A stretch of DNA of 64,000 nucleotides. It comes from Streptomyces sp. NBC_01788 (GTDB lineage: Bacteria; Actinomycetota; Actinomycetes; Streptomycetales; Streptomycetaceae). The stretch spans positions 2,666,001 to 2,730,000 of the forward strand of contig NZ_CP109090.1 in assembly GCF_035917575.1 (NCBI RefSeq). Reading direction: 5' to 3'. The translations under genes and the position numbers were made by a program. The notes below the pieces were generated by a model. The model worked only from the letters and a program-made list of their open reading frames with translations. It ran no database searches and was not told the DNA's origin. Of this stretch, positions 1 to 64,000 are shown one piece after another (position 1 is the first letter of the stretch; the number at the start of each line of letters is the position of its first letter).

Positions 1-2
1 AC

Positions 3-659
3 CCGACGGGGATGATCACCTCGCTCGCCGACGCCACCGGCATGCACCTGCCGGTCGTGACCACGCTGAACGCGGTGCGGGCGCTGCGCGGCACCGCCGA
101 ACTGCTGGGCATGCCCGACCTGGAGGGTCTGTCGGACCTGGCGATGAAGTCGACGCCGGGCTCGCACGGACTCGTGATGCTGCCCTATCTGGAGGGCGAG
201 CGGACACCCAATCTGCCGCACACCGCCGGGATGCTCGCCGGGCTCCGGCGGGAGTCGATGAAGCCGGAGCATGTGGCGCGGGCCGCGTTCGAGGGCATGC
301 TGTGCGGGCTCGCGGACGCGCTCGACGTGCTGCGCGGCCGGGGTGTGGAGGTGCGCCGGGTCTTCCTGCTCGGCCCCGCCGCCGAGCTGCCCGCCGTACA
401 GGCCGTCGCACCGGCGGTGTTCGGCGCGCAGGTCGTCGTGCCGCAGCCGGCCGACTACGCCGCGATCGGCGCCGCCCGGCAGGCCGCCTGGGCGCTCGGC
501 GCCTCCCAGGGCACCCTCGATCCGCGCACCCCGCCGGCCTGGCAGGGCGCGGTGGCCCAGGTCCTGGAGCCCGGCGAGGATCTGGCGGTGGGCCAGGCGG
601 TGCGCCAGCAGTACGTGTCGGTACGTGAGCAGGTTCACCCGGGGGCCTTCGCGGGGTGA
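3..659 (+). CDS. FGGY-family carbohydrate kinase (xylulokinase-like), C-terminal part
   Basis: The reading frame is open from the left edge, so this is the 3' part of a gene that begins outside the window; about 219 residues are visible. The segment resembles the second actin-like domain of FGGY sugar kinases: LPYLEGERTPN, a run like AAFEGMLCGLADALDVL, and a glycine-rich LLGPAAELPAVQ near the end, where these kinases usually read GG(A/G)ARS. FGGY kinases phosphorylate pentoses or polyols with ATP; the xylulokinase subgroup matches the ERTPN motif best. The substrate cannot be fixed from this part. The next gene, an ABC exporter, starts 276 bases downstream on the same strand and appears unrelated. 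Confidence 0.8.
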   Translation, partial: PTGMITSLADATGMHLPVVTTLNAVRALRGTAELLGMPDLEGLSDLAMKSTPGSHGLVMLPYLEGERTPNLPHTAGMLAGLRRESMKPEHVARAAFEGMLCGLADALDVLRGRGVEVRRVFLLGPAAELPAVQAVAPAVFGAQVVVPQPADYAAIGAARQAAWALGASQGTLDPRTPPAWQGAVAQVLEPGEDLAVGQAVRQQYVSVREQVHPGAFAG

Positions 660-935
660 CACCCCGTCCCGCGATCCCTTTCACTCCATAGGCCCTTTCG
701 GGCTTATCGGGCATAAGGGTTCATTTCGAGGGCCGCAACGACCATCCATACGGGGGCGTTTAGGACATAACGGTTCACTCGTGCGATGGATCGCGGACGC
801 GAGGTCAAGGGCCGACCAGGGCTCGGCCCTTGACCCGCGGGCGGATTAATCGGTTGAGGTAACGCGGGTGGAGTGTTCGACGATAGGTGCCAGGGGACAT
901 CGACCGCCCCCACCGCCGACTGCGAGAGACCCAGC
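660..935. other. Intergenic region with a degenerate direct repeat
   Basis: No gene seen. Two related blocks occur about 54 bases apart: one contains CCATAGG and then GCATAAGGGTTCAT (711-724), the other CCATACG and then ACATAACGGTTCAC (765-778). The right part (about 924-929, GAGAGA) provides the ribosome binding site of the ABC transporter gene. The role of the repeats is unknown. Confidence 0.4.
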
Positions 936-2669
936 GTGCTCATACGACTCCTGCGGACCTATCTGAGGCCCTACAAGAAACCCATAACCCTGCTGGTGCT
1001 GCTGCAATTCCTGCAGACCTGCGCCACGCTCTACCTGCCCACGCTGAACGCCCACATCATCGACAACGGTGTGGTGAAGGGTGACACCGGTTACATCCTG
1101 ACGTTCGGCGCCGTGATGATCGGCATCTCCCTTGCACAGGTCGTGTGCAACATCGGTGCCGTCTACTTCGGCGCCCGCACCGCCTCGGCGCTCGGCCGGG
1201 ACGTACGGGCGGCCGTCTTCGACCGCGTGCAGTCCTTCTCGGCCCGGGAGGTCGGCAACTTCGGGGCGCCCTCCCTCATCACGCGGACGACGAACGACGT
1301 GCAGCAGGTCCAGATGCTGGTCCTGATGACGTTCACCCTGATGGTGTCGGCGCCCATCATGTGCGTGGGCGGTGTCGTCCTGGCCCTCGGCCTGGACGTG
1401 CCGCTGTCCGCGGTGCTGGTCGCCGTCGTCCCCGTGCTCGGCATCTGCGTGACGCTGATCGTGCGCCGGCTGCGTCCGCTGTTCCGGTCCATGCAGAAGC
1501 GCCTGGACGTGGTGAACCGGGTGCTGCGCGAGCAGATCACCGGCAACCGCGTGATCCGCGCCTTCGTCCGCGACGAGTACGAGAAGGACCGCTTCCGCAG
1601 GGCCAACACCGACCTGACGGAGATGTCGCTGGCCACCGGCCGGCTGCTCGCGCTGATGTTCCCGATGGTGATGACGGTGGTGAACGTGTCGTCCATCGCC
1701 GTGGTGTGGTTCGGCGCCCACCGCATCGACAGCGGCGGGATGCAGATCGGCGACCTGACCGCGTTCCTCGCCTATCTGATGCAGATCGTGATGTCCGTGA
1801 TGATGGCGACCTTCATGTTCATGATGGTGCCGCGCGCGGAGGTGTGCGCCGAGCGCATCCAGGAGGTCCTGGACACCGAGTCCAGCGTCGTGCCGCCCGT
1901 CGCGCCCGTGACCGAGCTGCGCCGCCACGGCCATCTGGAGATCCGCGGCGCGGGCTTCCGCTATCCGGGGGCCGAGGAGCCCGTCCTGAGGGCCATCGAC
2001 CTGGTCGCCCGCCCCGGCGAGGTGACCGCCGTCATCGGCTCGACCGGCAGCGGCAAGTCCACCCTGCTCGGTCTGGTGCCCAGGCTGTTCGACGCGACCG
2101 ACGGAGAGGTCCTCGTCGACGGCGTGGACGTGCGCACCGTGGGTCCGGAGCTGCTCGCCAGAACGGTCGGCCTGGTCCCGCAGAAGCCGTACCTGTTCGC
2201 CGGCACCGTCGCGACCAACCTGCGCTACGGCAACCCGGACGCCACCGACGAGGAGCTCTGGCAGGCGCTGAAGGTGGCACAGGCCAGGGACTTCGTCACC
2301 GGTCTCGAGGGAGGCCTGGACGCGCCGATCTCGCAGGGCGGCACGAACGTCTCCGGCGGCCAGCGCCAGCGTCTGGCCATCGCCCGCACCCTGGTGCAGC
2401 GCCCGGAGATCTACCTCTTCGACGACTCCTTCTCGGCCCTCGACTACGCCACCGACGCGGCCCTGCGGGCGGCGCTGGGGCGCGAGACCGCCGAGGCGAC
2501 CGTCGTCATCGTCGCCCAGCGCGTGGCCACCATCCGCGACGCCGACCGGATCGTCGTCCTGGACGAGGGACGGGTCGTCGGCACCGGCCGCCACCACGAG
2601 CTGATGGCGGACAACGAGACCTACCGGGAGATCGTGCTCTCCCAGCTCACGGAAGCGGAGGCAGCCTGA
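936..2669 (+). CDS. ABC exporter half-transporter, subunit 1 (degenerate catalytic site)
   Basis: A fused membrane/ATPase half-transporter of 577 residues. The GTG at 936 is chosen because GAGAG lies seven bases before it and the product then starts at the usual LIRLLRTYLRPYKK. An N-terminal ABC type-1 membrane domain (about residues 15-300) is followed by a nucleotide-binding domain with Walker A GSTGSGKST, signature VSGGQRQR and Walker B IYLFDDSFSALD. Where Walker B normally has the catalytic glutamate (LDEA) it has an aspartate (FDDS). The partner gene overlaps the stop codon (TGATG) and has the reverse pattern. The two should form a heterodimeric exporter with one hydrolytic and one degenerate ATP site, like the TM287/288 family. 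The cargo is unknown; drugs or lipids are typical of the family. Confidence 0.9.
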   Translation: MLIRLLRTYLRPYKKPITLLVLLQFLQTCATLYLPTLNAHIIDNGVVKGDTGYILTFGAVMIGISLAQVVCNIGAVYFGARTASALGRDVRAAVFDRVQSFSAREVGNFGAPSLITRTTNDVQQVQMLVLMTFTLMVSAPIMCVGGVVLALGLDVPLSAVLVAVVPVLGICVTLIVRRLRPLFRSMQKRLDVVNRVLREQITGNRVIRAFVRDEYEKDRFRRANTDLTEMSLATGRLLALMFPMVMTVVNVSSIAVVWFGAHRIDSGGMQIGDLTAFLAYLMQIVMSVMMATFMFMMVPRAEVCAERIQEVLDTESSVVPPVAPVTELRRHGHLEIRGAGFRYPGAEEPVLRAIDLVARPGEVTAVIGSTGSGKSTLLGLVPRLFDATDGEVLVDGVDVRTVGPELLARTVGLVPQKPYLFAGTVATNLRYGNPDATDEELWQALKVAQARDFVTGLEGGLDAPISQGGTNVSGGQRQRLAIARTLVQRPEIYLFDDSFSALDYATDAALRAALGRETAEATVVIVAQRVATIRDADRIVVLDEGRVVGTGRHHELMADNETYREIVLSQLTEAEAA

Positions 2670-4651
2670 TGGCCGGGCCGATGGGGCGCATGATGGGCGG
2701 GTCCGGGCCCGACAACCGCTCGCTGAACTTCAAGGAGTCGGGCAAACGGCTCATCGCCCAGTTCAGGCCCGAACGGGTCACCGTCGCCGCCCTGGTGCTG
2801 TGCGTGGTGGTGAGCGTCATGCTCAGCGTGATCGGGCCGAAGATCCTCGGCAAGGCCACCGACCTGGTCTTCGCGGGGATCGTCGGCCGGCAGATGCCGG
2901 CCGGGGCGACCAAGGGCGAGGTCCTCGCCTCCATGCGCGAGCGTGGCCAGGGCGCGATCGCCGACATGCTGAGGAGCACCGACTTCACCCCCGGCAAGGG
3001 GATCGACTTCGGTGCCGTCGGCAATGTGCTGCTGCTCGCGCTGAGCACGTTCCTGGTGGCCGGCCTGCTGATGGGCGTGGCGACGCGGCTGGTGAACCGG
3101 TCGGTGAACCGGACCGTGTTCCGGATGCGCGAGGACGTGCAGACGAAGCTGTCGCGGCTGCCGCTGTCGTACTTCGACAAGCGCCAGCGCGGCGAGGTAC
3201 TCTCCCGCGCCACCAACGACATCGACAACATCGGGCAGACGCTCAACCAGTCGATGGGCCAGCTCATCAACTCGCTGCTGACCATCATCGGCGTGCTCGT
3301 CATGATGTTCTACGTCTCCTGGATCCTGGCGCTGGTCGCGCTGGTGACCGTGCCGCTGTCGTTCGTCGTCGCCACGCGCGTGGGCAAGCGGTCGCAGCCG
3401 CACTTCGTGCAGCAGTGGCGCTCGACGGGCCAGCTCAACGCGCACATCGAGGAGATGTACACCGGGCACACCCTGGTGAAGGTGTTCGGGCGGCAGGAGG
3501 AGTCGGCGAAGCAGTTCGCCGAGCAGAACGACGCGCTGTACGAGGCCGGGTTCAAGGCGCAGTTCAACAGCGGCGTCATGCAGCCGCTGATGATGTTCGT
3601 GTCGAACATCAACTACGTGCTGGTGGCCGTCGTCGGTGGTCTCCGGGTCGCCTCGGGCACGCTGTCCATCGGTGACGTGCAGGCCTTCATCCAGTACTCG
3701 CGGCAGTTCTCGATGCCGCTGACCCAGGTGGCCTCGATGGCCAACCTGGTGCAGTCGGGCGTCGCCTCGGCCGAGCGCGTCTTCGAACTGCTGGACGCCG
3801 AGGAGCAGACGGCGGACCCGGTGCCGGGCGTGCGGCCGGAGGAGCTGCGCGGACGGGTCGCGCTGGAGCACGTGTCGTTCCGCTACGACCCCGAGAAGCC
3901 GCTCATCGAGGACCTGTCCCTGACGGTGGAGCCCGGCCACACGGTCGCGATCGTCGGCCCGACCGGCGCGGGCAAGACCACGCTGGTCAACCTGCTCATG
4001 CGGTTCTACGACGTCACCGGCGGGCGCATCACGCTCGACGGGATCGACATCGGGAAGATGTCGCGGGACGAACTGCGGTCCGGGATCGGCATGGTGCTCC
4101 AGGACACCTGGCTGTTCGGCGGCACCATCGCGGAGAACATCGCCTACGGCGCTGGAGTGGAAGGGGGTGCGCGAAGCGCACTCGGTCAGGGTGGTGGCGG
4201 GCGACGGGTGGGCGAGGTCACCCGCGGGGAGATCGAGGAGGCGGCGCGGGCCGCGCACGCCGACCGGTTCGTGCGTACGCTGCCCGACGGCTACGACACC
4301 GTGATCGACGACGAGGGCTCCGGGGTGAGCGCCGGTGAGAAGCAGCTCATCACCATCGCGCGGGCGTTCCTGTCCGACCCGGTGATCCTCGTCCTGGACG
4401 AGGCGACCAGCTCGGTCGACACCCGTACCGAAGTGCTGATCCAGAAGGCGATGGCCAAACTCCAGCACGGCAGGACATCGTTCGTCATCGCCCACCGGCT
4501 CTCCACGATCCGGGACGCGGACACGATCCTCGTCATGGAGAACGGCTCCATCGTCGAACAGGGCGCCCACGACGAGCTGCTGGGTGCGGACGGGGCGTAC
4601 GCGCGCCTGTACAAGGCGCAGTTCGCGCAGGCGGTCGCCGAGGTGGACTGA
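2669..4651 (+). CDS. ABC exporter half-transporter, subunit 2 (intact Walker B)
   Basis: 660 residues; the ATG overlaps the stop codon of subunit 1, which indicates translational coupling. The membrane domain is followed by Walker A GPTGAGKTT and Walker B ILVLDEATSSVD, with the catalytic glutamate present, but the signature reads VSAGEKQL in place of LSGGQ. This complements subunit 1, whose signature is canonical, so the single active ATP site should be built from Walker motifs here and the signature there. Oddity: between ENIAYG and EIEEAARAAHADRF there are about 20 extra Gly/Arg-rich residues (near 4150-4225) that contain a perfect hairpin, GTGCGC-GAA-GCGCAC at 4167-4181. Family members are normally shorter here, so this may be an in-frame repeat insertion. 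Confidence 0.9.
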   Translation: MAGPMGRMMGGSGPDNRSLNFKESGKRLIAQFRPERVTVAALVLCVVVSVMLSVIGPKILGKATDLVFAGIVGRQMPAGATKGEVLASMRERGQGAIADMLRSTDFTPGKGIDFGAVGNVLLLALSTFLVAGLLMGVATRLVNRSVNRTVFRMREDVQTKLSRLPLSYFDKRQRGEVLSRATNDIDNIGQTLNQSMGQLINSLLTIIGVLVMMFYVSWILALVALVTVPLSFVVATRVGKRSQPHFVQQWRSTGQLNAHIEEMYTGHTLVKVFGRQEESAKQFAEQNDALYEAGFKAQFNSGVMQPLMMFVSNINYVLVAVVGGLRVASGTLSIGDVQAFIQYSRQFSMPLTQVASMANLVQSGVASAERVFELLDAEEQTADPVPGVRPEELRGRVALEHVSFRYDPEKPLIEDLSLTVEPGHTVAIVGPTGAGKTTLVNLLMRFYDVTGGRITLDGIDIGKMSRDELRSGIGMVLQDTWLFGGTIAENIAYGAGVEGGARSALGQGGGGRRVGEVTRGEIEEAARAAHADRFVRTLPDGYDTVIDDEGSGVSAGEKQLITIARAFLSDPVILVLDEATSSVDTRTEVLIQKAMAKLQHGRTSFVIAHRLSTIRDADTILVMENGSIVEQGAHDELLGADGAYARLYKAQFAQAVAEVD

Positions 4652-4697
4652 CCGCCGGTGCTTTGCGACGGGGCCGCTCGCCGGGGTGAGCGGCCCA

Positions 4698-4945
4698 GGG
4701 GCCTGTCCGGCGGATCAGGTCGCAGAAAACCCACGGCCTCTGATCGACTCGGGTGAGCGGGGGCTGGTGCGTCCGACTGCAAGGCGGAGGAGGGCGTCGA
4801 CGCGATGGGGGTCCCCCCTGCTCGTTCAGAGCTTGGGGGAGTCGGCAACCGACGACAACGCCGCTGGGGGTCCCCCCTGCTCGAAGAGCTTGGGGGAGGG
4901 CGTGCCAGCCCCCGCGTCTGCGACAGGATCCGCCGGACGGGCCCC
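4698..4945. mobile_element. MITE-like element with 29-bp terminal inverted repeats
   Basis: The left end (4698-4726) and right end (4917-4945) are inverted repeats matching at 26 of 29 positions, with a shared core GTCCGGCGGATC. The 248-bp interior has no gene but carries two copies of a hairpin block (4805-4841 and 4864-4898): GGGGGTCCCCCCTGCTCG, a short variable loop and AGCTTGGGGGAG. It ends three bases before the stop codon of the sigma factor gene on the opposite strand and starts 46 bases after the ABC exporter. No transposase is encoded. Similar blocks are scattered in Streptomyces genomes as I remember them; mobility is inferred from the structure only. It may also act as a terminator for both flanking genes. 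Confidence 0.65.
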
Positions 4946-4948
4946 AGG

Positions 4949-6094
4949 TCAGTCCAGATAGCCGCGGAGCTGGTCGGCGAAGGCGTGGTCGCGCAGCTTG
5001 CTGAGGGTCTTGGACTCGATCTGGCGGATCCGCTCGCGGGTCACGCCGAAGATGCGCCCTATCTCCTCCAGCGTGCGCGGGCGCCCGTCGACGAGCCCGT
5101 ACCGCAACTGCACGACCTTGCGCTCGCGTTCCCCCAGCGTGGACAGCACGGCCTCCAGGTGCTCGCGCAGCAGCAGGAACGCCGCCGACTCCACCGGCGA
5201 GGCGGCGTCGCCGTCCTCGATCAGGTCACCGAGGGCGACCTCGTCCTCCTCGCCGACCGGGGCGTGCAGGGAGACCGGCTCCTGGGCGAGCCGCAGGACC
5301 TCGCTCACCCGCTCGGGCGGCAGGTCGAGGAGGGCGGCGACCTCCTCGGTGGCCGGCTCGTAGCCCCGCTCCTGGAGCATCCGCCGCTGCACCCGTACGA
5401 CCCGGTTGATGAGTTCGACGACGTGCACGGGCACGCGGATGGTGCGGGCCTGGTCGGCCAGGGCGCGGGACATGGCCTGGCGGATCCACCAGGTGGCGTA
5501 GGTGGAGAACTTGTAGCCGCGGGCGTAGTCGAACTTCTCCACGGCCCGGATGAGCCCGAGGTTGCCCTCCTGCACGAGGTCGAGCATCGTGAGCCCCCGG
5601 CCGACGTACCGCTTCGCCACGGACACCACGAGCCGCAGGTTCGCCTCGATGAGCCGGCGCTTGGCCATCCGGCCCAGCACGACGATCCGGTCCAGGTCCA
5701 GGGCGAGCCGGCTGTCCAGGTCCGGGGTGGTGGTCAGCTTCTCCTCCGCGAACAGACCGGCCTCCACACGCCGGGCCAGCTCGACCTCCTCCGCGGCGGT
5801 GAGCAGCGGGATCCGGCCGATCTCCCGGAGGTACTGGCGGAACAGGTCGGAGGAGGGGCCGCCGCTCTCGGTACGGGCGGGAACCGGATCGGGAAGCTCG
5901 GGCGGGGCCTCCGCGTCCGCCTCCGGGACCGGCCCGGCGCTGCCCGGTCCGGCGGGGCTGTCGGTCTGGGTGAGGGTCTGGGTCTGCACGGGGGCGACCT
6001 CCAGGATGATCGCTGCTGAGCGTGCGGCAGCGGTACGAGAGGGGGCGGAGTCGGCGGCGGCCTCGCCACCGTCCGTCCCGTACGCGAGAAGCAC
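4949..6094 (-). CDS. hrdA: Principal-type (group 1/2) RNA polymerase sigma factor, HrdA-like
   Basis: 381 residues. A poorly conserved N-terminus of about 80 residues is followed by region 1.2 ([17 protein letters not shown]), region 2 (about 145-216, including the [10 protein letters not shown] and [14 protein letters not shown] segments), region 3 (about 217-300) and region 4 (about 312-374, [18 protein letters not shown]). These are the signatures of housekeeping-type sigma factors. Streptomyces has four (HrdA-D). Its place next to dnaG and the ABC pair matches hrdA as I recall it, so the symbol rests on gene order and length, not on alignment. HrdB, the essential one, normally has a much longer N-terminus. 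The ATG at 6094 is the first good start; region 1.2 onward is certain. A MITE-like element abuts its 3' end. Confidence 0.85.
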
Positions 6095-6267
6095 AGCCGC
6101 GGGGATGCGTCACCCGTGAGGGGCGGAGCGGCCGCGCTCCGAGGACTCAGGCAACCGGACCCAGTGTGGGGTACGACACAACACCGCCACGAGGGGCGTG
6201 CGAAGACTTTTTGAGTCCGGTGCGTGAGCGGCCGGTTACTCAGACCGCCCGACGGCCCGGCGCGCGC

Positions 6268-8178
6268 TCACAGCGCTGCCACGCCGCGTTCGCGCAGGGC
6301 CTGGTCGTACTGCTGGAGGATCCACAACTCGTTCTGCGCCGAGGCCAGTTGGGCGGGGTCGCCGCCGGTGCCCAGGCGGGCGACCGTGCTCTGCAGGTCG
6401 CGGATGCGGCGTTCGACCGCGCGGCGGCGGACCGTCACCAGCTGGGCACCCGCGTAGGCCTCGTCGACGTCCCGGTGGAGCAGGATCGCCTCCACCGCCA
6501 GCTCGGTGACCATCGCGCGGACCGTGTCGTCAGGGGCGACCTCGCGGACCCGGGCCAGGTACTCGTGCGGGTCGCCGACGCCGTACTCGGCGCCGCCCGC
6601 GTCCAGGACCGCCTGGCGTACGGCGGCGTAGGGCGAGGCGGTGAACTCGTCCACGCCGTAGGCGTCGAAGGCCGGGGAGACCAGCTCCGGGCGCTGCAGG
6701 GCGAGTTTGAGCAGTTCGCGTTCGGTGGCGAAGACCGGGTTGCGCAGGTTGAGCGCCGGGCCCCGGGGCGCGGGACGCGTCGGCGCGTACTCCTGCTGCG
6801 GGCCCCGCTGCCGCTGGTCGGGGGCGGGGCCGCGGCCGCCGCGTTCACGGGCCCAGCGGGCCAGCTGGGCCACCCGCTTGACCACGAACTGGGTGTCGAG
6901 GATGCCGAGCAGTCCGGCGAGCTGCACCGCGACCTCGTGCTGGGCGCCGCTGTTCTTGATCCGGGCGACGACCGGCGCGGCCTCGTCCAGGGCGGAGGCA
7001 CGGCCGGCCGGGGTGTCGAGGTCGTAGCGGGCCACGATCTGGCGCAGCGCGAACTCGAACAGCGGGGTGCGCGGTTCGACCAGGTCGGCGACCGCCTCGT
7101 CGCCCTTGGCCAGGCGCAGGTCGCAGGGGTCCATGCCGTCCGGGGCGACGGCGATGTAGGTCTCGGCGGCGAACTTCTGGTCGTCCTCGAAGGCCCGCAG
7201 GGCCGCCTTCTGCCCGGCCGCGTCACCGTCGAAGGTGAAGATCACACGCGCCGATCCGTTGTCCATCAGCAGCCGGCGCAGGATCTTGATGTGGTCGCCG
7301 CCGAACGCCGTGCCGCAGGTGGCGATGGCGATCGGCACGCCGGCCAGGTGGCAGGCCATGACGTCGGTGTAGCCCTCGACCACCACCGCCCGGGAGGTCT
7401 TCGCGATCTCCTTCTTCGCCAGGTCGATCCCGTAGAGCACCTGGGACTTCTTGTAGATCGCGGTGTCGGGGGTGTTGAGGTACTTCGGTCCGTTGTCCGC
7501 CTCGTACAGCTTGCGCGCGCCGAAGCCGACCACGTCGCCGCCGATGTCGCGGATCGGCCACATCAGCCGGCCCCGGAAGCGGTCGATGGGACCGCGGCGG
7601 CCCTCCTGGGCGAGACCGGAGAGGATCAGCTCCTTGTCGGTGAAGCCCTTGCCGCGCAGAAAGCGGGTGAGGTGGTCCCAGCCCTGGGGGCTGTAGCCGA
7701 CGCCGAAGTGGAGGGCGGCGCCCTGGTCGAAGCCGCGTTCGGCGAGGAAGACCCGGCCGGTCTCGGCCTCGGCGGAGTTCGCGAGCTGTTCGGCGTACCA
7801 GTCGGCGGCCAGCTTGTGCGCCTCCACCAGGCGGATGCGCTCGCCGCGCTGGTGGGCGGGGTTGTACCCGCCCTCCTCGTAGCGCAGGGTGATGCCGGCC
7901 TGGGCGGCCAGTCGCTCGACCGTCTCCGAGAAGGAGAGGTGGTCGATCTTCATCACGAACGCGATGGTGTCGCCGCCCTCCTGGCAGCCGAAGCAGTGGA
8001 AGAGTCCCTTGCTCGGGCTGACCTGGAAGGACGGCGACTTCTCGTCGTGGAACGGGCACAGGCCCTTGAGGTTGCCCCCGCCCGCGTTCCGCAGCTGGAG
8101 GTACTCGGACACCACGGCGTCGATCGGGACCGCGTCCCGTACCGCCTTCACGTCCTCGTCGTTGATCCGTCCTGCCAC
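6268..8178 (-). CDS. dnaG: DNA primase DnaG
   Basis: 636 residues, normal length for the family. It makes the RNA primers for replication. The N-terminal CHC2 zinc-binding domain has C41, H44, C62 and C65 (CPFH, HCFGC). The catalytic Toprim core shows VVVEGYTDVMA and FTFDGDAAGQKAA, where the acidic residues bind metal. The C-terminal helicase-binding domain runs to the end (LWILQQYDQALRERG). The sigma factor gene lies 173 bases downstream on the same strand, so this is a reduced form of the classic primase-sigma macromolecular synthesis arrangement. Confidence 0.96.
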   Translation of the reverse strand: MAGRINDEDVKAVRDAVPIDAVVSEYLQLRNAGGGNLKGLCPFHDEKSPSFQVSPSKGLFHCFGCQEGGDTIAFVMKIDHLSFSETVERLAAQAGITLRYEEGGYNPAHQRGERIRLVEAHKLAADWYAEQLANSAEAETGRVFLAERGFDQGAALHFGVGYSPQGWDHLTRFLRGKGFTDKELILSGLAQEGRRGPIDRFRGRLMWPIRDIGGDVVGFGARKLYEADNGPKYLNTPDTAIYKKSQVLYGIDLAKKEIAKTSRAVVVEGYTDVMACHLAGVPIAIATCGTAFGGDHIKILRRLLMDNGSARVIFTFDGDAAGQKAALRAFEDDQKFAAETYIAVAPDGMDPCDLRLAKGDEAVADLVEPRTPLFEFALRQIVARYDLDTPAGRASALDEAAPVVARIKNSGAQHEVAVQLAGLLGILDTQFVVKRVAQLARWARERGGRGPAPDQRQRGPQQEYAPTRPAPRGPALNLRNPVFATERELLKLALQRPELVSPAFDAYGVDEFTASPYAAVRQAVLDAGGAEYGVGDPHEYLARVREVAPDDTVRAMVTELAVEAILLHRDVDEAYAGAQLVTVRRRAVERRIRDLQSTVARLGTGGDPAQLASAQNELWILQQYDQALRERGVAAL

Positions 8179-8217
8179 GCCAGAAGTCTACGGTGGTCCG
8201 GCGAGGCTCCCGCCCGG

Positions 8218-9483
8218 CTACGGGGTCAGGCTCTCCAGCGGCACGTGCGGGTCCGCGAGCGCCTCCGTGTCCACCCGCGCCCGCGTACGGATCAGGTGCT
8301 GGATCGGGTCCGTGACGTCCCACACGTTGACGTTCATCCCGGCCAGGACGCGGCCCTCCTTCACCCAGAACGCGATGAACTCGCGCTTTCCGGCGTCCCC
8401 GCGGATCACCACCTCGTCGTAGGAGCCGGGGGGCGCCCAGCCGCTGTACTCCATGCCCAGGTCGTACTGGTCGGTGAAGAAGTAGGGCACGCGGTCGTAG
8501 AGGACCTCCTGGCCGAGCATCGCGCGGGCCGCGGCCGGGCCGCCGTTCAGCGCGTTGGCCCAGTGCTCCACCCGCAGCCGGGTGTCGAACAGCCCGTGCG
8601 GGAAGGCGGCGACGTCGCCGGCCGCGTAGATGTCCGGGTCGGACGTGCGCAGCCGCTCGTCCACCTTGATGCCGCCGCCGTGGGCGCGGTCGGCCAGCTC
8701 CAGGCCCGCCGACTCCGCCAGGGCGACACGCGGCGCGGCGCCGATCGCGGCGAGCACGTCGTGGCAGGGGTGCTCCTCGCCGTCGTCGGTCCGGACGGCT
8801 AGCACCATGCCGTCCTGCCCGACGATCTCGGTGAGCCGAGCACCGAAGCGGAAGCGGACGCCGTGCTCGCGGTGCAGATCGGCGAAGAGCTGGCCGAGCT
8901 CGGGGCCGAGCGCGCTGTGCAGCGGGGTGGCGGCCGTCTGGACGACGGTGACCTCCGCGCCGTACTCGCGGGCCGCCGCCGCGACCTCCAGGCCGATCCA
9001 GCCGCCGCCCGCGATCACGAGGTGGCCGTTGTCCCGGCCGAGGTGGGTCAGGACGTGCTTCAGGCGCTCGGCGTGGGCGAGGCGGCGCAGGTGGTGGACG
9101 CCGGCGAGGTCGGTGCCGGGGATGTCCAGGCGGCGCGGCTCGGCGCCGGTGGCCAGCAGCAGCTTGTCGTAGCGCACGTGGGTGCCGTCGTCCCCGTAGT
9201 GGACGGTTTTCGCGGCGCGGTCGATCGCGACGACCGTCTGGCCGAGGTGCAGCTCGATGTCGTTCTGCGCGTACCAGGCGGGCTCGTGCACGAAGACGCT
9301 GTCGCGCTCCTCCTTGCCGAGCAGGTACCCCTTGGACAGCGGCGGCCGCTCGTAGGGGTGGTCGCGCTCGTCGCACACGAGGATCACGCGGCCGCTGAAG
9401 CCCTCCGCGCGCAGCGTCTCGGCCGCCTTCGCGCCGGCCAGCCCTCCTCCGACGATGACGAATGTCTGATCCGCGTCGACCAC
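8218..9483 (-). CDS. FAD-dependent NAD(P)/ferredoxin-type oxidoreductase
   Basis: 421 residues from a GTG at 9483, chosen because GGAGG sits about six bases upstream and the FAD motif TFVIVGGGLAGAKAAETL follows directly. A second nucleotide-binding fold has HLVIAGGGWIGLEVAAAA (NAD(P)), and IYAAGDVA near the C-terminus contacts FAD. This layout is shared by ferredoxin reductases of dioxygenase and P450 systems and by NAD(P)H-nitrite-reductase-like proteins. No CXXC disulphide is seen. The gene lies 39 bases upstream of dnaG on the same strand. The partner protein is unknown. Confidence 0.85.
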   Translation of the reverse strand: MVDADQTFVIVGGGLAGAKAAETLRAEGFSGRVILVCDERDHPYERPPLSKGYLLGKEERDSVFVHEPAWYAQNDIELHLGQTVVAIDRAAKTVHYGDDGTHVRYDKLLLATGAEPRRLDIPGTDLAGVHHLRRLAHAERLKHVLTHLGRDNGHLVIAGGGWIGLEVAAAAREYGAEVTVVQTAATPLHSALGPELGQLFADLHREHGVRFRFGARLTEIVGQDGMVLAVRTDDGEEHPCHDVLAAIGAAPRVALAESAGLELADRAHGGGIKVDERLRTSDPDIYAAGDVAAFPHGLFDTRLRVEHWANALNGGPAAARAMLGQEVLYDRVPYFFTDQYDLGMEYSGWAPPGSYDEVVIRGDAGKREFIAFWVKEGRVLAGMNVNVWDVTDPIQHLIRTRARVDTEALADPHVPLESLTP

Positions 9484-9503
9484 TTGATGCCTCCTGCCGG
9501 GGG

Positions 9504-9522
9504 TCTGGGGGTGTCCCCCAGA
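9504..9522. repeat. Dispersed hairpin repeat TCTGGGGG/CCCCCAGA
   Basis: Perfect 8-bp arms around a 3-base loop. On the minus strand it sits about 20 bases before the start of the FAD oxidoreductase and just before its ribosome binding site. The same type of G5/C5 hairpin recurs near 42242 and in the blocks at 4805, 4864 and 10823, so it is a dispersed family. It could restrict translation or protect mRNA ends. Confidence 0.6.
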
Positions 9523-9708
9523 GAACACTGTGGGTGCCGCCACATGGGAGCGTCCCGCACGGAGCGTGGTGCGGGAAGAGGGAGTGGCCCGATCAGGCCA
9601 CGGAGGGTCACCTCGGGACCCGGTCGGGGTCACTGCGTTCACTCCGGTCCCAGCGGTACCACGGCTGTCCGTAAACGCGCTGTCAATGCCATGCGTGCGC
9701 TCTTCCCG

Positions 9709-11094
9709 TCATACGTGTCCTCTCAGACGCGCGTGAAGCGAACGGGCCGAGGCGTCGGTGAGGGATGCGATCTGGTCGACGAGCACGCGCTTACGGGCGC
9801 GGTCGTCGGCGGCCTGGTCGAACAGGGCGCGGAACTGGGGGTCCAGGCCGTGGGGGGCGCGGGCGGTCAGCGCCTCGGCCAGCTCGGCGACCACGATCCG
9901 CTGGTCGGCGCGCAGCCGCTCCTGCTCGGCACGCTGCATGACGTAACGGTCGGCGACGGCCTTGAGGACCGCGCACTCCATTCGGGTGGTCCGGGGGACG
10001 ACCAGCTCGGCGCCGTGGCGCGTGAGGCGCCCGCTTCCGTACCTCTCCCGGGTGGCGCCCTCGGCGGCCAGGCAGAAGCGGCCGATGAGCTGGCTGGTGG
10101 CGTCCTTCAGGCGGGCCTGGGCGACGGCCGAGCCGTCGTAGCCGTGCGGCCACCACTCCTGGTCCAGGAGCCGGTCGAGGGCCTCGGCGAGTTCCCCGGG
10201 GTCGGTGCCGGACGGCACGTAGCGGCCGACGGCGACCGCGAAGACCGCCTGCCGCTCGGGTTCGGCGTGCAGGCAGCCGGGGTCGATGTGGCCGGCGTGC
10301 AGTCCGTCCTCCACGTCGTGCACCGAGTACGCCACGTCGTCCGCCCAGTCCATGACCTGGGCCTCGAAGCAGGTGCGCGTGCCGGGCGCGTCCTTGCGCA
10401 CCCAGTCGAAGACCGGCCGGTCGTCCTCGTAGACGCCGAACTTGGGCGAGGCCGGGTCGGTGGGGTGCGCGTCGCGTGGCCAGGGGTACTTGGTGGCGGC
10501 GTCGAGGGCGGCGCGAGTGAGGTTGAGGCCGACGCTGACGAGTTCGTCCGTCTCGTCGTCCACGACGAACCGCTTGGGTTCGATGCGGGTGAGCAGGCGC
10601 AGGGACTGGGCGTTGCCCTCGAAGCCGCCGCAGTCCCGCGCGAACTCGTTCAGCGCCTGTTCGCCGTTGTGCCCGAAGGGCGGGTGGCCCAGGTCGTGGG
10701 AGAGGCAGGCCGCCTCCACCAGGTCGGGGTCGCAGCCGAGGGCGGCGCCCAGTTCCCGGCCGACCTGGGCGCATTCGAGCGAGTGGGTGAGTCGGGTACG
10801 GGGGCTGGCGTCCCAGGCCTGGATGGGGGTCCCCCCTGTTCGAGCGAAGCCGAGAACTTGGGGGAAGGTCCCCGGCGTGACCACCTGGGTCTTGCCGGCC
10901 AGCCGTCTGAGGGCGGCGGAGTGCAGCACGCGCGCGCGGTCGCGCTGGAAGGCGGTGCGCCCCGGCCGCTTGTCCGGCTCGGCGTCCCACCGCTCGACGG
11001 CCGACGCCTCGTAACCGGCCGGCGGCACATGGTTTCCGGACGGCCGGTGGGCGTGCCCGCGCGGCCGCGCTGCCTCGGATGCGATCCCTTCCAT
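9709..11094 (-). CDS. dgt: Deoxyguanosinetriphosphate triphosphohydrolase-like protein
   Basis: 461 residues; the ATG at 11094 ([13 protein letters not shown]) is used. The HD-domain motifs are [16 protein letters not shown] and [15 protein letters not shown], with [19 protein letters not shown] near the N-terminus. The family cleaves dNTPs to deoxynucleoside and triphosphate and is usually annotated as dgt beside dnaG in Streptomyces. Oddity: between VVTPGT and [10 protein letters not shown] there are about 16 extra residues ([16 protein letters not shown]), encoded exactly by a copy of the dispersed hairpin repeat at 10823-10866. The frame is intact, so the protein is probably made with this loop. 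Confidence 0.93.
10823..10866. repeat. Dispersed G-rich hairpin repeat inserted in frame in dgt
   Basis: The block has GGGGGTCCCCCCTG, a longer middle part and AACTTGGGGGAA, the same outline as the two blocks inside the MITE-like element at 4805 and 4864. It lies wholly in the dgt coding sequence and adds about 16 codons without breaking the frame. Confidence 0.7.
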
Positions 11095-11217
11095 GCTTCG
11101 ACAGTAAGCGCACCCACGGACATTGGGGATGTCGCCGTCCACGTCCCCCTCGCCACGGCACGCGCGTCTGGCGTCGGGGGATGGCGGACGCGGGTCCCTC
11201 CCGGACTCCGTGGCTCC

Positions 11218-11600
11218 CCGCCGGACCGGGCCGGACCAAGCCCCCACCCCGCACCCCGATCCCGCCCGCCGGGCCGGGACGGGCATGCGCCCCACTCCAG
11301 GCCCCGACGCCCCCGCCGGGCCGTGACCTACCGGGGGCCCACCCCGCACCCGGTCCCACCCACCAGGCCACGATGAGCGCGGCCCCCGCCCCGGACCCCG
11401 GTCCCGCCCGCCCGCCCGCCGGGCCGTAACGGGCGGGGGTGTCTCCTTGGACTCCTGACTGTCCGCCGGGCCGTGGCAAGCGGCCCGTGTGGTGAGACGC
11501 CCGCGCGCCTGCGGGCCGGGCGGCCGGTCCGTGACGGGAGCCAGCGCCATCCGGGCTCCGACCGGACTCCGGTCCCGCCGCCGGGCTGGGACGGACATGC
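11218..11600. repeat. Degenerate GC-rich tandem array, 47-bp period
   Basis: The 634-base gap between dgt and the next gene holds no supported gene. A core like CCCGCCGGGCCGTGAC recurs at about 11218, 11265, 11312, 11359, 11415, 11462 and 11509, which is 47 bases apart except for one step of 56. Copies have drifted. One strand is very C-rich. Frames through it in all directions give only Pro/Arg/Gly-rich sequence, so coding is unlikely. It looks like a decayed minisatellite. Confidence 0.65.
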
Positions 11601-11728
11601 ACCCACCCCCGGTCCCGGTTCCACGTCCGCCGGCGCGAGAATGGGCTGTCGGGAGTGAACCGGGACGGTGTGGGGTGCGTCCTTGCTGTTCGGGGGGCCG
11701 TGGGGGCACCTGGGGAGGGAATCGAACG

Positions 11729-12466
11729 ATGCGCCTGACGCATGAGCCGCGCTCGCCGCGCCGAGTGCCGTGGACCCGTCCGCGCCTGCCGCGCACCCGT
11801 GCCGGGCGGCGGCTGCTGACGCAGGTGGTGATGGCCGGGTGCGTACTGGCACTGCTCCCGGCGACCTGGACCTACGTCACGGCCGGCGACCGGCTGCGCA
11901 CCACGGCGGACGCGCCGCGCACCGACGTCGCCGTCGTCTTCGGCGCGGGCCTGTGGCAGGGGAAGCCGTCGCCGTACCTGGCGCACCGGCTGGACGCGGC
12001 GGCGAAGCTGTACCACGAGGGCCGGGTCAAGGTGCTCCTGGTGACCGGCGACAACAGCCGCGAGGACTACGACGAGCCGGACGCGATGCGCGCCTACCTG
12101 ACCAAGCGGGGCGTGCCCGGCACACGGATCGTGAGCGACTACGCCGGCTTCGACACCTGGAGTTCCTGCGTCCGCGCGAAGAAGATCTTCGGCGTGGACC
12201 GGGCGGTCCTGGTCACCCAGGGTTTCCACGTCCGTCGCGCGGTCGCCCTGTGCGACGCGGCGGGCATCGACTCCTACGGTGTTGGCGTCGACGCCAAGCA
12301 CGACGCCACCTGGTACTACGGCGGCACTCGCGAGGTGTTCGCGGCCGGCAAGGCGGCCCTGGAGGCGGTGTTCCAGCCGGACCCGAAGTTCCTGGGCCGC
12401 ACGGAGCACGGCGTGGCCCGGGCCCTGGCCGACGCCCAGCTGCGCCCGTCGCCTGAGGCCCGCTGA
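11729..12466 (+). CDS. SanA/YdcF/ElyC-type DUF218 membrane protein
   Basis: 245 residues; the ATG at 11729 has GGGGAGGGA eight bases upstream. A basic N-terminus precedes one membrane segment (about residues 28-48, [15 protein letters not shown]). The DUF218 domain follows: [12 protein letters not shown] near its start, [10 protein letters not shown], and [22 protein letters not shown]. coli SanA and ElyC affect envelope permeability and peptidoglycan or lipid-carrier use; the biochemical reaction is not settled. It stands alone between a repeat array and a convergent gene. Confidence 0.85.
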
Positions 12467-12565
12467 GGCCTCCTGACGCTCGCCCGCGGCGGGCCCCCGG
12501 GCCGGGCCGAGCAGGTGTCAGCCCGCCCCGAACAGGCCTGCCACGAGACGCGCCGTCACCGCCCG

Positions 12566-13018
12566 TCAGACCGGGTTCCGTGTGCGCCAGTCGCCGCCCT
12601 CGATACGCATGCCCTCGGCGCGCAGCCGTCGGGTGACGGACGGTCCGGCGACGTAGACCCAGGCGCGCACGACCGCTCCGTCGCTCTCGCGGACCACTTC
12701 GCGCTCGATGCGCTCGTAGAGGCTGTGCGGGTCGCCGGCGACGTACTCCTCCAGCCGGTCCAGCGCGGTGAGCACCTCGCCGTACTCCTCCGGCCGGGCG
12801 GCGACCAGGTCGCCCCGCACCAGCCCGCCCGGCTCCTCCACGGCGTACGGGTAGCCGGGTCCCTCGTAGAGCACCGCGCCGGACAGCCGGGCGGGTTCCT
12901 CGGAGCGGGTGCGGCCGCGCAGGAGCAGGCCGTGGTTGCCCTCGCCCGGGCGCAGGGTGCCGTAGACGAAGAACGGGAGCGGTGCGGGCGGCGGCGTCGG
13001 AGTGGTCGAAGTCGTCAC
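12566..13018 (-). CDS. Gamma-glutamylcyclotransferase-fold (AIG2-like) protein
   Basis: 150 residues from a GTG. The FFVYGTLRPGEGNH motif near residue 17 is the substrate-loop signature of the GGCT/AIG2 fold; LDRLEEYV and the RAWVYVAG strand follow as in the family. Members cyclise gamma-glutamyl amines or peptides, and bacterial homologues are mostly uncharacterised. The acidic catalytic residue may be a Glu in LDRLEEYV, but this is not certain. The N-terminus is Thr/Pro-rich. It is divergent from the M4 protease gene. Confidence 0.82.
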   Translation of the reverse strand: MTTSTTPTPPPAPLPFFVYGTLRPGEGNHGLLLRGRTRSEEPARLSGAVLYEGPGYPYAVEEPGGLVRGDLVAARPEEYGEVLTALDRLEEYVAGDPHSLYERIEREVVRESDGAVVRAWVYVAGPSVTRRLRAEGMRIEGGDWRTRNPV

Positions 13019-13062
13019 GGAAACGATTCTCTCCCCTCACACCCACGCGGAGGCGCTATGGA

Positions 13063-13076
13063 CATGACATGTCATG
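13063..13076. promoter_or_regulatory. 14-bp perfect palindrome CATGACATGTCATG
   Basis: It lies 70 bases before the M4 protease start and 45 bases before the divergent GGCT gene. A perfect 14-bp dyad in a divergent promoter region suggests an operator for one or both genes. The cognate regulator is not in view. Confidence 0.5.
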
Positions 13077-13145
13077 AGCACTTAAATCTCAGGGACGCCA
13101 GCGCACCCCCGCGCGCCCCCAGGGCGCCCGCGCTCAAGGAGACCG

Positions 13146-14789
13146 ATGAGTCGGACACGGCACATCCGAGGTTCCCGCCTTGCCACGGCCGGTGTGGCCG
13201 CCACCACCGCCACCCTGCTGGCCGCCGCCCTCTCCCCCGCCGCGCACGCGGAGGGCAGACCCACCCGGGCCACCGCCATCCACAACGCCGAGTCGGCGCT
13301 CGCCCACCACTCCACGGCCCTGGGCCTCACCTCCGCCGAGGCCACCACCGTACGGGACGTGGTCGTCGACAAGAACGGCACACAGCACGTCCGCTACGAC
13401 CGTACGTACCACCAACTGCCCGTTCTGGGCGGCGACTTCATCGTCCACCTCACTCCGGACGGCACCTACCGCGGCGCCGACCGGGCCTCGAAGGGCACGG
13501 TGTCCCTGCCGAGCACCACGCCCGAGCTCACCGCCCCGAAGGCGGCCGACCTCGCGGTCAACGCGCTGCGCGCGGAGAACCTGGGCACGAAGCTGCAACA
13601 GGTCAAGGCCAAGCCCGAGTTGATCGTCGACGCCCTGCACGGCGCCCCGCGCCTGGCCTGGCGCACCAACGCGGTCGGGCTGGACTCGCTCGGCAACCCG
13701 GTGGCCCGTACGGTGCTCACCGACGCCCGCACCGGCGCGCAGATCGACGCCTGGGACAGCATCGAGACGGCGGCGGGCGACGGGCAGTCGCTCTACAGCG
13801 GAACGGTGCCGCTGGAGACCACGCTCTCGGGCTCGGCGTACCAGCTCAAGGACCCGACACGGGGCAACACGTACACGGGCGACGCGGAGAACAAGACCGA
13901 CCTGTGCATCTTCGGCATCTGCTTCCAGCGCGCCCCCGCCACGCTGTTCACGGACGCCGACAACCACTGGGGCACGGGCACGACCGCGGACCGCGCGTCG
14001 GCGGCGGTCGACGCGCAGTACGGCACCAACGAGACCTGGGACTACTACAGATACGTCCACGGCCGCAACGGCATCGCGGGCGACGGCAAGGGCTCGTACA
14101 ACCGCGTCCACTACGGAAGTAACTACAACAACGCCTTCTGGGACGACAGTTGCTTCTGCATGACGTACGGCGACGGTGACGGCACCACGTTCGGCCCGCT
14201 GGTCGCCCTCGACGTGGCCGGCCACGAGATGACCCACGGCGTGACGTCGAAGACGGCGGCACTGACGTACTCGGGCGAGTCCGGCGGCCTGAACGAGGCC
14301 ACCTCCGACATCCTGGGCACGCTGGTGGAGTGGTACGCGAACAATCCCGCCGACCCCGGTGACTACCTGATCGGCGAGAAGATCGTCCGCTCCGGCTTCG
14401 GCAAGTCGGCCCTGCGCTACATGGACAAGCCCTCCAAGGACGGCAGTTCGGCCGACTGCTGGAGCAGTTCGGTGGGCAACCTCGACGTCCACTACTCCTC
14501 GGGCGTCGCCAACCACTTCGCCTACCTGCTCGCCGAGGGCAGCGGTGCCAAATCCATAAACGGCGTCGCCTACGACTCCCCCACCTGCAACAACTCCTCG
14601 GTGACGGGCATCGGCCGCGACAAGCTCGGCCAGATCTGGTACCGGGCCCTGACGGTCTACATGACGTCCTCCACGAAGTACGCGGGCGCAAGGACGGCGA
14701 CCCTGAGCGCCGCCAAGGACCTCTACGGCGCCGGCAGCACGGAGTACAACGCGGTGGCGGCGGCCTGGTCCGCGGTCAACGTGAGCTGA
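13146..14789 (+). CDS. Secreted M4 family (thermolysin-like) neutral metalloprotease
   Basis: 547 residues with a clear signal peptide (basic RTRHIRGSR, hydrophobic stretch, cleavage near AAHAEG). A propeptide with FTP- and PepSY-like segments (about 40-200) is followed by the M4 catalytic domain. Zinc ligands and catalytic Glu are in VAGHEMTHG and GGLNEATSD, and the C-terminal helical domain carries the His of VHYSSGVANHFAYL. Four Cys (CIFGIC, CFC region) could form disulphides. AAGGAG lies upstream of the ATG. It is an exported protease for extracellular protein use. A second, unsecreted M4 protease is encoded at about 48.7 kb. Confidence 0.95.
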   Translation: MSRTRHIRGSRLATAGVAATTATLLAAALSPAAHAEGRPTRATAIHNAESALAHHSTALGLTSAEATTVRDVVVDKNGTQHVRYDRTYHQLPVLGGDFIVHLTPDGTYRGADRASKGTVSLPSTTPELTAPKAADLAVNALRAENLGTKLQQVKAKPELIVDALHGAPRLAWRTNAVGLDSLGNPVARTVLTDARTGAQIDAWDSIETAAGDGQSLYSGTVPLETTLSGSAYQLKDPTRGNTYTGDAENKTDLCIFGICFQRAPATLFTDADNHWGTGTTADRASAAVDAQYGTNETWDYYRYVHGRNGIAGDGKGSYNRVHYGSNYNNAFWDDSCFCMTYGDGDGTTFGPLVALDVAGHEMTHGVTSKTAALTYSGESGGLNEATSDILGTLVEWYANNPADPGDYLIGEKIVRSGFGKSALRYMDKPSKDGSSADCWSSSVGNLDVHYSSGVANHFAYLLAEGSGAKSINGVAYDSPTCNNSSVTGIGRDKLGQIWYRALTVYMTSSTKYAGARTATLSAAKDLYGAGSTEYNAVAAAWSAVNVS

Positions 14790-14809
14790 GGCGGACCGGC
14801 ACCTGAGCA

Positions 14810-14842
14810 GAGCGGGCGTCTTCGACACGGGGGCGCCCGCTC
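14810..14842. terminator. Bidirectional stem-loop between convergent genes
   Basis: GAGCGGGCG (14810-14818) pairs perfectly with CGCCCGCTC (14834-14842) around a 15-base loop. It lies between the stop codons of the M4 protease and the oppositely oriented oxidoreductase. Confidence 0.6.
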
Positions 14843-14853
14843 CGCCGTGCGGG

Positions 14854-16053
14854 TCAGGCCGACGCCCTGACCGCCGAGCCCGCCCGGGCCGGCTCCTGCA
14901 CGGCGCGGCGGCGCCGGGACGGCAGCCCCGTCATCGGGTTGGCGACGGCCCAGGCCGCGCCTTTGCAGATCAGTTCCTTGTAGACGGCGGCGAGCCGTCC
15001 CGTCAGCACCGCCCGGACGGCACGGTCGTCGGCGGTGACGTACTGGATCAGGCCTTCCCCGCGGCCCAGCGAGACGCACTGGTTGAAGTACCGGAGCGGC
15101 ACGTTCGGGAGCTTCCCGCCGGTCAGGCGGGCCGCGATGGCGTCGGCCGCCTGCCACGCGGTGGGGATGCCCGAGGCGCACGACATCCGCAGCGGCTTGT
15201 CGCCGGGGCCCATCGCCATGGCCGCGTCGCCGACGGCGTACACGTCCGGATGCGAGAGCGAGCGCATCGTCCCGTCGACCACGATCCGGCCCGTGCCGGT
15301 GACCTCCAGGGTGGTGGCCGTCGCGACCGGGTGAACGGCGAAGCCGGCGGTCCACACGGTGATCGCCGCCGGGAGGGACCTGCCGTCGGCCGTGGCGACG
15401 CGGTCGGCCTCGACCCCGGTCACAGCGGTGTCCTCGTGCACGGTGACGCGGAGCTTGCCGAAGACCTTTCGCAGGTGCCGGCGGCCTGCGGGCGAGAGCC
15501 AGTCGCCGAGGCCGCCGCGGGCGGCGAGGACGACGTCGAGGTCCGGGCGGGCCCCGGCGATCTCGGTCGCGGCCTCCACGCCGGTGAGGCCGCCGCCGAC
15601 CACGACCACCGACTGTCCGGCGTCCAGGCGGGCCAGGCGCTCACGCAGCCGGAGCGCTCCGGGGCGACTGGCGATCTCGTGGGCGTGCTCGGCGGCGCCG
15701 GGGACGCCCTGGTCGTTCCAGCTGCTGCCGAGGGCGTACACGAGGGTGTCGTACTCCAGCTCCCCGGCAGCACCGTCCGCTTCGACGACGGCGACGGTCC
15801 CGCGGTCGACGTCGACGCCGGTGACTCTCGCGAGCCTCAACTCGACGCCGGTGCCCGCGAACATCTCGCTGAAGGGCCGGGGCCGGAGGCTCCGGCCGAC
15901 CGCGAGCTGGTGCATCCGCACCCGCTCGACGAAGTCGGGCTCGGCGTTGACGAGGGTGATGGAGACGTCGTCGCGGTGCAGCCGCCTGGCGAGACGGCCG
16001 GCCGCGATGGCTCCGGTGTATCCGGCTCCGAGAACGATGATGCGGTGCTGCAT
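14854..16053 (-). CDS. NAD(P)/FAD-dependent oxidoreductase (type II NADH dehydrogenase-like)
   Basis: 399 residues; the ATG at 16053 is preceded by GGAG. The FAD motif is RIIVLGAGYTGAIAAGRLA at the N-terminus. VVVVGGGLTGVEAATEIAG is the NAD(P) fold, and DVYAVGDAAMAMGP contacts FAD again. The C-terminus lacks an obvious membrane helix. The family transfers electrons from NAD(P)H to quinone or small acceptors. The upstream gene on the same strand is an ECF41 sigma factor, 91 bases away. ECF41 genes are usually linked to exactly this kind of oxidoreductase, so this is the probable target of that sigma factor. Confidence 0.87.
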   Translation of the reverse strand: MQHRIIVLGAGYTGAIAAGRLARRLHRDDVSITLVNAEPDFVERVRMHQLAVGRSLRPRPFSEMFAGTGVELRLARVTGVDVDRGTVAVVEADGAAGELEYDTLVYALGSSWNDQGVPGAAEHAHEIASRPGALRLRERLARLDAGQSVVVVGGGLTGVEAATEIAGARPDLDVVLAARGGLGDWLSPAGRRHLRKVFGKLRVTVHEDTAVTGVEADRVATADGRSLPAAITVWTAGFAVHPVATATTLEVTGTGRIVVDGTMRSLSHPDVYAVGDAAMAMGPGDKPLRMSCASGIPTAWQAADAIAARLTGGKLPNVPLRYFNQCVSLGRGEGLIQYVTADDRAVRAVLTGRLAAVYKELICKGAAWAVANPMTGLPSRRRRAVQEPARAGSAVRASA

Positions 16054-16120
16054 GTCGTTGCTCCTGTCCGATCGGGGTCGCCACTTGAACCGGGCGGCCC
16101 GCCGTTTCCTGACAGCAACG

Positions 16121-16142
16121 CGATGTGAAGCACCTCACATCG
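16121..16142. promoter_or_regulatory. Inverted repeat CGATGTGA/TCACATCG
   Basis: Perfect 8-bp arms with a 6-base spacer, between the sigma gene stop and the oxidoreductase start (68 bases from the ATG). On the minus strand TGTCAGG (16108-16114) follows, which partly matches the TGTCACA -35 element reported for ECF41 promoters, but a good CGTC -10 is not seen at 16 bases. It may be an operator or the sigma gene terminator. Confidence 0.4.
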
Positions 16143-16144
16143 GT

Positions 16145-17089
16145 TCAGAAGGCGTTGAGCAGCGGCTCGCCGTGGTCGGTGGCCGCCCACCGCCGGGTCG
16201 CGCGTGCGAGCTTGTCGGGGTTGACCTGGTTGCGGAACGCGGCGATGCCCTCGGCGGTGACCTCCAGGCACATCACGCCGACGATCCGGCCGTCGACGAC
16301 CGCTACGACGGCGGGACCGCCGTTGGCGGTCGTGGCGTAGACCTCGGGTGAACCGCCGACCAGGGCGCGCTTGGCCTCGCCGGGCTTGAACAGGCCCCGC
16401 ATGAACTTCGCGACCGCCAGGGCGCCCTCGAACGCCTTGGCGCGGGCCGGGACCTTACCGCCACCGTCGCCGATCGAGACGGCGTCCTGGGTGAGCAGTC
16501 GCACGAGCGGCTCGGTCCGGCCGCTGGTGGCGGCCGCGAGGAACTCGTCGACGATCCTCCGGGCGGCGGCCTCGTCGATCTCGGCGCGGGCCCTGCCGTC
16601 CGCGATGTGCTTCTTGGCGCGGTGGAGGATCTGCTGGCCGGCGGCCTCGGTGATGTCGAGGATCCGGGCGATCTCCCGGTGCGGGTATCCGAAGGCCTCC
16701 CTCAGCACGTACACCGCCCGCTCGCTCGGGGTGAGGCGCTCCAGGAGGGTCAGGACCGCGTACGAGACCGATTCGCGCTGCTCGGCGGTTTCGGCCGGGC
16801 CGAGCATGGGGTCCCCGGCCAGCAGCGGCTCCGGGAGCCACTGGCCCACGTAGGTCTCACGCCGAGCGCGGGCCGAGGTGAGCTGGTTGAGGCACAGGTT
16901 GGTGAGAACCTTCGTCAGCCACGCCGCGGGAACCTCGATGCGGCCGACGTCGGCGGCCTGCCAGCGAAGGAACGTGTCCTGCACGGCGTCCTCCGCCTCG
17001 CTCGCGGAGCCGAGGAGGCGATAGGCGAGGGCCTCCAGACGCGGCCTGGACGCCTCGAACCGGTCCACGTCACTCGCAGTCAGGGCCAT
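16145..17089 (-). CDS. ECF41-family RNA polymerase sigma factor (SigJ-like)
   Basis: 314 residues, longer than a plain ECF sigma. Sigma region 2 (about 10-75, YRLLGSASEAEDAVQDTFLRW) and region 4 (about 110-160, ERAVYVLREAFGYPHREIA) are followed by a SnoaL-like C-terminal domain. The two ECF41 hallmarks are present: WLPEPL in the linker and NPDKL near the end. In this family the C-terminal domain regulates the sigma factor in cis, in place of an anti-sigma factor. The neighbouring oxidoreductase is the expected partner gene. Confidence 0.92.
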   Translation of the reverse strand: MALTASDVDRFEASRPRLEALAYRLLGSASEAEDAVQDTFLRWQAADVGRIEVPAAWLTKVLTNLCLNQLTSARARRETYVGQWLPEPLLAGDPMLGPAETAEQRESVSYAVLTLLERLTPSERAVYVLREAFGYPHREIARILDITEAAGQQILHRAKKHIADGRARAEIDEAAARRIVDEFLAAATSGRTEPLVRLLTQDAVSIGDGGGKVPARAKAFEGALAVAKFMRGLFKPGEAKRALVGGSPEVYATTANGGPAVVAVVDGRIVGVMCLEVTAEGIAAFRNQVNPDKLARATRRWAATDHGEPLLNAF

Positions 17090-17100
17090 GGCCCCGGATC

Positions 17101-17511
17101 CTAGGCGATGTCGTGGACGTTGTGCTCGGTCAGGTCGGGTGCGTGCCGGGCGATGGCACGGTAGTCGGCATCGTCATGGAGGACCGTCAGCCCGTGGTGG
17201 GCGGCGGTGGCGGCGATGACGAGGTCCACCGCCGAGGCACTGCGGTGCTCCCCGGCCCGGGCCATGCGATGCTGCACCGCGCTGACCCAGCGCCCCGCGT
17301 TCTTCGGCACCGAGGCGTCGGGGTAGAGGTCGGTGAACATTTCCGCGATCTCGTCGTACTCGCGTGCGTTCCGGGCGCTATACAGGAACTCGGCGCGCTG
17401 TGCGTAGCAGGAGGCGATGGCTCCGGCATCGATCGCGTCGTACCAGCCCGACTGCAGTTCTGGATCGCGGAGCAGCCGTACCAGGCCGGACGTGTCGAGC
17501 AAGTAGATCAC
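17101..17511 (-). CDS. PIN-domain toxin (VapC-like)
   Basis: 136 residues from a GTG that overlaps the antitoxin stop codon (GTGA), so the two are translationally coupled. The PIN fold shows YLLDTSGLVRLL near the N-terminus, AEFLYSAR, and SAVDLVIAATAAHHGLTVLHDD, giving the acidic cluster that binds Mg or Mn. VapC toxins cut tRNA or rRNA. A longer frame upstream exists but would run through the antitoxin gene, so the overlap start is preferred. Confidence 0.88.
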   Translation of the reverse strand: MIYLLDTSGLVRLLRDPELQSGWYDAIDAGAIASCYAQRAEFLYSARNAREYDEIAEMFTDLYPDASVPKNAGRWVSAVQHRMARAGEHRSASAVDLVIAATAAHHGLTVLHDDADYRAIARHAPDLTEHNVHDIA

Positions 17512-17729
17512 TGGCTGTGCTTCTCCGCCCGGTGCAGCCGCTCGGCGTCCTCGACGGCACCCCACTCACGCGCACGCTCGAAGTGACGGCTGATGCGCGC
17601 CGCACGCTCCTGCTGCTCGGCGTAGAAGTGCAAGGCGAGGTTGACCGCCTCCTTCTTGGTCCTGACCTTGGACAGAGCCATGGCGCGTGCCAGGGCGTCG
17701 TCATCGATGTCGATCTGGGTCACAGACAT
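17508..17729 (-). CDS. Ribbon-helix-helix antitoxin (VapB-like)
   Basis: 73 residues. The N-terminus TQIDIDDDALARAMALS, followed by KTKKEAVN-like KVRTKKEAVNLAL, is the VapB type II RHH pattern; the C-terminal half is charged and would wrap the toxin. The gene precedes and overlaps the PIN toxin. A strong inverted repeat at 17745-17784 lies immediately upstream, consistent with autoregulation by the toxin-antitoxin complex. Confidence 0.87.
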   Translation of the reverse strand: MSVTQIDIDDDALARAMALSKVRTKKEAVNLALHFYAEQQERAARISRHFERAREWGAVEDAERLHRAEKHSQ

Positions 17730-17744
17730 TCAGCACCTCCCACA

Positions 17745-17784
17745 CATGTTGGTGATGTACATAGAAGAATACGTCACCAACATG
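17745..17784. promoter_or_regulatory. Operator-like inverted repeat of the VapBC pair
   Basis: CATGTTGGTGA (17745-17755) and TCACCAACATG (17774-17784) are perfect 11-bp arms 18 bases apart, 16 bases before the antitoxin ATG. The spacer is AT-rich, unlike its surroundings, and contains ATGTACAT. The position fits an autoregulatory site overlapping the promoter. Confidence 0.7.
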
Positions 17785-17836
17785 CACGAGGCCACGTTTG
17801 CGTGTCGGACCCTGGCATGCACAGCCGCCTGGTGGC

Positions 17837-18337
17837 TCACGGCATAGAACTTCCACCGCGCAGGTCGGGCGCCGTCGGCCCGCCGGGGCGAGCAGCGCGG
17901 TGAGCGACGTCCAGTTCGCACCACACGGACTTCCCGACGGTGAGCAGCTCCACGCCCCACCGGTCGGCGACCTTCCGGACGATGAGCAGCCCGCGCCCGA
18001 ACATGTCGTCCGGTGAGGCGTCACGCGGGGCCGGGAGCGCCTCGCCCTTCGGGTCGGAGACGGAGACACGTACGGCCCTTTCAGTGAGGGTGAGTTCGAC
18101 GCGGAAGAGCCTGTCCCGCAGGCATCCGTGCAGGACGGCGTTGCCACCGAGCTCGGAGACCAACAGGGCGGCGTCGGCCGCAAGTTCGGGATGACCCCAC
18201 TCCGTCACGAGCCGGTGGACCCGGCGCCGGGCGCCGGTGACGCTCCTCGGCAGCGGCGTGCAGTCGAGCCGGTCGTACTGGAGCGGGTTGCAGGGGGCGA
18301 CCAAGTCGCTCACCTCCGGACAGGGATGGGGCGGCAC
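17837..18337 (-). CDS. RsbW-like ATP-binding anti-sigma/regulatory protein
   Basis: 166 residues from a GTG. The HATPase_c fold is shown by LLVSELGGNAVLHG (N-box, with the E and N that bind ATP-Mg) and by DDMFGRGLLIVRKVADRWGV (G-box). It is a stand-alone kinase-like domain of the type abundant in Streptomyces, where such proteins act as anti-sigma factors or phospho-switches. It is divergent from an HTH-DUF5753/DUF397 pair, which recalls the abaA and whiJ clusters. No STAS partner is seen nearby. Confidence 0.85.
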   Translation of the reverse strand: MPPHPCPEVSDLVAPCNPLQYDRLDCTPLPRSVTGARRRVHRLVTEWGHPELAADAALLVSELGGNAVLHGCLRDRLFRVELTLTERAVRVSVSDPKGEALPAPRDASPDDMFGRGLLIVRKVADRWGVELLTVGKSVWCELDVAHRAARPGGPTAPDLRGGSSMP

Positions 18338-18456
18338 CCACCAAAGGGCACCGCTCTGCGAGCAGTTCGCGACAGAACGTAATGAGTCTGGGGAGATCTA
18401 TTCAACCTCTACCCGGAAGATATCCACCGATCGTGTTGCGACAGTCGCCCCGCACC

Positions 18457-18470
18457 GAGCAAACTTGCTC
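18457..18470. promoter_or_regulatory. Palindrome GAGCAA-AC-TTGCTC
   Basis: Perfect 6-bp arms with a 2-base spacer, 26 bases before the HTH regulator start and in the divergent region shared with the RsbW-like gene. A candidate autoregulatory site of the WhiJ-like protein. Confidence 0.5.
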
Positions 18471-18495
18471 CGCGCGGCCCCGAAGGAGAAACCAA

Positions 18496-19383
18496 GTGAC
18501 GGCCAGTCAGGCACGGCAGGGGAACAGCACGTCCAGCGTCCTTGGACGCAGACTGGGAGCTGAACTCATCAGACTCCGCAACATGGCCGGACTCACTCAA
18601 CCGGCGGCCGCGAAGGTGCTCTCCGCTTCCACAGCAAAGGTCGCCAAGCTGGAGGGCGGCTGGGTTCCCGTACGTGACCCCGACATCCGCGCCCTGTGCG
18701 AGCTGTACGGAGTCCGTGATCCCGGCATCGTAGGCGGGCTCCTGGAGTTGGCGCGGGTTGACCGCGAGCGCCGCAAGGCCAAGGGCTGGTGGGACGACTA
18801 CCCGATCCACGGCGTCTTGCAGGAATACGTCGCACTGGAGAACGCTTCGACAGCAATCAAGGTCTGGCAACCCGCCTTCATTCCTGGGCTGCTTCAGACC
18901 CCGCAGTACGTACTCGCCCTGAGGAAGAGCCCCATCACCACCCCGGCCATGAGGGAGCAGTCCGACGAGGACTTCGTCACAGCTCGCATCACACGACAAC
19001 AGCGCCTCTCCTGCGAAGCCCCGCTGCTTCTCCACACGGTGATCTACGAAGCGGTACTGAGGAACATGCCCGGCGACGCCGAAACAGCTCGCGGCCAGCT
19101 CGACCACCTGACAGCAGCGGCCGGCCTCCCGAACGTCAGCATCCGGGTCTTCCCCTTCGGCGCGGGCACCCACTTCGGCTTGAACGGCTCGTTCAACATC
19201 CTTTCGTTCGCCGAACCCGGAGCCATGGACATCGTGTACGTAGAGGCCCCTTTCGCTCAGCGATGGGTAGAGGGTGGCGAGGGCGCCGCAGCCTACGATG
19301 AACTGTTCACCATGGTTGCCGAACAGTCCCTCGACGAGCGGGAATCCGTCTCGTTCCTCCACAAGCTGCGGAAGGAACTTTGA
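18496..19383 (+). CDS. XRE-type HTH regulator with DUF5753 (WhiJ/Scr1-like)
   Basis: 295 residues from a GTG at 18496, which has AAGGAG seven bases upstream; a longer frame upstream lacks such a site. The N-terminal helix-turn-helix (about 15-70: LGAELIRLRNMAGLTQ, STAKVAKLEGG) is followed by DUF5753 (about 90-290: WQPAFIPGLLQTPQY, ISIRVFPFG-like SIRVFPFGAGTHFG). These proteins are paired with DUF397 proteins throughout Streptomyces. They regulate development (WhiJ) or act as antitoxin-like partners (Scr1). The DUF397 gene begins three bases after the stop. Confidence 0.9.
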   Translation: MTASQARQGNSTSSVLGRRLGAELIRLRNMAGLTQPAAAKVLSASTAKVAKLEGGWVPVRDPDIRALCELYGVRDPGIVGGLLELARVDRERRKAKGWWDDYPIHGVLQEYVALENASTAIKVWQPAFIPGLLQTPQYVLALRKSPITTPAMREQSDEDFVTARITRQQRLSCEAPLLLHTVIYEAVLRNMPGDAETARGQLDHLTAAAGLPNVSIRVFPFGAGTHFGLNGSFNILSFAEPGAMDIVYVEAPFAQRWVEGGEGAAAYDELFTMVAEQSLDERESVSFLHKLRKEL

Positions 19384-19386
19384 ACC

Positions 19387-19590
19387 ATGCCCGTCTTCAG
19401 ATACCGCAAGTCCAGCTACAGCGATCCCGAAGCCGAGTGCGTCGAGGTAGCCACCAACATCTCCACCACCATCGCCATACGAGACTCCAAGCACCGCAAC
19501 GGCCCCTCCCTCCACGTCACCCCAGCCGCCTGGACGGCCTTCGAGCGGACCGTGCGGGAAGGTATGGCCTGTGACCAGCCAGGCGGCTGA
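19387..19590 (+). CDS. DUF397 protein (WhiJ-partner/Scr2-like)
   Basis: 67 residues. RKSSYSDPEAECVEVA, then IAIRDSKHRNGPSLHVTPAAW, is the full DUF397 pattern. Such small proteins pair with the upstream HTH-DUF5753 protein and are thought to bind it and modulate DNA binding; some pairs behave like toxin and antitoxin. The gene is three bases from its partner and overlaps the next gene by 20 bases, so all three probably share a transcript. Confidence 0.9.
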   Translation: MPVFRYRKSSYSDPEAECVEVATNISTTIAIRDSKHRNGPSLHVTPAAWTAFERTVREGMACDQPGG

Positions 19591-20056
19591 CGGCCCCGGC
19601 CGCGAGTTCGTACTCGTCGACGGCCTGAGCCCTGCGGATGTCACGGCGGTTCACCGCGAGGCGCTTCGCGTGCTGCGGTCCACCATCGACTCGGCGCACC
19701 TCGACGCCTACAGCGGCGCCGACTGGCCGCCTGCGGTGCTGCACTCGTACGAACGCGCCCTGTCCCTGGCGCGGGAGGCGGTGGCGGACGGGAGTCGCTC
19801 GCGGCGGTGCGATCCCGGGATGGGGATCGACATCGATGTCCGCGACGACGAACAGTTCGCGGTGCTCTCGGACTTGGCCTGCTGCACGATCCACGCCGAA
19901 GGCAGGCAGGGGAACCGGTTGGTCTTCAGTGCCAGCGACTCGGGAACCTCCCTGTGGATCAACGTCACACGGGATCAGGAGGAAGAGCTTCTGGCCCGGT
20001 TGGACGGTCTGGGAATCCCGTCGACCGCGCTCGCCGTCCGGCGTCACGGACGCTGA
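19571..20056 (+). CDS. Protein of unknown function in the WhiJ-like operon
   Basis: 161 residues from a GTG that lies inside the end of the DUF397 gene (20-base overlap), which implies coupled translation. I do not recognise a domain. No signal peptide or membrane segment is seen. The N-terminal half is helical and charged (HREALRVLRSTIDSAHLDAY); the C-terminal half looks alpha/beta (GIDIDVRDDEQFAVLSDL, RLVFSASDSGTSLWINV). It may be the third component of the cluster, which usually has only two genes plus an ATPase. Confidence 0.75.
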   Translation: MTSQAADGPGREFVLVDGLSPADVTAVHREALRVLRSTIDSAHLDAYSGADWPPAVLHSYERALSLAREAVADGSRSRRCDPGMGIDIDVRDDEQFAVLSDLACCTIHAEGRQGNRLVFSASDSGTSLWINVTRDQEEELLARLDGLGIPSTALAVRRHGR

Positions 20057-20077
20057 CGCGCACCTCCGGGCCGCACG

Positions 20078-20374
20078 TCAGCGGCGGCGAGTGGTCAGCA
20101 GCCAGGCCACGTCGATGGCCGTGATCGCGCCCCAGATCCAGCAGACGGCCGTGACCCCGGCCGGCGCGAGTGCCGTGGCGAGGGCGCCGAGGCCGATCGA
20201 GCCCAGTACCACTCCGGCGCTGCGCCGGGTGGCCAGCGCGGCGCGCAGGGGGCCCGGGTCGGCCAGGCGGTCCTCCAGGTACGCGTCGAAGGCCTCGGCG
20301 ACCTGGTCGTCGATCTCGTCGCGTAACCGGGAGTTCAGCGCTTCCGGCATGCTCGTGATCTTTTCCGTCTGCAT
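20078..20374 (-). CDS. Small membrane protein, divergent from a winged-helix regulator
   Basis: 98 residues; the ATG at 20374 is preceded by GGGGGCGAG. The first half is helical and charged (LRDEIDDQVAEAFDAYLED); the second half has two membrane segments (SAGVVLGSIGLGALATALA and GVTAVCWIWGAITAIDVAWLL) and an RRR tail. It resembles the small membrane proteins that Streptomyces pairs with ArsR-like regulators. The large operator at 20433-20485 lies between them, so it is probably repressed by that regulator. Confidence 0.75.
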   Translation of the reverse strand: MQTEKITSMPEALNSRLRDEIDDQVAEAFDAYLEDRLADPGPLRAALATRRSAGVVLGSIGLGALATALAPAGVTAVCWIWGAITAIDVAWLLTTRRR

Positions 20375-20432
20375 CTCGCCCCCGGGTGTTCGGCGGGCCC
20401 GCCGTGGACCGCGATGCCCCCAAACTAGCGAG

Positions 20433-20485
20433 TGCAGAGCTTCTCTGCAAAGGTTCTCTGCGATTATTGCAGAGAACCTTTGCAG
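20433..20485. promoter_or_regulatory. Compound operator: 17-bp perfect dyad plus a second dyad
   Basis: CTGCAAAGGTTCTCTGC (20445-20461) and its exact reverse complement (20469-20485) are separated by GATTATT. Upstream, TGCAGAG (20433-20439) and CTCTGCA (20443-20449) form another perfect dyad that shares bases with the first arm. The half-site TGCAGAG thus occurs four times. The right end is 12 bases from the regulator ATG, so binding would block its promoter and probably also the divergent membrane protein gene. Confidence 0.8.
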
Positions 20486-20497
20486 TAGGGTGAGCCC

Positions 20498-21100
20498 ATG
20501 GCTGAGCGTCCCGAGACAAGAGTTCTCACCGGCCCGGACCTCAAGGCGTTCTACAAGGCACTGTCCAACCCGGTGCGCCGCGACATCCTGAGCTACCTCG
20601 GCGAGCACGGTGAGGCGAACTCCACCAGCGTCGCCAAGGCGCTGGGCGAGAGCACCGGCACGACCAGCTACCACCTGCGCAAGCTCGCCGACCTCAAGCT
20701 GATCGCCGAGATCGAGGAGCGGTCCAGCGGCCGGGAACGCTGGTGGAGATCACTGATGACGGACATCTTCACGCCCCCGGGTCTTGAGATGACGGACGAC
20801 GAGCGCGACGCAGCGCTGAAGATCGGCGCGCTCAAGATGACGCAGGACCTGAATCTGGTCGTCAAGGCGTACGCCGGTTACGACACTTCGGCGGGCTGGA
20901 ATCAGATCTACCGCTCCGGCCTGTGGATGACGCAGGAGCAGACGGCGGCGTTCGCCGAGGAGTACCAGGCCCTGCTGCACAAGTACGTGACGGAGCCGGG
21001 CGACCGACCCCCCGGCTCCCGCCACATGGCCGTACGCCTGGTCATGCTGCCGAACGAGGGCCCCGGCCCCACCCTGCCGACGGAGACGGACGGGGATTAG
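20498..21100 (+). CDS. Winged-helix (ArsR/HTH_20-type) transcriptional regulator
   Basis: 200 residues. The DNA-binding domain is at about 15-90: FYKALSNPVRRDILSYLGEHG, STSVAKALGESTGTTSYHLRKL and an acidic-basic wing (IEERSSGRERWWRS). A helical C-terminal domain of unknown ligand follows. The start is 12 bases from the operator dyad and lacks a strong ribosome binding site, so the mRNA may be leaderless or have a very short leader. It is the likely repressor of itself and of the divergent membrane protein. Confidence 0.88.
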   Translation: MAERPETRVLTGPDLKAFYKALSNPVRRDILSYLGEHGEANSTSVAKALGESTGTTSYHLRKLADLKLIAEIEERSSGRERWWRSLMTDIFTPPGLEMTDDERDAALKIGALKMTQDLNLVVKAYAGYDTSAGWNQIYRSGLWMTQEQTAAFAEEYQALLHKYVTEPGDRPPGSRHMAVRLVMLPNEGPGPTLPTETDGD

Positions 21101-21172
21101 CCGCGCGGCAGCGAGCGAGAGGGCTCGCTACCCACGGCCGGGGTCCGCGTCCGTGGCCAGGCGAGCGTGGCG

Positions 21173-21673
21173 CTAGACGTCGAAGCGCACGCCCTCGTAC
21201 TCCAGTTTCTGCCGCTCCAGGCCCTCCACCGCGAAGCCGGCCGCCGTGGCCACCGCGCAGGAGGCCGGGTTGTTGACCCGGTGGCCGAGTTCCAGGCGGA
21301 AGAGTCCGGCGTCGTCGAACGCCCATCGCGCCAGGGACCGGCAGGCCCGGGAGGCGACGCCCTTGTCCCTGGCGGCCGGGACGGTCCAGTAGGACACCCA
21401 TCCGGTCGCGTGACGCCGGTTGACCGCGCCCACCGCCACATTGCCCAGCACGGTGTCCCGCCCGTCGACGACGGCGAACGCGAAGGCCGAACCATCCCGC
21501 CACCGTTCGCTCTGCCCCGCGAGCCAACGCTCCGCCGCGTCCGCCGATGTCACCGGCTCACTGGCCTGTCCGCGCATCAGAGGGTCCGCGAACGCGGTCA
21601 GAACCGCCCGCACGTCCCCGGCCGACCAGCGGCGCAGCCACAACCCCGTCGATGCCTCCACGTGATCACGCAT
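21173..21673 (-). CDS. GNAT family N-acetyltransferase
   Basis: 166 residues from the ATG at 21673 (MRDHVEASTGLWLRRW). The GNAT fold is seen in LRRWSAGDVRAVLTAFADP, then VLGNVAVGAVN and WVSYWTVPAARDKGVASRAC, the acetyl-CoA-binding loop (Q/RxxGxG/A), and FRLELGHRVNNPASCAVATAAGF. It is of the RimJ/RimL type that acetylates N-termini or small amines. The frame extends further upstream without a good start. The substrate is unknown. Confidence 0.87.
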   Translation of the reverse strand: MRDHVEASTGLWLRRWSAGDVRAVLTAFADPLMRGQASEPVTSADAAERWLAGQSERWRDGSAFAFAVVDGRDTVLGNVAVGAVNRRHATGWVSYWTVPAARDKGVASRACRSLARWAFDDAGLFRLELGHRVNNPASCAVATAAGFAVEGLERQKLEYEGVRFDV

Positions 21674-22004
21674 CGTCGAAGTCTGCCGCCCACCGGTCGT
21701 GCAGCACCACGGGACGGGTGACAGGGACGACGGTGAGCAAGGCGTCCATGCCTTTGAGGTCATCCGTTCACCCCCGCGCCGCGCGCCCTTCCGGGTGGTC
21801 TCCGACGTGTCGTCAGCAGGTTGGGCTTGACCTGGCCAAACGCCCGCCCCTGGGGGCGGTCCGGGGTGGGTGACCGGCACCCGTTCACCGTATTTCTGAC
21901 ACGCCTTCAGGGAGCGGCGGCGGCCGCGTGCGCTTTACCTCGGAAGAGCAAGGGCACGACCGATGCGGGTCGTGCCGCCGTGGAGCGAGCCCGGAGGAGC
22001 ACCG
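21674..22004. other. Intergenic region between divergent GNAT and secreted-protein genes
   Basis: No firm gene. A 27-codon minus-strand frame (21666-21749, starting MDALLTVVPVTRP) overlaps the GNAT start codon and might be a leader peptide; support is weak. The right part provides the strong ribosome binding site CCGGAGGAG of the secreted-protein gene. Confidence 0.3.
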
Positions 22005-22550
22005 ATGCGACGTACCGCCGCCCGTCCGCCGGCCAGGGCCGTGGCCGGGGCTGTGCTCGCCGTGGCCGCCGTATCCGCCGTGGGCGGTTTGGCCGCGCCC
22101 GTGTACGGCGCGGCCGGCGGCAGTCTGGAGGTGTCCCCGTACTCGGTCGAGCCGGGCGGTCAGGTCACCGTGAACACCAAGGGGTGCGGCAAGAAGGCGG
22201 CCGCGGCGGGCGACGCCAGCGCGGTCGGCGCGGGGCCCTTCACTCTGGCGCCCGGCTCGCACGAGGGCGAGGCGGTCGGGCGGTTCCGCGTGCCGGACAG
22301 CGCACAGCCGGGGACGTACGAGATCGTCGCGCAGTGCGCCGACGGCGACCGGGAGGTCAAGGGCGACCTGATCGTCACGCTGATGGCCGCGCAGGGGCAG
22401 GTGGAGCCCCGGGGAAGTGTGAAGACGGGGGTCGGCGGCGGGCTGGGCCGCGACCCCGTGCGGACCGCGGCCGGTGTGGCGGCTCTCGCCGTCGCCGCCG
22501 CGGGCGGTACCTGGCTCCTGCATCGCCGGGCGAGAGGCGACGGGATCTGA
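22005..22550 (+). CDS. Secreted, C-terminally anchored cell-surface protein
   Basis: 181 residues; the ATG at 22005 has GGAGGAG upstream and is preferred over one 42 bases earlier. A signal peptide (cleavage near APVYGAAGG) precedes an immunoglobulin-like beta domain (LEVSPYSVEPGGQVTV, GTYEIVAQCADG, two Cys). A membrane segment (TAAGVAALAVAAAGGTWLL) and a basic tail (HRRARGDGI) follow. This is the shape of sortase substrates, but no LAXTG or LPXTG motif is visible before the helix. The next gene is a class F sortase, as is usual for this protein type in Streptomyces. Confidence 0.8.
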   Translation: MRRTAARPPARAVAGAVLAVAAVSAVGGLAAPVYGAAGGSLEVSPYSVEPGGQVTVNTKGCGKKAAAAGDASAVGAGPFTLAPGSHEGEAVGRFRVPDSAQPGTYEIVAQCADGDREVKGDLIVTLMAAQGQVEPRGSVKTGVGGGLGRDPVRTAAGVAALAVAAAGGTWLLHRRARGDGI

Positions 22551-22722
22551 CGGACACCCTCCGCTGTCCGTCCGCCAGTACCGCACGTCCCCTCCCCCCT
22601 CCGGGTGCGACGCCCCTCGCGCCCCGGAGGGGGGTGCGGGGCACCGAGTCCGGGAGGGGTCCCGGAAGGGGCCTGAAGGGGGCCGGAAGGAAGCCCGCGG
22701 GGTTCCGAGAAGGGTCGTCCCC

Positions 22723-23340
22723 ATGCGCATAGGCAACACCGCGATAGCGACCGTCACCGTGGTCGCCTTCTGCTCCGGCGTGTGGCTGCTGTACAGCGGC
22801 GCCGAGACGCACGCCCCGCCCCAGCCCGGTGCGGCTCAGGGCGTGTTCGACCCCGGTGAGGAAGCGCGCGCCGCCCCCGCGCTGCCGCCGTCCCCGCCCA
22901 TGCGCATCCGCATCCCGTCCATCCGGATCGACGCCCCGCTGACCGGCCTCGGTCTGACGAAGTCCGGCAGCCTCGACGTCCCTCCCGCCGGCGACAAGAA
23001 CCTGGCCGGCTGGTACGAGGCGGGCACCACCCCCGGCGAGCGGGGTACTGCGATCGTCGCCGGCCATGTCGACAACGCCCAGGGACCCGCCGTCTTCTAC
23101 AACCTCGGCGCCCTGAAGAAGGGCAGCACCATCGAGGTGGACCGCCGCGACGGCGGAGTCGCCGTCTTCACCGTGGACGCCATCGAGGTCTACGAGGCCA
23201 AGGACTTCCCCGACGAGAAGGTCTACGGCGTCGCCAAGCGCCCGGAACTGCGGATCATCACCTGCGGCGGCGGCTATTCCAGGTCCACCGGCTACCAGGG
23301 CAACGTGGTCGTCTTCGCCCACCTGACCGGCAGCCACTGA
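22723..23340 (+). CDS. Class F sortase
   Basis: 205 residues; one N-terminal membrane anchor (about 5-25) and a Pro-rich linker precede the sortase barrel. Catalytic elements are AGHVDNAQGP (His) and RIITCGGGYSRSTGY (Cys, with a basic residue nearby). Class F enzymes are actinobacterial transpeptidases with poorly known substrates. It lies 172 bases after the surface-protein gene on the same strand, so that protein may be its substrate or partner. Confidence 0.9.
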   Translation: MRIGNTAIATVTVVAFCSGVWLLYSGAETHAPPQPGAAQGVFDPGEEARAAPALPPSPPMRIRIPSIRIDAPLTGLGLTKSGSLDVPPAGDKNLAGWYEAGTTPGERGTAIVAGHVDNAQGPAVFYNLGALKKGSTIEVDRRDGGVAVFTVDAIEVYEAKDFPDEKVYGVAKRPELRIITCGGGYSRSTGYQGNVVVFAHLTGSH

Positions 23341-23430
23341 ACCGTCGCCCTCAGGACGGTTTCCGGACACGACCCGGTACGGGTGGCCGCGTACTGGGCC
23401 ACGCCTCGGCCCCTGACCGCCGAAGACCGC

Positions 23431-23865
23431 TCAGGCATCGTCGGGCAGCAGCTTGAACGCCTTGAACTTGCCGAGCGGCCGCACTGCGCGGAAGTCCCTC
23501 CGATCCGTGGTCAGGATCATCTCGGTGGAGTAGACATCGGCGAGGACGACGTTCACCGCGTCGGCGAGATCGAGGTCGAGATCGCAGTAGCGGTCCCGGA
23601 TTGCCTCCGCCCGGTCGAGGACTTTCGGCCCGACCTCGGGGACCACGGCACGCAGGATCCTGGCTCGGCTGCGCAGATCGGCGAGGATGCTGCGCGCGGC
23701 GGCTCTGCCGAAGAGGCGGGTCCCCATGTGGTCGAGTTCGGCCACGACGAGCGGTGACACCACAACGAGGCCCGCCGCGCCCAGTGCGTGCGCACAGCCG
23801 TCCGAGTCCGGGTTGTCCTCGTCGTAGGCGGCGAGAACAGCGCAGGTGTCAGCGACGACGATCAC
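23431..23865 (-). CDS. PIN-domain toxin of a second toxin-antitoxin pair
   Basis: 144 residues from a GTG that overlaps the antitoxin stop codon (GTGA). VVADTCAVLAAYDEDNPD carries the first acidic residue; SPLVVAELDHM, DLDLADAVNVVLA and ILTTDRRDFRAVRP complete the acidic active site. It belongs to the PIN ribonuclease family (VapC-like). It is unrelated in sequence to the PIN toxin at 17.1 kb. Confidence 0.88.
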   Translation of the reverse strand: MIVVADTCAVLAAYDEDNPDSDGCAHALGAAGLVVVSPLVVAELDHMGTRLFGRAAARSILADLRSRARILRAVVPEVGPKVLDRAEAIRDRYCDLDLDLADAVNVVLADVYSTEMILTTDRRDFRAVRPLGKFKAFKLLPDDA

Positions 23866-24122
23866 GCTTCAGCGTCCCTTTCCCGCCTGCGCACGACTCC
23901 CTCGGCAACAGCGTCCCGAACCGCCTGCTTGTCGATCGGCGCGCCGCCACTTCGGAACTTGCGCGTCACGAACGGCTCGTCCCAGGTGCGCTCCGACAGC
24001 GCGGCGAGATGGATCGCCCGGCGGATTATCTCCGCCTCGGAGATCCCCTTCCGCTCCGCGGCTTCCTTGATGATCGCCAGATCCTCGGCGTCGGCATACA
24101 CATTGGTCCGCTTGAGAGTCAT
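23862..24122 (-). CDS. Ribbon-helix-helix antitoxin of the second pair
   Basis: 86 residues; the ATG at 24122 (MTLKRTNVYADAEDLA). TNVYADAEDLAIIKEAAERKGISEAEIIRRAI is the CopG/RHH type of DNA-binding antitoxin; the second half is charged and should bind the PIN toxin. Its stop overlaps the toxin start. A short dyad covers its own start codon. Confidence 0.85.
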   Translation of the reverse strand: MTLKRTNVYADAEDLAIIKEAAERKGISEAEIIRRAIHLAALSERTWDEPFVTRKFRSGGAPIDKQAVRDAVAEGVVRRRERDAEA

Positions 24123-24139
24123 GTACCGAGCGTAGTACA
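24122..24139. promoter_or_regulatory. Dyad TGTAC/GTACA at the antitoxin start
   Basis: TGTAC (24122-24126) and GTACA (24135-24139) are 8 bases apart and touch the antitoxin start codon; a candidate autoregulatory half-site pair. The first pair has a related ATGTACAT in its operator spacer. Confidence 0.4.
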
Positions 24140-24172
24140 CATCGACTCCAGTGCCCGCCGCTGCGGCGCCGC

Positions 24173-24955
24173 CTACGCCACCCACTGCTGGTAGGCCATG
24201 TTCGCCACCAGGGCGAACACCACCGTCAGCAGCACGATCCGGACGAAGCCGCTGCCCTTCTTCAGCGCGGTGTGGGCGCCCAGCGCGCCGCCCGCCAGGT
24301 TGAACACGGCCAGCACCGCCGCCAGTTGCCACAGGATCACGCCCTGCCAGGCGAAGGTGGCTAGGGCCCCCGCGTTGGTGCAGCAGTTGACGATCTTCGC
24401 GGTGGCGGAGGCGGTCACCAGGTCCAGGTGGAGCACGGCGGTCAGGGCCAGGACGAGAAACGTGCCGGTGCCGGGTCCGATGAGTCCGTCGTAGAAGCCG
24501 ATGCCGAGGCCCGCGAGGCCGATCGCCGCGAGGATCCGGCGGCGGGTGGCCGGACCGGGCGCCGGGGCGGTGCCGAACGAGGGGCGCAGGATCACGAAGG
24601 CGCCCACCCCGAGCAACACCACCATGATCACCGGCTTGAGCACCTCGGTGCTCATCCCGGCCGCGAAGAACGCCCCGGCGGAGGACCCGGCGAGCGCGGC
24701 CAGTCCGATGCGGACGGCGGTGCGGACGTCCACGGGTGCCCGGCGGACGTAGGTGACGGCCGCGCCGGTCGTGCCGACGATGGCGACCGCCTTGTTGGTG
24801 CCGAGCGCGGCGGCGGCCGGGGTGCCGGCGGGCAGTCCCAGCAGCAGCGCCGGCAGCAGCAGGAGACCGCCCCCGCCGACCACGGCGTCGATCCACCCGG
24901 CCGCGAAGGCGGCGAGGCACAGGAGGACGACCACGGTCAGCGATATGTCGGGCAT
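24173..24955 (-). CDS. TSUP (TauE/SafE) family membrane permease
   Basis: 260 residues with about eight membrane segments. AGWIDAVVGGGGLLLLPALL near the N-terminus and GIGFYDGLIGPGTGTFLVLAL in the middle are the two family repeats. LGTNKAVAIVG and ATAKIVNCCTNAGAL are also typical. Members export or import sulfite, sulfoacetate or related anions; the substrate is unknown. The ATG at 24955 gives the usual length. It follows ppdK on the same strand but is separated by a terminator. Confidence 0.88.
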   Translation of the reverse strand: MPDISLTVVVLLCLAAFAAGWIDAVVGGGGLLLLPALLLGLPAGTPAAAALGTNKAVAIVGTTGAAVTYVRRAPVDVRTAVRIGLAALAGSSAGAFFAAGMSTEVLKPVIMVVLLGVGAFVILRPSFGTAPAPGPATRRRILAAIGLAGLGIGFYDGLIGPGTGTFLVLALTAVLHLDLVTASATAKIVNCCTNAGALATFAWQGVILWQLAAVLAVFNLAGGALGAHTALKKGSGFVRIVLLTVVFALVANMAYQQWVA

Positions 24956-25058
24956 GATCGCGACCCTAGGCAGGGATGCGTGGGCAGTCCACGTATCTGA
25001 GGGACTTTTGAGGTCCACTGGCCGTGCGCGCTGCCGTGTGTGCTCCGACGTAAAAGAA

Positions 25059-25087
25059 GGGCGGCGTCCCCGCACGGGACGCCGCCC
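25059..25087. terminator. Rho-independent terminator-like hairpin downstream of ppdK
   Basis: GGGCGGCGTCCC (25059-25070) and GGGACGCCGCCC (25076-25087) form a 12-bp perfect stem with a 5-base loop. An A-rich run (TAAAAGAA) lies on one side and CTCCTCTTT on the other, so on the minus strand the stem is followed by U residues. Confidence 0.75.
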
Positions 25088-25102
25088 CTCCTCTTTCGTG
25101 GA

Positions 25103-25158
25103 CCGGAGTCCTCGTCGTAATCGGTAGTGAGGGTCGGGGACCACGACGAGGACTCCGG
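25103..25158. repeat. 16-bp perfect inverted repeat just after ppdK
   Basis: CCGGAGTCCTCGTCGT (25103-25118) and its exact reverse complement (25143-25158) lie 24 bases apart, six bases after the ppdK stop codon. With the terminator at 25059 it forms two successive structures at the 3' end of the transcript. It may protect the mRNA. Confidence 0.6.
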
Positions 25159-25164
25159 AGTCTG

Positions 25165-27912
25165 TTACCGGTGGTCGCTGCCCTCCGCCTCGACCGAGGC
25201 CCGGCCGGCCTCCAGGCGTGCCACCGGGATACGGAAGGGGGAGCAGGAGACGTAGTCCAGGCCCACCTCGTGGAAGAAGTGGACGGACTCGGGGTCGCCG
25301 CCGTGCTCGCCGCAGACGCCGAGCTTGAGGTCCGGGCGGGTGGCCCGGCCGGCCTGGACGGCGGACTTCACCAGGGAGCCGACGCCGTCCCGGTCGATCG
25401 TCTCGAACGGCGACACCCCGAAGATGCCCTTCTCCAGGTAGGCGGTGAAGAACGACGCCTCGACGTCGTCGCGGCTGAAGCCCCACACCGTCTGGGTCAG
25501 GTCGTTCGTGCCGAAGGAGAAGAACTGGGCCGCCTCGGCGATCTGGCCTGCGGTCAGCGCGGCCCGCGGAAGCTCGATCATCGTGCCGATCGCCAGCTTG
25601 AGCCGTGTGCCGGTCGCCTCCTCGACTTCGGCGATGACCTGGTCGGCCTCCTCGCGGACGATCTCCAGCTCCTGGACGGTGCCCACCAGCGGGATCATGA
25701 TCTCGGCGCGCGGGTCGCCCTTGGCGGCCCTGCGCTCGGCGGCGGCCTCGGCGATGGCGCGGACCTGCATGGTGAACAGGCCGGGGATGACCAGTCCGAG
25801 GCGCACGCCGCGCAGGCCGAGCATCGGGTTCTGCTCGTGCAGGCGGTGCACGGCCTGGAGCAGGCGCAGCTCGTTCTCGTGCGGCTCCTGCCGGGACTCG
25901 GCGAGAGCCACGCGCACCGACAGCTCGGTGATGTCGGGCAGGAACTCGTGCAGCGGCGGGTCGAGCAGGCGGACCGTGACCGGCAGGCCGTCCATGGCCT
26001 CGAACAGCTCCACGAAGTCCTGCTTCTGGAGCGGCAGGAGCTGCTTGAGGGACTCCTCGCGCTCGACCTGGGTGTCCGCCAGGATCAGCCGCTCCACCAG
26101 CTCGCGGCGGTCGCCGAGGAACATGTGCTCGGTGCGGCACAGACCGATGCCCTGGGCGCCGAAGCGGCGGGCGCGCAGCGCGTCCTCGGCGTTGTCGGCG
26201 TTGGCGCGCACCCGCAGGCGGCGCTTGCGGTCGGCGAAGGCCATCATCCGGTGGACCGCCTCGACGAGTTCGTCCGCGTCGTCGGCGCCCGGGTGCATCC
26301 GGCCCTCGAAGTACTCGACGACCGGGGACGGGACGACCGGGACCTCGCCCAGGTACACCTTGCCCGTGGAGCCGTCGATGGAGATCACGTCGCCCTCCTC
26401 GACGACGTGCCCGCCGGGGACCGTCATCCGGCGGCGCTTGGTGTCGACCTCCAGGTCCTCCGCGCCGCAGACGCACGTCTTGCCCATGCCCCGGGCGACG
26501 ACGGCCGCGTGGGAGGTCTTGCCGCCGCGGGAGGTCAGGATGCCCTCGGCCGCGATCATGCCGTCCAGGTCGTCGGGGTTGGTCTCCCGGCGGACCAGGA
26601 TGACCTTCTCGCCCGAGCGGGACCACTTGACGGCGGTGTACGAGTCGAAGACCGCCTTGCCGACCGCCGCGCCCGGGGAGGCGGCGATGCCGCGGGCGAC
26701 CTGCTCGACCTTGGCCTCCTCGTCGAACCGCGGGAACATCAGCTGCGCGAGCTGGGCCCCGTTGACCCGCTTCAGCGCCTCGGCCTCGTCGATCAGGCCC
26801 TGGTCGACGAGCTGGGTGGCGATGCGGAACGCGGCACCGGCGGTGCGCTTGCCGACGCGGGTCTGCAGCATCCAGAGCCGGCCGCGCTCGATGGTGAACT
26901 CGATGTCGCAGAGATCCTTGTAGTGGTTCTCCAGCGTCTCCATGATCTGCATCAGCCGGTCGTACGACTTCTTGTCGATCCGTTCCAGCTCCGCCAGCGG
27001 GACGGTGTTGCGGATGCCCGCGACCACGTCCTCGCCCTGCGCGTTCTGCAGGTAGTCGCCGTAGACGCCCTGCTGCCCGGAGGCGGGGTCGCGGGTGAAG
27101 GCGACGCCGGTGCCGGAGTCGGGGCCGAGGTTGCCGAACACCATGGAGCAGATGTTGACGGCCGTGCCGAGGTCGTGCGGGATGCGCTCCTGACGGCGGT
27201 AGAGCTTGGCGCGCTCGCCGTTCCAGGAGTCGAAGACCGCCTTGATGGCGAGGTCCATCTGCTCGCGCGGGTCCTGCGGGAAGTCGCGGCCGGCCTCCTT
27301 CTTGACGATCTTCTTGAAGGTGGTGACCAGCTTCTTCAGGTCGGCGGCCTCGAGCTCGGTGTCGACGGTGACCTTCTTGGTCTCCTTGGCCTTGTCGAGG
27401 GCGTCCTCGAAGAGGTCGCCCTCCACGCCGAGCACGGTCTTGCCGAACATCTGGATGAGGCGGCGGTAGGAGTCCCAGGCGAACCGCTCGTCGCCGGCCT
27501 GCTTGGCCAGGCCCTGCACGGACTTGTCGGAGAGGCCGATGTTCAGGACGGTGTCCATCATGCCGGGCATGGAGAACTTCGCGCCGGAGCGAACGGAGAC
27601 CAGCAGGGGGTCGTCGAGCTGGCCGAGCTTCTTGCCCATCTTCTGCTCGAGCGCGTCGAGGTGCGCGCTCACCTCGTCACGGAGTGCCGCGGGCTCCTCG
27701 CCACTGTCGAGGTAGACCTTGCAGGCCTCGGTGGTGATCGTGAAGCCCGGAGGGACCGGAAGGCCCAGGTTCGTCATCTCGGCCAGGTTCGCGCCCTTGC
27801 CGCCGAGCAGGTCCTTGAGGTCCTTGTTGCCCTCGGTGAAGTCGTAGACAAACTTCACGCCGTCAACACTGGTGCCGCGATCGGCTACCTGGAGATCTTT
27901 GTTTTCCGACAC
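25165..27912 (-). CDS. ppdK: Pyruvate, phosphate dikinase
   Basis: 915 residues from a GTG, full length. It interconverts pyruvate, ATP and Pi with phosphoenolpyruvate, AMP and PPi. The N-terminal ATP-grasp domain has FVYDFTEGNKDLKDLLGGKG and SVRSGAKFSMPGMMDTVLN. The swivelling phosphohistidine domain has GGKTSHAAVVARGMGK. The C-terminal barrel has RTEHMFLG, GVCGEHGGDPES and the catalytic Cys in DYVSCSPFRIP. In Streptomyces this links C3 and C4 metabolism. The 526-base upstream region holds several dyads, and the 3' end has strong hairpins. Confidence 0.97.
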   Translation of the reverse strand: MSENKDLQVADRGTSVDGVKFVYDFTEGNKDLKDLLGGKGANLAEMTNLGLPVPPGFTITTEACKVYLDSGEEPAALRDEVSAHLDALEQKMGKKLGQLDDPLLVSVRSGAKFSMPGMMDTVLNIGLSDKSVQGLAKQAGDERFAWDSYRRLIQMFGKTVLGVEGDLFEDALDKAKETKKVTVDTELEAADLKKLVTTFKKIVKKEAGRDFPQDPREQMDLAIKAVFDSWNGERAKLYRRQERIPHDLGTAVNICSMVFGNLGPDSGTGVAFTRDPASGQQGVYGDYLQNAQGEDVVAGIRNTVPLAELERIDKKSYDRLMQIMETLENHYKDLCDIEFTIERGRLWMLQTRVGKRTAGAAFRIATQLVDQGLIDEAEALKRVNGAQLAQLMFPRFDEEAKVEQVARGIAASPGAAVGKAVFDSYTAVKWSRSGEKVILVRRETNPDDLDGMIAAEGILTSRGGKTSHAAVVARGMGKTCVCGAEDLEVDTKRRRMTVPGGHVVEEGDVISIDGSTGKVYLGEVPVVPSPVVEYFEGRMHPGADDADELVEAVHRMMAFADRKRRLRVRANADNAEDALRARRFGAQGIGLCRTEHMFLGDRRELVERLILADTQVEREESLKQLLPLQKQDFVELFEAMDGLPVTVRLLDPPLHEFLPDITELSVRVALAESRQEPHENELRLLQAVHRLHEQNPMLGLRGVRLGLVIPGLFTMQVRAIAEAAAERRAAKGDPRAEIMIPLVGTVQELEIVREEADQVIAEVEEATGTRLKLAIGTMIELPRAALTAGQIAEAAQFFSFGTNDLTQTVWGFSRDDVEASFFTAYLEKGIFGVSPFETIDRDGVGSLVKSAVQAGRATRPDLKLGVCGEHGGDPESVHFFHEVGLDYVSCSPFRIPVARLEAGRASVEAEGSDHR

Positions 27913-28112
27913 GGGTCTCGACTCCTCGAGGACGCGGTGGCTGCCCTGACGGCCAGGAACATACCCAGATCAAAGGCCGATGGGTACGTCCACTTGTGGG
28001 TCATGCGCCCGTAACCAGTCGTCCGCCAGCGGATCGAAAGTCAAGGCTTGGCAAGCCGTCGGGTGCAGATGTTTTCACTTCTTGAACGAATCAACGCTCG
28101 CAGACCCGTCCA

Positions 28113-28130
28113 GCCGCTCACATGAGCGGC
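28113..28130. promoter_or_regulatory. Dyad GCCGCTCA-CA-TGAGCGGC in the ppdK upstream region
   Basis: Perfect 8-bp arms. A related dyad, CGCTCA-TC-TGAGCG, lies at 28216-28229, and a single half-site AGCCGCTCA at 28202-28210. The three form a set of equal half-sites about 100 bases apart in the 526-base divergent region between ppdK and the sulfatase gene. Probable binding sites of one regulator. Confidence 0.6.
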
Positions 28131-28165
28131 TCTCGTCACGTCTGTTTTCGATCGATGAACGATCA

Positions 28166-28190
28166 ATGGATGGCACTGAGTGCCACCCAT
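28166..28190. promoter_or_regulatory. Imperfect dyad around TGGCACTGAGTGCCA
   Basis: A 7-bp perfect core dyad (28171-28185) that extends to 12-bp arms with one mismatch. It lies between the two GCTCA/TGAGC dyads, 254 bases from the ppdK start. The rest of the region 27913-28438 shows no gene. Confidence 0.5.
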
Positions 28191-28215
28191 TGGAGAAGTG
28201 CAGCCGCTCACGATC

Positions 28216-28229
28216 CGCTCATCTGAGCG
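28216..28229. promoter_or_regulatory. Second GCTCA/TGAGC dyad in the ppdK upstream region
   Basis: CGCTCA and TGAGCG with a 2-base spacer repeat the architecture of the site at 28113. About 210 bases remain to the sulfatase start on the other side. Confidence 0.5.
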
Positions 28230-28438
28230 CAACCCTTATCAAGGGTGGCGAGAATCACGCTGCCACAAGCGCTCGAATATCACCATGCGGACGACCTCCG
28301 GCCCCGTGGCCGGGGAGCCGTTTGCCGGGTGTTTGCCCGGCGCCTGTGAACACGGATGAGGGCCTGGCCGTACGGGTGTGCGGCGGGCCCCCGCGTGGCC
28401 CGCCTCCTCAGCGACGCCGCGCACGGAAGGACCTTCGG

Positions 28439-30910
28439 GTGCCTCAGCACACGGATACACGCCAGTCATCGGGTGCACCATCGGACCCGGCCGGAGAACC
28501 GGCGTCGCAGGGGGGCGGGAGCGAGGCCGCCGCTTCACACCTGGCGGAGCCCGGCTCGGGCGCGGAGTCCAAAGACGCGGAGTCCCAGGGCGCGGGCGAG
28601 CCGGGCGCAGGCGCGCCCGCCGGCACGGGGACTCCCGGGGACGACGAGCCCCCGGCGGCCTCCAAGACCGAGGAGGCGAAAGCCGCCGCCAACGGGGCCG
28701 CCACCGCCGACGCCGAAGCCTCCAGCGAGGCCGCCGCCGAGGGCGACGAAACCGACGAGCGCGCCGCCAAGGACGACCAGGCCGCCGTGCTCGCCGACGA
28801 GGGCGCCGAGCTCGCCTCCAAGACCAGCGAGGCCGCCGACGAGCCTGCCGGGACCGCCGCCGAACCCGCCGCCAAGACCGACGACACCGGCGAGCGCGCC
28901 GCCAAGAGCGCCCAGCCCACCGAGGCCCCCGCCGAGGGCGTCCAGGCCGACGAGCCTGCCAAGGCCGCCGCCGAGCCCACCGACGAGTCCGCCGAGGCCG
29001 ACGAGTCCGCCGAGCCCACCGCCCAGGGCGCCCAGCCCACCGAGCCCCCCGCCGAGGGCGTCCAGGCCGACGAGCCTGCCAAGGCCGCCGCCGAGCCCAC
29101 CGCCGAGTCCGCCGAGGCCGACGAGCCCACCGCCAAGAGCGACCAGCCCACCGAGCCCCCCGCCGAGCGCGACCGGGCCGACGAGCCCGCCAAGGCCGCC
29201 GCCGAACCCGCCAAGGCCGCAGCGATACGGCCCTGGCAGCTTCGCAAGGGCTGGCGCGGTTGGCAGGGGGCGCATCCCGTGGCCGCGCGCCGGGTGTCCC
29301 ACGCGGTCACCCTGTTCGCGCTCCTGCTCGTCGCCGCCGCGCTTCTGCTGCCGAACAAGGAGGCGCAGTTCCAGGTCGCGGCGTTCACGCGGCTGCCGGT
29401 GGAGGGGCTGCTCCTGGGGGGCGTACTGCTCGTACTGCCGCGCCGGCCGCGGGTGGCCGTGGCGGTGCTCGGCGGGCTGGCGCTCGGCGTGCTGACCGTG
29501 CTGAACCTGACGGACATCGAGTTCAACCAGTACCTGGGCCGCAGCTTCAACGTGGTCCTCGACTGGGAGCTGCTGGACGACGCGCAGTCGTACCTCGCGG
29601 ACACCCTCGGCGGGACCACGGCGCTGCTCGCCGCCGCCGGGGTCGTCCTCCTCGTCCTGGCGGTGCTCGCCGTGATGGCCCTCGCGGTCGTGCGCCTCGG
29701 TGACCTCCTGGCCCGCGACAAGGCCCGCTCGACGCGCGGACTGCTGTTCGCCAGCGTGGTGTGGATGACGTGCATGGCCCTGGACATCCAGATCTCCGGC
29801 GTCCCGGTGGCCTCCCAGCACACGGTCACCATGGTCAAGTACCACGACCAGGCGCTGCGCACCACGATCCGGGACGAGCGGGACTTCGCGAGGACGGCGG
29901 AGGCCGACCAGTTCGGCGGGACCCCGGCCGGCGAACTCGTACCGGACCTGCGCGGCAAGGACATGATCTTCACGTTCATCGAGAGCTACGGCCGCAGCGC
30001 GATCGAGGACCCGATACCCGCCCCGGGCGTCACCAAGACCCTCGACAGCAGCACTGAGGCCCTGGCCGAGGCGGGCTTCCACGCCAGGACCGGCTGGCTG
30101 ACGTCGGCGACGTACGGCGGCGGCAGCTGGCTCGGCCACTCCACGTTCATGTCGGGCCTGTGGGTCGACAACCAGAACCGCTACCGGACGGTGACCTCCA
30201 GCGACCACCTGACCCTGACCGAGGCGTTCAAGAAGACCGGGGCCTGGGACACGGTCGGCGTCATGCCGGGCGTGCAGAAGGGCTGGCCGGAATCGAAGTG
30301 GTACGGCCTGGACAAGGTCTACAACGCCTTCCAGATGGGCTACGCGGGGCCCAAGTTCAGCTGGTCGACCATGCCCGACCAGTACGCGCTGGAGGCCTTC
30401 CAGCGTCTGGAGCACGGCAAGAAGCGCGACAAGCCGCTGACCTCGTTCGTCATCCTGACCTCCAGCCACCAGCCCTGGGCGCCGGTGCCGGAGATGGTCG
30501 ACTGGGACAAGCTCGGCGACGGCTCGGTCTACAAGGACATCGAGGCGGCCGGCAACAGGCCGGCCGACGTCCTCACCAGCTCCACCCGCTCCAGCGAGGA
30601 GTACGGCAAGTCGGTCGAGTACTCCGTGACCGCCCTGACCCAGTGGCTGGAGCGCTACGGCAAGGACGACACCGTGCTCGTGGTCCTCGGCGACCACCAG
30701 CCCAACGCCCGGGTCAGCGGCGACCACGCCAGCCGTGACGTGCCCTGCTCGATCATCGCGAAGGACCCGAAGGTCCTGGACAAGATCGCCGACTGGGGCT
30801 GGACGGAGGGCCTGCGCCCCGACCACGACGCCCCGGTGTGGAAGATGAGCGACTTCCGCGACCGCTTCCTGACGGCGTACGGCTCCACGCCGCACCCGTC
30901 GACGGGCTGA
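28439..30910 (+). CDS. LTA-synthase-like membrane sulfatase with acidic repeat N-terminus
   Basis: 823 residues from a GTG with GGAAGG eight bases upstream. Residues 1-262 are a low-complexity Ala/Glu/Pro/Asp/Lys region with tandem repeats near its end. About five membrane helices follow (about 285-450). The extracellular sulfatase/alkaline-phosphatase-type domain (about 505-815) shows KDMIFTFIESYGRSAI, GHSTFMSGLW and VLVVLGDHQPNA, as in lipoteichoic acid synthases and phosphoglycerol transferases. It may add glycerol phosphate or phosphoethanolamine to envelope polymers. The N-terminal tail has no signal peptide and should stay in the cytoplasm, which is unusual. Confidence 0.82.
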   Translation: MPQHTDTRQSSGAPSDPAGEPASQGGGSEAAASHLAEPGSGAESKDAESQGAGEPGAGAPAGTGTPGDDEPPAASKTEEAKAAANGAATADAEASSEAAAEGDETDERAAKDDQAAVLADEGAELASKTSEAADEPAGTAAEPAAKTDDTGERAAKSAQPTEAPAEGVQADEPAKAAAEPTDESAEADESAEPTAQGAQPTEPPAEGVQADEPAKAAAEPTAESAEADEPTAKSDQPTEPPAERDRADEPAKAAAEPAKAAAIRPWQLRKGWRGWQGAHPVAARRVSHAVTLFALLLVAAALLLPNKEAQFQVAAFTRLPVEGLLLGGVLLVLPRRPRVAVAVLGGLALGVLTVLNLTDIEFNQYLGRSFNVVLDWELLDDAQSYLADTLGGTTALLAAAGVVLLVLAVLAVMALAVVRLGDLLARDKARSTRGLLFASVVWMTCMALDIQISGVPVASQHTVTMVKYHDQALRTTIRDERDFARTAEADQFGGTPAGELVPDLRGKDMIFTFIESYGRSAIEDPIPAPGVTKTLDSSTEALAEAGFHARTGWLTSATYGGGSWLGHSTFMSGLWVDNQNRYRTVTSSDHLTLTEAFKKTGAWDTVGVMPGVQKGWPESKWYGLDKVYNAFQMGYAGPKFSWSTMPDQYALEAFQRLEHGKKRDKPLTSFVILTSSHQPWAPVPEMVDWDKLGDGSVYKDIEAAGNRPADVLTSSTRSSEEYGKSVEYSVTALTQWLERYGKDDTVLVVLGDHQPNARVSGDHASRDVPCSIIAKDPKVLDKIADWGWTEGLRPDHDAPVWKMSDFRDRFLTAYGSTPHPSTG
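28916..29224 (+). repeat. In-frame tandem repeats in the sulfatase N-terminal tail
   Basis: Three units of 120, 111 and 78 bases (starting at 28916, 29036 and 29147) each encode PTE(A/P)PAEG or PTEPPAER, then ADEPAKAAAEP and a variable acidic end. The nucleotide identity between the first two is very high, so they are recent or kept similar by slippage. Lengths are multiples of three, so the frame holds. Confidence 0.9.
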
Positions 30911-30974
30911 TCGCCGGGCCGACGGCGGGCGGGGTCCGTTCCCGGCCCGCCGTCGGCGCGGGAGCCGGAACGCC

Positions 30975-32117
30975 TCAGCCGCCCGAGGTGTCCAGTTCGG
31001 CGTCCTCGCCGACGCCCGCGCAGTCGTAGGGGTCCTTCAGCCAGCCGTCCGGCAGTACCACCCGGTTGTTGCCGGAGGTACGGCCGCGGGGCCCGTCGGC
31101 GCCGGCCGGCCAGGGCTGGTCGAGGTCCAGCTCGTCGAGGCCGGCGCGCAGTGCCTCCAGCGAGGAGGTGATCGCCAGCCGCTTGCGCATCTCGGAGCCG
31201 ACCGCGAAGCCCTTCAGGTACCAGGCGACGTGCTTGCGGAAGTCGATCACACCGCGCGACTCGTCGCCGATCCACTCGCCGAGCAGCGTGGCGTGCCGGA
31301 CCATGACGTCGGCGACCTCGCGCAGGGACGGCCGGGCCAGGTCCTGGACCCGCCCCTCGAACGCCGCCACCAGGTCGGCGAACAGCCACGGCCGGCCCAG
31401 GCAGCCGCGGCCCACGACCACACCGTCGCAGCCGGTCTCCCGCACCATCCGCAGCGCGTCCTCGGCCGACCAGATGTCGCCGTTGCCGAGCACCGGGATC
31501 TCGGGCACGTGCTCCTTCAGGCGCGCGATGGCGTCCCAGTCCGCCGTGCCGCCGTAGTGCTGGGCGGCCGTGCGACCGTGCAGCGCGATCGCCGTCACGC
31601 CCTCCTCGACCGCGATCCTTCCGGCGTCGAGGTAGGTGATGTGGTCGTCGTCGATGCCCTTGCGCATCTTCATCGTGACCGGCAGGTCGCCGGCCCCGCT
31701 GACCGCCTCGCGCAGGATCGCCCGGAGCAGGTTGCGCTTGTAGGGGAGGGCCGAGCCGCCGCCCTTGCGGGTCACCTTGGGCACCGGGCAGCCGAAGTTG
31801 AGGTCGATGTGGTCGGCGAGGTCCTCCTCCGCGATCATGCGGACGGCCTTGCCGACGGTGGCCGGGTCCACGCCGTACAGCTGGATCGAGCGCGGGCGCT
31901 CGCTCGCGTCGAACCTGATGAGCTGCATGGTCTTGTCGTTGCGCTCGACCAGCGCCCGGGTCGTGATCATCTCGCTGACGTACAGGCCCTTGCCCTGGCT
32001 GAACTCCCGGCACAGGGTGCGGAAGGGCGCGTTGGTGATACCGGCCATGGGGGCCAGCACCACGGGTGGCCGGACGGTGTGCGGGCCGATCTGGAGGGAG
32101 GACTCGGGCGTGGGCAT
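30975..32117 (-). CDS. dus: tRNA-dihydrouridine synthase (Dus/NifR3 family)
   Basis: 380 residues; the ATG at 32117. FMN-dependent reduction of uridine in tRNA. The TIM barrel begins with VVLAPMAGITNAPFR. The catalytic Cys lies in DLNFGCPVPKVTRKGGGSAL, ALHGRTAAQHYGG gives the phosphate-binding part, and PVLGNGDIWSAEDAL follows. The C-terminal helical domain reaches to ELDTSGG. In Streptomyces this is the usual single-copy dus. It is divergent from the MFS exporter. Confidence 0.94.
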   Translation of the reverse strand: MPTPESSLQIGPHTVRPPVVLAPMAGITNAPFRTLCREFSQGKGLYVSEMITTRALVERNDKTMQLIRFDASERPRSIQLYGVDPATVGKAVRMIAEEDLADHIDLNFGCPVPKVTRKGGGSALPYKRNLLRAILREAVSGAGDLPVTMKMRKGIDDDHITYLDAGRIAVEEGVTAIALHGRTAAQHYGGTADWDAIARLKEHVPEIPVLGNGDIWSAEDALRMVRETGCDGVVVGRGCLGRPWLFADLVAAFEGRVQDLARPSLREVADVMVRHATLLGEWIGDESRGVIDFRKHVAWYLKGFAVGSEMRKRLAITSSLEALRAGLDELDLDQPWPAGADGPRGRTSGNNRVVLPDGWLKDPYDCAGVGEDAELDTSGG

Positions 32118-32201
32118 TCCCCCATTGTCGCGTATCGGCCGCCACGTATCGGCACAGATCATGTAGCGGTCATTAGTTAACCGCACTATCGAAGTCGTAC
32201 C

Positions 32202-33656
32202 ATGGAACGCATGCTCGAGCTCAGCCATCGACGACGGCTCCTGGTTCTCGCGATCTGCTGTATGAGCCTGCTGATCGTGAGCCTGGACAACACCGTTCTG
32301 AACGTCGCCCTGCCCTCGATGCAGCGCGAGTTGCACGCGAGCACGTCCGGCCTGCAGTGGACCATCGACGCGTACACGCTGGTGCTCGCCTCGCTGCTGA
32401 TGCTCGCCGGTTCCACGGCCGACCGGATCGGCCGCAGACGCGTCTTCATGGCGGGGCTGGTCGTCTTCGGCATCGGCTCGCTGCTGTGCTCCCTCGCGCC
32501 CGACCTGGAACTGCTGATCGTGTTCCGCATGCTGCAGGCGGTCGGCGGCTCGATGCTCAACCCGGTCGCCATGTCGATCATCACCAACACCTTCACCGAC
32601 CCGCGCGAGCGCGCCCGCGCGATCGGGGCCTGGGGCGCCGTGGTCGGCATATCCATGGCCGCCGGCCCGCTCGTCGGCGGTCTGCTGGTGGAGTCGGTGG
32701 GCTGGCGCTCGATCTTCTGGATCAACCTGCCGGTGGCCCTGGCCGCCCTGCTGCTCACCGCGCGCTTCGTCCCCGAGTCCCGCGCACCGAAGGCCCGCAG
32801 GCCCGATCCGGTCGGCCAGATCCTGGTCATCGCCCTGTTCGGCGCGCTGACGTACGCGATCATCGAGGCCCCGGTCTCCGGCCTCGCCACGATCCTGCCC
32901 TTCGCCGTCGTCGCGCTCGCGGCCCTGCTCGGCCTCCTGTGGTACGAGCCGCGCCGTGCCGAACCCCTCGTCGACCTGCGCTTCTTCCGTTCGGCGCCGT
33001 TCAGCGGGGCCACCGTCATCGCGATCAGCGCGTTCGCGGCGCTCGGCGGCTTCCTGTTCCTGTCCACGCTCTACCTCCAGAACGTGCGGGGCCTCGACGC
33101 CCTGCACGCCGGCCTGTGGATGCTGCCGATGGCGGCACCGACCTTCCTGTGCGCGCCGCTGTCCGGGCGGCTGCTCGGCACCCGGGGGCCGCGGCTGCCC
33201 CTGCTGATCGCCGGAATGGCCATGACGGTGAGCGCGGTGCTGTTCGCCGCGTTCGAGGCGGAGACCTCCGACCTCACCCTCGTCATCGGGTACGTCCTGT
33301 TCGGCGTCGGCTTCGGCTTCGTCAACGCGCCGATCACCAACACGGCCGTCTCCGGGATGCCGCGGGCCCAGGCCGGGGTGGCCGCCGCAGTCGCCTCCAC
33401 CAGCCGCCAGCTCGGGCAGACCCTCGGGGTCGCGGTGGTCGGCGCGCTGCTGGCCGCCGGGGTCGGCTCCTCGTCCTACCGGGACGCGTTCGTTCCGGCG
33501 GCCCGGTACGGATGGTGGGTGCTGGTGGTGTGCGGTGCCGCGGTGCTGGCACTGGGCGCGGTCACCAGCGGCCGGTGGGCCAGGGGGACCGCCGAGCGCA
33601 CGGCCGAGCGGCTCCAGGAGCACGAGGTGCGGCAGGCGGCGGGCATCGGCGCCTGA
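32202..33656 (+). CDS. MFS drug exporter (DHA2/14-TM, EmrB/QacA type)
   Basis: 484 residues with about 14 membrane segments. SLDNTVLNVALPSMQREL (helix 1), GSTADRIGRRRVF (loop 2-3), RMLQAVGGSMLNPVAMS and WGAVVGISMAAGPLVGG (motif C, antiporter) place it in the proton-coupled drug:H+ antiporters. Substrates cannot be predicted. It begins 84 bases from dus in the opposite direction. The intergenic GTTAAC palindrome near 32178 could be an operator. No regulator gene is adjacent. Confidence 0.92.
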   Translation: MERMLELSHRRRLLVLAICCMSLLIVSLDNTVLNVALPSMQRELHASTSGLQWTIDAYTLVLASLLMLAGSTADRIGRRRVFMAGLVVFGIGSLLCSLAPDLELLIVFRMLQAVGGSMLNPVAMSIITNTFTDPRERARAIGAWGAVVGISMAAGPLVGGLLVESVGWRSIFWINLPVALAALLLTARFVPESRAPKARRPDPVGQILVIALFGALTYAIIEAPVSGLATILPFAVVALAALLGLLWYEPRRAEPLVDLRFFRSAPFSGATVIAISAFAALGGFLFLSTLYLQNVRGLDALHAGLWMLPMAAPTFLCAPLSGRLLGTRGPRLPLLIAGMAMTVSAVLFAAFEAETSDLTLVIGYVLFGVGFGFVNAPITNTAVSGMPRAQAGVAAAVASTSRQLGQTLGVAVVGALLAAGVGSSSYRDAFVPAARYGWWVLVVCGAAVLALGAVTSGRWARGTAERTAERLQEHEVRQAAGIGA

Positions 33657-34077
33657 GTGCCCGGGAATCCCGACCCGCAGAAGGAAGTCCGGCGACCGGG
33701 CCCGGGCAGCGCGGAGGGAGTCCGGCGACCGGTGTCCCGGGCCGCACAGGAAGCGATCCTGGCGGCCGGCCGAGGCCTCGCGCAACGGAGTCGGGCAGCC
33801 ACGCAGAGGAGTCCGGGGCTGCTCACCGATCGCGTACGAGTGATTCCGTCCGGTGAGCGCCGGTTCCGGGCGGGATGCCGCCGGGGCACTTGGTAAGAAA
33901 GAGGTAAGCGAGATCATGGCCGCTGAGCTGCGGCTTCTCATCAAAGTGCCGCTCGGTCACAGCCCGCGTTACTCCTCCCGAGTCGCCGCGCGGGCGATCC
34001 GCGGCAAATCTGGATGAGCGCGATGAGCCCTTCGGGTCATGCGCGACGCAGGGGGGAACCATCAACGGGAGACCACC
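33657..34077. other. Intergenic region, no gene seen
   Basis: A short direct repeat, GTCCGGCGACCGG, occurs at about 33688 and 33720. An imperfect hairpin (about 34018-34044) with a CCC-TTC-GGG tip and two bulges lies 33 bases before the next start and may be in its 5' leader. Confidence 0.4.
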
Positions 34078-34503
34078 ATGCATCTCACACTGCGCAGCCG
34101 CTGTGTCCGTGGAGTCGCCGTGGGCGCTCTGTCCGCCGCGCTGGTGTCGGCCGGCTCCGTCGGAGCCTTCGCAGCGCCCCGTCCGAGCCCGATGCCCACC
34201 CGGACGCACACCGCCATGCCCACCAGGGCGGCCGAGTCGATCACGGTCAGGGCCAGCCACCGCTCGGTCCGGGCCGGGGAGAGCATCACGCTCACCGGCC
34301 GCACCGCGCACCTGGCGGCCGGCACCAGGCTGACCGTCCAGCACCTGAACAACGGCAGGTGGACCACGCTGCGCGCGACCACCGTGGTCAAGAAGGGCGA
34401 CACCTACACGGTGTCCACGAAGCTCGCGGTCAAGGGCAAGCAGGAACTGCGGGTGGTGCACGGCAACACGCGCTCCGCGACGGTCACCGTTGACGTGACC
34501 TGA
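34078..34503 (+). CDS. Small secreted beta-sandwich protein of unknown function
   Basis: 141 residues; the ATG at 34078 has CGGGAGA upstream. A signal peptide (RGVAVGALSAALVSAG, cleavage near AFAAPR) precedes a Thr/Pro linker and one Ig-like beta domain (ESITVRASHRSVRAGESITL, LTVQHLNNGRWTTL, KGKQELRVVHG). The pattern suits a cell-surface or secreted accessory domain. No catalytic motif is seen. It overlaps the 3' end of the convergent TetR gene by 20 bases. Confidence 0.72.
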   Translation: MHLTLRSRCVRGVAVGALSAALVSAGSVGAFAAPRPSPMPTRTHTAMPTRAAESITVRASHRSVRAGESITLTGRTAHLAAGTRLTVQHLNNGRWTTLRATTVVKKGDTYTVSTKLAVKGKQELRVVHGNTRSATVTVDVT

Positions 34504-35113
34504 CCCGGGAGGTGACAGGGTGCTGACGGGCTCGAAGCCCGCCCAGCACCAGTTCGAGCACCGCCTCGAACTCCTCCTCGATCGCCGGCCGCTTCCACTC
34601 CTGGGCATGACCCGGGTCGTGGAAGCGGCCGGTGGCATGAAACAGGGCCCGGGCCGCGACGGCCGGGTCGGCGGCCGTGAAGACACCGGCCGTGACGCCG
34701 TCGCGGACGATCCGGGTGAGCTGGCCGGTCAGATCGTCGATGTGCTCGCCGACCGCCGCGCCGTTCTCGTCGGTGAGCACCGAGTACGTGGCGAACAGCT
34801 CGGGGTCGTCGCCCGCCTTGCGGCGCTTGGCCTCGAACAGTTCCCGCAGCCAGTCGCGCAGCCGGTCCTCCGGGTCCCGCTGTTCGGCGGCGATGCCGGC
34901 GAGGGCCTCGGACGTGCGGTCCAGCCACCGCTTGGTCACCGCCTCGCGCAGCGCGGCCTTCGTACGGAAGTGCCGGTAGACGCTGCCGTGGCTGACACCG
35001 AGCGCGCGGGCCACGTCCACCACGGTGGCCTTGGCCGGCCCGTGGCGGCGCAGCACCTCCTCGGTGGCCTCGAGGATGCGCTCGGCGGTCAGGGTCTCGG
35101 TGCTGGGTGGCAT
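34484..35113 (-). CDS. TetR family transcriptional repressor
   Basis: 209 residues. The N-terminal helix-turn-helix (about 10-55) reads AERILEATEEVLRRHG, ATVVDVARALGVSHGSVYRHF, typical of TetR. The C-terminal helical domain binds an unknown ligand. The gene is 26 bases downstream of the aldo/keto reductase on the same strand, so it is probably in its operon, and the 36-bp dyad upstream of that operon should be its operator. Confidence 0.92.
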   Translation of the reverse strand: MPPSTETLTAERILEATEEVLRRHGPAKATVVDVARALGVSHGSVYRHFRTKAALREAVTKRWLDRTSEALAGIAAEQRDPEDRLRDWLRELFEAKRRKAGDDPELFATYSVLTDENGAAVGEHIDDLTGQLTRIVRDGVTAGVFTAADPAVAARALFHATGRFHDPGHAQEWKRPAIEEEFEAVLELVLGGLRARQHPVTSRVRSRQR

Positions 35114-35139
35114 GCCCTAGACCGTACCCGGCGCCCGGG

Positions 35140-36144
35140 TCAGCGTTCGCTGTCCAGGTGGGCCATCTGCGCCTCGGGGTAGCGCGCGCCCACGACGGCG
35201 TCCGCCGGGACGGCCTCCTCGATGGCCGCCAGGTCGGCCTCGTCCAGCGTGACGGCCGTCGCGCCCAGTGCCTCCGTCAGCCGCTCCCGGGTGCGGGCGC
35301 CGATCAGCGGAACGATGTCCTCACCGCGAGACAGCACCCAGGCGATGGCGGTCTGCGCGACCGTGACGCCCTTGCCCTCGGCGATCTTGCGCAGGGCCTC
35401 GACGAGGTCCAGGTTGTGCTGGAGGTTCTCGCCCTGGAAGCGGGGGGAGTGGGCCCGGAAGTCGTTCGCGGCGAGCTTGCGGTCGCGGCCGAAGTGCCCG
35501 GAGATCAGACCGCGCGAGAGCACCCCGTAGGCCGTGACGGCGATGCCGAGTTCGCGGGTGGTGGGCAGGATCCGGTCCTCGATGCCGCGGGAGACGAGCG
35601 AGTACTCGATCTGGAGGTCCGAGATCGGCGCGGTGGCGGCGGCCCGGCGGATCGTGTCGGCGCCGACCTCGCTGAGGCCGATGTGCCGGACGTGTCCCTT
35701 CTCGACGAGTTCCGCGATGGCGCCGACCGTCTCCTCGATCGGCACGTCCGGGTCGACCCGGGCGATCCGGTAGACGTCGATGTGGTCGACGCCGAGACGC
35801 TGGAGGGAGTAGGCGGCGAAGTTCTTCACGGCGGCCGGCCGGCCGTCGTAGCCGGACCAGTTGCCGTCCGGGTCGCGCAGGGCGCCGAACTTCACGCTGA
35901 GCAGGGCCTGTTCGCGGCGGGCCGCGGGAGCGGTGCGCAGGGCCTCGCCGACCAGCATCTCGTTGTGGCCCATGGCGTAGAAGTCGCCGGTGTCGAGCAG
36001 GGTCAGGCCCGCTTCGAGAGCGGCGTGCACGGTGGCGATCGACTCGGTCCGGTCCGCCTCACCGTACAGCGCGGACATGCCCATGCAGCCGAGGCCGAGG
36101 GCGGAGACCTGGGGGCCGGTGGTTCCGAGGTGGCGGGTGTCCAT
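35140..36144 (-). CDS. Aldo/keto reductase
   Basis: 334 residues; GGAG upstream of the ATG. A (beta/alpha)8 NADPH-dependent reductase of the AKR11/13 type: TRHLGTTGPQVSALGLGCMG at the N-terminus, LLDTGDFYAMGHNE (catalytic Asp and Tyr), LLSVKFGALRD (Lys), YRIARVDPDVPIEETV, and VPLIGARTRERLTEAL (cofactor). The usual His of the tetrad is replaced in the YRIARVDP segment, as in some relatives. It reduces carbonyl compounds; the substrate is unknown. The TetR repressor gene follows. Confidence 0.92.
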   Translation of the reverse strand: MDTRHLGTTGPQVSALGLGCMGMSALYGEADRTESIATVHAALEAGLTLLDTGDFYAMGHNEMLVGEALRTAPAARREQALLSVKFGALRDPDGNWSGYDGRPAAVKNFAAYSLQRLGVDHIDVYRIARVDPDVPIEETVGAIAELVEKGHVRHIGLSEVGADTIRRAAATAPISDLQIEYSLVSRGIEDRILPTTRELGIAVTAYGVLSRGLISGHFGRDRKLAANDFRAHSPRFQGENLQHNLDLVEALRKIAEGKGVTVAQTAIAWVLSRGEDIVPLIGARTRERLTEALGATAVTLDEADLAAIEEAVPADAVVGARYPEAQMAHLDSER

Positions 36145-36203
36145 GAGGGCTCCTTGGGAGGCTCGGAGGGCGGATTGAACGGGTACCCACGATCAGCCTG
36201 ACA

Positions 36204-36239
36204 TGACAACTGACAGATTTCAATATCTGTCAGTTGTCA
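36204..36239. promoter_or_regulatory. 36-bp operator dyad upstream of the AKR-TetR operon
   Basis: TGACAACTGACAGAT (36204-36218) and its exact reverse complement (36225-36239) flank TTCAAT. Each arm contains TGACA twice, so two repressor dimers could bind. It lies 60 bases before the AKR start. The perfection and position make it the probable site of the TetR protein. Confidence 0.82.
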
Positions 36240-36282
36240 ATCCAAACCTCCGAGGCGGCGCGCAGCCACCGGCCGTGCGATT

Positions 36283-36315
36283 TGGTCCAGACCTATTGAC
36301 GAAAGGTCTGGACCA
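36283..36315. promoter_or_regulatory. Chitinase promoter dyad with DasR/chi-box-like sites
   Basis: TGGTCCAGACCT (36283-36294) and its exact reverse complement (36304-36315) flank ATTGACGAA, which contains a -35-like TTGACG. TGGTCCAGACCT is the 12-bp box I recall from Streptomyces chitinase promoters, and each copy resembles a DasR site (TGGTCTAGACCA). Other chitinase genes carry the box as a direct repeat; here it is inverted. Repression by DasR until chitin breakdown products appear is expected. Confidence 0.78.
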
Positions 36316-36369
36316 CGAGCACTGTCATGCCTACGACACCTCACCGCACCCCCCACCGGGAGGCTCCGC

Positions 36370-37431
36370 ATGATCCGCCGCAGACTGCGTCTGCTCGCCG
36401 CCGCCCTCGCGGCCGCCTGCCTCACCCAGCTCTCCGTCGCCCTGGCCCCCACCGCCTCGGCCGCCCCGACCGCCGACACGTGCGCCGTGAAGTCCAGGCC
36501 CGCCGGCAAGGTGCTCCAGGGCTACTGGGAGAACTGGGACGGCTCCGCCAACGGCGTCCATCCGCCCTTCGGCTGGACGCCGATCACCGACTCGCGCATC
36601 GCCGCACACGGCTACAACGTGATCAACGCGGCCTTCCCGGTCATCCGCTCCGACGGAACGGCCCTGTGGCAGGACGGCATGGACGCGGGCGTGAAGGTGG
36701 CGACGCCGGCGGAGATGTGCGCGGCCAAGGCGTCCGGGCAGACGATCCTGCTGTCCATCGGCGGCGCGACGGCCGGTATCGACCTCAACTCGTCCACCGT
36801 GGCGGACCGGTTCGTCGCGACGATCGTGCCCATCCTGAAGAAGTACAACTTCGACGGCATCGACATCGACATCGAGACGGGCCTGACGGGCAGCGGAAAC
36901 ATCAACCAGCTCTCCCCGTCCCAGGCCAACCTGGTCCGGATCATCGACGGAGTGCTCGCGCAGATGCCGTCGAACTTCGGCCTGACCATGGCCCCGGAGA
37001 CCGCCTACGTCACCGGCGGCAGCGTCGCCTACGGCTCGATCTGGGGCGCGTATCTGCCGATCATCAAGAAGTACGCCGACAACGGCCGCCTGTGGTGGCT
37101 GAACATGCAGTACTACAACGGCAGCATGTACGGCTGCTCCGGCGACTCCTACCAGGCGGGCACCGTGGCCGGCTTCACCGCCCAGACCGACTGCCTCGCC
37201 AAGGGCCTGGTGATCCAGGGCACGACGATCAAGGTCCCCTACGACAAGCAGGTCCCGGGCCTGCCCGCCCACCCCGGCGCCGGCGGCGGCCACATGGCGC
37301 CTTCGCTGGTCTCCGAGGCCTGGCGCCACTACGGCACGAGCCTGAAGGGCCTGATGACCTGGTCGATCAACTGGGACGGGTCGAAGAACTGGACCTTCGG
37401 TGACAACGTGAAGGCCCTGCAAGGCCGTTGA
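36370..37431 (+). CDS. Secreted GH18 chitinase
   Basis: 353 residues with a signal peptide (cleavage near ASAAPT) and no carbohydrate-binding module. The GH18 barrel has VLQGYWENWDGSANG, ILLSIGGATAG and the catalytic FDGIDIDIE, with the Glu as the acid/base. MAPETAYVTGG, WWLNMQYYN and GLMTWSINWDGS complete the substrate cleft. It cleaves chitin to oligosaccharides. GGGAGG precedes the ATG. The promoter dyad at 36283 supports control by chitin/GlcNAc. Confidence 0.95.
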   Translation: MIRRRLRLLAAALAAACLTQLSVALAPTASAAPTADTCAVKSRPAGKVLQGYWENWDGSANGVHPPFGWTPITDSRIAAHGYNVINAAFPVIRSDGTALWQDGMDAGVKVATPAEMCAAKASGQTILLSIGGATAGIDLNSSTVADRFVATIVPILKKYNFDGIDIDIETGLTGSGNINQLSPSQANLVRIIDGVLAQMPSNFGLTMAPETAYVTGGSVAYGSIWGAYLPIIKKYADNGRLWWLNMQYYNGSMYGCSGDSYQAGTVAGFTAQTDCLAKGLVIQGTTIKVPYDKQVPGLPAHPGAGGGHMAPSLVSEAWRHYGTSLKGLMTWSINWDGSKNWTFGDNVKALQGR

Positions 37432-37442
37432 GGAACGGCGAA

Positions 37443-37484
37443 CGCCGGACGGCCGCCGAGTGAGGTCTCGGCGGCCGTCCGGCG
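37443..37484. terminator. Strong bidirectional terminator between chitinase and glyS
   Basis: An 18-bp perfect stem (37443-37460 with 37467-37484, core GCCGGACGGCCGCCGAG) around the 6-base loop TGAGGT lies between two convergent stop codons. Confidence 0.82.
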
Positions 37485-37511
37485 CTCTGAGGTGCTGCGG
37501 GGGTTACCGGG

Positions 37512-38894
<1,383 letters not shown>

Positions 38895-39030
38895 GGTGCT
38901 CTCTTCATTACGACGACGGGCGACGAAGCGAGACGCTTCACGAGCGAATGCTTCAGGGTACCGGCGGTGGCTCCCCCTCGACCAAATCGGTGCCGGGTAA
39001 CGGCCCTTTTCGGGCCCGCCACAGTGCTTG

Positions 39031-39068
39031 TTGACAACCGTTTCCATTTTAGTTGAAAATGACTGTCA
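39031..39068 (+). promoter_or_regulatory. znuA promoter with Zur box; probable leaderless start
   Basis: TTGACA (39031-39036) is a perfect -35; GAAAAT (39055-39060) is a possible -10 at 18-base spacing. TGAAAATGACTGTCA (39054-39068) matches 13 of 15 bases of the Streptomyces Zur box TGAAAATGATTTTCA as I recall it. The box overlaps the -10, so zinc-loaded Zur would block RNA polymerase. Transcription would start at about 39067, right at the ATG at 39068. Confidence 0.75.
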
Positions 39069-40030
39069 TGAACGTACGACGACGCCTCATATCCGGCTCC
39101 ACGGTCCTGACGGTCACCGCACTCGGCCTCGGAGCACTCTCCGCCTGTTCCTCCTCCGCAGGCGCGAGCGGCACCGGCGGCGGCAAGTACGACGTCGTCG
39201 CGTCCTTCTACCCGATGGCCTTCCTCGCCGAGCGGATCGGCGGGAGCCACGTCCACGTCACCAGTCTCACCCGGCCGGGCCAGGAACCGCACGAGCTGGA
39301 GATCAGCGCCCAGCAGACCGTGCAGCTCGAGAAGTCCGACGCGGTGCTCTACCTCAAGGGCCTCCAGCCCAACATCGACAAGGCCGTCGCGCAGTCCGGG
39401 ATCAGGACGAAGGTCGACGCCGCGTCCCTGACCACGCTGGAGGAGCACGGCACCGACGTCGACGGCCACGCCGGTGAGCACGACGCCCACCACGACGAGG
39501 AGCACGGCGGCAAGGACCCGCACGTCTGGCTCGACCCGGTGCGCTACGCGCAGATCGCCGAGGGCGTCGGCAAGGCCTTCGAGAAGGGCGACCCGGACCA
39601 CGCGGCCGACTACCGCAAGAACACCGCGGCCCTGGTCAAGCAGCTCGGCAAGCTCAACATCCAGTACGAGACCGGCCTGAAGGACACCCGGAACAAGGTC
39701 TTCATCACCACCCACGCCGCCTTCGGCTACCTCGCCGAGCGCTACGGCCTGACCCAGGAGGCCATCAACGGCCTCGACCCGGAGTCCGAGCCCAGCGCGG
39801 CCCGGGTGAAGGACCTCCAGGAGACGGCGAAGGCCGACGGGGTCACGACCGTCTTCTACGAGACGCTGGTCAGCGACAAGACCGCGAAGACCCTCGCCAA
39901 GGACGCGCATCTGAGGACGGACGTCCTCGACCCGCTGGAGGGCATCACCGACAGGTCCCGCGGCACCGACTACTTCCAGGTCATGGAAGCCAACCTCAAG
40001 GCGCTGCGAGAGGCACTGGGCGCCAAGTGA
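39068..40030 (+). CDS. znuA: Zinc ABC transporter substrate-binding lipoprotein
   Basis: 320 residues from the ATG at 39068; two earlier in-frame starts (39053 TTG, 39059 ATG) fall inside the Zur box and -10. The signal peptide ends in the lipobox LSAC. The cluster A-I binding fold shows VASFYPMAFLAERIGG and HVHVTSLTRPGQEPHELE. A His/Asp-rich loop (HAGEHDAHHDEEHGG) is typical of zinc- rather than manganese-binding members, and the ligand DPHVWLDP follows. It is the first gene of znuA-znuC-znuB-zur. Confidence 0.94.
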   Translation: MNVRRRLISGSTVLTVTALGLGALSACSSSAGASGTGGGKYDVVASFYPMAFLAERIGGSHVHVTSLTRPGQEPHELEISAQQTVQLEKSDAVLYLKGLQPNIDKAVAQSGIRTKVDAASLTTLEEHGTDVDGHAGEHDAHHDEEHGGKDPHVWLDPVRYAQIAEGVGKAFEKGDPDHAADYRKNTAALVKQLGKLNIQYETGLKDTRNKVFITTHAAFGYLAERYGLTQEAINGLDPESEPSAARVKDLQETAKADGVTTVFYETLVSDKTAKTLAKDAHLRTDVLDPLEGITDRSRGTDYFQVMEANLKALREALGAK

Positions 40031-40047
40031 GCATTACGGAGGGCGTC

Positions 40048-40833
40048 ATGGACGTCGGCAGCGACACCGCCGAACCCGTCATATCCCTGCGCGGAGTGCG
40101 CGCCGACCTGGGCTCGCGCCCCGTCCTGCGGGGCATCGACCTCACCGTGCGCCGTGGCGAGGTCGTCGCGCTGCTCGGCGCCAACGGCTCCGGAAAGTCG
40201 ACGGCCGTGCGCAGCGTCATCGGCCAGGTGCCGGTGAGCGCCGGTGAGATCGAGCTGTTCGGCACCCAGCGGCACCGCTTCCGCGACTGGGCGCGCGTCG
40301 GCTACGTACCGCAGCGCACGACCGCCGCGGGCGGCGTCCCGGCGACGGTCACCGAGATCGTCTCCTCGGGCCGGCTCTCCCGCACCCGCTTCGGGATCTT
40401 CCGCAAGGCCGACCACGCGGCCGTACGGCGGGCCCTGGAGCTGGTCGGCATGGCGGACCGCGCGAAGGACTCGGTGAACGCCCTCTCCGGCGGTCAGCAC
40501 CAGCGCGTGCTGATCGCCCGCGCCCTCGCCGCCGCACCCGAGCTGCTGATCATGGACGAGCCGATGGCGGGCGTCGACCTGGCCAGCCAGGAGGTGCTGG
40601 CGAGCACGCTCGGGGAGCAGGTGGCGGCCGGGGTGACGGTGCTGCTCGTGCTGCACGAGCTGGGCCACCTGGAGCCCCTGATCGACCGGGCGGTGGTGTT
40701 GCGCGACGGCTGCGTCGTGCACGACGGACCGCCCCCGAAGGCCGTCGGCCAGCACGCCCTGCCCGGCCACGACCACGTCCACCCCCACGACGCCTCGGGC
40801 GCCGATCCGATCCGCACGGGACTGCTGAGCTGA
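40048..40833 (+). CDS. znuC: Zinc ABC transporter ATP-binding protein
   Basis: 261 residues from the ATG at 40048, which has GGAGG six bases upstream; a GTG at 40027 overlapping the znuA stop is an alternative. Walker A is GANGSGKST, the signature ALSGGQHQRV and Walker B ELLIMDEPMAG, with the H-loop in LVLHELGHL. The C-terminus is His-rich (QHALPGHDHVHPHD), which may sense or bind zinc. It energises uptake with ZnuB. Confidence 0.94.
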   Translation: MDVGSDTAEPVISLRGVRADLGSRPVLRGIDLTVRRGEVVALLGANGSGKSTAVRSVIGQVPVSAGEIELFGTQRHRFRDWARVGYVPQRTTAAGGVPATVTEIVSSGRLSRTRFGIFRKADHAAVRRALELVGMADRAKDSVNALSGGQHQRVLIARALAAAPELLIMDEPMAGVDLASQEVLASTLGEQVAAGVTVLLVLHELGHLEPLIDRAVVLRDGCVVHDGPPPKAVGQHALPGHDHVHPHDASGADPIRTGLLS

Positions 40834-41735
40834 TGGACCTGTTGAACTACGCCTTCATGCAGCGGGCCCTGCTCGCCGCCGTCCTGGTCGGCATCACCGC
40901 GCCCGCCGTCGGCATCTACCTCGTCCAGCGCCGCCAGCCCCTGATGGGCGACGGCATCGGGCATGTGGCCATGACCGGCGTCGGCCTGGGCTTCCTGCTG
41001 TCCACCTCCCCGGTGTGGATGGCCACGGCCGTCTCCGTCCTGGGCGCGGTCCTCATGGAACTGATCCGCTGGTACGGCCGCACCCGCGGCGACATCGCCC
41101 TCGCGATGCTCTTCTACGGCGGCATGGCGGGCGGCGTCATGTTCATCAACCTCGCCCCCGGCGGCTCCAACGCGAACCTGACGTCGTACCTGTTCGGCTC
41201 GCTCTCCACGGTCTCGCAGTCCGACGTCACCGCGATCTGCCTGCTGGCCGCCTTCGTCGTGCTGGTCACCCTGGGCCTGCGCCGCCAGCTGTTCGCGGTC
41301 AGCCAGGACGAGGAGTTCGCCCGGGTGACCGGGCTGCCGGTGCGCGCGCTGAACCTGCTGACGGCGGTCACGGCGGCGGTGACGGTGACGGTCGCGATGC
41401 GCGTGGTCGGACTGCTGCTGGTCAGCGCGCTGATGGTGGTCCCGGTGGCCGCCGCCCAGCAGCTCAGCCGCAGCTTCGCCGCGACCTTCGCGATCGCCGT
41501 CGCCATCGGGGTGAGCGTGACGATCGGCGGCACGGTCACGTCGTACTACCAGGACGTGCCGCCCGGCGCGACGATCGTGCTGCTCACCATCGCGATGTTC
41601 ATCGTGCTCACCGCGCTGGCCACGCCGCTGGCCCGGCGACGCGCGCGGGCCCTCGCCGCGTCACTGCCCGCCGGGGACCCGGCGGAGTGCGCGATTCCGG
41701 CCACCCGGGCCGCCGGCGACGGGGCCGGCGCCTGA
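40833..41735 (+). CDS. znuB: Zinc ABC transporter permease
   Basis: 300 residues with about eight to nine membrane segments, starting with the TGATG overlap on znuC. MQRALLAAVLVGITAPAVG and LVQRRQPLMGDGIGHVAMTG are the family hallmarks. VGLLLVSALMVVPVAAAQQL is the conserved later helix. It belongs to the ABC-3 metal permeases. The stop is 58 bases before zur, so the operon probably continues. Confidence 0.94.
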   Translation: MDLLNYAFMQRALLAAVLVGITAPAVGIYLVQRRQPLMGDGIGHVAMTGVGLGFLLSTSPVWMATAVSVLGAVLMELIRWYGRTRGDIALAMLFYGGMAGGVMFINLAPGGSNANLTSYLFGSLSTVSQSDVTAICLLAAFVVLVTLGLRRQLFAVSQDEEFARVTGLPVRALNLLTAVTAAVTVTVAMRVVGLLLVSALMVVPVAAAQQLSRSFAATFAIAVAIGVSVTIGGTVTSYYQDVPPGATIVLLTIAMFIVLTALATPLARRRARALAASLPAGDPAECAIPATRAAGDGAGA

Positions 41736-41793
41736 CCGCGCCCGGCCCGGGCTGGCACAATGGCCCGCAGGCGAGACGTGAGGAGGCCGACCG

Positions 41794-42204
41794 GTGACCA
41801 CCGCTGGACCGCCCGTGAAGGGCCGCGCCACCCGGCAGCGTGCCGCTGTCGCGGCGGCCCTCGACGAGGTCGACGAGTTCCGCAGCGCGCAGGAGCTCCA
41901 CGACATGCTCAAGCACAGGGGCGACTCGGTGGGCCTGACGACGGTCTACCGCACCCTTCAGTCCCTCGCCGACGCGGGCGAGGTCGACGTCCTGCGCACC
42001 TCCGACGGAGAGTCGGTCTACCGCCGCTGCTCCACCGGCGAGCACCACCACCATCTCGTCTGCCGCGTCTGCGGCAAGGCGGTCGAGGTGGAGGGGCCGA
42101 TGGTGGAGAAGTGGGCGGAGGCGATCGCCGCGGAGCACGGCTACGTCAACGTCGCCCACACGGTGGAGATCTTCGGCACCTGCGCGGAGTGCTCCGCGGG
42201 GTGA
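41794..42204 (+). CDS. zur: Zinc uptake regulator Zur (Fur family)
   Basis: 136 residues from a GTG with GGAGG upstream. The winged helix (about 10-75) has TRQRAAVAAALDEVDEFRSAQELHDML and VGLTTVYRTLQSLADAG. Zinc-binding elements are STGEHHHHLVCRVCGKAVEVE (HHHH and CxxC) and FGTCAEC, and ligands in the dimerisation domain. It represses znuA, whose promoter has a Zur box at 39054. Its place as the last gene of the uptake operon gives negative autoregulation. Confidence 0.94.
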   Translation: MTTAGPPVKGRATRQRAAVAAALDEVDEFRSAQELHDMLKHRGDSVGLTTVYRTLQSLADAGEVDVLRTSDGESVYRRCSTGEHHHHLVCRVCGKAVEVEGPMVEKWAEAIAAEHGYVNVAHTVEIFGTCAECSAG

Positions 42205-42241
42205 GCCTGTGACTTGTGCGGGTGGTCTGGGGTGACCGGCC

Positions 42242-42260
42242 CTGGGGGCTGCCGCCCCAG
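42242..42260. terminator. Convergent terminator-like hairpin of the dispersed G5/C5 family
   Basis: CTGGGG (42242-42247) and CCCCAG (42255-42260) around a 7-base loop, then ACCCCCGCTTCGGCC. This text recurs often after Streptomyces genes as I remember it. It lies between the zur and uppS stop codons. Confidence 0.6.
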
Positions 42261-42308
42261 ACCCCCGCTTCGGCCTGAACGGCCTCGTCCTCCGCGGGAC
42301 GGGCTGAA

Positions 42309-43148
42309 CTACTCGCCCTCGCCCTCGCCCTGCATCGCGAGGAGGGCCTCGTTCGGGATGGCGCCGCCGAAGCGGCGGTCGCGGGAGGCGAACTCGATGC
42401 AGGCCCGCCACAGGTCACGGCGGTCGAAGTCGGGCCACAGGACGTCCTGGAAGACCATCTCCGCGTACGCGCTCTGCCAGAGCAGGTAGTTGGACGTGCG
42501 CTGCTCGCCGCTCGGGCGCAGGAACAGGTCGACGTCCGGCATGTCCGGGTAGTACAGGTATTTCTGGATGGTCTTCTCGGAGACCTTGGCCGGGTCGAGC
42601 CGGCCCGCCTTGACGTCCTCCGCGAGCGCCTTGGCCGCGTCCGCGAGTTCGGCCCGGCCGCCGTAGTTCATGCAGAAGTACAGCGTGAGCCGGTCGTTGT
42701 CCTTGGTCTGCTCCTGGGCGATCTGGAGCTCCTGGGCGACCGACTTCCACAGCTTGGGCATGCGGCCCACCCAGCGCACCCGGATGCCGAGTTCATCGAG
42801 CTGGTCACGGGTCTTGCGGATGAAGTCGCGGTTGAAGTTCATCAGGAAGCGCACCTCGTCGGGCGAGCGCTTCCAGTTCTCGGTGGAGAAGGCGTAGAGG
42901 GAGATGTTGCCGACGCCGATCTCGATCGCGCCCTGCAACACGTCCAGCACCCGCTCGGCGCCGACCTTGTGCCCCTCGGTGCGGGGCAGCCCGCGCTCCT
43001 TGGCCCAGCGTCCGTTCCCGTCCATGACGATCGCGACATGCTCGGGAACCAGCTCGCCGGGGAGCTTCGGCGCGCGGGCGCCGGACGGATGCGGCTCGGG
43101 CGCCCTGTACTCCGGGCGCCGGCGCCCCAGGATCCCGCGTACGGCCAT
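42309..43148 (-). CDS. uppS: Isoprenyl (undecaprenyl) diphosphate synthase
   Basis: 279 residues from the ATG at 43148 (MAVRGILGRRRPEYR). It makes the polyprenyl diphosphate carrier for cell-wall synthesis. HVAIVMDGNGRWAKERGLPR holds the catalytic Asp and the phosphate-binding loop; LYAFSTENWKRSP and FLRPSGEQRTSNYLLWQ complete the active site. A basic N-terminal extension is usual in actinobacteria. The C-terminus repeats GEGEGE. recO is the next gene upstream, as in other streptomycetes. Confidence 0.95.
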   Translation of the reverse strand: MAVRGILGRRRPEYRAPEPHPSGARAPKLPGELVPEHVAIVMDGNGRWAKERGLPRTEGHKVGAERVLDVLQGAIEIGVGNISLYAFSTENWKRSPDEVRFLMNFNRDFIRKTRDQLDELGIRVRWVGRMPKLWKSVAQELQIAQEQTKDNDRLTLYFCMNYGGRAELADAAKALAEDVKAGRLDPAKVSEKTIQKYLYYPDMPDVDLFLRPSGEQRTSNYLLWQSAYAEMVFQDVLWPDFDRRDLWRACIEFASRDRRFGGAIPNEALLAMQGEGEGE

Positions 43149-43169
43149 GTGCTTCTCGTCTCCCTTGTC

Positions 43170-43202
43170 TTGGACTTGCCTTGGACTTGTCTTGGACTTG
43201 TC
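43170..43202. repeat. 11-bp tandem repeat TTGGACTTGTC, three copies
   Basis: Units at 43170, 43181 and 43192 (the first ends GCC instead of GTC) lie between recO and uppS, just upstream of the uppS ribosome binding region on the minus strand. A preceding TTGTC may be a remnant of a fourth copy. Number could vary by slippage. Confidence 0.85.
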
Positions 43203-43207
43203 TCGGG

Positions 43208-43954
43208 CTACTTTTCCACGTACCGAAGTGAGCGCAGCCCGCGCTCCAGATGCCAGTGCAGGTAGGCGGAGACCAGCCCGCTGCCCTCCCTGGCGTACCG
43301 CGGCTCGCACGCGTCCGCGGTCTCCCAGTCCCCCGTGAGCAACGCGCCGAGCAGCGCGAGCGTCTGCGGCGAGGGTACGACGCTGCCGGGCACCCGGCAG
43401 TCGGCGCAGACCGAGCCGCCGGAGGCCACCGAGAAGAACCGGTTCGGACCGGGCATCCCGCACCGGGCGCAGTCGCCGAAGCTGGGCGCGTAGCCGTTGA
43501 CGGCCAGCGAGCGCAGCAGGAAGGCGTCCAGCACGAGGTGCGGGGCGTGCTCGCCCCGGGCGAGGGTGCGCAGGGCACCCACCAGCAGCAGGTACTGCTG
43601 GACGGACGGCTCGCCCTCGTGGTCGGTGAACCGCTCGGCGGTCTCCAGCATGGCCGTCCCGGCGGTGTAACGGGCGTAGTCGGCCACGATCCCGCCGCCA
43701 TAGGGGGCGATGGTCTCGCTCTGCGTGCACAGCGGCAGCCCCCGGCCCACCAGCTCGCTGCCCCGGGCGAAGAACTGCACGTCCACGTGCGAGAACGGCT
43801 CCAGCCTGGCCCCGAACTTCGACTTCGTCCGCCGCACCCCCCGCGCCACGGCACGAACCCGCCCGTGCCCGCGGGTGAGCAACGTGATGATGCGGTCCGC
43901 CTCACCCAGCTTCTGGGTGCGCAGCACGACACCGTCGTCCCGGAACAGACTCAC
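43208..43954 (-). CDS. recO: DNA repair protein RecO
   Basis: 248 residues from a GTG. The N-terminal OB fold has LFRDDGVVLRTQKLGEADRIITLLTRGHG and VRAVARGVRRTKSKFG. A zinc finger of four Cys (CARCGMPG, CADC) is in the C-terminal half. It helps load RecA at gaps with RecR. Just upstream a partial copy of its 5' end forms a short frame whose stop overlaps this GTG (GTGA). Confidence 0.94.
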   Translation of the reverse strand: MSLFRDDGVVLRTQKLGEADRIITLLTRGHGRVRAVARGVRRTKSKFGARLEPFSHVDVQFFARGSELVGRGLPLCTQSETIAPYGGGIVADYARYTAGTAMLETAERFTDHEGEPSVQQYLLLVGALRTLARGEHAPHLVLDAFLLRSLAVNGYAPSFGDCARCGMPGPNRFFSVASGGSVCADCRVPGSVVPSPQTLALLGALLTGDWETADACEPRYAREGSGLVSAYLHWHLERGLRSLRYVEK

Positions 43955-44082
43955 CGCGCACCTCCACGGCCGTCCGGCCGGAGGCCCGTGGGTCGTCCCC
44001 CGGGAAGCCGCAGCATGATCCGGTCCGCCTCACCCGGCTTCTGGGCACGCGGCACTGTGCCGTCGTCGCGGAACAGACTCAT
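43951..44082 (-). pseudogene. Partial tandem duplicate of the recO 5' end (43-codon frame)
   Basis: The minus-strand ATG at 44082 opens MSLFRDDGTVPRAQKPGEAD, which matches 18 of the first 23 residues of RecO (MSLFRDDGVVLRTQKLGEAD), then diverges and stops in a TGA that overlaps the recO GTG. About 69 bases (44015-44083) match 43887-43955 at roughly 83 percent. It may be a relic, or a translated leader that couples to recO. Confidence 0.75.
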
Positions 44083-44184
44083 GGGGTCCATTCTCACTCA
44101 CGGCGAACGTGGGCGTGGCCGCGCCCGCGACCCGGTCCGGCTCCCGGCGCGGCGCAACCGCGATTCACCCCGCGGCGTCGGTCA

Positions 44185-45144
44185 GTGTGGAGATCGTTCT
44201 GTCCGCGCCGACCGGAGGAGAGCACCATTCGAACCCCGGGAGAGTCCAACCCGACCCGACGTACCTTACTGACCACCGCCGGCTCCGCCCTCGTCACGGC
44301 GACGGCGGCCCTCACCACGGCCTCGCCCGCGCACGCCCTGCCGGACGAGGCCGACGGCACCACCGCGCGTCTGCGCGCCCTGGAGCAGGAGCTCGGCGCC
44401 CGGCTGGGCGTGTTCGCCCACAACCCCCGTACCGGCAGGACCGTCCGGTACCGGGCCGAAGAACGGTTCCCGATGTGCTCGGTCTTCAAGACCCTGGCGG
44501 CGGCCGCGGTCCTGCGGGACCTGGACCGCCACGGCGAGGTCCTCTCGCGCCGCGTCCACTACACCGAGGCCGACCTGGTGCCGGAAGGCTCCGACCAGAC
44601 CCGCGCGCACCTGGCCACGGGCATGACCATCGCCGAACTCGCCGACGTCGCCATCCGCTTCAGCGACAACACCGCCGGCAACCTGCTCCTGCGGGAACTC
44701 GGCGGCCCCACGGCCATCACCCGTTTCGCCCGCACGCTCGGCGACCCGGTGACCCGCCTGGACCGCTGGGAGCCGGACCTGAACACCGCCGAGCCCTGGC
44801 GGCTCACGGACACCACGAGCCCGCGTGCGATCGGCCGCACCTACGCCCGTCTCGTTCTCGGGGACGCGCTGAACCGTCGTGACCGCCGGACGCTGACGCA
44901 CTGGCTGCTGAACAACACCACCGGCACCCACCGCTTCCGCGCGGGCCTGCCACCGACCTGGACGGTCGCGGACAAGACGGGCACCGGTGCCCACGGCACC
45001 GCCAACGACGTGGGCGTCGCGTGGACCGAGTCCTCCTCGCCCGTGGTCCTGGCCGTGCTGTCGACCAAACCGGCCCAGGACGCCCCGTACGACGACGCTC
45101 TCGTGGCCCGGGCGGCCGCCGTGGTCGCGGAGGCGCTGGGATAG
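44185..45144 (+). CDS. Class A beta-lactamase (exported)
   Basis: Hydrolyses beta-lactams. Motifs: CSVFKTL (catalytic Ser-x-x-Lys), FSDNTAGN (SDN loop), DRWEPDLN (omega-loop Glu) and DKTGTG. A twin-arginine signal (PTRRTLLTTAGSALVTATAAL, cleavage near AHA) exports it. The GTG at 44185 is the longest usable start (319 residues) but has no ribosome binding site. A perfect GGAGGAG at 44214-44220 points to an in-frame ATT at 44227, which would give 305 residues and a normal signal length. The true start is thus uncertain. Confidence 0.9.
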   Translation: MWRSFCPRRPEESTIRTPGESNPTRRTLLTTAGSALVTATAALTTASPAHALPDEADGTTARLRALEQELGARLGVFAHNPRTGRTVRYRAEERFPMCSVFKTLAAAAVLRDLDRHGEVLSRRVHYTEADLVPEGSDQTRAHLATGMTIAELADVAIRFSDNTAGNLLLRELGGPTAITRFARTLGDPVTRLDRWEPDLNTAEPWRLTDTTSPRAIGRTYARLVLGDALNRRDRRTLTHWLLNNTTGTHRFRAGLPPTWTVADKTGTGAHGTANDVGVAWTESSSPVVLAVLSTKPAQDAPYDDALVARAAAVVAEALG

Positions 45145-45168
45145 GCACGGAGGCCGGGGCGCCCCGCC

Positions 45169-45633
45169 TCACCGCGGCGGCGGGAATCTCCGTACGTACC
45201 GCCGCTGCCACGGTGTCTCCACCGCGTGCCGGTCGTAGTGGGTTCTGACGTAGGCGACGGCCTCGTGGGCCGGGACGCCGTCCAGTACGGCCAGGCAGGC
45301 CAGGGCCGTGCCGGTGCGGCCTCGGCCGCCGGCGCAGGCGAGTTCGACGCGTTCGGTGGCGGCGCGCGCCCAGGCGCCGGTGAGCGCCGCGTGTGCCGCC
45401 TCCCGGTCCGCCGGGAGGCGGAAGTCGGGCCAGCGCAGCCAGTGGGACGCCCAGGGGGTCGGGGGCGGCGGTGCGCCGAGGAGGTAGACGCCGTACGTCG
45501 GGGTCCGCGCCGACGGGTCGAGGGGGCGGCGCAGTCCCCTGCCCCGCACCAGCCGTCCGGACGGCAGCCGCAGGACGCCCGGGGTCCCCTCGTCCCAGGG
45601 CTGCTCGGGCCCGGTGGCGTGTTCCTCGTTCAC
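45169..45633 (-). CDS. Protein-tyrosine/dual-specificity phosphatase-like protein
   Basis: 154 residues from a GTG. ELACAGGRGRTGTALACLAVL is the cysteine phosphatase P-loop (C-x5-R-T), although the His that normally precedes the Cys is replaced by Ala. RWPDFRLPAD is a WPD-like loop with the general acid. It is small and cytosolic, and the fold resembles dual-specificity phosphatases. The substrate is unknown. Confidence 0.8.
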   Translation of the reverse strand: MNEEHATGPEQPWDEGTPGVLRLPSGRLVRGRGLRRPLDPSARTPTYGVYLLGAPPPPTPWASHWLRWPDFRLPADREAAHAALTGAWARAATERVELACAGGRGRTGTALACLAVLDGVPAHEAVAYVRTHYDRHAVETPWQRRYVRRFPPPR

Positions 45634-45697
45634 GGCGCCTCGTCCCCCTTCCGGCCCGTCCCGGGCGGCGCGGCGACCGTACCAGGCGGGGGCTGTC

Positions 45698-46396
45698 TCA
45701 CGACGGGGTGCGGGCCTCCGTCAGGAGGCGGGTCACGTCGCTGGTGCAGATGGTCAGGGCCGCGCCGACGGTGCCGAGGGTGTCGTGCTCGGCGGGGGTG
45801 TAGGGGCCGTCGGCCAGGGCGATGCGAGCGGCCTGGAGGAGGATCGACTCCCGGCCCGCGGGGGCCAGGTGCGGGGCGAGCGGGTCCAGCGCCTCGTGCA
45901 GCTCTATGGCCAGGCCCGCGCCGCACGGCCGGTCCTCGTAGGCACGCCCGGTGTCCGCGGCCAGCGCCTCCACCAGGGCGGCCAGCTGCTCCTCGGTGCA
46001 GTCGGCCAGGCCGGCCGCGCGGACCGTGGCCGCGGCGGTCTCCAGGGCCGTACGTGAGCCCGTCCCGCCCGCGGACAGCACCGCCAGGGCGACGGTGTGC
46101 ACGGCGTCGCGGAGCATCGCGGAGAAGCGGTTGGTCGTCGGATGGTCCAGGACGTCCGTGCCGAAGTGCCCGCCGCAGGCGGCGCATTCGACCACGGGCC
46201 CCGCGGTGCCGCGCGGCAGCAGCGGGACCCCGAGGACGGTGAAGCGCCGACGCCCGGTCAGCCGTTGGTAGTTGCGGTCCCCGCCGCAGCCGGGGCAGAA
46301 GAACTCGCCGTCGCCGACCGGCGTCCACGCGGTGCGGGTGCCCAGCAGTCTGGCAAGCGTGGTGACACGGCCGTTTCGTCCCCGTACTGGCAGCAC
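45698..46396 (-). CDS. Zinc-ribbon protein with TerB-like domain
   Basis: 232 residues from a GTG at 46396 that has GGAGG six bases upstream; longer frames exist without such a site. An N-terminal zinc ribbon (FFCPGCGGDRNYQRL, then VVECAACGGHFGTD) precedes a helical TerB-like domain (about 85-230). Acidic metal-binding positions of TerB are less clear here. The family is named from tellurite resistance but has a wider, unresolved role in membrane or stress functions. It stands alone in this window. Confidence 0.75.
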   Translation of the reverse strand: MLPVRGRNGRVTTLARLLGTRTAWTPVGDGEFFCPGCGGDRNYQRLTGRRRFTVLGVPLLPRGTAGPVVECAACGGHFGTDVLDHPTTNRFSAMLRDAVHTVALAVLSAGGTGSRTALETAAATVRAAGLADCTEEQLAALVEALAADTGRAYEDRPCGAGLAIELHEALDPLAPHLAPAGRESILLQAARIALADGPYTPAEHDTLGTVGAALTICTSDVTRLLTEARTPS

Positions 46397-46535
46397 GTCC
46401 CACCTCCGTAACGGCACGGCAACATCGCCGCGCTGGCGTGATGTTAGCCACATTGTCGAGGTGTCGTCAGCACCCTGGACGAGACCTTTCCGTGACCTGG
46501 GTCGCCGACTGGCCGATACTGGCCGGGCACACGAC

Positions 46536-46571
46536 GGGGCCCCGGCCGCCTCAGCAGGCGGCCGGGGCCCC
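46536..46571. terminator. leuA terminator
   Basis: A 16-bp perfect stem (46536-46551 with 46556-46571, GGGGCCCCGGCCGCCT) and a 4-base loop lie 20 bases after the leuA stop on the minus strand. Confidence 0.8.
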
Positions 46572-46591
46572 GAAAGCACCGGTCAGAGCGG

Positions 46592-48418
<1,827 letters not shown>

Positions 48419-48466
48419 CTACAGGCCCTCGCCGCGGCAGCTAAGGAGAAGCAGCCCGAAACGCAT
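48419..48466 (-). CDS. leuL: leuA leader peptide (four consecutive Leu codons)
   Basis: The minus-strand frame reads MRFGLLLLSCRGEGL, with Leu codons CTG CTT CTC CTT in a row. It ends about 97 bases before leuA. The region between can fold alternatively: CGGCG-TTG-CGCCG, and GCGGAG pairing with CTCCGC further on. Ribosome stalling on the Leu codons when leucine is short would favour the antiterminating fold. The ribosome binding site is weak. Known leuA attenuation in actinobacteria supports the reading. Confidence 0.7.
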   Translation of the reverse strand: MRFGLLLLSCRGEGL

Positions 48467-48673
48467 GATGGTCCGCAGCCTAGCCGAGCCGCACCGGATG
48501 CGCGGGCCTGTCCCAGTATGCGAAACCGAAGGGACAAACAGGGCAAAAAGTGCGCGATGTCACGCGACGCCGACCCCCCTCCATCTATCACTCCGTAACG
48601 AACGGGCGGACCCCTTGCCCCGATATTTCACCAATCACGGTTGCGGGTAGTGACATTGTCGCCACGCAGTGCA

Positions 48674-49786
48674 ATGGTTCCGGACATGACGACCACCAGG
48701 GGCTTCGAGCCCGTCTTCTGCACCATCGTGCCGCCGCACGTCCTCGACCGCCTGGCCCGCAACGAGGACCCCGCGCTCTCCGGACCCGCCCGCCGGACCC
48801 TGGAACGCGACGCCTTCGAGCGCACCCGGCGGCGGCTGACCACCGTCATCGGCGCGCCCGCCGTCACCGCGCCCGCCGGCAGACAGGACGGGCATCCGCA
48901 GCGCACCGTCTACGACGCCCGGCACGGCACCGGACTGCCCGGCAGGAAGGTGCGCGGCGAGGGCCAGGACCCCGGCGGCGACGCCACGGTCAACCGCGCC
49001 TACGCCGGCCTCGGCGCCACCTTCGAGCTGTACCTCACGGCCTACCGGCGCGACTCGATCGACGGCAGCGGACTGCCGCTGGACGCGACCGTGCACTACG
49101 ACAAGCACTACAACAACGCCTTCTGGAACGGCGAGCAGATGGTGTTCGGCGACGGTGACGGCGAGATCTTCCTGGACTTCACCATCCCGGTGGACGTCAT
49201 CGGCCACGAGCTGACCCACGGCGTCACCCAGCACACCGCCAACCTGGCCTACTTCGGGCAGTCCGGCGCGCTCAACGAGTCGCTCTCCGACGTCTTCGGC
49301 TCGCTGATCAAGCAGTACACGCTCGGCCAGACCGCCACCGAGGCCGACTGGCTGATCGGCGCGGGGCTGCTGGCCCCGGGCGTCAGCGGCACCGCGCTGC
49401 GTTCCATGAAGGCACCGGGCACGGCGTACGACGACGACGTGCTCGGCAAGGACCCGCAGCCGGCCACCATGGACCACTACGTCCACACCGGCAGCGACAA
49501 CGGCGGCGTCCACATCAACTCCGGCATCCCCAACCACGCCTTCTACCTGGTCGCCACGGCGCTCGGCGGCCATGCCTGGGAGAAGGCGGGGCAGCTCTGG
49601 TACGACGTGCTGACCGGCGGCGAGCTGCACGAGGACGCGCAGTTCGCGGACTTCGCCACGCTCACCGTGGGGGCCGCGCGGGAACGGTACGGCTCCGACG
49701 GCGGCGAACTCGAGGCCGTGCGCAAGGCCTGGGAGCAGGTGGGGGTGACAACCGCTCGCCAGGAAGTGCGCGCAAGGTCCGTTTAG
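48674..49786 (+). CDS. Protealysin-type M4 metalloprotease (no signal peptide)
   Basis: About 370 residues from the ATG at 48674; a second ATG at 48686 is equally likely. FCTIVPPHVLDRLA near the N-terminus is the PPxL motif of the short protealysin propeptide. The catalytic domain has VIGHELTHGVTQH (zinc ligands and Glu), GALNESLSDVFGSL, and HINSGIPNHAFYL (His). No signal peptide is visible, so it is cytoplasmic or leaves by an unusual path. The emfourin-like inhibitor gene is 355 bases downstream on the same strand, the known arrangement for protealysins. Confidence 0.92.
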   Translation: MVPDMTTTRGFEPVFCTIVPPHVLDRLARNEDPALSGPARRTLERDAFERTRRRLTTVIGAPAVTAPAGRQDGHPQRTVYDARHGTGLPGRKVRGEGQDPGGDATVNRAYAGLGATFELYLTAYRRDSIDGSGLPLDATVHYDKHYNNAFWNGEQMVFGDGDGEIFLDFTIPVDVIGHELTHGVTQHTANLAYFGQSGALNESLSDVFGSLIKQYTLGQTATEADWLIGAGLLAPGVSGTALRSMKAPGTAYDDDVLGKDPQPATMDHYVHTGSDNGGVHINSGIPNHAFYLVATALGGHAWEKAGQLWYDVLTGGELHEDAQFADFATLTVGAARERYGSDGGELEAVRKAWEQVGVTTARQEVRARSV

Positions 49787-50141
49787 CTCGATCGTGTGAT
49801 GGTCGGCTCGCGAACTTGCGGTGGCTCGGGCTGATCGGAGTAGCGTGATCAGTGTGATCTGGGGCGCCGGGTATGGCGTCGGTGTGCGGGGCCCCCTTGC
49901 CACCAGAGAGATGGTCTGGGGCCTCCCCGTCGCCTCCGGCCATGCCTGCCCGCCCGGGTCACGCAGGAAACCGGCCTCCCGAGATCGGACCACGCACAGG
50001 ATGCGTGTCGCCGCCCCGGGGACGAGTACGCCGGGGACCAGTGCGCCCACAACCGTTCGGGGCGTGCGGCTGAGCACGTGCAACTCATGTTCAGTCATCA
50101 GGAACGGTGCGGACGCTGTAGTTCCGTACTAGACACGGACC
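49787..50141. other. Intergenic region between protease and inhibitor genes
   Basis: No convincing gene. A dyad CTGATC (49831-49836) / GATCAG (49847-49852) lies 45 bases after the protease stop. The remainder is GC-rich and open in several frames without family features. A TACTAG near 50128 could be a -10 for the inhibitor gene. Confidence 0.35.
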
Positions 50142-50408
50142 ATGCTGATTCGAGTGAGGCGCACAGGAGGGTTCGCGGGCATCGAGCGCCGCGCCGAGGT
50201 GGACGTCTCGGGGCGGCCCGACGCCCCGCAGTGGCGGGACCTGGCCGAGCGGGCGCTGGCGGGCGGCAAGGCCGCGCCGCCGGCCGGGGTGCCCGACGGC
50301 TTCAGCTACGAGATCACCGTGGACGGCCGGACGGTGTACGCGGCCGACCCCCGGCTGACCGGGGAGCAGCGCGAGCTCATCTCCCGCGTGCTCAAGGAGG
50401 GCGCGTGA
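50142..50408 (+). CDS. Emfourin-like protealysin inhibitor
   Basis: 88 residues. LIRVRRTGGFAGIERRAEVDV at the N-terminus is the hallmark GGFAGI of emfourin, followed by DGFSYEITVDG and LTGEQRELISRVLKEG at the C-terminus. Emfourins bind and inhibit protealysin-like M4 proteases, and are normally encoded beside them, as here. The protein has no signal peptide, so it should protect the cytoplasm. It is shorter than the Serratia protein. Confidence 0.82.
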   Translation: MLIRVRRTGGFAGIERRAEVDVSGRPDAPQWRDLAERALAGGKAAPPAGVPDGFSYEITVDGRTVYAADPRLTGEQRELISRVLKEGA

Positions 50409-50440
50409 GGCCCTTTTCCCTACCCGGGCGTTGACTTCCG

Positions 50441-50453
50441 TTACCGACGGTAA
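50441..50453. promoter_or_regulatory. Small dyad TTACC-GAC-GGTAA near the beta-glucosidase start
   Basis: Perfect 5-bp arms lie 14 bases before the beta-glucosidase ATG, directly after TTGACT (50431), which could be a -35. A possible operator; weak. Confidence 0.35.
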
Positions 50454-50466
50454 GGATGATCCGCCC

Positions 50467-51819
50467 ATGGCGACGAAACCGATGCCCCGGTTCCCGGCCG
50501 GCTTCCTGTGGGGCGTGTCCACCTCGGCCCACCAGATCGAGGGGGCGGCCGACCGGCGCGAGCCGTCCGTGTGGGACACGTTCTCGGCCGGGCCGGGACG
50601 GATCAAGGACGGCTCGACGGCGGCGGTGGCCTGCGACCACTACCACCGCCACCGCGAGGACGTGGCGCTGCTGGCCGGCCTCGGCGTCGGCGCGTATCGC
50701 TTCTCCGTCTCCTGGCCCCGGGTGGACTCCCCCGGCGGCCTCGACTTCTACGACCGCCTGGTCGACGACCTGTGCGCGGCCGGCGTCCGCCCGGTACCCA
50801 CCCTCTTCCACTGGGACCTGCCGACCCGCCTCGACTGGCTGGAGCGGGAGACGGCCGCGCGGTTCGCCGACCATGTGTCGGTGGTCGCCGAGCGCCTGGG
50901 CGACCGCGTGCCGAAGTGGATCACGCTCAACGAGCCCGCCGAGCACACCCTGCTCGGCCATGCCCTGGGTGTGCACGCGCCAGGGAAGCGGCTGCTGTTC
51001 GAAGCGCTCCCGGCCGCCCACCACCAACTGCTCGCCCACGGCCTGGCCGTCCGGGCGCTGCGCGCGGCCGGGGCCGCGGACATCGGCATCGCCAACTCGC
51101 ACAGTCCCGTCCGGCCGGCCTCCGGGGAACAGGCGGACGTCGAGGCGGCCGGCTTCTACGACCTGCTGCTGCACCGCCTGTTCGCCGACCCGCTGCTGCT
51201 CGGCCGCTACCCCGAGGGACTGGGCGAGCTGATGCCGGGCACCCCAGGGGAACTGGCCTCGGATCTGGAGATCATCGCCGAGCCCCTGGACTGGTACGGC
51301 GTCAACTACTACGCCCCGACCCGGGTGGGCGCCCCTCGCGGCGAGGAGATCGAGTTCGGCGGTCTCACCCTGCCCGCCGAACTGCCCTTCTCGGTAAGGA
51401 AGATCGAGGGCCACCCGGTCACGGACTTCGGCTGGCCCGTGGTCCCGGAGGGGCTGACCGAGCTGCTGACCGGCCTGAGCGACCAGTACGGCGACCGGCT
51501 CCCGCCCGTCGTCATCACCGAGAACGGGTGCTCCTACGAGGGCCTGGACGACCAGGACCGCATCGCCTACCTGGACGGACACCTCCGCGCCCTGCACCGG
51601 GCCCTGGAGGCGGGCGTGGACGTGCGCGGCTACTTCGTGTGGTCGCTGCTGGACAACTGGGAGTGGGCGGAGGGCTACGCCCGCCGGTTCGGCCTGGTGC
51701 ACATCGACTACAAGACGCTGGAGCGCACCCCGAAGGCGTCCTACCGCTGGTTCCGGGACCTGCTGCGGGCCCAGCGGGAGACGGGGACGGCGGACGCCGC
51801 GTCGCCCGTGCCGGACTGA
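50467..51819 (+). CDS. GH1 beta-glucosidase
   Basis: 450 residues from the ATG at 50467; a TTG 36 bases earlier is possible. The GH1 barrel begins with RFPAGFLWGVSTSAHQIEGA. The acid/base Glu is in WITLNEPAE and the nucleophile in PPVVITENGCSYE. SWPRVDSPGG, PVPTLFHWDLPTRLDWLE and YFVWSLLDNWEWAEGY are also typical. No signal peptide, so it probably splits imported cellobiose or aryl glucosides. No transporter or CebR box is adjacent. Confidence 0.95.
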   Translation: MATKPMPRFPAGFLWGVSTSAHQIEGAADRREPSVWDTFSAGPGRIKDGSTAAVACDHYHRHREDVALLAGLGVGAYRFSVSWPRVDSPGGLDFYDRLVDDLCAAGVRPVPTLFHWDLPTRLDWLERETAARFADHVSVVAERLGDRVPKWITLNEPAEHTLLGHALGVHAPGKRLLFEALPAAHHQLLAHGLAVRALRAAGAADIGIANSHSPVRPASGEQADVEAAGFYDLLLHRLFADPLLLGRYPEGLGELMPGTPGELASDLEIIAEPLDWYGVNYYAPTRVGAPRGEEIEFGGLTLPAELPFSVRKIEGHPVTDFGWPVVPEGLTELLTGLSDQYGDRLPPVVITENGCSYEGLDDQDRIAYLDGHLRALHRALEAGVDVRGYFVWSLLDNWEWAEGYARRFGLVHIDYKTLERTPKASYRWFRDLLRAQRETGTADAASPVPD

Positions 51820-51991
51820 TGCTGCTCCGGGTCCGCCGGGGTCGCCGGTCCCCTCAGGGTCACCGGGGTCGCGCAGGTCGCCGAAAAGCCCTACGGCGTC
51901 GGCACTCCCCCGTCGTACCCTGGGAAGCGCGAGGCCGCCCTGACTTGTGCGGCCGTGACGAGGAGGAACCGCAGGCCTTCAGCGCCGGCCC

Positions 51992-53086
51992 ATGACTCAG
52001 ACACCCGCAGCCAAGACCCCCGCGCAGGGGCAGGCCAGAGCACAGTTCACCGTCCCCGCCCAGCACCCCATGGTGACCGTCCTGGGGTCAGGCGACTCTC
52101 TCCTGCGCGTGATCGAGAAGGCCTTCCCGGGGGCCGACATCCATGTCCGGGGCAATGAGATCAGCGCGGTCGGCGATCCGGCGGACGTCGCCCTGGTCCA
52201 GCGCGTGTTCGACGAGATGATGCTGGTGCTCCGCACCGGGCAGCCGATGACGGAGGACGCAGTGGAACGCTCCATCGCCATGCTCAAGGCCAGCGAGAAC
52301 GGCGAGAGCGACGGCCAGGAGACCCCGGCCGAGGTTTTGACGCAGAACATCCTGTCCTCCCGCGGCCGCACGATCCGTCCCAAGACGCTCAACCAGAAGC
52401 GGTACGTCGACGCGATCGACAAGCACACGGTGGTCTTCGGCATCGGCCCCGCCGGTACCGGCAAGACCTACCTGGCCATGGCCAAGGCGGTGCAGGCCCT
52501 GCAGTCCAAGCAGTGCAACCGCATCATCCTGACCCGCCCCGCGGTCGAGGCCGGCGAGCGCCTCGGCTTCCTGCCCGGCACGCTCTACGAGAAGATCGAC
52601 CCGTACCTGCGCCCGCTGTACGACGCGCTGCACGACATGCTCGACCCGGACTCCATCCCGCGTCTGATGGCGGCGGGCACGATCGAGGTCGCACCGCTCG
52701 CCTACATGCGCGGCCGCACCCTGAACGACGCCTTCATCATCCTGGACGAGGCCCAGAACACCAGCCCCGAGCAGATGAAGATGTTCCTCACCCGGCTCGG
52801 CTTCGACTCGAAGATCGTCATCACGGGAGACGTCACGCAGGTGGACCTGCCCAACGGCCAGAAGTCCGGGCTGCGGCAGGTGCAGGAGATCCTGGAGGGG
52901 GTCGAGGACGTCCACTTCTCCCGGCTGTCGTCGCACGACGTCGTACGGCACAAGCTCGTGGGCCGTATCGTCGACGCGTACGAGAAGTACGACAGCAAGC
53001 ACGGCACCGAGAACGGCGCACCCAACAAGTCCGGCGGCCACGGCAGGGCCGGGCACGCGCACGGACACGGGCACAAGGGGAAGTAG
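51992..53086 (+). CDS. phoH: PhoH-like ATPase
   Basis: 364 residues. An N-terminal KH-like part (about 30-100) precedes the PhoH domain with Walker [37 protein letters not shown], and Walker [16 protein letters not shown]. The His/Gly-rich tail ([14 protein letters not shown]) could bind metal. The family is an RNA-helicase-like ATPase linked with YbeY in RNA processing. The strong GAGGAGG lies about 25 bases upstream of the ATG, farther than usual. ybeY follows 12 bases after. Confidence 0.94.
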
Positions 53087-53098
53087 ACCAGCACCACC

Positions 53099-53596
53099 AT
53101 GTCGATCGACGTCAACAACGAGTCGGGAACCGAGGTCGACGAGCGGGCGATCCTCGACATCGCCCGCTACGCACTCACCCGCATGCGCATCCACCCGCTC
53201 TCCGAGCTCTCGGTGATCGTCGTGGACGCCGACGCCATGGAGCAGTTGCACGTCCAGTGGATGGACCTGCCGGGCCCCACGGACGTCATGTCCTTCCCGA
53301 TGGACGAGCTGCGGCCGCCGGCGAAGGACGACGACGAGCCCCCGCAGGGCCTCCTCGGCGACATCGTGCTCTGTCCCGAGGTCGCCGCGAAGCAGGGCGC
53401 CGAGGCCCCGACCCAGCACTCCATGAACGAGGAGCTCCATCTGCTCACCGTCCACGGCGTGCTGCACCTGCTCGGCTACGACCACGAGGAGCCGGACGAG
53501 AAGGCCGAGATGTTCGGTCTTCAGGCAGCGATCGTGGACGGCTGGCGCGCCGAGCAGGGCCTGCACGGCCCGTCCCCGGCGCCCACCGTCTCGTAA
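53099..53596 (+). CDS. ybeY: Endoribonuclease YbeY
   Basis: 165 residues. The metal-binding [17 protein letters not shown] (H-x3-H-x5-H) is near residue 120, with [19 protein letters not shown] and [12 protein letters not shown] before it. YbeY trims the 16S rRNA 3' end and helps ribosome quality control. It is embedded in phoH-ybeY-corC, a conserved order. Confidence 0.95.
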
Positions 53597-53603
53597 CCCG
53601 CCC

Positions 53604-54914
53604 ATGAGCCCTCAGATCGTCGTCGGCGCGATCGCGCTCGTCGTCGTCGCCTGGCTCGCCGCCTGCGCGGAGGCGGGCCTGGCACGGGTGTCCAGCTTCC
53701 GTGCCGAGGAGGCCGTGAAGGCGGGCCGCCGCGGCAGCGCCAAGCTGGCCCAGATCGCCGCCGACCCGACCCGCTATCTCAACCTGGCGCTGCTGGTGCG
53801 CGTGACCTGCGAGATGGCGGCCGCCGCGCTGGTCACGTACGCGTGCCTGGAGGCGTTCTCCGGCACGGCGCAGGCGCTGGTCGTCGCCATCGCGGTCATG
53901 GTGCTCGTCTCGTACGTGGCCGTCGGGGTCTCCCCGCGCACCATCGGCCGCCAGCACCCGCTGAACACGGCGACCGTGGCGGCGTACGTGCTGGTGCCGC
54001 TCGCGCGGGTGCTCGGCCCGATCCCGTCGCTGCTGATCCTCATCGGCAACGCGCTGACCCCCGGCAAGGGGTTCCGGCGCGGCCCGTTCGCCTCCGAGGC
54101 GGAGCTGCGCGCCATGGTCGACCTGGCCGAGCAGGAGTCGCTGATCGAGGACGACGAGCGACGCATGGTGCACTCGGTCTTCGAGCTGGGCGACACCCTC
54201 GTGCGCGAGGTCATGGTGCCGCGCACCGACCTGGTGGTGATCGAGCGGTACAAGACCATCCGCCAGGCCCTCACGCTGGCGCTGCGCTCCGGCTTCTCGC
54301 GGATTCCGGTCACCGGCGAGAGCGAGGACGACATCGTCGGGATCGTCTATCTGAAGGACCTGGTCCGCAGGACGCACATCAACCGGTACGCCGAGAGCGA
54401 GCTGGTGTCGACGGCGATGCGTCCGGCCGTCTTCGTGCCGGACACGAAGAACGCCGACGACCTGCTGCGCGAGATGCAGAAGGAACGCAACCACGTCGCC
54501 GTCGTCATCGACGAGTACGGCGGCACGGCCGGCATCGTCACCATCGAGGACATCCTCGAGGAGATCGTCGGCGAGATCACGGACGAGTACGACCGCGAGC
54601 TGCCGCCGGTGGAACCGCTCGGCGACGACCGCTACCGCGTCACCGCGCGCCTGGACATCACGGACCTGGGCGAGCTGTACAGCCTGGACGAGTACGACGA
54701 CGAGGACGTGGAGACGGTCGGCGGGCTGCTCGCCAAGGCCCTGGGCCGGGTGCCCATCGCGGGCGCGTCGTCGGTCGTGGAGCTGCCCGACGGCCGCGAG
54801 CTGCGGCTGACCGCGGAGGCGGCGGCCGGACGGCGGAACAAGATCGTGACGGTGCTCGCGGAGCCGGTGGACCCGGCGGCGCCCGCCGGGGACAGGGAGG
54901 GGAAGCCGGAGTGA
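53604..54914 (+). CDS. HlyC/CorC family CNNM-CBS membrane protein
   Basis: 436 residues. A DUF21/CNNM membrane domain (about 1-180, three to four helices) precedes two CBS domains (about 200-320, [38 protein letters not shown]) and a C-terminal CorC_HlyC domain (to about 430). The family is linked with magnesium/cobalt efflux or tolerance. The next gene overlaps its stop (GTGA). Confidence 0.93.
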
Positions 54915-55270
54915 GTCCCGAGGAGCTGCGCGCCCTCTGCCTGTCGTTCAACGCGGTGGTGGAGGACTTCCCCTTCGACCCGCAGACCTCGGTCTTCAAG
55001 GTCCGGGGCAAGCTGTTCGCGCTGTCGACCCTGGACTCCCGGCCGCTGAAGGTCAACCTCAAGTGCGACCCGGAGGACGCTGTCCGGCTGCGCGCGGAGT
55101 ACGAGGGCCTGATCGTCCCCGGCTGGCACATGCACAAGCGCCACTGGAACACGGTCACGGTCGACGCCGGGCTCCCGGACCGCCTGGTCCGCGAACTCGT
55201 CGAGGACTCCTACGACCTGGTGGTGGCGGGGCTGCCACGCGCGGAGCGGCTGCGGCTCGACCGGGCGTGA
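54911..55270 (+). CDS. MmcQ/YjbR family protein
   Basis: 119 residues from a GTG that overlaps the stop of the CorC-type gene. LRALCLSFNAVVEDFPFDPQ, VFKVRGKLFALS, LKVNLKCDPEDAVRLRAEY and PGWHMHKRHWNTVTV are the family pattern. The CyaY-like fold was proposed to bind DNA; the real function is unclear. Translation is coupled to the preceding membrane protein. Confidence 0.88.
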   Translation: MSPEELRALCLSFNAVVEDFPFDPQTSVFKVRGKLFALSTLDSRPLKVNLKCDPEDAVRLRAEYEGLIVPGWHMHKRHWNTVTVDAGLPDRLVRELVEDSYDLVVAGLPRAERLRLDRA

Positions 55271-55337
55271 GCGTCGGGGGCGCCGTGGCTGCCGGGGTGA
55301 TCTTCGCGGCTGCCGGGGCTGCTCCTATGCTCGGGGC

Positions 55338-55700
55338 ATGACCGAGACCAACGCGCTTGATCCCGAGGACCTCAAGATCGTCACTCTGGCCCGTTCGGCA
55401 CGGGCCCGCAACGGTGTGCCGGAGGGCGCGGCCGTACGGGACGAGACGGGGCGTACGTATGTCGCCGGGTCGGTGAGCCTCGCCTCACTGCGGCTGAGCG
55501 CCCTGCGGACGGCGGTGGCGATGGCCGTCGCGTCCGGGGCGACGTCGCTGGAGGCGGCGGCGGTGGTCGGCGAGGCGGAGGAGATCGCCCCCGAGGACCT
55601 GGCCGCCGTACGGGACCTGGGCGGTGCGAAGACGCCGGTTCTGCTGGCCGGACCCGACGGCACCGTACGGCTCACCCGGCCGGCGGGCGAGGACGGCTGA
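55338..55700 (+). CDS. Cytidine deaminase-like protein lacking zinc ligands
   Basis: 120 residues. VTLARSARARNGVPEGAAVRDETG, TYVAGSVSLASLRLSALRTAVAMAVASGA follows the cytidine deaminase pattern, but the Cys of the usual TGxNVENASY is absent, the HAE motif is replaced near LRLSALRTAV, and no PCGxC is present. A deaminase zinc site cannot form. Such proteins are annotated as cytidine deaminase in streptomycetes at this place as I recall. It may be a non-catalytic relative that binds nucleotides or partners. Confidence 0.75.
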   Translation: MTETNALDPEDLKIVTLARSARARNGVPEGAAVRDETGRTYVAGSVSLASLRLSALRTAVAMAVASGATSLEAAAVVGEAEEIAPEDLAAVRDLGGAKTPVLLAGPDGTVRLTRPAGEDG

Positions 55701-55776
55701 GGCCCGCCGGGCCAGGACGGCTGAGGCCCGCCGGGCGGGGTCCGGTGGCGGGCCCCGCGTGGTCCTGCGGCACGGG

Positions 55777-56589
55777 TCAGTCGGTGGAGGCGGCCCCGGA
55801 GGCCTCCTGGACGGTGCGGTAGGCCGTCAGACCGCCGTCCACGCGGATGTCGGTGCCGTTGATCCAGGCCGCGGAGTCGCTCAGAAGGAAGGCCACGACA
55901 TCGGCGATGTCCGCCGCCTCCCCGAACCGTCCGAGCAGGGCGCCGGCTCCCTCGACCTTGGCGACGCCGTGGTCCCGCTTGAAGTCGTCGAGGATCGGCG
56001 TGGCCACGGGCCCCGGGCTGACCGAGGTCACCCGGATCCTGCGGGGCAGGTACTCGGCCGCGAGGTGTTCGGTGAGGTACCGCACGCACTCCTTGGAGAA
56101 CCGGTACGAGTGACCGGTGACGCTCTCATCCAGGGCCACGGCGTCGAGCGCCACCTCGGTGTCGGCGGCCAGGGCGAAGGCCCGTACCGCCGGCAGGTTC
56201 CGCTCCCAGGCGGTGGCCACGGCCGAGGACAGGTTGACGACGCAGCCTCCTTCCCGGATCGCCGGTGCGAGAGCGGCGGTCAGTTCCCGCAGGCCGAAGA
56301 CGTTGACGCCGAGCACCGTCCGCCAGGGCGCCGTTCCGGGCACCCCGGCGATGTTGGCGAGCCCCGCGAGCCCGTCCGGCGCGGCGGCCAGTACGCTCCG
56401 CGCGGCCATGTGCGCGCCGGCGGGCGTGGACAGGTCGGCCCGCACGAAGGTCCCCGCGAAGGACTCGGGCACCGATCGGTCGATTCCGACGACGGGCAGG
56501 CCCCTGCCGGCGAGCAGACGGGCGGCCGCCGCTCCGATGCCGGAGGCGACCCCGGTCACGACCACGGGCAACTGCGTGTTGTTCGTCAT
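55777..56589 (-). CDS. SDR family dehydrogenase (coniferyl-alcohol dehydrogenase-like)
   Basis: 270 residues from the ATG at 56589. The Rossmann motif is VVVTGVASGIGAAAARLLA, with D for NAD(H) preference at GIDRS. Catalytic residues: Ser in VVNLSSAVA, Tyr and Lys in SYRFSKECVRYL. The insertion between strands and the C-terminus DIRVDGGLTAYRTV match the 3-alpha-hydroxysteroid / coniferyl-alcohol dehydrogenase group. It should oxidise a secondary or benzylic/allylic alcohol. It is divergent from the ALDH operon and has its own IclR-type palindrome. Confidence 0.88.
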   Translation of the reverse strand: MTNNTQLPVVVTGVASGIGAAAARLLAGRGLPVVGIDRSVPESFAGTFVRADLSTPAGAHMAARSVLAAAPDGLAGLANIAGVPGTAPWRTVLGVNVFGLRELTAALAPAIREGGCVVNLSSAVATAWERNLPAVRAFALAADTEVALDAVALDESVTGHSYRFSKECVRYLTEHLAAEYLPRRIRVTSVSPGPVATPILDDFKRDHGVAKVEGAGALLGRFGEAADIADVVAFLLSDSAAWINGTDIRVDGGLTAYRTVQEASGAASTD

Positions 56590-56686
56590 GGCTCTCACTT
56601 GTTCGTCGGCGGAATGTACGGATGACGAATGACCAGGGGTCCGCGGGCCGAGCCTCCGGGTGAAGCGGCGTCCGTGACAAGCCCAC

Positions 56687-56703
56687 TTTCCACCCTGTGG
56701 AAA
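56687..56703. promoter_or_regulatory. IclR-regulon palindrome 1 (SDR side)
   Basis: TTTCCACCCTGTGGAAA, perfect 7-bp arms, 98 bases before the SDR start. It belongs to a set of three 17-bp sites (56687, 56750, 61724) that fit TTTCCACTNAGTGGAAA. CCGTGACA lies about 15 bases before this and the next site. Confidence 0.82.
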
Positions 56704-56749
56704 ACTCCGCGGCGCTCAGGGGTGAGCCGGCAGCCGTGACACGGTCCGC

Positions 56750-56766
56750 TTTCCACTGAGTGGATG
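56750..56766. promoter_or_regulatory. IclR-regulon palindrome 2 (ALDH side)
   Basis: TTTCCACTGAGTGGATG, perfect 6-bp inner arms (TCCACT/AGTGGA), 72 bases before the aldehyde dehydrogenase start. Same core as site 3 (TTTCTACTGAGTGGAAA). Confidence 0.82.
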
Positions 56767-56837
56767 ACCTGCTTGCCCAAGGTGTGACCTGCGGGGATCG
56801 TGACATCCCGTCCCCTCCCCCGACCAGGAGCACGCCG

Positions 56838-58265
56838 ATGGCCCAAGAGACGTACGCCGTACACGACCCGGCCACGCTGGAGCCGGTCGGCCGGGCCCCG
56901 GTGCACGGCGAGGACGAGGTACGGCAGGCGATCGCCGCCGCGCGGGCCGCCGCACCGGCGTGGGCCGCGGACCGCGCGGCCCGGCGGGCCGCGCTGCACG
57001 CCTGCGCGGACCTCGTCCGCGCCCACGAGGACGAACTCGGACGGCTGCTGTCCCTGGAACAGGGCAAGGTCCTGGCCGAGGCCGTCGGCGAGTTCCGGGT
57101 CGGCGCCGGGCTGCTGGACCACTACGCCGCGCTCGCCTGGGCCGAGGTGGAGCGGCTGCCCGACCGGGCCGACCGCAAGGTCGAGGTGCACTACCGGCCC
57201 GTGGGCGTAGTCGGCACCATCACGCCGTGGAACTTCCCCATCTCCCTGCTGTGCGTGAAACTCGCCCCCGCGCTGACCGCCGGGTGCACCGTCATCGCCA
57301 AGCCCTCCGCCACGACACCGCTGTCCACCATGGCGCTGGTCGACCTCATGAACCGGGTCCTGCCCGCCGGTGTGCTGCAGTACCGCACCAGCCCCGGCCG
57401 CGCGGTCAACGTGGCGCTGAGCGCCCTGCCCGGCGTCCGGAAGATCTCGTTCACCGGGTCGACGGAGGTCGGCACCGCGGTGGCCGCCCAGGCGGCCGCC
57501 ACGGTCAAGCGCGTCACCCTGGAACTCGGCGGGAACGACCCCGCGATCGTCCTGCCGGACGCGGACGTCGAGACGACCGCGTCCGGCATCGTCGGTTCGG
57601 CCTTCCGCAACGCGGGGCAGGTGTGCATGGCCGTCAAGCGGGTCTTCGTGCCGCGCGGCCTGCGGGACGAACTGGTCGAGGCCATGGCCGAGGCCGTCGC
57701 CCGGCACCGGCTCGGTCACGGGGTGGCGGCCGGGTCGACCATGGGCCCGATGCACTCGGCCGCCCAGCACGGCATCGTCCGCGGCCTGGTCGACGGCGCC
57801 GTCGCCGCCGGGGCGCGGGTCGCGGCGGGCGGCGGACGCGGCTGCGACCTGCCCGGTCACTTCCTCGAACCGACGATCGTCACGGACGCCGAGGTCGGCA
57901 TGGACCTCGTCGACGCCGAGCAGTTCGGCAACGCCCTGCCGGTCGTGGCCTACGACGACCTCCGGACGACGATCGACGGCCTGAACGCACAGGACTTCGG
58001 GCTCGGCGCCTCGGTGTGGTCGCCGGACCTGGACCGCGCCCACGCGGTGGCGGCGGACATCGAGGCCGGCACGGTCTGGATCAACCAGCACACCCAGGTG
58101 GAGCCGGACGCCCCGTTCGGCGGCTGGAAGGCCTCCGGCCTCGGACGTGAGCGCGGCCGCTGGGGACTGGAGGAGTACCTCGAACCCCGGACCGTCAACG
58201 CCCGTCCCCACCACACCCCGGCACCGCACGAGGCGGCCCCCGTAACGGAAGGACAGCGTCGGTGA
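56838..58265 (+). CDS. Aldehyde dehydrogenase (NAD(P)+-dependent)
   Basis: 475 residues from the ATG at 56838 with CAGGAG upstream. The ALDH fold has PVGVVGTITPWNFPISLL, ISFTGSTEVGTAVAAQA, the catalytic Glu in TLELGGNDPAIVL and the nucleophile Cys in RNAGQVCMAVKRVF. EQFGNALPVVAYDD takes the place of the usual EQFGP. It should convert an aldehyde made by the SDR into the acid; vanillin- or coniferaldehyde-type aldehydes are plausible. The MBL-fold gene overlaps its stop (GTGA). Confidence 0.94.
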   Translation: MAQETYAVHDPATLEPVGRAPVHGEDEVRQAIAAARAAAPAWAADRAARRAALHACADLVRAHEDELGRLLSLEQGKVLAEAVGEFRVGAGLLDHYAALAWAEVERLPDRADRKVEVHYRPVGVVGTITPWNFPISLLCVKLAPALTAGCTVIAKPSATTPLSTMALVDLMNRVLPAGVLQYRTSPGRAVNVALSALPGVRKISFTGSTEVGTAVAAQAAATVKRVTLELGGNDPAIVLPDADVETTASGIVGSAFRNAGQVCMAVKRVFVPRGLRDELVEAMAEAVARHRLGHGVAAGSTMGPMHSAAQHGIVRGLVDGAVAAGARVAAGGGRGCDLPGHFLEPTIVTDAEVGMDLVDAEQFGNALPVVAYDDLRTTIDGLNAQDFGLGASVWSPDLDRAHAVAADIEAGTVWINQHTQVEPDAPFGGWKASGLGRERGRWGLEEYLEPRTVNARPHHTPAPHEAAPVTEGQRR

Positions 58266-59215
58266 CCGACACCACGTCCGCACAGCGCGGCATGGACCTC
58301 ATCACGCTCGGCGTCGCCGCCGGGCCCGCCATCCGAGGCCCCGAGCACGGCATCGCCAGCGCGGTCGTCGTCGACGACGTCTTCTACCTCGTCGACTTCG
58401 GCATCGGCTGCACCCGTGCCGCGGGCGAGGCCGGTCTGCGGGGGCAGCGGTTCCGGGCGGGATTCATCACGCACCTGCACTCCGACCACGTGATCGAGCT
58501 CCCGGGGTTCCTGCTGTGGAACTGGGGGCGGCCGGTGAACGGCTTCTCCACTCCGGTCGACATCATCGGCCCCGGCCCCGACCCGGACGACGGCACCCGG
58601 CACCTCGCCGGTACGGACCGCCTCGTGGCCTCCGTTCTGGACGCGTTCTCCTACGACATCGCCATCCGGGCGGGCGACGAGGACCGGCCGCCGCTGGCGG
58701 ACCTGGTGCGCGCCTCGGAGGTGGCCGCCCCGGCCAGGGGCTCGGCTGCCGCCGGGGAACCGTTCGAGGTGTACGCCGACGAGCGGATCACGGTGACCGC
58801 CGTCCTGGTGGACCACCCGCCGGTGCACCCGGCCCTCGCCTACCGGATCGACTCCGCGTACGGGTCGATCACGTTCTCCGGAGACACGGCCGAGTCGGCG
58901 AACCTCGCCCGGCTGGCCGAGGGCACCGATATCCTCGTCCACGAGGCCGTCAACCTCGGCTTCTACCGCAGCCGTGGCTTCTCCGCGGCCTTCCTGGCCC
59001 ACCAGGAGAACTCGCACACCCCGCCGGCCGGGGCGGGCCGGATCGCCAAGGCCGCCGGAGCGCGGCGCCTGGTGCTGTCCCACTTCGCGGGGTTGGCGGA
59101 CGCCGAGTACTGGCGTGCCGAGGCCGCGTCGACGTACGACGGCCCGATCGACGTCGCCACGAGCGGCGCGCGGTTCTCCGTCGCCACGGATCCCGCGGTC
59201 CGCGCGGGGATTTGA
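58262..59215 (+). CDS. MBL-fold metal-dependent hydrolase
   Basis: 317 residues from a GTG overlapping the ALDH stop. The metal-binding THLHSDHV motif is followed by [10 protein letters not shown] (Asp) and LVHEAVN, and LVLSHFAG near the end (His). The layout is of RNase Z/arylsulfatase-like members. It may open a lactone or hydrolyse an ester intermediate of the same pathway; this is inference from the operon. Confidence 0.88.
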
Positions 59216-59285
59216 ACGGGCGTACGTGGGTGTCGGCGGGTGCCGACAGGTGTGGAACGGCGCGGGAAGGAAGCGGGAGAACGGC

Positions 59286-59684
59286 ATGGGCTCGGACAGT
59301 GGCCGGGGACGCGAGGACGGGAACGGCGGGGTCGGCGGGGACGGCGGGGAGAAGGAACCCGACTACCGGTTCACGCTCGCCAACGAGCGCACTTTCCTGG
59401 CCTGGATCCGTACCGGTGTCAGCCTGCTCGCGGCGGCGGTGGCGGTGCGGCAGCTCGTACCGGCCTTCACGATCCCGCACGCGCGGGAACTCCTCGCGGT
59501 CGTGTGCGCGCTGCTGGCCGTCGTGATCACGGGTGGGGCCTATCCGCACTGGCGGCGCGTCCAGCGAGCGATCCGGCGTGACGCGCCGCTGCCCGGCTCC
59601 TGGCTGCTGCCCGTGCTGGCGACCGTGATCACGGCCATCGCGTCGTTCACCACGGTGCTGGTCTGGGCCGGCGGGCCCGCGTGA
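59286..59684 (+). CDS. DUF202 (YidH-type) membrane protein, first of pair
   Basis: 132 residues; GGGAGAA upstream. A Gly-rich acidic N-terminus of about 25 residues precedes the DUF202 motif [21 protein letters not shown] and three membrane segments. The function is unknown. The second DUF202 gene overlaps the stop (GTGA), so the two are made together. Confidence 0.88.
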
Positions 59685-59977
59685 GGCGGCGGGACCCGGG
59701 ACTGCAACCCGAGCGCACCCGCCTCGCCTGGCGGCGGACGACCATGTCCCAGACGGTGGGTGCGCTGCTGCTCGTGCACACGGCGGCGAGCGGCTCCTCT
59801 CCGCTGGGCTGGGCGTGCGCGGTCTGCGCGGCCACGGCCACGGCCGTGACCTTCCTCGTCGGCGGCATGCGGCGGGAGACCGCGCCTCCGCCGCCCGCGG
59901 CGATGGCCCTGACCGCGGCGACGACGGTCGCCACGGCCCTGATCAGCCTGCCCTTGCTGCTGACCGGCGGGGCGTGA
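59681..59977 (+). CDS. DUF202 membrane protein, second of pair
   Basis: 98 residues from a [19 protein letters not shown] is the DUF202 signature, followed by two to three membrane helices. It is coupled to the previous gene. DUF202 pairs occur widely in Streptomyces; here they end the ALDH-MBL transcript or stand as a separate unit. Confidence 0.87.
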
Positions 59978-60148
59978 GCCGCAGGCTCCGCCGCCGGATC
60001 CGCCGCCCTACGACGCCTGCCGCGCGCGATGTGCCGGCCCGCGAGCTCCTACCGGGGTCCTTACCGCGAATCGCCGACCTCGCACGGCACCCGCGGCGCA
60101 CGCGCCCTTGCGTCACGACGCCCGTCCGGCGGACACCCGCACCGCAAG

Positions 60149-60390
60149 CGCCCGTCCCGCGAACACCGGCGCCGCGCGAGCGCCCTTCCGCGAACGCCAG
60201 CCCCGCGCGAGCGCCCTTCCGCGAACGCCAGCCCCGCGCGAACACCCTTCCGCGAACACCGGCCCCGCGCAAGCGCCCTTCCGCGAACACCGGCCCCGCG
60301 CGAACACCCTTCCGCGAACACCGGCCCCGCGCGAACACCCTTCCGCGAACACCGGCCCCGCGCGAACACCCACGCCCCGAACGCCGGTCC
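60149..60390. repeat. 31-bp tandem minisatellite, about seven copies
   Basis: Units start at 60149 (32 bases), 60181, 60212, 60243, 60274, 60305, 60336, with a partial copy at 60367. The consensus runs CGCCCTTCCGCGAACACCGG then CCCCGCGCGAA. The copies are nearly identical. The period is not a multiple of three, so reading frames rotate through it. The 831-base stretch 59978-60808 has no supported gene. Confidence 0.9.
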
Positions 60391-60464
60391 GCCCGAGCCT
60401 CCGTCACCGCCAACGCCCGACCCACGCGTATGCCCATCCCGCCAGCCCCTTCGCCGCCAACGCC

Positions 60465-60640
60465 CGCGTCCCAGGCGGTTGCCCGCACCACCAACCCCCG
60501 CACCGCCAACGCCCGCGTCCCGCGCGTATGCCCGCACCGCGAGAACTCCCGCACCACCGAGGCCCCGCGTCCCGGGCGTATGCCTGCCCCGCACGAACTC
60601 CCGTACCGCCAACACCCGCGTCCCAGGCGGATGCCCGCAC
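60465..60640. repeat. Degenerate repeat of about 50 bp, four copies
   Basis: CGCGTCCCAGGCGG or CGCGTCCCGGGCGT, then ATGCCCGCACC or close variants, recurs at about 60465, 60514, 60566 and 60617 (49-52 bases apart). It follows the 31-bp array and precedes iclR. Confidence 0.65.
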
Positions 60641-60808
60641 CGCCGACGCCCGGCCGCGCACCCCCGTCCCTGTGAAGCGCCCATCCCACGCGAACGCCGG
60701 CGCCCGACCCGGGCGAACCGCCGCACCGCCGACGCCGCACCGCGAACGCGGGCCTGCCTGCGCCCGGCGGCAGGGCCCAGGCCCCCGCCTTGCTCGGCCG
60801 TGCCGGCG

Positions 60809-61609
60809 CTACGCGGCCAGGCGGCCCGCCTCCCGGGCGATGCTTCGGGCGGCGATCTGCAGGACCGGGACGATCCCGGCCGGTCGGGGGCGCGTTCCGA
60901 CGGTGACCACGCCGAGGGCCGCGATGACACCGCCGCCGACGGCGGTGACCGGCACCGCGATGCCGTGCGCCCCCTCGACCGCCTCCTCCAGGGTCATGGC
61001 GTAGCCCTTGCGACGGACCTGTTCGAGTTCACGGCGCAGCCGGGTCGGGTCGATCACGGTGTGCGGGGTGAGCCGCTGCGGGTTGGCCAGGGCGGCCCGC
61101 GCGAGTTCCGGCGGTCCGTAGGCGAGGAACGCCTTCCCTCCGGCACTGGCGTGCAGGGCGAGGCGGTCGCCCACCCGGTGCAGGGCCGGACCTGGCTGGG
61201 TCCCGGAGATCCGTTCGAGCAGCAGGGCGTGGGCGCCGTCGAGGACGAAGAGGTTGACCACGTGCTTGGTCAGGAAGAGCACGTCGTGCATGTAGGGCGC
61301 GGCCAGTTCGGCGAGGCCGTGGTGGCTCTCGGACAGCAGCCCCAGGGACCACAGCTTGTGGCCGATGCGGTACCGGCCACCGGTCCGCAGCAGGCCGCCC
61401 CACTCGACGAGCTCACGGACGAGCCGGTGGCAGGTGGCCACCGGCAGCCCGCTGCGGCGGGAGATGTCGCTCAGGGACAGCTCGTAGTGCTCCGAGTCGA
61501 AGGTGTCCAGGATCCTCAGCGCACGGGCGGCGACGGATTTCGGCGCCGCCCCCGCGGATCCCGCCGGCAACGCCTCCCGCTCGGTGGGCCGCTTGTCCTG
61601 AGAGCTCAT
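60809..61609 (-). CDS. IclR family transcriptional regulator
   Basis: 266 residues. The N-terminal winged helix (about 25-90) has AARALRILDTFDSEHYELSLSDIS and GLPVATCHRLVRELVEWG. The C-terminal effector domain (about 95-260) has LASAGGKAFLAY-like LHASAGGKAFLAYGP and VEGAHGIAVPVTAVGGGV. Regulators of this family control aromatic and acid catabolism. Its gene is divergent from the reductase-P450 operon. The three 17-bp palindromes around it are its probable operators. Confidence 0.92.
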   Translation of the reverse strand: MSSQDKRPTEREALPAGSAGAAPKSVAARALRILDTFDSEHYELSLSDISRRSGLPVATCHRLVRELVEWGGLLRTGGRYRIGHKLWSLGLLSESHHGLAELAAPYMHDVLFLTKHVVNLFVLDGAHALLLERISGTQPGPALHRVGDRLALHASAGGKAFLAYGPPELARAALANPQRLTPHTVIDPTRLRRELEQVRRKGYAMTLEEAVEGAHGIAVPVTAVGGGVIAALGVVTVGTRPRPAGIVPVLQIAARSIAREAGRLAA

Positions 61610-61723
61610 GAAACCGCACAGTACGACCCGTGGGAGGCGAAGGAAAGCCCTCGGGAAATTCCGGGAAGCCGCAGGTCGGAATAGCGGTGAGCAGGGACAC
61701 GTCGACCAGGGCGCCCATGACGG

Positions 61724-61740
61724 TTTCTACTGAGTGGAAA
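61724..61740. promoter_or_regulatory. IclR-regulon palindrome 3 (reductase-P450/iclR)
   Basis: TTTCTACTGAGTGGAAA: 8-bp arms with one mismatch around a central G, 98 bases before the reductase start and 115 before iclR on the other strand. It equals the consensus of sites 1 and 2 except for one base. Confidence 0.82.
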
Positions 61741-61837
61741 GCCTCGGGGAAAGGCGCTCCGCGCTACCTAACATTCCCGCACCGGTGCGACACGGTTCGC
61801 CCGGCCCCCGAGGACCACGTGAGAAAGCAGGCTTCAG

Positions 61838-62830
61838 ATGGGCGGACTCAGTGCGCGCGCGGACCGCCGCGGCGTCGGGGCCAGCACCCGCGAGGTGATC
61901 GCGGAACGCGTGGACCGGATCGCCGACGGTGTCGTCTCCCTGGTCCTCGTGACCCCGGACGGGTCGCCCTTCCAGCCGTGGGAGCCCGGCGCCCACATCG
62001 ACGTCCACCTCGGCGACCAGTACGTGCGGCAGTACTCCCTGTGCTCCTCCCCCGACGACCTGTCGCACCTGCGTGTCGCCGTCCTCGACGTCCCCGGCTC
62101 GCGGGGCGGCTCCCGCTGGATCCACGGGAACGTACGCCCCGGCGACACGCTGGAGATCTCCGAGCCGCGCAACAACTTCCCGGTCAGGGACTCCCGGAAG
62201 TACCTCTTCCTGGCCGGCGGCATCGGCATCACCCCGATCATCCCGATGATCGAGCGGGCGGCGGAGGCGGGCAAGGACTGGCGCCTGGTCTACGGCGGAC
62301 GGTCGCGCGGCAGCATGGCCTTCGCCGAGCAGCTGGTCGGCACGTACGGCGACCGGGTCGACGTCGTCGCCGAGGACGAGCGCGGCCGCATGGACCTGGC
62401 GGGCGTGCTGGCCCTGCCCCGGGCCCACATGCTGGTGTACGCCTGCGGGCCGGGCGGGATGCTGCGCGCGGTCGAGGACCTGTGCATGGGATGGCCGCCC
62501 GGCTCACTGCACACCGAGCGGTTCGCGGCGACCGCGCTGGGCCCCGGGTCCGTGGCCGAACCGTTCGAGGTCGAACTCGCACGCAGCGGGAAGACCGTTT
62601 CGGTGCCCACCGACCGCACGATCCTGGAGGCGGTCGAGGACGTCGGTGTCCGCGTGCTGTCCTCGTGCCGGCAGGGCCTGTGCGGCACCTGCGAGACCAC
62701 CGTCGTCTCGGGCGAGCCGGAGCACCGGGACGCGGTGCTCACCCAGGACGACCAGGACGGGGGCGCGACCATGATGATCTGCGTCTCCCGTGCGGCGGCG
62801 GGCTGCGGCCGACTCGTCCTCGATCTGTGA
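61838..62830 (+). CDS. PDR/VanB-type oxygenase reductase (flavin, NAD, 2Fe-2S)
   Basis: 330 residues. The flavin-binding RQYSL (R64-S67) is followed by the NAD domain with FLAGGIGITPIIPM (about 125-138) and YACGPGGM (about 201-208). A C-terminal plant-type 2Fe-2S domain has C277, C282, C285 and C315 (CRQGLCGTC). The layout is that of phthalate dioxygenase reductase and vanillate demethylase reductase. It normally serves a Rieske oxygenase; here the adjacent partner is a P450, 28 bases downstream. Confidence 0.93.
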   Translation: MGGLSARADRRGVGASTREVIAERVDRIADGVVSLVLVTPDGSPFQPWEPGAHIDVHLGDQYVRQYSLCSSPDDLSHLRVAVLDVPGSRGGSRWIHGNVRPGDTLEISEPRNNFPVRDSRKYLFLAGGIGITPIIPMIERAAEAGKDWRLVYGGRSRGSMAFAEQLVGTYGDRVDVVAEDERGRMDLAGVLALPRAHMLVYACGPGGMLRAVEDLCMGWPPGSLHTERFAATALGPGSVAEPFEVELARSGKTVSVPTDRTILEAVEDVGVRVLSSCRQGLCGTCETTVVSGEPEHRDAVLTQDDQDGGATMMICVSRAAAGCGRLVLDL

Positions 62831-62858
62831 CAGACCGGCACCGAAAGAGGTTCTCTTC

Positions 62859-64000
62859 ATGACCATCGCACCTGCCGAGGGCGTCGTCACGCTCCCGGAC
62901 GACCCCTTCTCCCCGGCGAACATCGCGGACCCCTGTCCGATGCTGACGCGGCTGCGCGAGGCCGGCCCCGTGACCTGGCTGGAGAAGTGCGGCGCGTACG
63001 CGGTCGCCGGCTTCGAGGAGGTCTACGAGGTCCTCACCGACTTCGAGACGTACTGCTCCTCCGGCGGTCTCGGCCCGCGCGACATCCGCGAGGACGCGGG
63101 ATGGCGCCCGCCGAGCATCCTGGAGTCCGACCCGCCGATCCACACGGTCATGCGGCGCGCGCTGACCGGCGTCATCAACCCGGCGACGGTACGGCCGCTG
63201 CGGGAACGTTTCACCGGACCTGCCGAGGAGATCGCCGACGAGCTCGTCGCCCGCCGCGAGTTCGACGTGGTCAAGGACCTGGCGGAGAAGTACCCGCTGC
63301 GAGTCTTCCCCGACGCGGTCGGCATCCCCCAGGAGGGCCGGGAGAACCTGCTGCCCTACGGCAACATGGTCTTCAACGCGTTCGGCCCGCAGAACGAGAT
63401 CTTCGACCTGGCCTTCGCCCACGCCGACGAGCACAGCGCCGCGATCCTGCGCAACTGCGCCCGGGAGAACCTCGACGACACCGGCTTCGGCGCGCGCATC
63501 TGGGACCGCGTGCAGGACGGTCTGATCACCGCCGAACAGGCCGCGCTCCTGGTGCGGGCCCTGCTGTCCGCGGGGGTCGACACCACCGTCTTCGGGATCG
63601 GCAACACCCTCGCCTGCCTGGCGCGTTCGCCCCGGGCCTGGGCGGCACTGCGCGAGGACCCGTCCCTCGCCAAGTTCGCCGTGGACGAGGCGCTGCGCCT
63701 GGAGTCCCCGTTCCAGAAGTTCCACCGGACGACCACGGCGCCAGGCGTGCTGGGCGGCGTCCACATCCCGGCGGGCGCCAAGGTGCTGCTCTTCATCGGC
63801 GCCGCCAACCGCGACCCGCGCAAGTGGGGCGCGAACGCCGACACGTACGACCTGGACCGGCAGGCGTCCGGCCACGTCGCGTTCGGCATGGGACTCCACC
63901 AGTGTGTCGGGCAGCCCATCGCCCGGCTCGAGATCGAGCTCGTACTCAAAGCCCTCGCCGCCCGCGTCGACACGATCGAACTCACCGGCGAGCCGGTCCC
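62859..64000 (+). CDS. Cytochrome P450 (CYP199-like), truncated by the window end
   Basis: 380 residues visible from the ATG at 62859 (AGAGG eight bases upstream); the last part is outside. The I-helix has SAGVDTTVFG (about 237-246), the K-helix EALR (E277, R280), and the haem loop FGMGLHQCVGQ with C349 as the iron ligand. The N-terminus and FHRTTT segment recall CYP199 enzymes, which O-demethylate para-methoxybenzoates. The substrate is inferred. Electrons should come from the reductase encoded just upstream. Confidence 0.93.
   Translation, partial: MTIAPAEGVVTLPDDPFSPANIADPCPMLTRLREAGPVTWLEKCGAYAVAGFEEVYEVLTDFETYCSSGGLGPRDIREDAGWRPPSILESDPPIHTVMRRALTGVINPATVRPLRERFTGPAEEIADELVARREFDVVKDLAEKYPLRVFPDAVGIPQEGRENLLPYGNMVFNAFGPQNEIFDLAFAHADEHSAAILRNCARENLDDTGFGARIWDRVQDGLITAEQAALLVRALLSAGVDTTVFGIGNTLACLARSPRAWAALREDPSLAKFAVDEALRLESPFQKFHRTTTAPGVLGGVHIPAGAKVLLFIGAANRDPRKWGANADTYDLDRQASGHVAFGMGLHQCVGQPIARLEIELVLKALAARVDTIELTGEPV

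Follow-up and report, generated by a model that had tools for sequence, protein, structure and literature searches.

Gene content and organization of the locus

The window (the whole stretch of 64,000 nucleotides from Streptomyces sp. NBC_01788 analyzed here) ends in an island at 55777-64064 coding, in this order, for an SDR-family alcohol dehydrogenase, an aldehyde dehydrogenase (ALDH), a metallo-beta-lactamase-fold (MBL) hydrolase, a pair of DUF202 proteins, an IclR-family regulator, a PDR-type reductase and a CYP199-like cytochrome P450. These domains and their order, already named in the first-pass annotation, were borne out by profile matches to Pfam and curated models. Features are as follows, in window numbering:

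55777..56598, minus strand: SDR-family alcohol dehydrogenase; GTG start at 56598, in-frame ATG at 56589; divergent from the ALDH gene
56688..56702, no strand: candidate IclR-type palindrome TTCCACCCTGTGGAA between the SDR and ALDH genes; 16.8 bits with a matrix built from the sequences upstream of the reductase genes
56751..56765, no strand: candidate IclR-type palindrome TTCCACTGAGTGGAT between the SDR and ALDH genes; 16.0 bits, same matrix
56838..58265, plus strand: aldehyde dehydrogenase; ATG start, with an earlier in-frame GTG at 56760 within the ORF
58262..59215, plus strand: MBL-fold hydrolase of the RNase Z/MBL-arylsulfatase fold; metal ligands intact; 4-bp overlap with the ALDH stop
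59286..59684, plus strand: DUF202 membrane protein a (accessory); ATG start assumed
59681..59977, plus strand: DUF202 membrane protein b (accessory)
60809..61609, minus strand: IclR-family regulator; divergent from the reductase gene
61725..61739, no strand: candidate IclR-type palindrome TTCTACTGAGTGGAA between the IclR and reductase genes; 19.4 bits, same matrix
61838..62830, plus strand: PDR/VanB-type reductase; NAD-binding domain and C-terminal 2Fe-2S domain, the flavin domain being deduced from relatives
62859..64000 in the window, to 64064 in the genome, plus strand: CYP199-like cytochrome P450
64333-65694, outside the window, after the P450 gene: MFS transporter
65776-66738, outside the window, after the MFS gene: era

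The P450 ORF ends 64 bp beyond the window and is therefore complete in the genome. By GC content, the island (0.729) carries no signature of foreign composition relative to its flanks (0.715 and 0.720), and scans for sigma-70 promoters and terminators returned none.

The SDR protein matches PF13561 and PF00106, and its best curated model is that of coniferyl-alcohol dehydrogenase (NF009092), at 225.5 bits against a cut-off of 242 bits; the identification as CalA was thus rejected, and the coniferyl-type reading given to this enzyme in the first-pass annotation is not established. The ALDH is a clear PF00171 member (467 bits). In the MBL protein (PF12706/PF00753), the HxHxDH motif and the other metal ligands (His71, His73, Asp75, His76, His185, Asp208 and His274) are invariant across 53 sequences; its nearest relatives are the MBL-type arylsulfatase of Pseudoalteromonas atlantica (8gyg), then PNGM-1 and RNase Z, but it scores far under the RNase Z model cut-offs (86.2 bits at best against 363), and an RNase Z assignment was discarded. 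The two DUF202 proteins reach 62.9 and 41.3 bits for a Pfam cut-off of 23.4.

The reductase, whose gene directly precedes that of the CYP199-clade P450, combines NAD_binding_1 with a C-terminal Fer2 domain (residues 247-319 out of 330); among solved structures it matches best the fused P450-reductases 6laa and 6kbh, followed by phthalate dioxygenase reductase (2pia). GcoAB, the guaiacol O-demethylase of family CYP255A, likewise joins a P450 to a single-chain reductase for lignin aromatics; however, the 2Fe-2S domain comes first in GcoB and last in the module reductase, which excludes a GcoAB-type reductase here. Finally, the regulator carries HTH_IclR (46.6 bits, cut-off 22) and IclR_C (113.9 bits, cut-off 24) domains in common with PcaR, PcaU and PobR, whose model TIGR02431 is its best curated match, but at 133 bits against a cut-off of 284.75 it stands apart from them and was not retained as a PcaR or PobR.

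A P450 clade conserved with its neighboring genes

The P450 (PF00067) has the heme motif FGMGLHQCVG, with its cysteine aligned to Cys358, and shares 51.9% identity with CYP199A4 over 364 residues and 48.7% with PbdA. P450 families are named on the basis of over 40% identity to named members, which places it in CYP199, as the earlier label "CYP199-like" had it. It is not a PbdA orthologue: in addition to the low identity, the module P450s form a separate clade in our tree (SH-aLRT 98), PbdA grouping with the other rows.

This clade has a pocket of its own. In CYP199A4 numbering, the substitutions S244A, V295F and F299H, together with a deletion at position 96, are found in all 41 clade members and in none of 64 other CYP199s with at least 45% identity (a further 13 rows below this level were tallied separately, and residues vary there). 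One of the three carboxylate-binding residues, Ser244, has been lost, being Ala in the window P450 and the whole clade and Ser in 64/64 of the comparison set. Arg92, Arg243, Phe182, Phe185, Phe298 and Thr252 are kept in 41/41 members, and Ser95 in 35 (lost in 6/41); the window P450 has both Arg92 and Ser95. A small sister clade also bears S244A, V295F and the deletion (3/3), with Ser95 lost in 3/3 and Arg92 in 1/3. In two of its three loci, an unusual MIO-type ammonia-lyase is encoded no more than two genes away from the P450; these lyases score nearest histidine ammonia-lyase models, and it is possible that they make an arylacrylate.

The closest described system is PbdA/PbdB, the p-methoxybenzoate O-demethylase of Rhodococcus jostii RHA1, which, according to PMC11530827, also consists of a CYP199-type P450 and its own flavin/iron-sulfur reductase. 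The equivalents of PbdA Arg84 and Ser87 are retained in the window P450, whereas Ser237 and Val288 correspond to Ala and Phe, and one residue is deleted in the loop before Leu90. The same pocket differences separate it from CYP199A2 and CYP199A4 of Rhodopseudomonas, with which it keeps the aromatic cage in common. An IclR relative is also present in 22 of the 26 control loci that have a PbdB-like reductase, and no reductase relative was found in 13 control loci from other phyla, several of them short. The SDR, ALDH, MBL and MFS genes are what the module has in addition to PbdA/PbdB.

We compared the neighborhoods of relatives of the window P450 at 64% identity or more (37 long loci, one of which belongs to the near-identical strain CB01373) with 39 other CYP199 loci (29 long, 10 under 15 kb). 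SDR, ALDH, MBL, IclR and reductase genes are all present in 37/37 long clade loci, and the MFS gene in 36/37, in several gene orders. At 45% identity, SDR, ALDH, MBL and MFS genes are absent from all 39 controls; at 30%, this still holds for SDR, MBL and MFS, ALDH appearing in 3/39. One has to keep in mind that these loci are kin and that the counts overstate their independence. Such joint recurrence against near absence in controls goes beyond chance, and the seven co-conserved genes are one real unit, as first proposed; the gene neighborhood search across actinobacteria that had been suggested as a check finds them combined in dozens of species. That the genes are chance neighbors with no common role is hardly credible given their joint retention through rearranged orders and the palindrome they have in common (see below), and this explanation was rejected.

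The DUF202 pair, which had been counted as part of the island, is indeed present but accessory, occurring in 17 of 42 loci. In a tree with long branches, the DUF202 genes from module loci fall into more than one clade (6 changes, no fewer than 2 of them forced), so a single origin of their link with the module is not supported.

The cassette was probably spread by transfer. We searched plasmid records, of which 54 matched the P450, all under 60% identity and therefore none a clade member. In a class-wide search of 394 genomes, MBL relatives were found in 14 (our own and 13 at 35-44% identity) and SDR relatives in 5 (our own and four at 41-46%). Inspected by eye, 11 regions from 10 of the genomes with distant MBL relatives often show the gene next to transporter genes and genes for LysR or IclR regulators, which does not name a substrate. 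A literature search covering open PMC papers found no earlier description of the module.

Candidate operators and the IclR regulator

A 15-bp palindrome of the TTCCATTGGATGGAA type lies at both divergent promoters, with window sites at 56688, 56751 and 61725; the letters of the site at 56751 are identical in two related Streptomyces cassettes. The motif was found separately in reductase upstream regions and in the SDR/ALDH intergenic region (log-likelihoods of 183 and 210 at width 16), compared with 21-25 for two letter-shuffled sets each, run with fewer restarts than the real data. A matrix built from the reductase upstream regions, and seeded with the palindrome core from the prior motif search, scored at least 12 bits in 30 of 36 SDR/ALDH regions against 5 of 218 other intergenic regions, those beside other module genes being excluded from the counts.

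Apart from the three window sites, the pattern derived from them matches exactly nowhere else in the 8.27 Mb genome. When one mismatch was allowed, the looser pattern gave 19 rows, 13 of them (11 places) outside the island, versus 5 for a backwards-read control. Only 17 of 48 regions upstream of the MFS gene or a second MFS gene carry the palindrome, and there is none upstream of the MFS gene that follows the window. The proposal of one IclR regulon, with control of the cassette by a single IclR regulator through these candidate operators, gains support in that the same type of palindrome stands at both divergent promoters.

Proposed pathway and substrate of the P450

We consider it fairly probable that the locus is a catabolic cassette under one IclR regulator, dedicated to an aromatic alcohol or its conjugate, and likely transferred. 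In the scheme we favor, the MFS transporter would import the compound, probably an aromatic of plant type, the MBL enzyme would hydrolyze an ester or similar bond, and the SDR and ALDH would oxidize the released alcohol to an aromatic acid. In the P450, Arg92 and Ser95 would bind this acid, and the enzyme, drawing electrons from NADH by way of the reductase, would oxidize the para position to yield a 4-hydroxy acid; PobA and PcaGH could then carry the latter into the beta-ketoadipate pathway. The IclR regulator would sense the substrate or an intermediate and switch both promoters together. Both this sequence of steps and the function given to the MBL enzyme are inferred.

Routes for a 4-hydroxybenzoate product do seem to exist in the genomes examined. 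Among 21 module genomes, all have a PobA-like match, none above the curated cut-off, and 20 have PcaH above cut-off, the exception being Sinomonas; these counts come with no background rate and such genes may be common in these bacteria. In Blastococcus, about 7 kb separates a PobA-like gene from the P450 gene on one contig. BenA exceeds its cut-off in 9/21 module genomes and has no match in our own.

Which acid the P450 acts upon is harder to read. It is likely to oxidize an aromatic acid at the para position; the O-demethylation first put forward, with p-methoxybenzoate or veratrate as substrate, is not established. In such a scheme, SDR and ALDH would convert an anisyl-, veratryl- or coniferyl-type alcohol to a methoxy acid, which the P450 would para-O-demethylate like PbdA or CYP199A4. 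Indeed, PbdA, CYP199A2, A4, A25 and A35 are all reported, in PMC11530827, to O-demethylate p-methoxybenzoate and/or veratrate, CYP199A25 being from an Arthrobacter according to a title cited there. The same text indicates that PbdA S237A (the S244A position) nearly keeps its specific activity on p-methoxybenzoate (2600 vs 2700), while its Kd rises from 3.8 to 29 uM, and the best model of the SDR is, albeit under cut-off, a coniferyl-alcohol dehydrogenase. Against this stand the separate clade and its four pocket changes, and Pseudarthrobacter sulfonivorans and Halopolyspora have PbdA orthologues (77.8% and 75.7% identity) alongside the module, where O-demethylation by the module P450 would be redundant. 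In addition, no formaldehyde dehydrogenase look-alike was seen by eye among the further gene families found in at least 4 of 42 loci. Because of the changes at 244, 295, 299 and the loop at 96, together with these two orthologues, O-demethylation of p-methoxybenzoate or veratrate stays a guess, possible but doubtful, and the physiological acid is probably not p-methoxybenzoate.

A serious rival, which we rate as tentative, is para-hydroxylation of an unsubstituted acid of the benzoate or cinnamate type, derived from benzyl or cinnamyl alcohol and replacing the ring dioxygenase route. V295, the equivalent of PbdA Val288, which PMC11530827 places in the hydrophobic pocket, is Phe throughout the clade, and a title cited in that paper calls the Arthrobacter CYP199A25 a benzoic acid hydroxylase, although the paper itself counts this enzyme among the O-demethylases. 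Our own genome lacks a BenA match, but benzoate has another route in the nine module genomes that have BenA. The sister clade, with its S244A, V295F, deletion and nearby lyases, fits such a hydroxylation; yet those lyases are nearest to histidine ammonia-lyase models, and the losses of Ser95 and Arg92 mean that its acid site differs further. It is improbable, though compatible with gene content, that the P450 acts first, on a methyl or alkyl substituent of an aromatic acid that it would hydroxylate, with SDR and ALDH oxidizing the new alcohol onward: p-ethylbenzoate is hydroxylated by PbdA and CYP199A4 (PMC11530827), but no recurring dicarboxylate-specific gene family was seen by eye in the loci, and the MBL hydrolase would be left with no role. 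Recruitment of the P450 to other chemistry on a non-aromatic substrate, such as a terpenoid, has very little to commend it: its pocket is altered relative to CYP199A and the MBL, SDR and ALDH are generic, whereas the P450 still has Arg92 and Ser95 as well as the phenylalanine cage, and the regulator's nearest curated model, even if below cut-off, is that of PcaR/PcaU/PobR.

P450 oxidation of aromatic acids, O-demethylation included, is described in PMC11530827 as a rate-limiting step in the use of lignin compounds. The aromatic-alcohol cassette favored here looks like a self-contained natural set, widespread in actinobacteria, with its own importer, redox partner and regulator. Its P450s naturally bear, at one carboxylate-binding position, the Ser-to-Ala change made by hand in PbdA, and the link with DUF202 gives a starting point for studying a membrane family whose function is not known. 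More speculatively, and rather unlikely to hold in full, a CYP199 subfamily may have shifted from O-demethylation of p-methoxybenzoates to bare-para hydroxylation of aromatic acids of the benzoate or cinnamate type, and been packaged with a hydrolase, SDR, ALDH and importer as a transferable, single-regulator cassette that makes 4-hydroxy acids from esters of the benzyl or cinnamyl type, the DUF202 pair having been recruited several times. If true, this cassette would be an oxygenase pathway that bypasses ring dioxygenases.

A conserved gene set around the CYP199-like P450

The island lies in a one-contig genome of 8.27 Mb, of which the window covers bases 2666001-2730000; it is flanked on one side by a small gene (55338-55700), putatively a cytidine deaminase (cdd-like), for which neither Pfam nor NCBIfam gives a hit at 0.001, and on the other by era. 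Gene reading and domain matches bear out the genes and order named in the first-pass annotation, the P450 gene ending 64 bp past the window end; with MFS and era, which follow outside the window, the order is:

SDR, minus strand
ALDH, plus strand
MBL hydrolase, plus strand
DUF202a, plus strand
DUF202b, plus strand (DUF202 membrane pair, 59286-59977)
IclR regulator, minus strand
reductase (RED), plus strand
P450, plus strand
MFS transporter, plus strand
era, plus strand

Streptomyces sp. CB01373 carries nearly the same island (L047), with genes 97-100% identical. The gap between DUF202b and IclR (60119-60652) is GC-rich (0.783) and full of tandem repeats, with a 31-bp unit (92% matches) and a 49-bp unit; it is far shorter in Streptomyces tagetis (L037).

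Scanning one genome per species gave 151 P450 relatives, and the best 80 of the 151 loci were used: 41 with a P450 at least 64% identical to that of the window (the clade; 37 are at least 15 kb long) and 39 control loci, all CYP199-type at 49-54% identity (29 of at least 15 kb). At 45% identity, SDR, ALDH, MBL, IclR, reductase and P450 are all found in 37/37 long clade loci and MFS in 36 (not found in Blastococcus, L049), counts that do not represent independent events since the species are related, mostly Micrococcaceae. SDR, MBL and MFS occur in none of the 39 control loci, even at 30% identity; ALDH is found in none at 45% and in three at 30%, and a reductase relative in 26. Gene order varies between groups, running IclR-RED-P450-MFS-MBL-ALDH-SDR in Glutamicibacter (L055) and SDR-ALDH-MBL-IclR-RED-P450-MFS in Tersicoccus (L072), so that joint retention is not mere synteny. 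This neighbourhood comparison across actinobacteria, proposed as a check in the first-pass annotation, returns the same set in differing orders and upholds the claim that these genes belong together; judged from such comparisons, the module is a real unit.

Among its other products, SDR is nearest to a coniferyl-alcohol dehydrogenase model, with a score below its cut-off, and ALDH reaches the cut-off of none of the specific NCBIfam models listed. The predicted MBL structure (mean pLDDT 94) most resembles an MBL-type arylsulfatase, with PNGM-1 and RNase Z next, and its metal ligands do not vary across 53 sequences. MFS is nearest to a D-galactonate transporter model (126.9 bits vs a cut-off of 395); aromatic acid symporters match it less well (51.4 bits). 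By eye, a LysR-like regulator and ABC transporter genes (for two permeases, an ATPase and a binding protein) adjoin the module in Zafaria (L040:3411-7944) and Blastococcus (L049:4326-8857).

Pocket and phylogeny of the P450

We compared the pocket residues named in PMC11530827 and PMC11854964 (CYP199A4 numbering). All 41 clade P450s keep Arg92, Arg243, Phe182, Phe185, Phe298 and Thr252, and all 41 show Ser244 to Ala, Val295 to Phe, Phe299 to His and a missing residue 96; Ser95 is Gly in six. The other CYP199s (n = 64, at least 45% identity) keep Ser95, Ser244, Val295, Phe299 and residue 96 in 64/64. In a quick tree of 97 rows, the module P450s form one clade (SH-aLRT 98), and the next branch (99) unites it with three P450s, one from G103 and the others being the second copies of Blastococcus and of Arthrobacter mangrovi. 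These three also show S244A, V295F and the deletion, but position 95 is Gly in 3/3 and Phe299 is retained.

PbdA, the p-methoxybenzoate O-demethylase P450 of Rhodococcus jostii RHA1, groups, among plain IclR-reductase-P450 loci, with a P450 from a Rhodococcus plasmid and with the second P450 copy that Pseudarthrobacter sulfonivorans carries (97). The latter is 77.8% identical to PbdA and a second copy in Halopolyspora 75.7%, both genomes also carrying the module; 11 further CYP199-related matches (1e-60; 34-53% to the window P450) were found in 9 of the 20 module genomes searched. Both the altered pocket and the PbdA orthologues found alongside the module argue against the module P450 being a simple duplicate of PbdA; it may demethylate or hydroxylate its acid.

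In two of the three sister-clade loci (L215:4036-8142, L217:6387-9531), a MIO-type ammonia-lyase lies at most two genes from the P450. Both lyases score as histidine ammonia-lyase subfamily but read SN at the motif that is SH in the HutH-like protein of L218; they may be arylacrylate makers partnered with the P450.

Accessory genes, downstream routes and distribution

The DUF202 pair stands beside the module in 17/42 loci and takes five or more different places there: following MBL, SDR or P450, running divergently from the reductase, or past the MFS genes at their far end. The island's two are the only DUF202 genes of its genome. In 10/21 genomes (one being the near-identical CB01373), the module P450 has such a pair no more than about 10 kb away, where a rough estimate with one or two pairs per genome expects 0.1-0.2 cases by chance. 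The module-linked copies are not one clade, and the pair apparently joined the module more than once.

Downstream genes were searched in 21 genomes, our own and 20 drawn from the 41 clade loci. All 21 contain a PobA-like match, the best per genome scoring 385-521 bits, so none exceeds the cut-off of 538.7; PcaH is over its cut-off in 20 and BenA in nine, with no BenA match in our own genome.

A P450 of at least 90% identity is present in 2/295 Streptomyces genomes (our own and G092; next best at most 57%), and a close MBL in our own only among 394 genomes sampled over the class. The S. tagetis and G092 cassettes, close to each other, have a nine-gene order identical to the window's, and neither era nor a cdd-like gene lies near them within the roughly 20 kb fetched. 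No foreign signature was found in the island's base composition. The cassette distribution is consistent with the set having been transferred as a whole to different sites. In other Streptomyces loci (L149-L178), the stretch from the cdd-like gene to era, upstream of era, is variable, a small cdd-like gene lying within 300 bp of era in 5/29.

Palindromes at the divergent promoters

In separate searches, 38 reductase upstream regions and 35 SDR|ALDH regions both yielded a palindrome of the form TTCC...GGAA; letter-shuffled controls (two per set) came out far lower. The candidate IclR palindromes of the window are:

56688-56702, candidate IclR palindrome
56751-56765, candidate IclR palindrome
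61725-61739, candidate IclR palindrome

We then trained a matrix on the reductase upstream set alone, seeded with the TTCC...GGAA core from the earlier search. At 12 bits or more, it matches 31/33 of its own training regions, 30/36 SDR|ALDH regions vs 5/218 other intergenic regions, and 17/48 regions upstream of genes from the MFS family or a second one. When both sets go into the matrix, 190 matches of at least 12 bits are seen over 42 loci vs 10 after shuffling, each overlapping register of a site counting on its own. By alignment, the three Streptomyces cassettes all have ACTGAGTGGA unchanged at both promoters, where much surrounding sequence differs. Fitting a pattern to the window's three sites, a partly circular step, yields no other exact match in our own genome; a near-palindrome, TTCCACCAGGTGGAA, lies elsewhere in it (G000:C1:7183128-7183142).

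Three of 26 PbdA-like control loci reach 12 bits with the reductase-trained matrix. In five others a related palindrome, e.g., TCTCATTGAATGAGA, can be seen by eye at a similar distance. With arms of the TCTCAT-ATGAGA type, it occurs upstream of the reductase in L085, L086, L095, L101 and L113; this palindrome is possibly the operator of their IclR regulators.

The earlier proposal of a single IclR regulon gains support from comparison, with predicted palindromes at both divergent promoters, and sequence comparison also gives good backing to a single aromatic pathway under IclR control.
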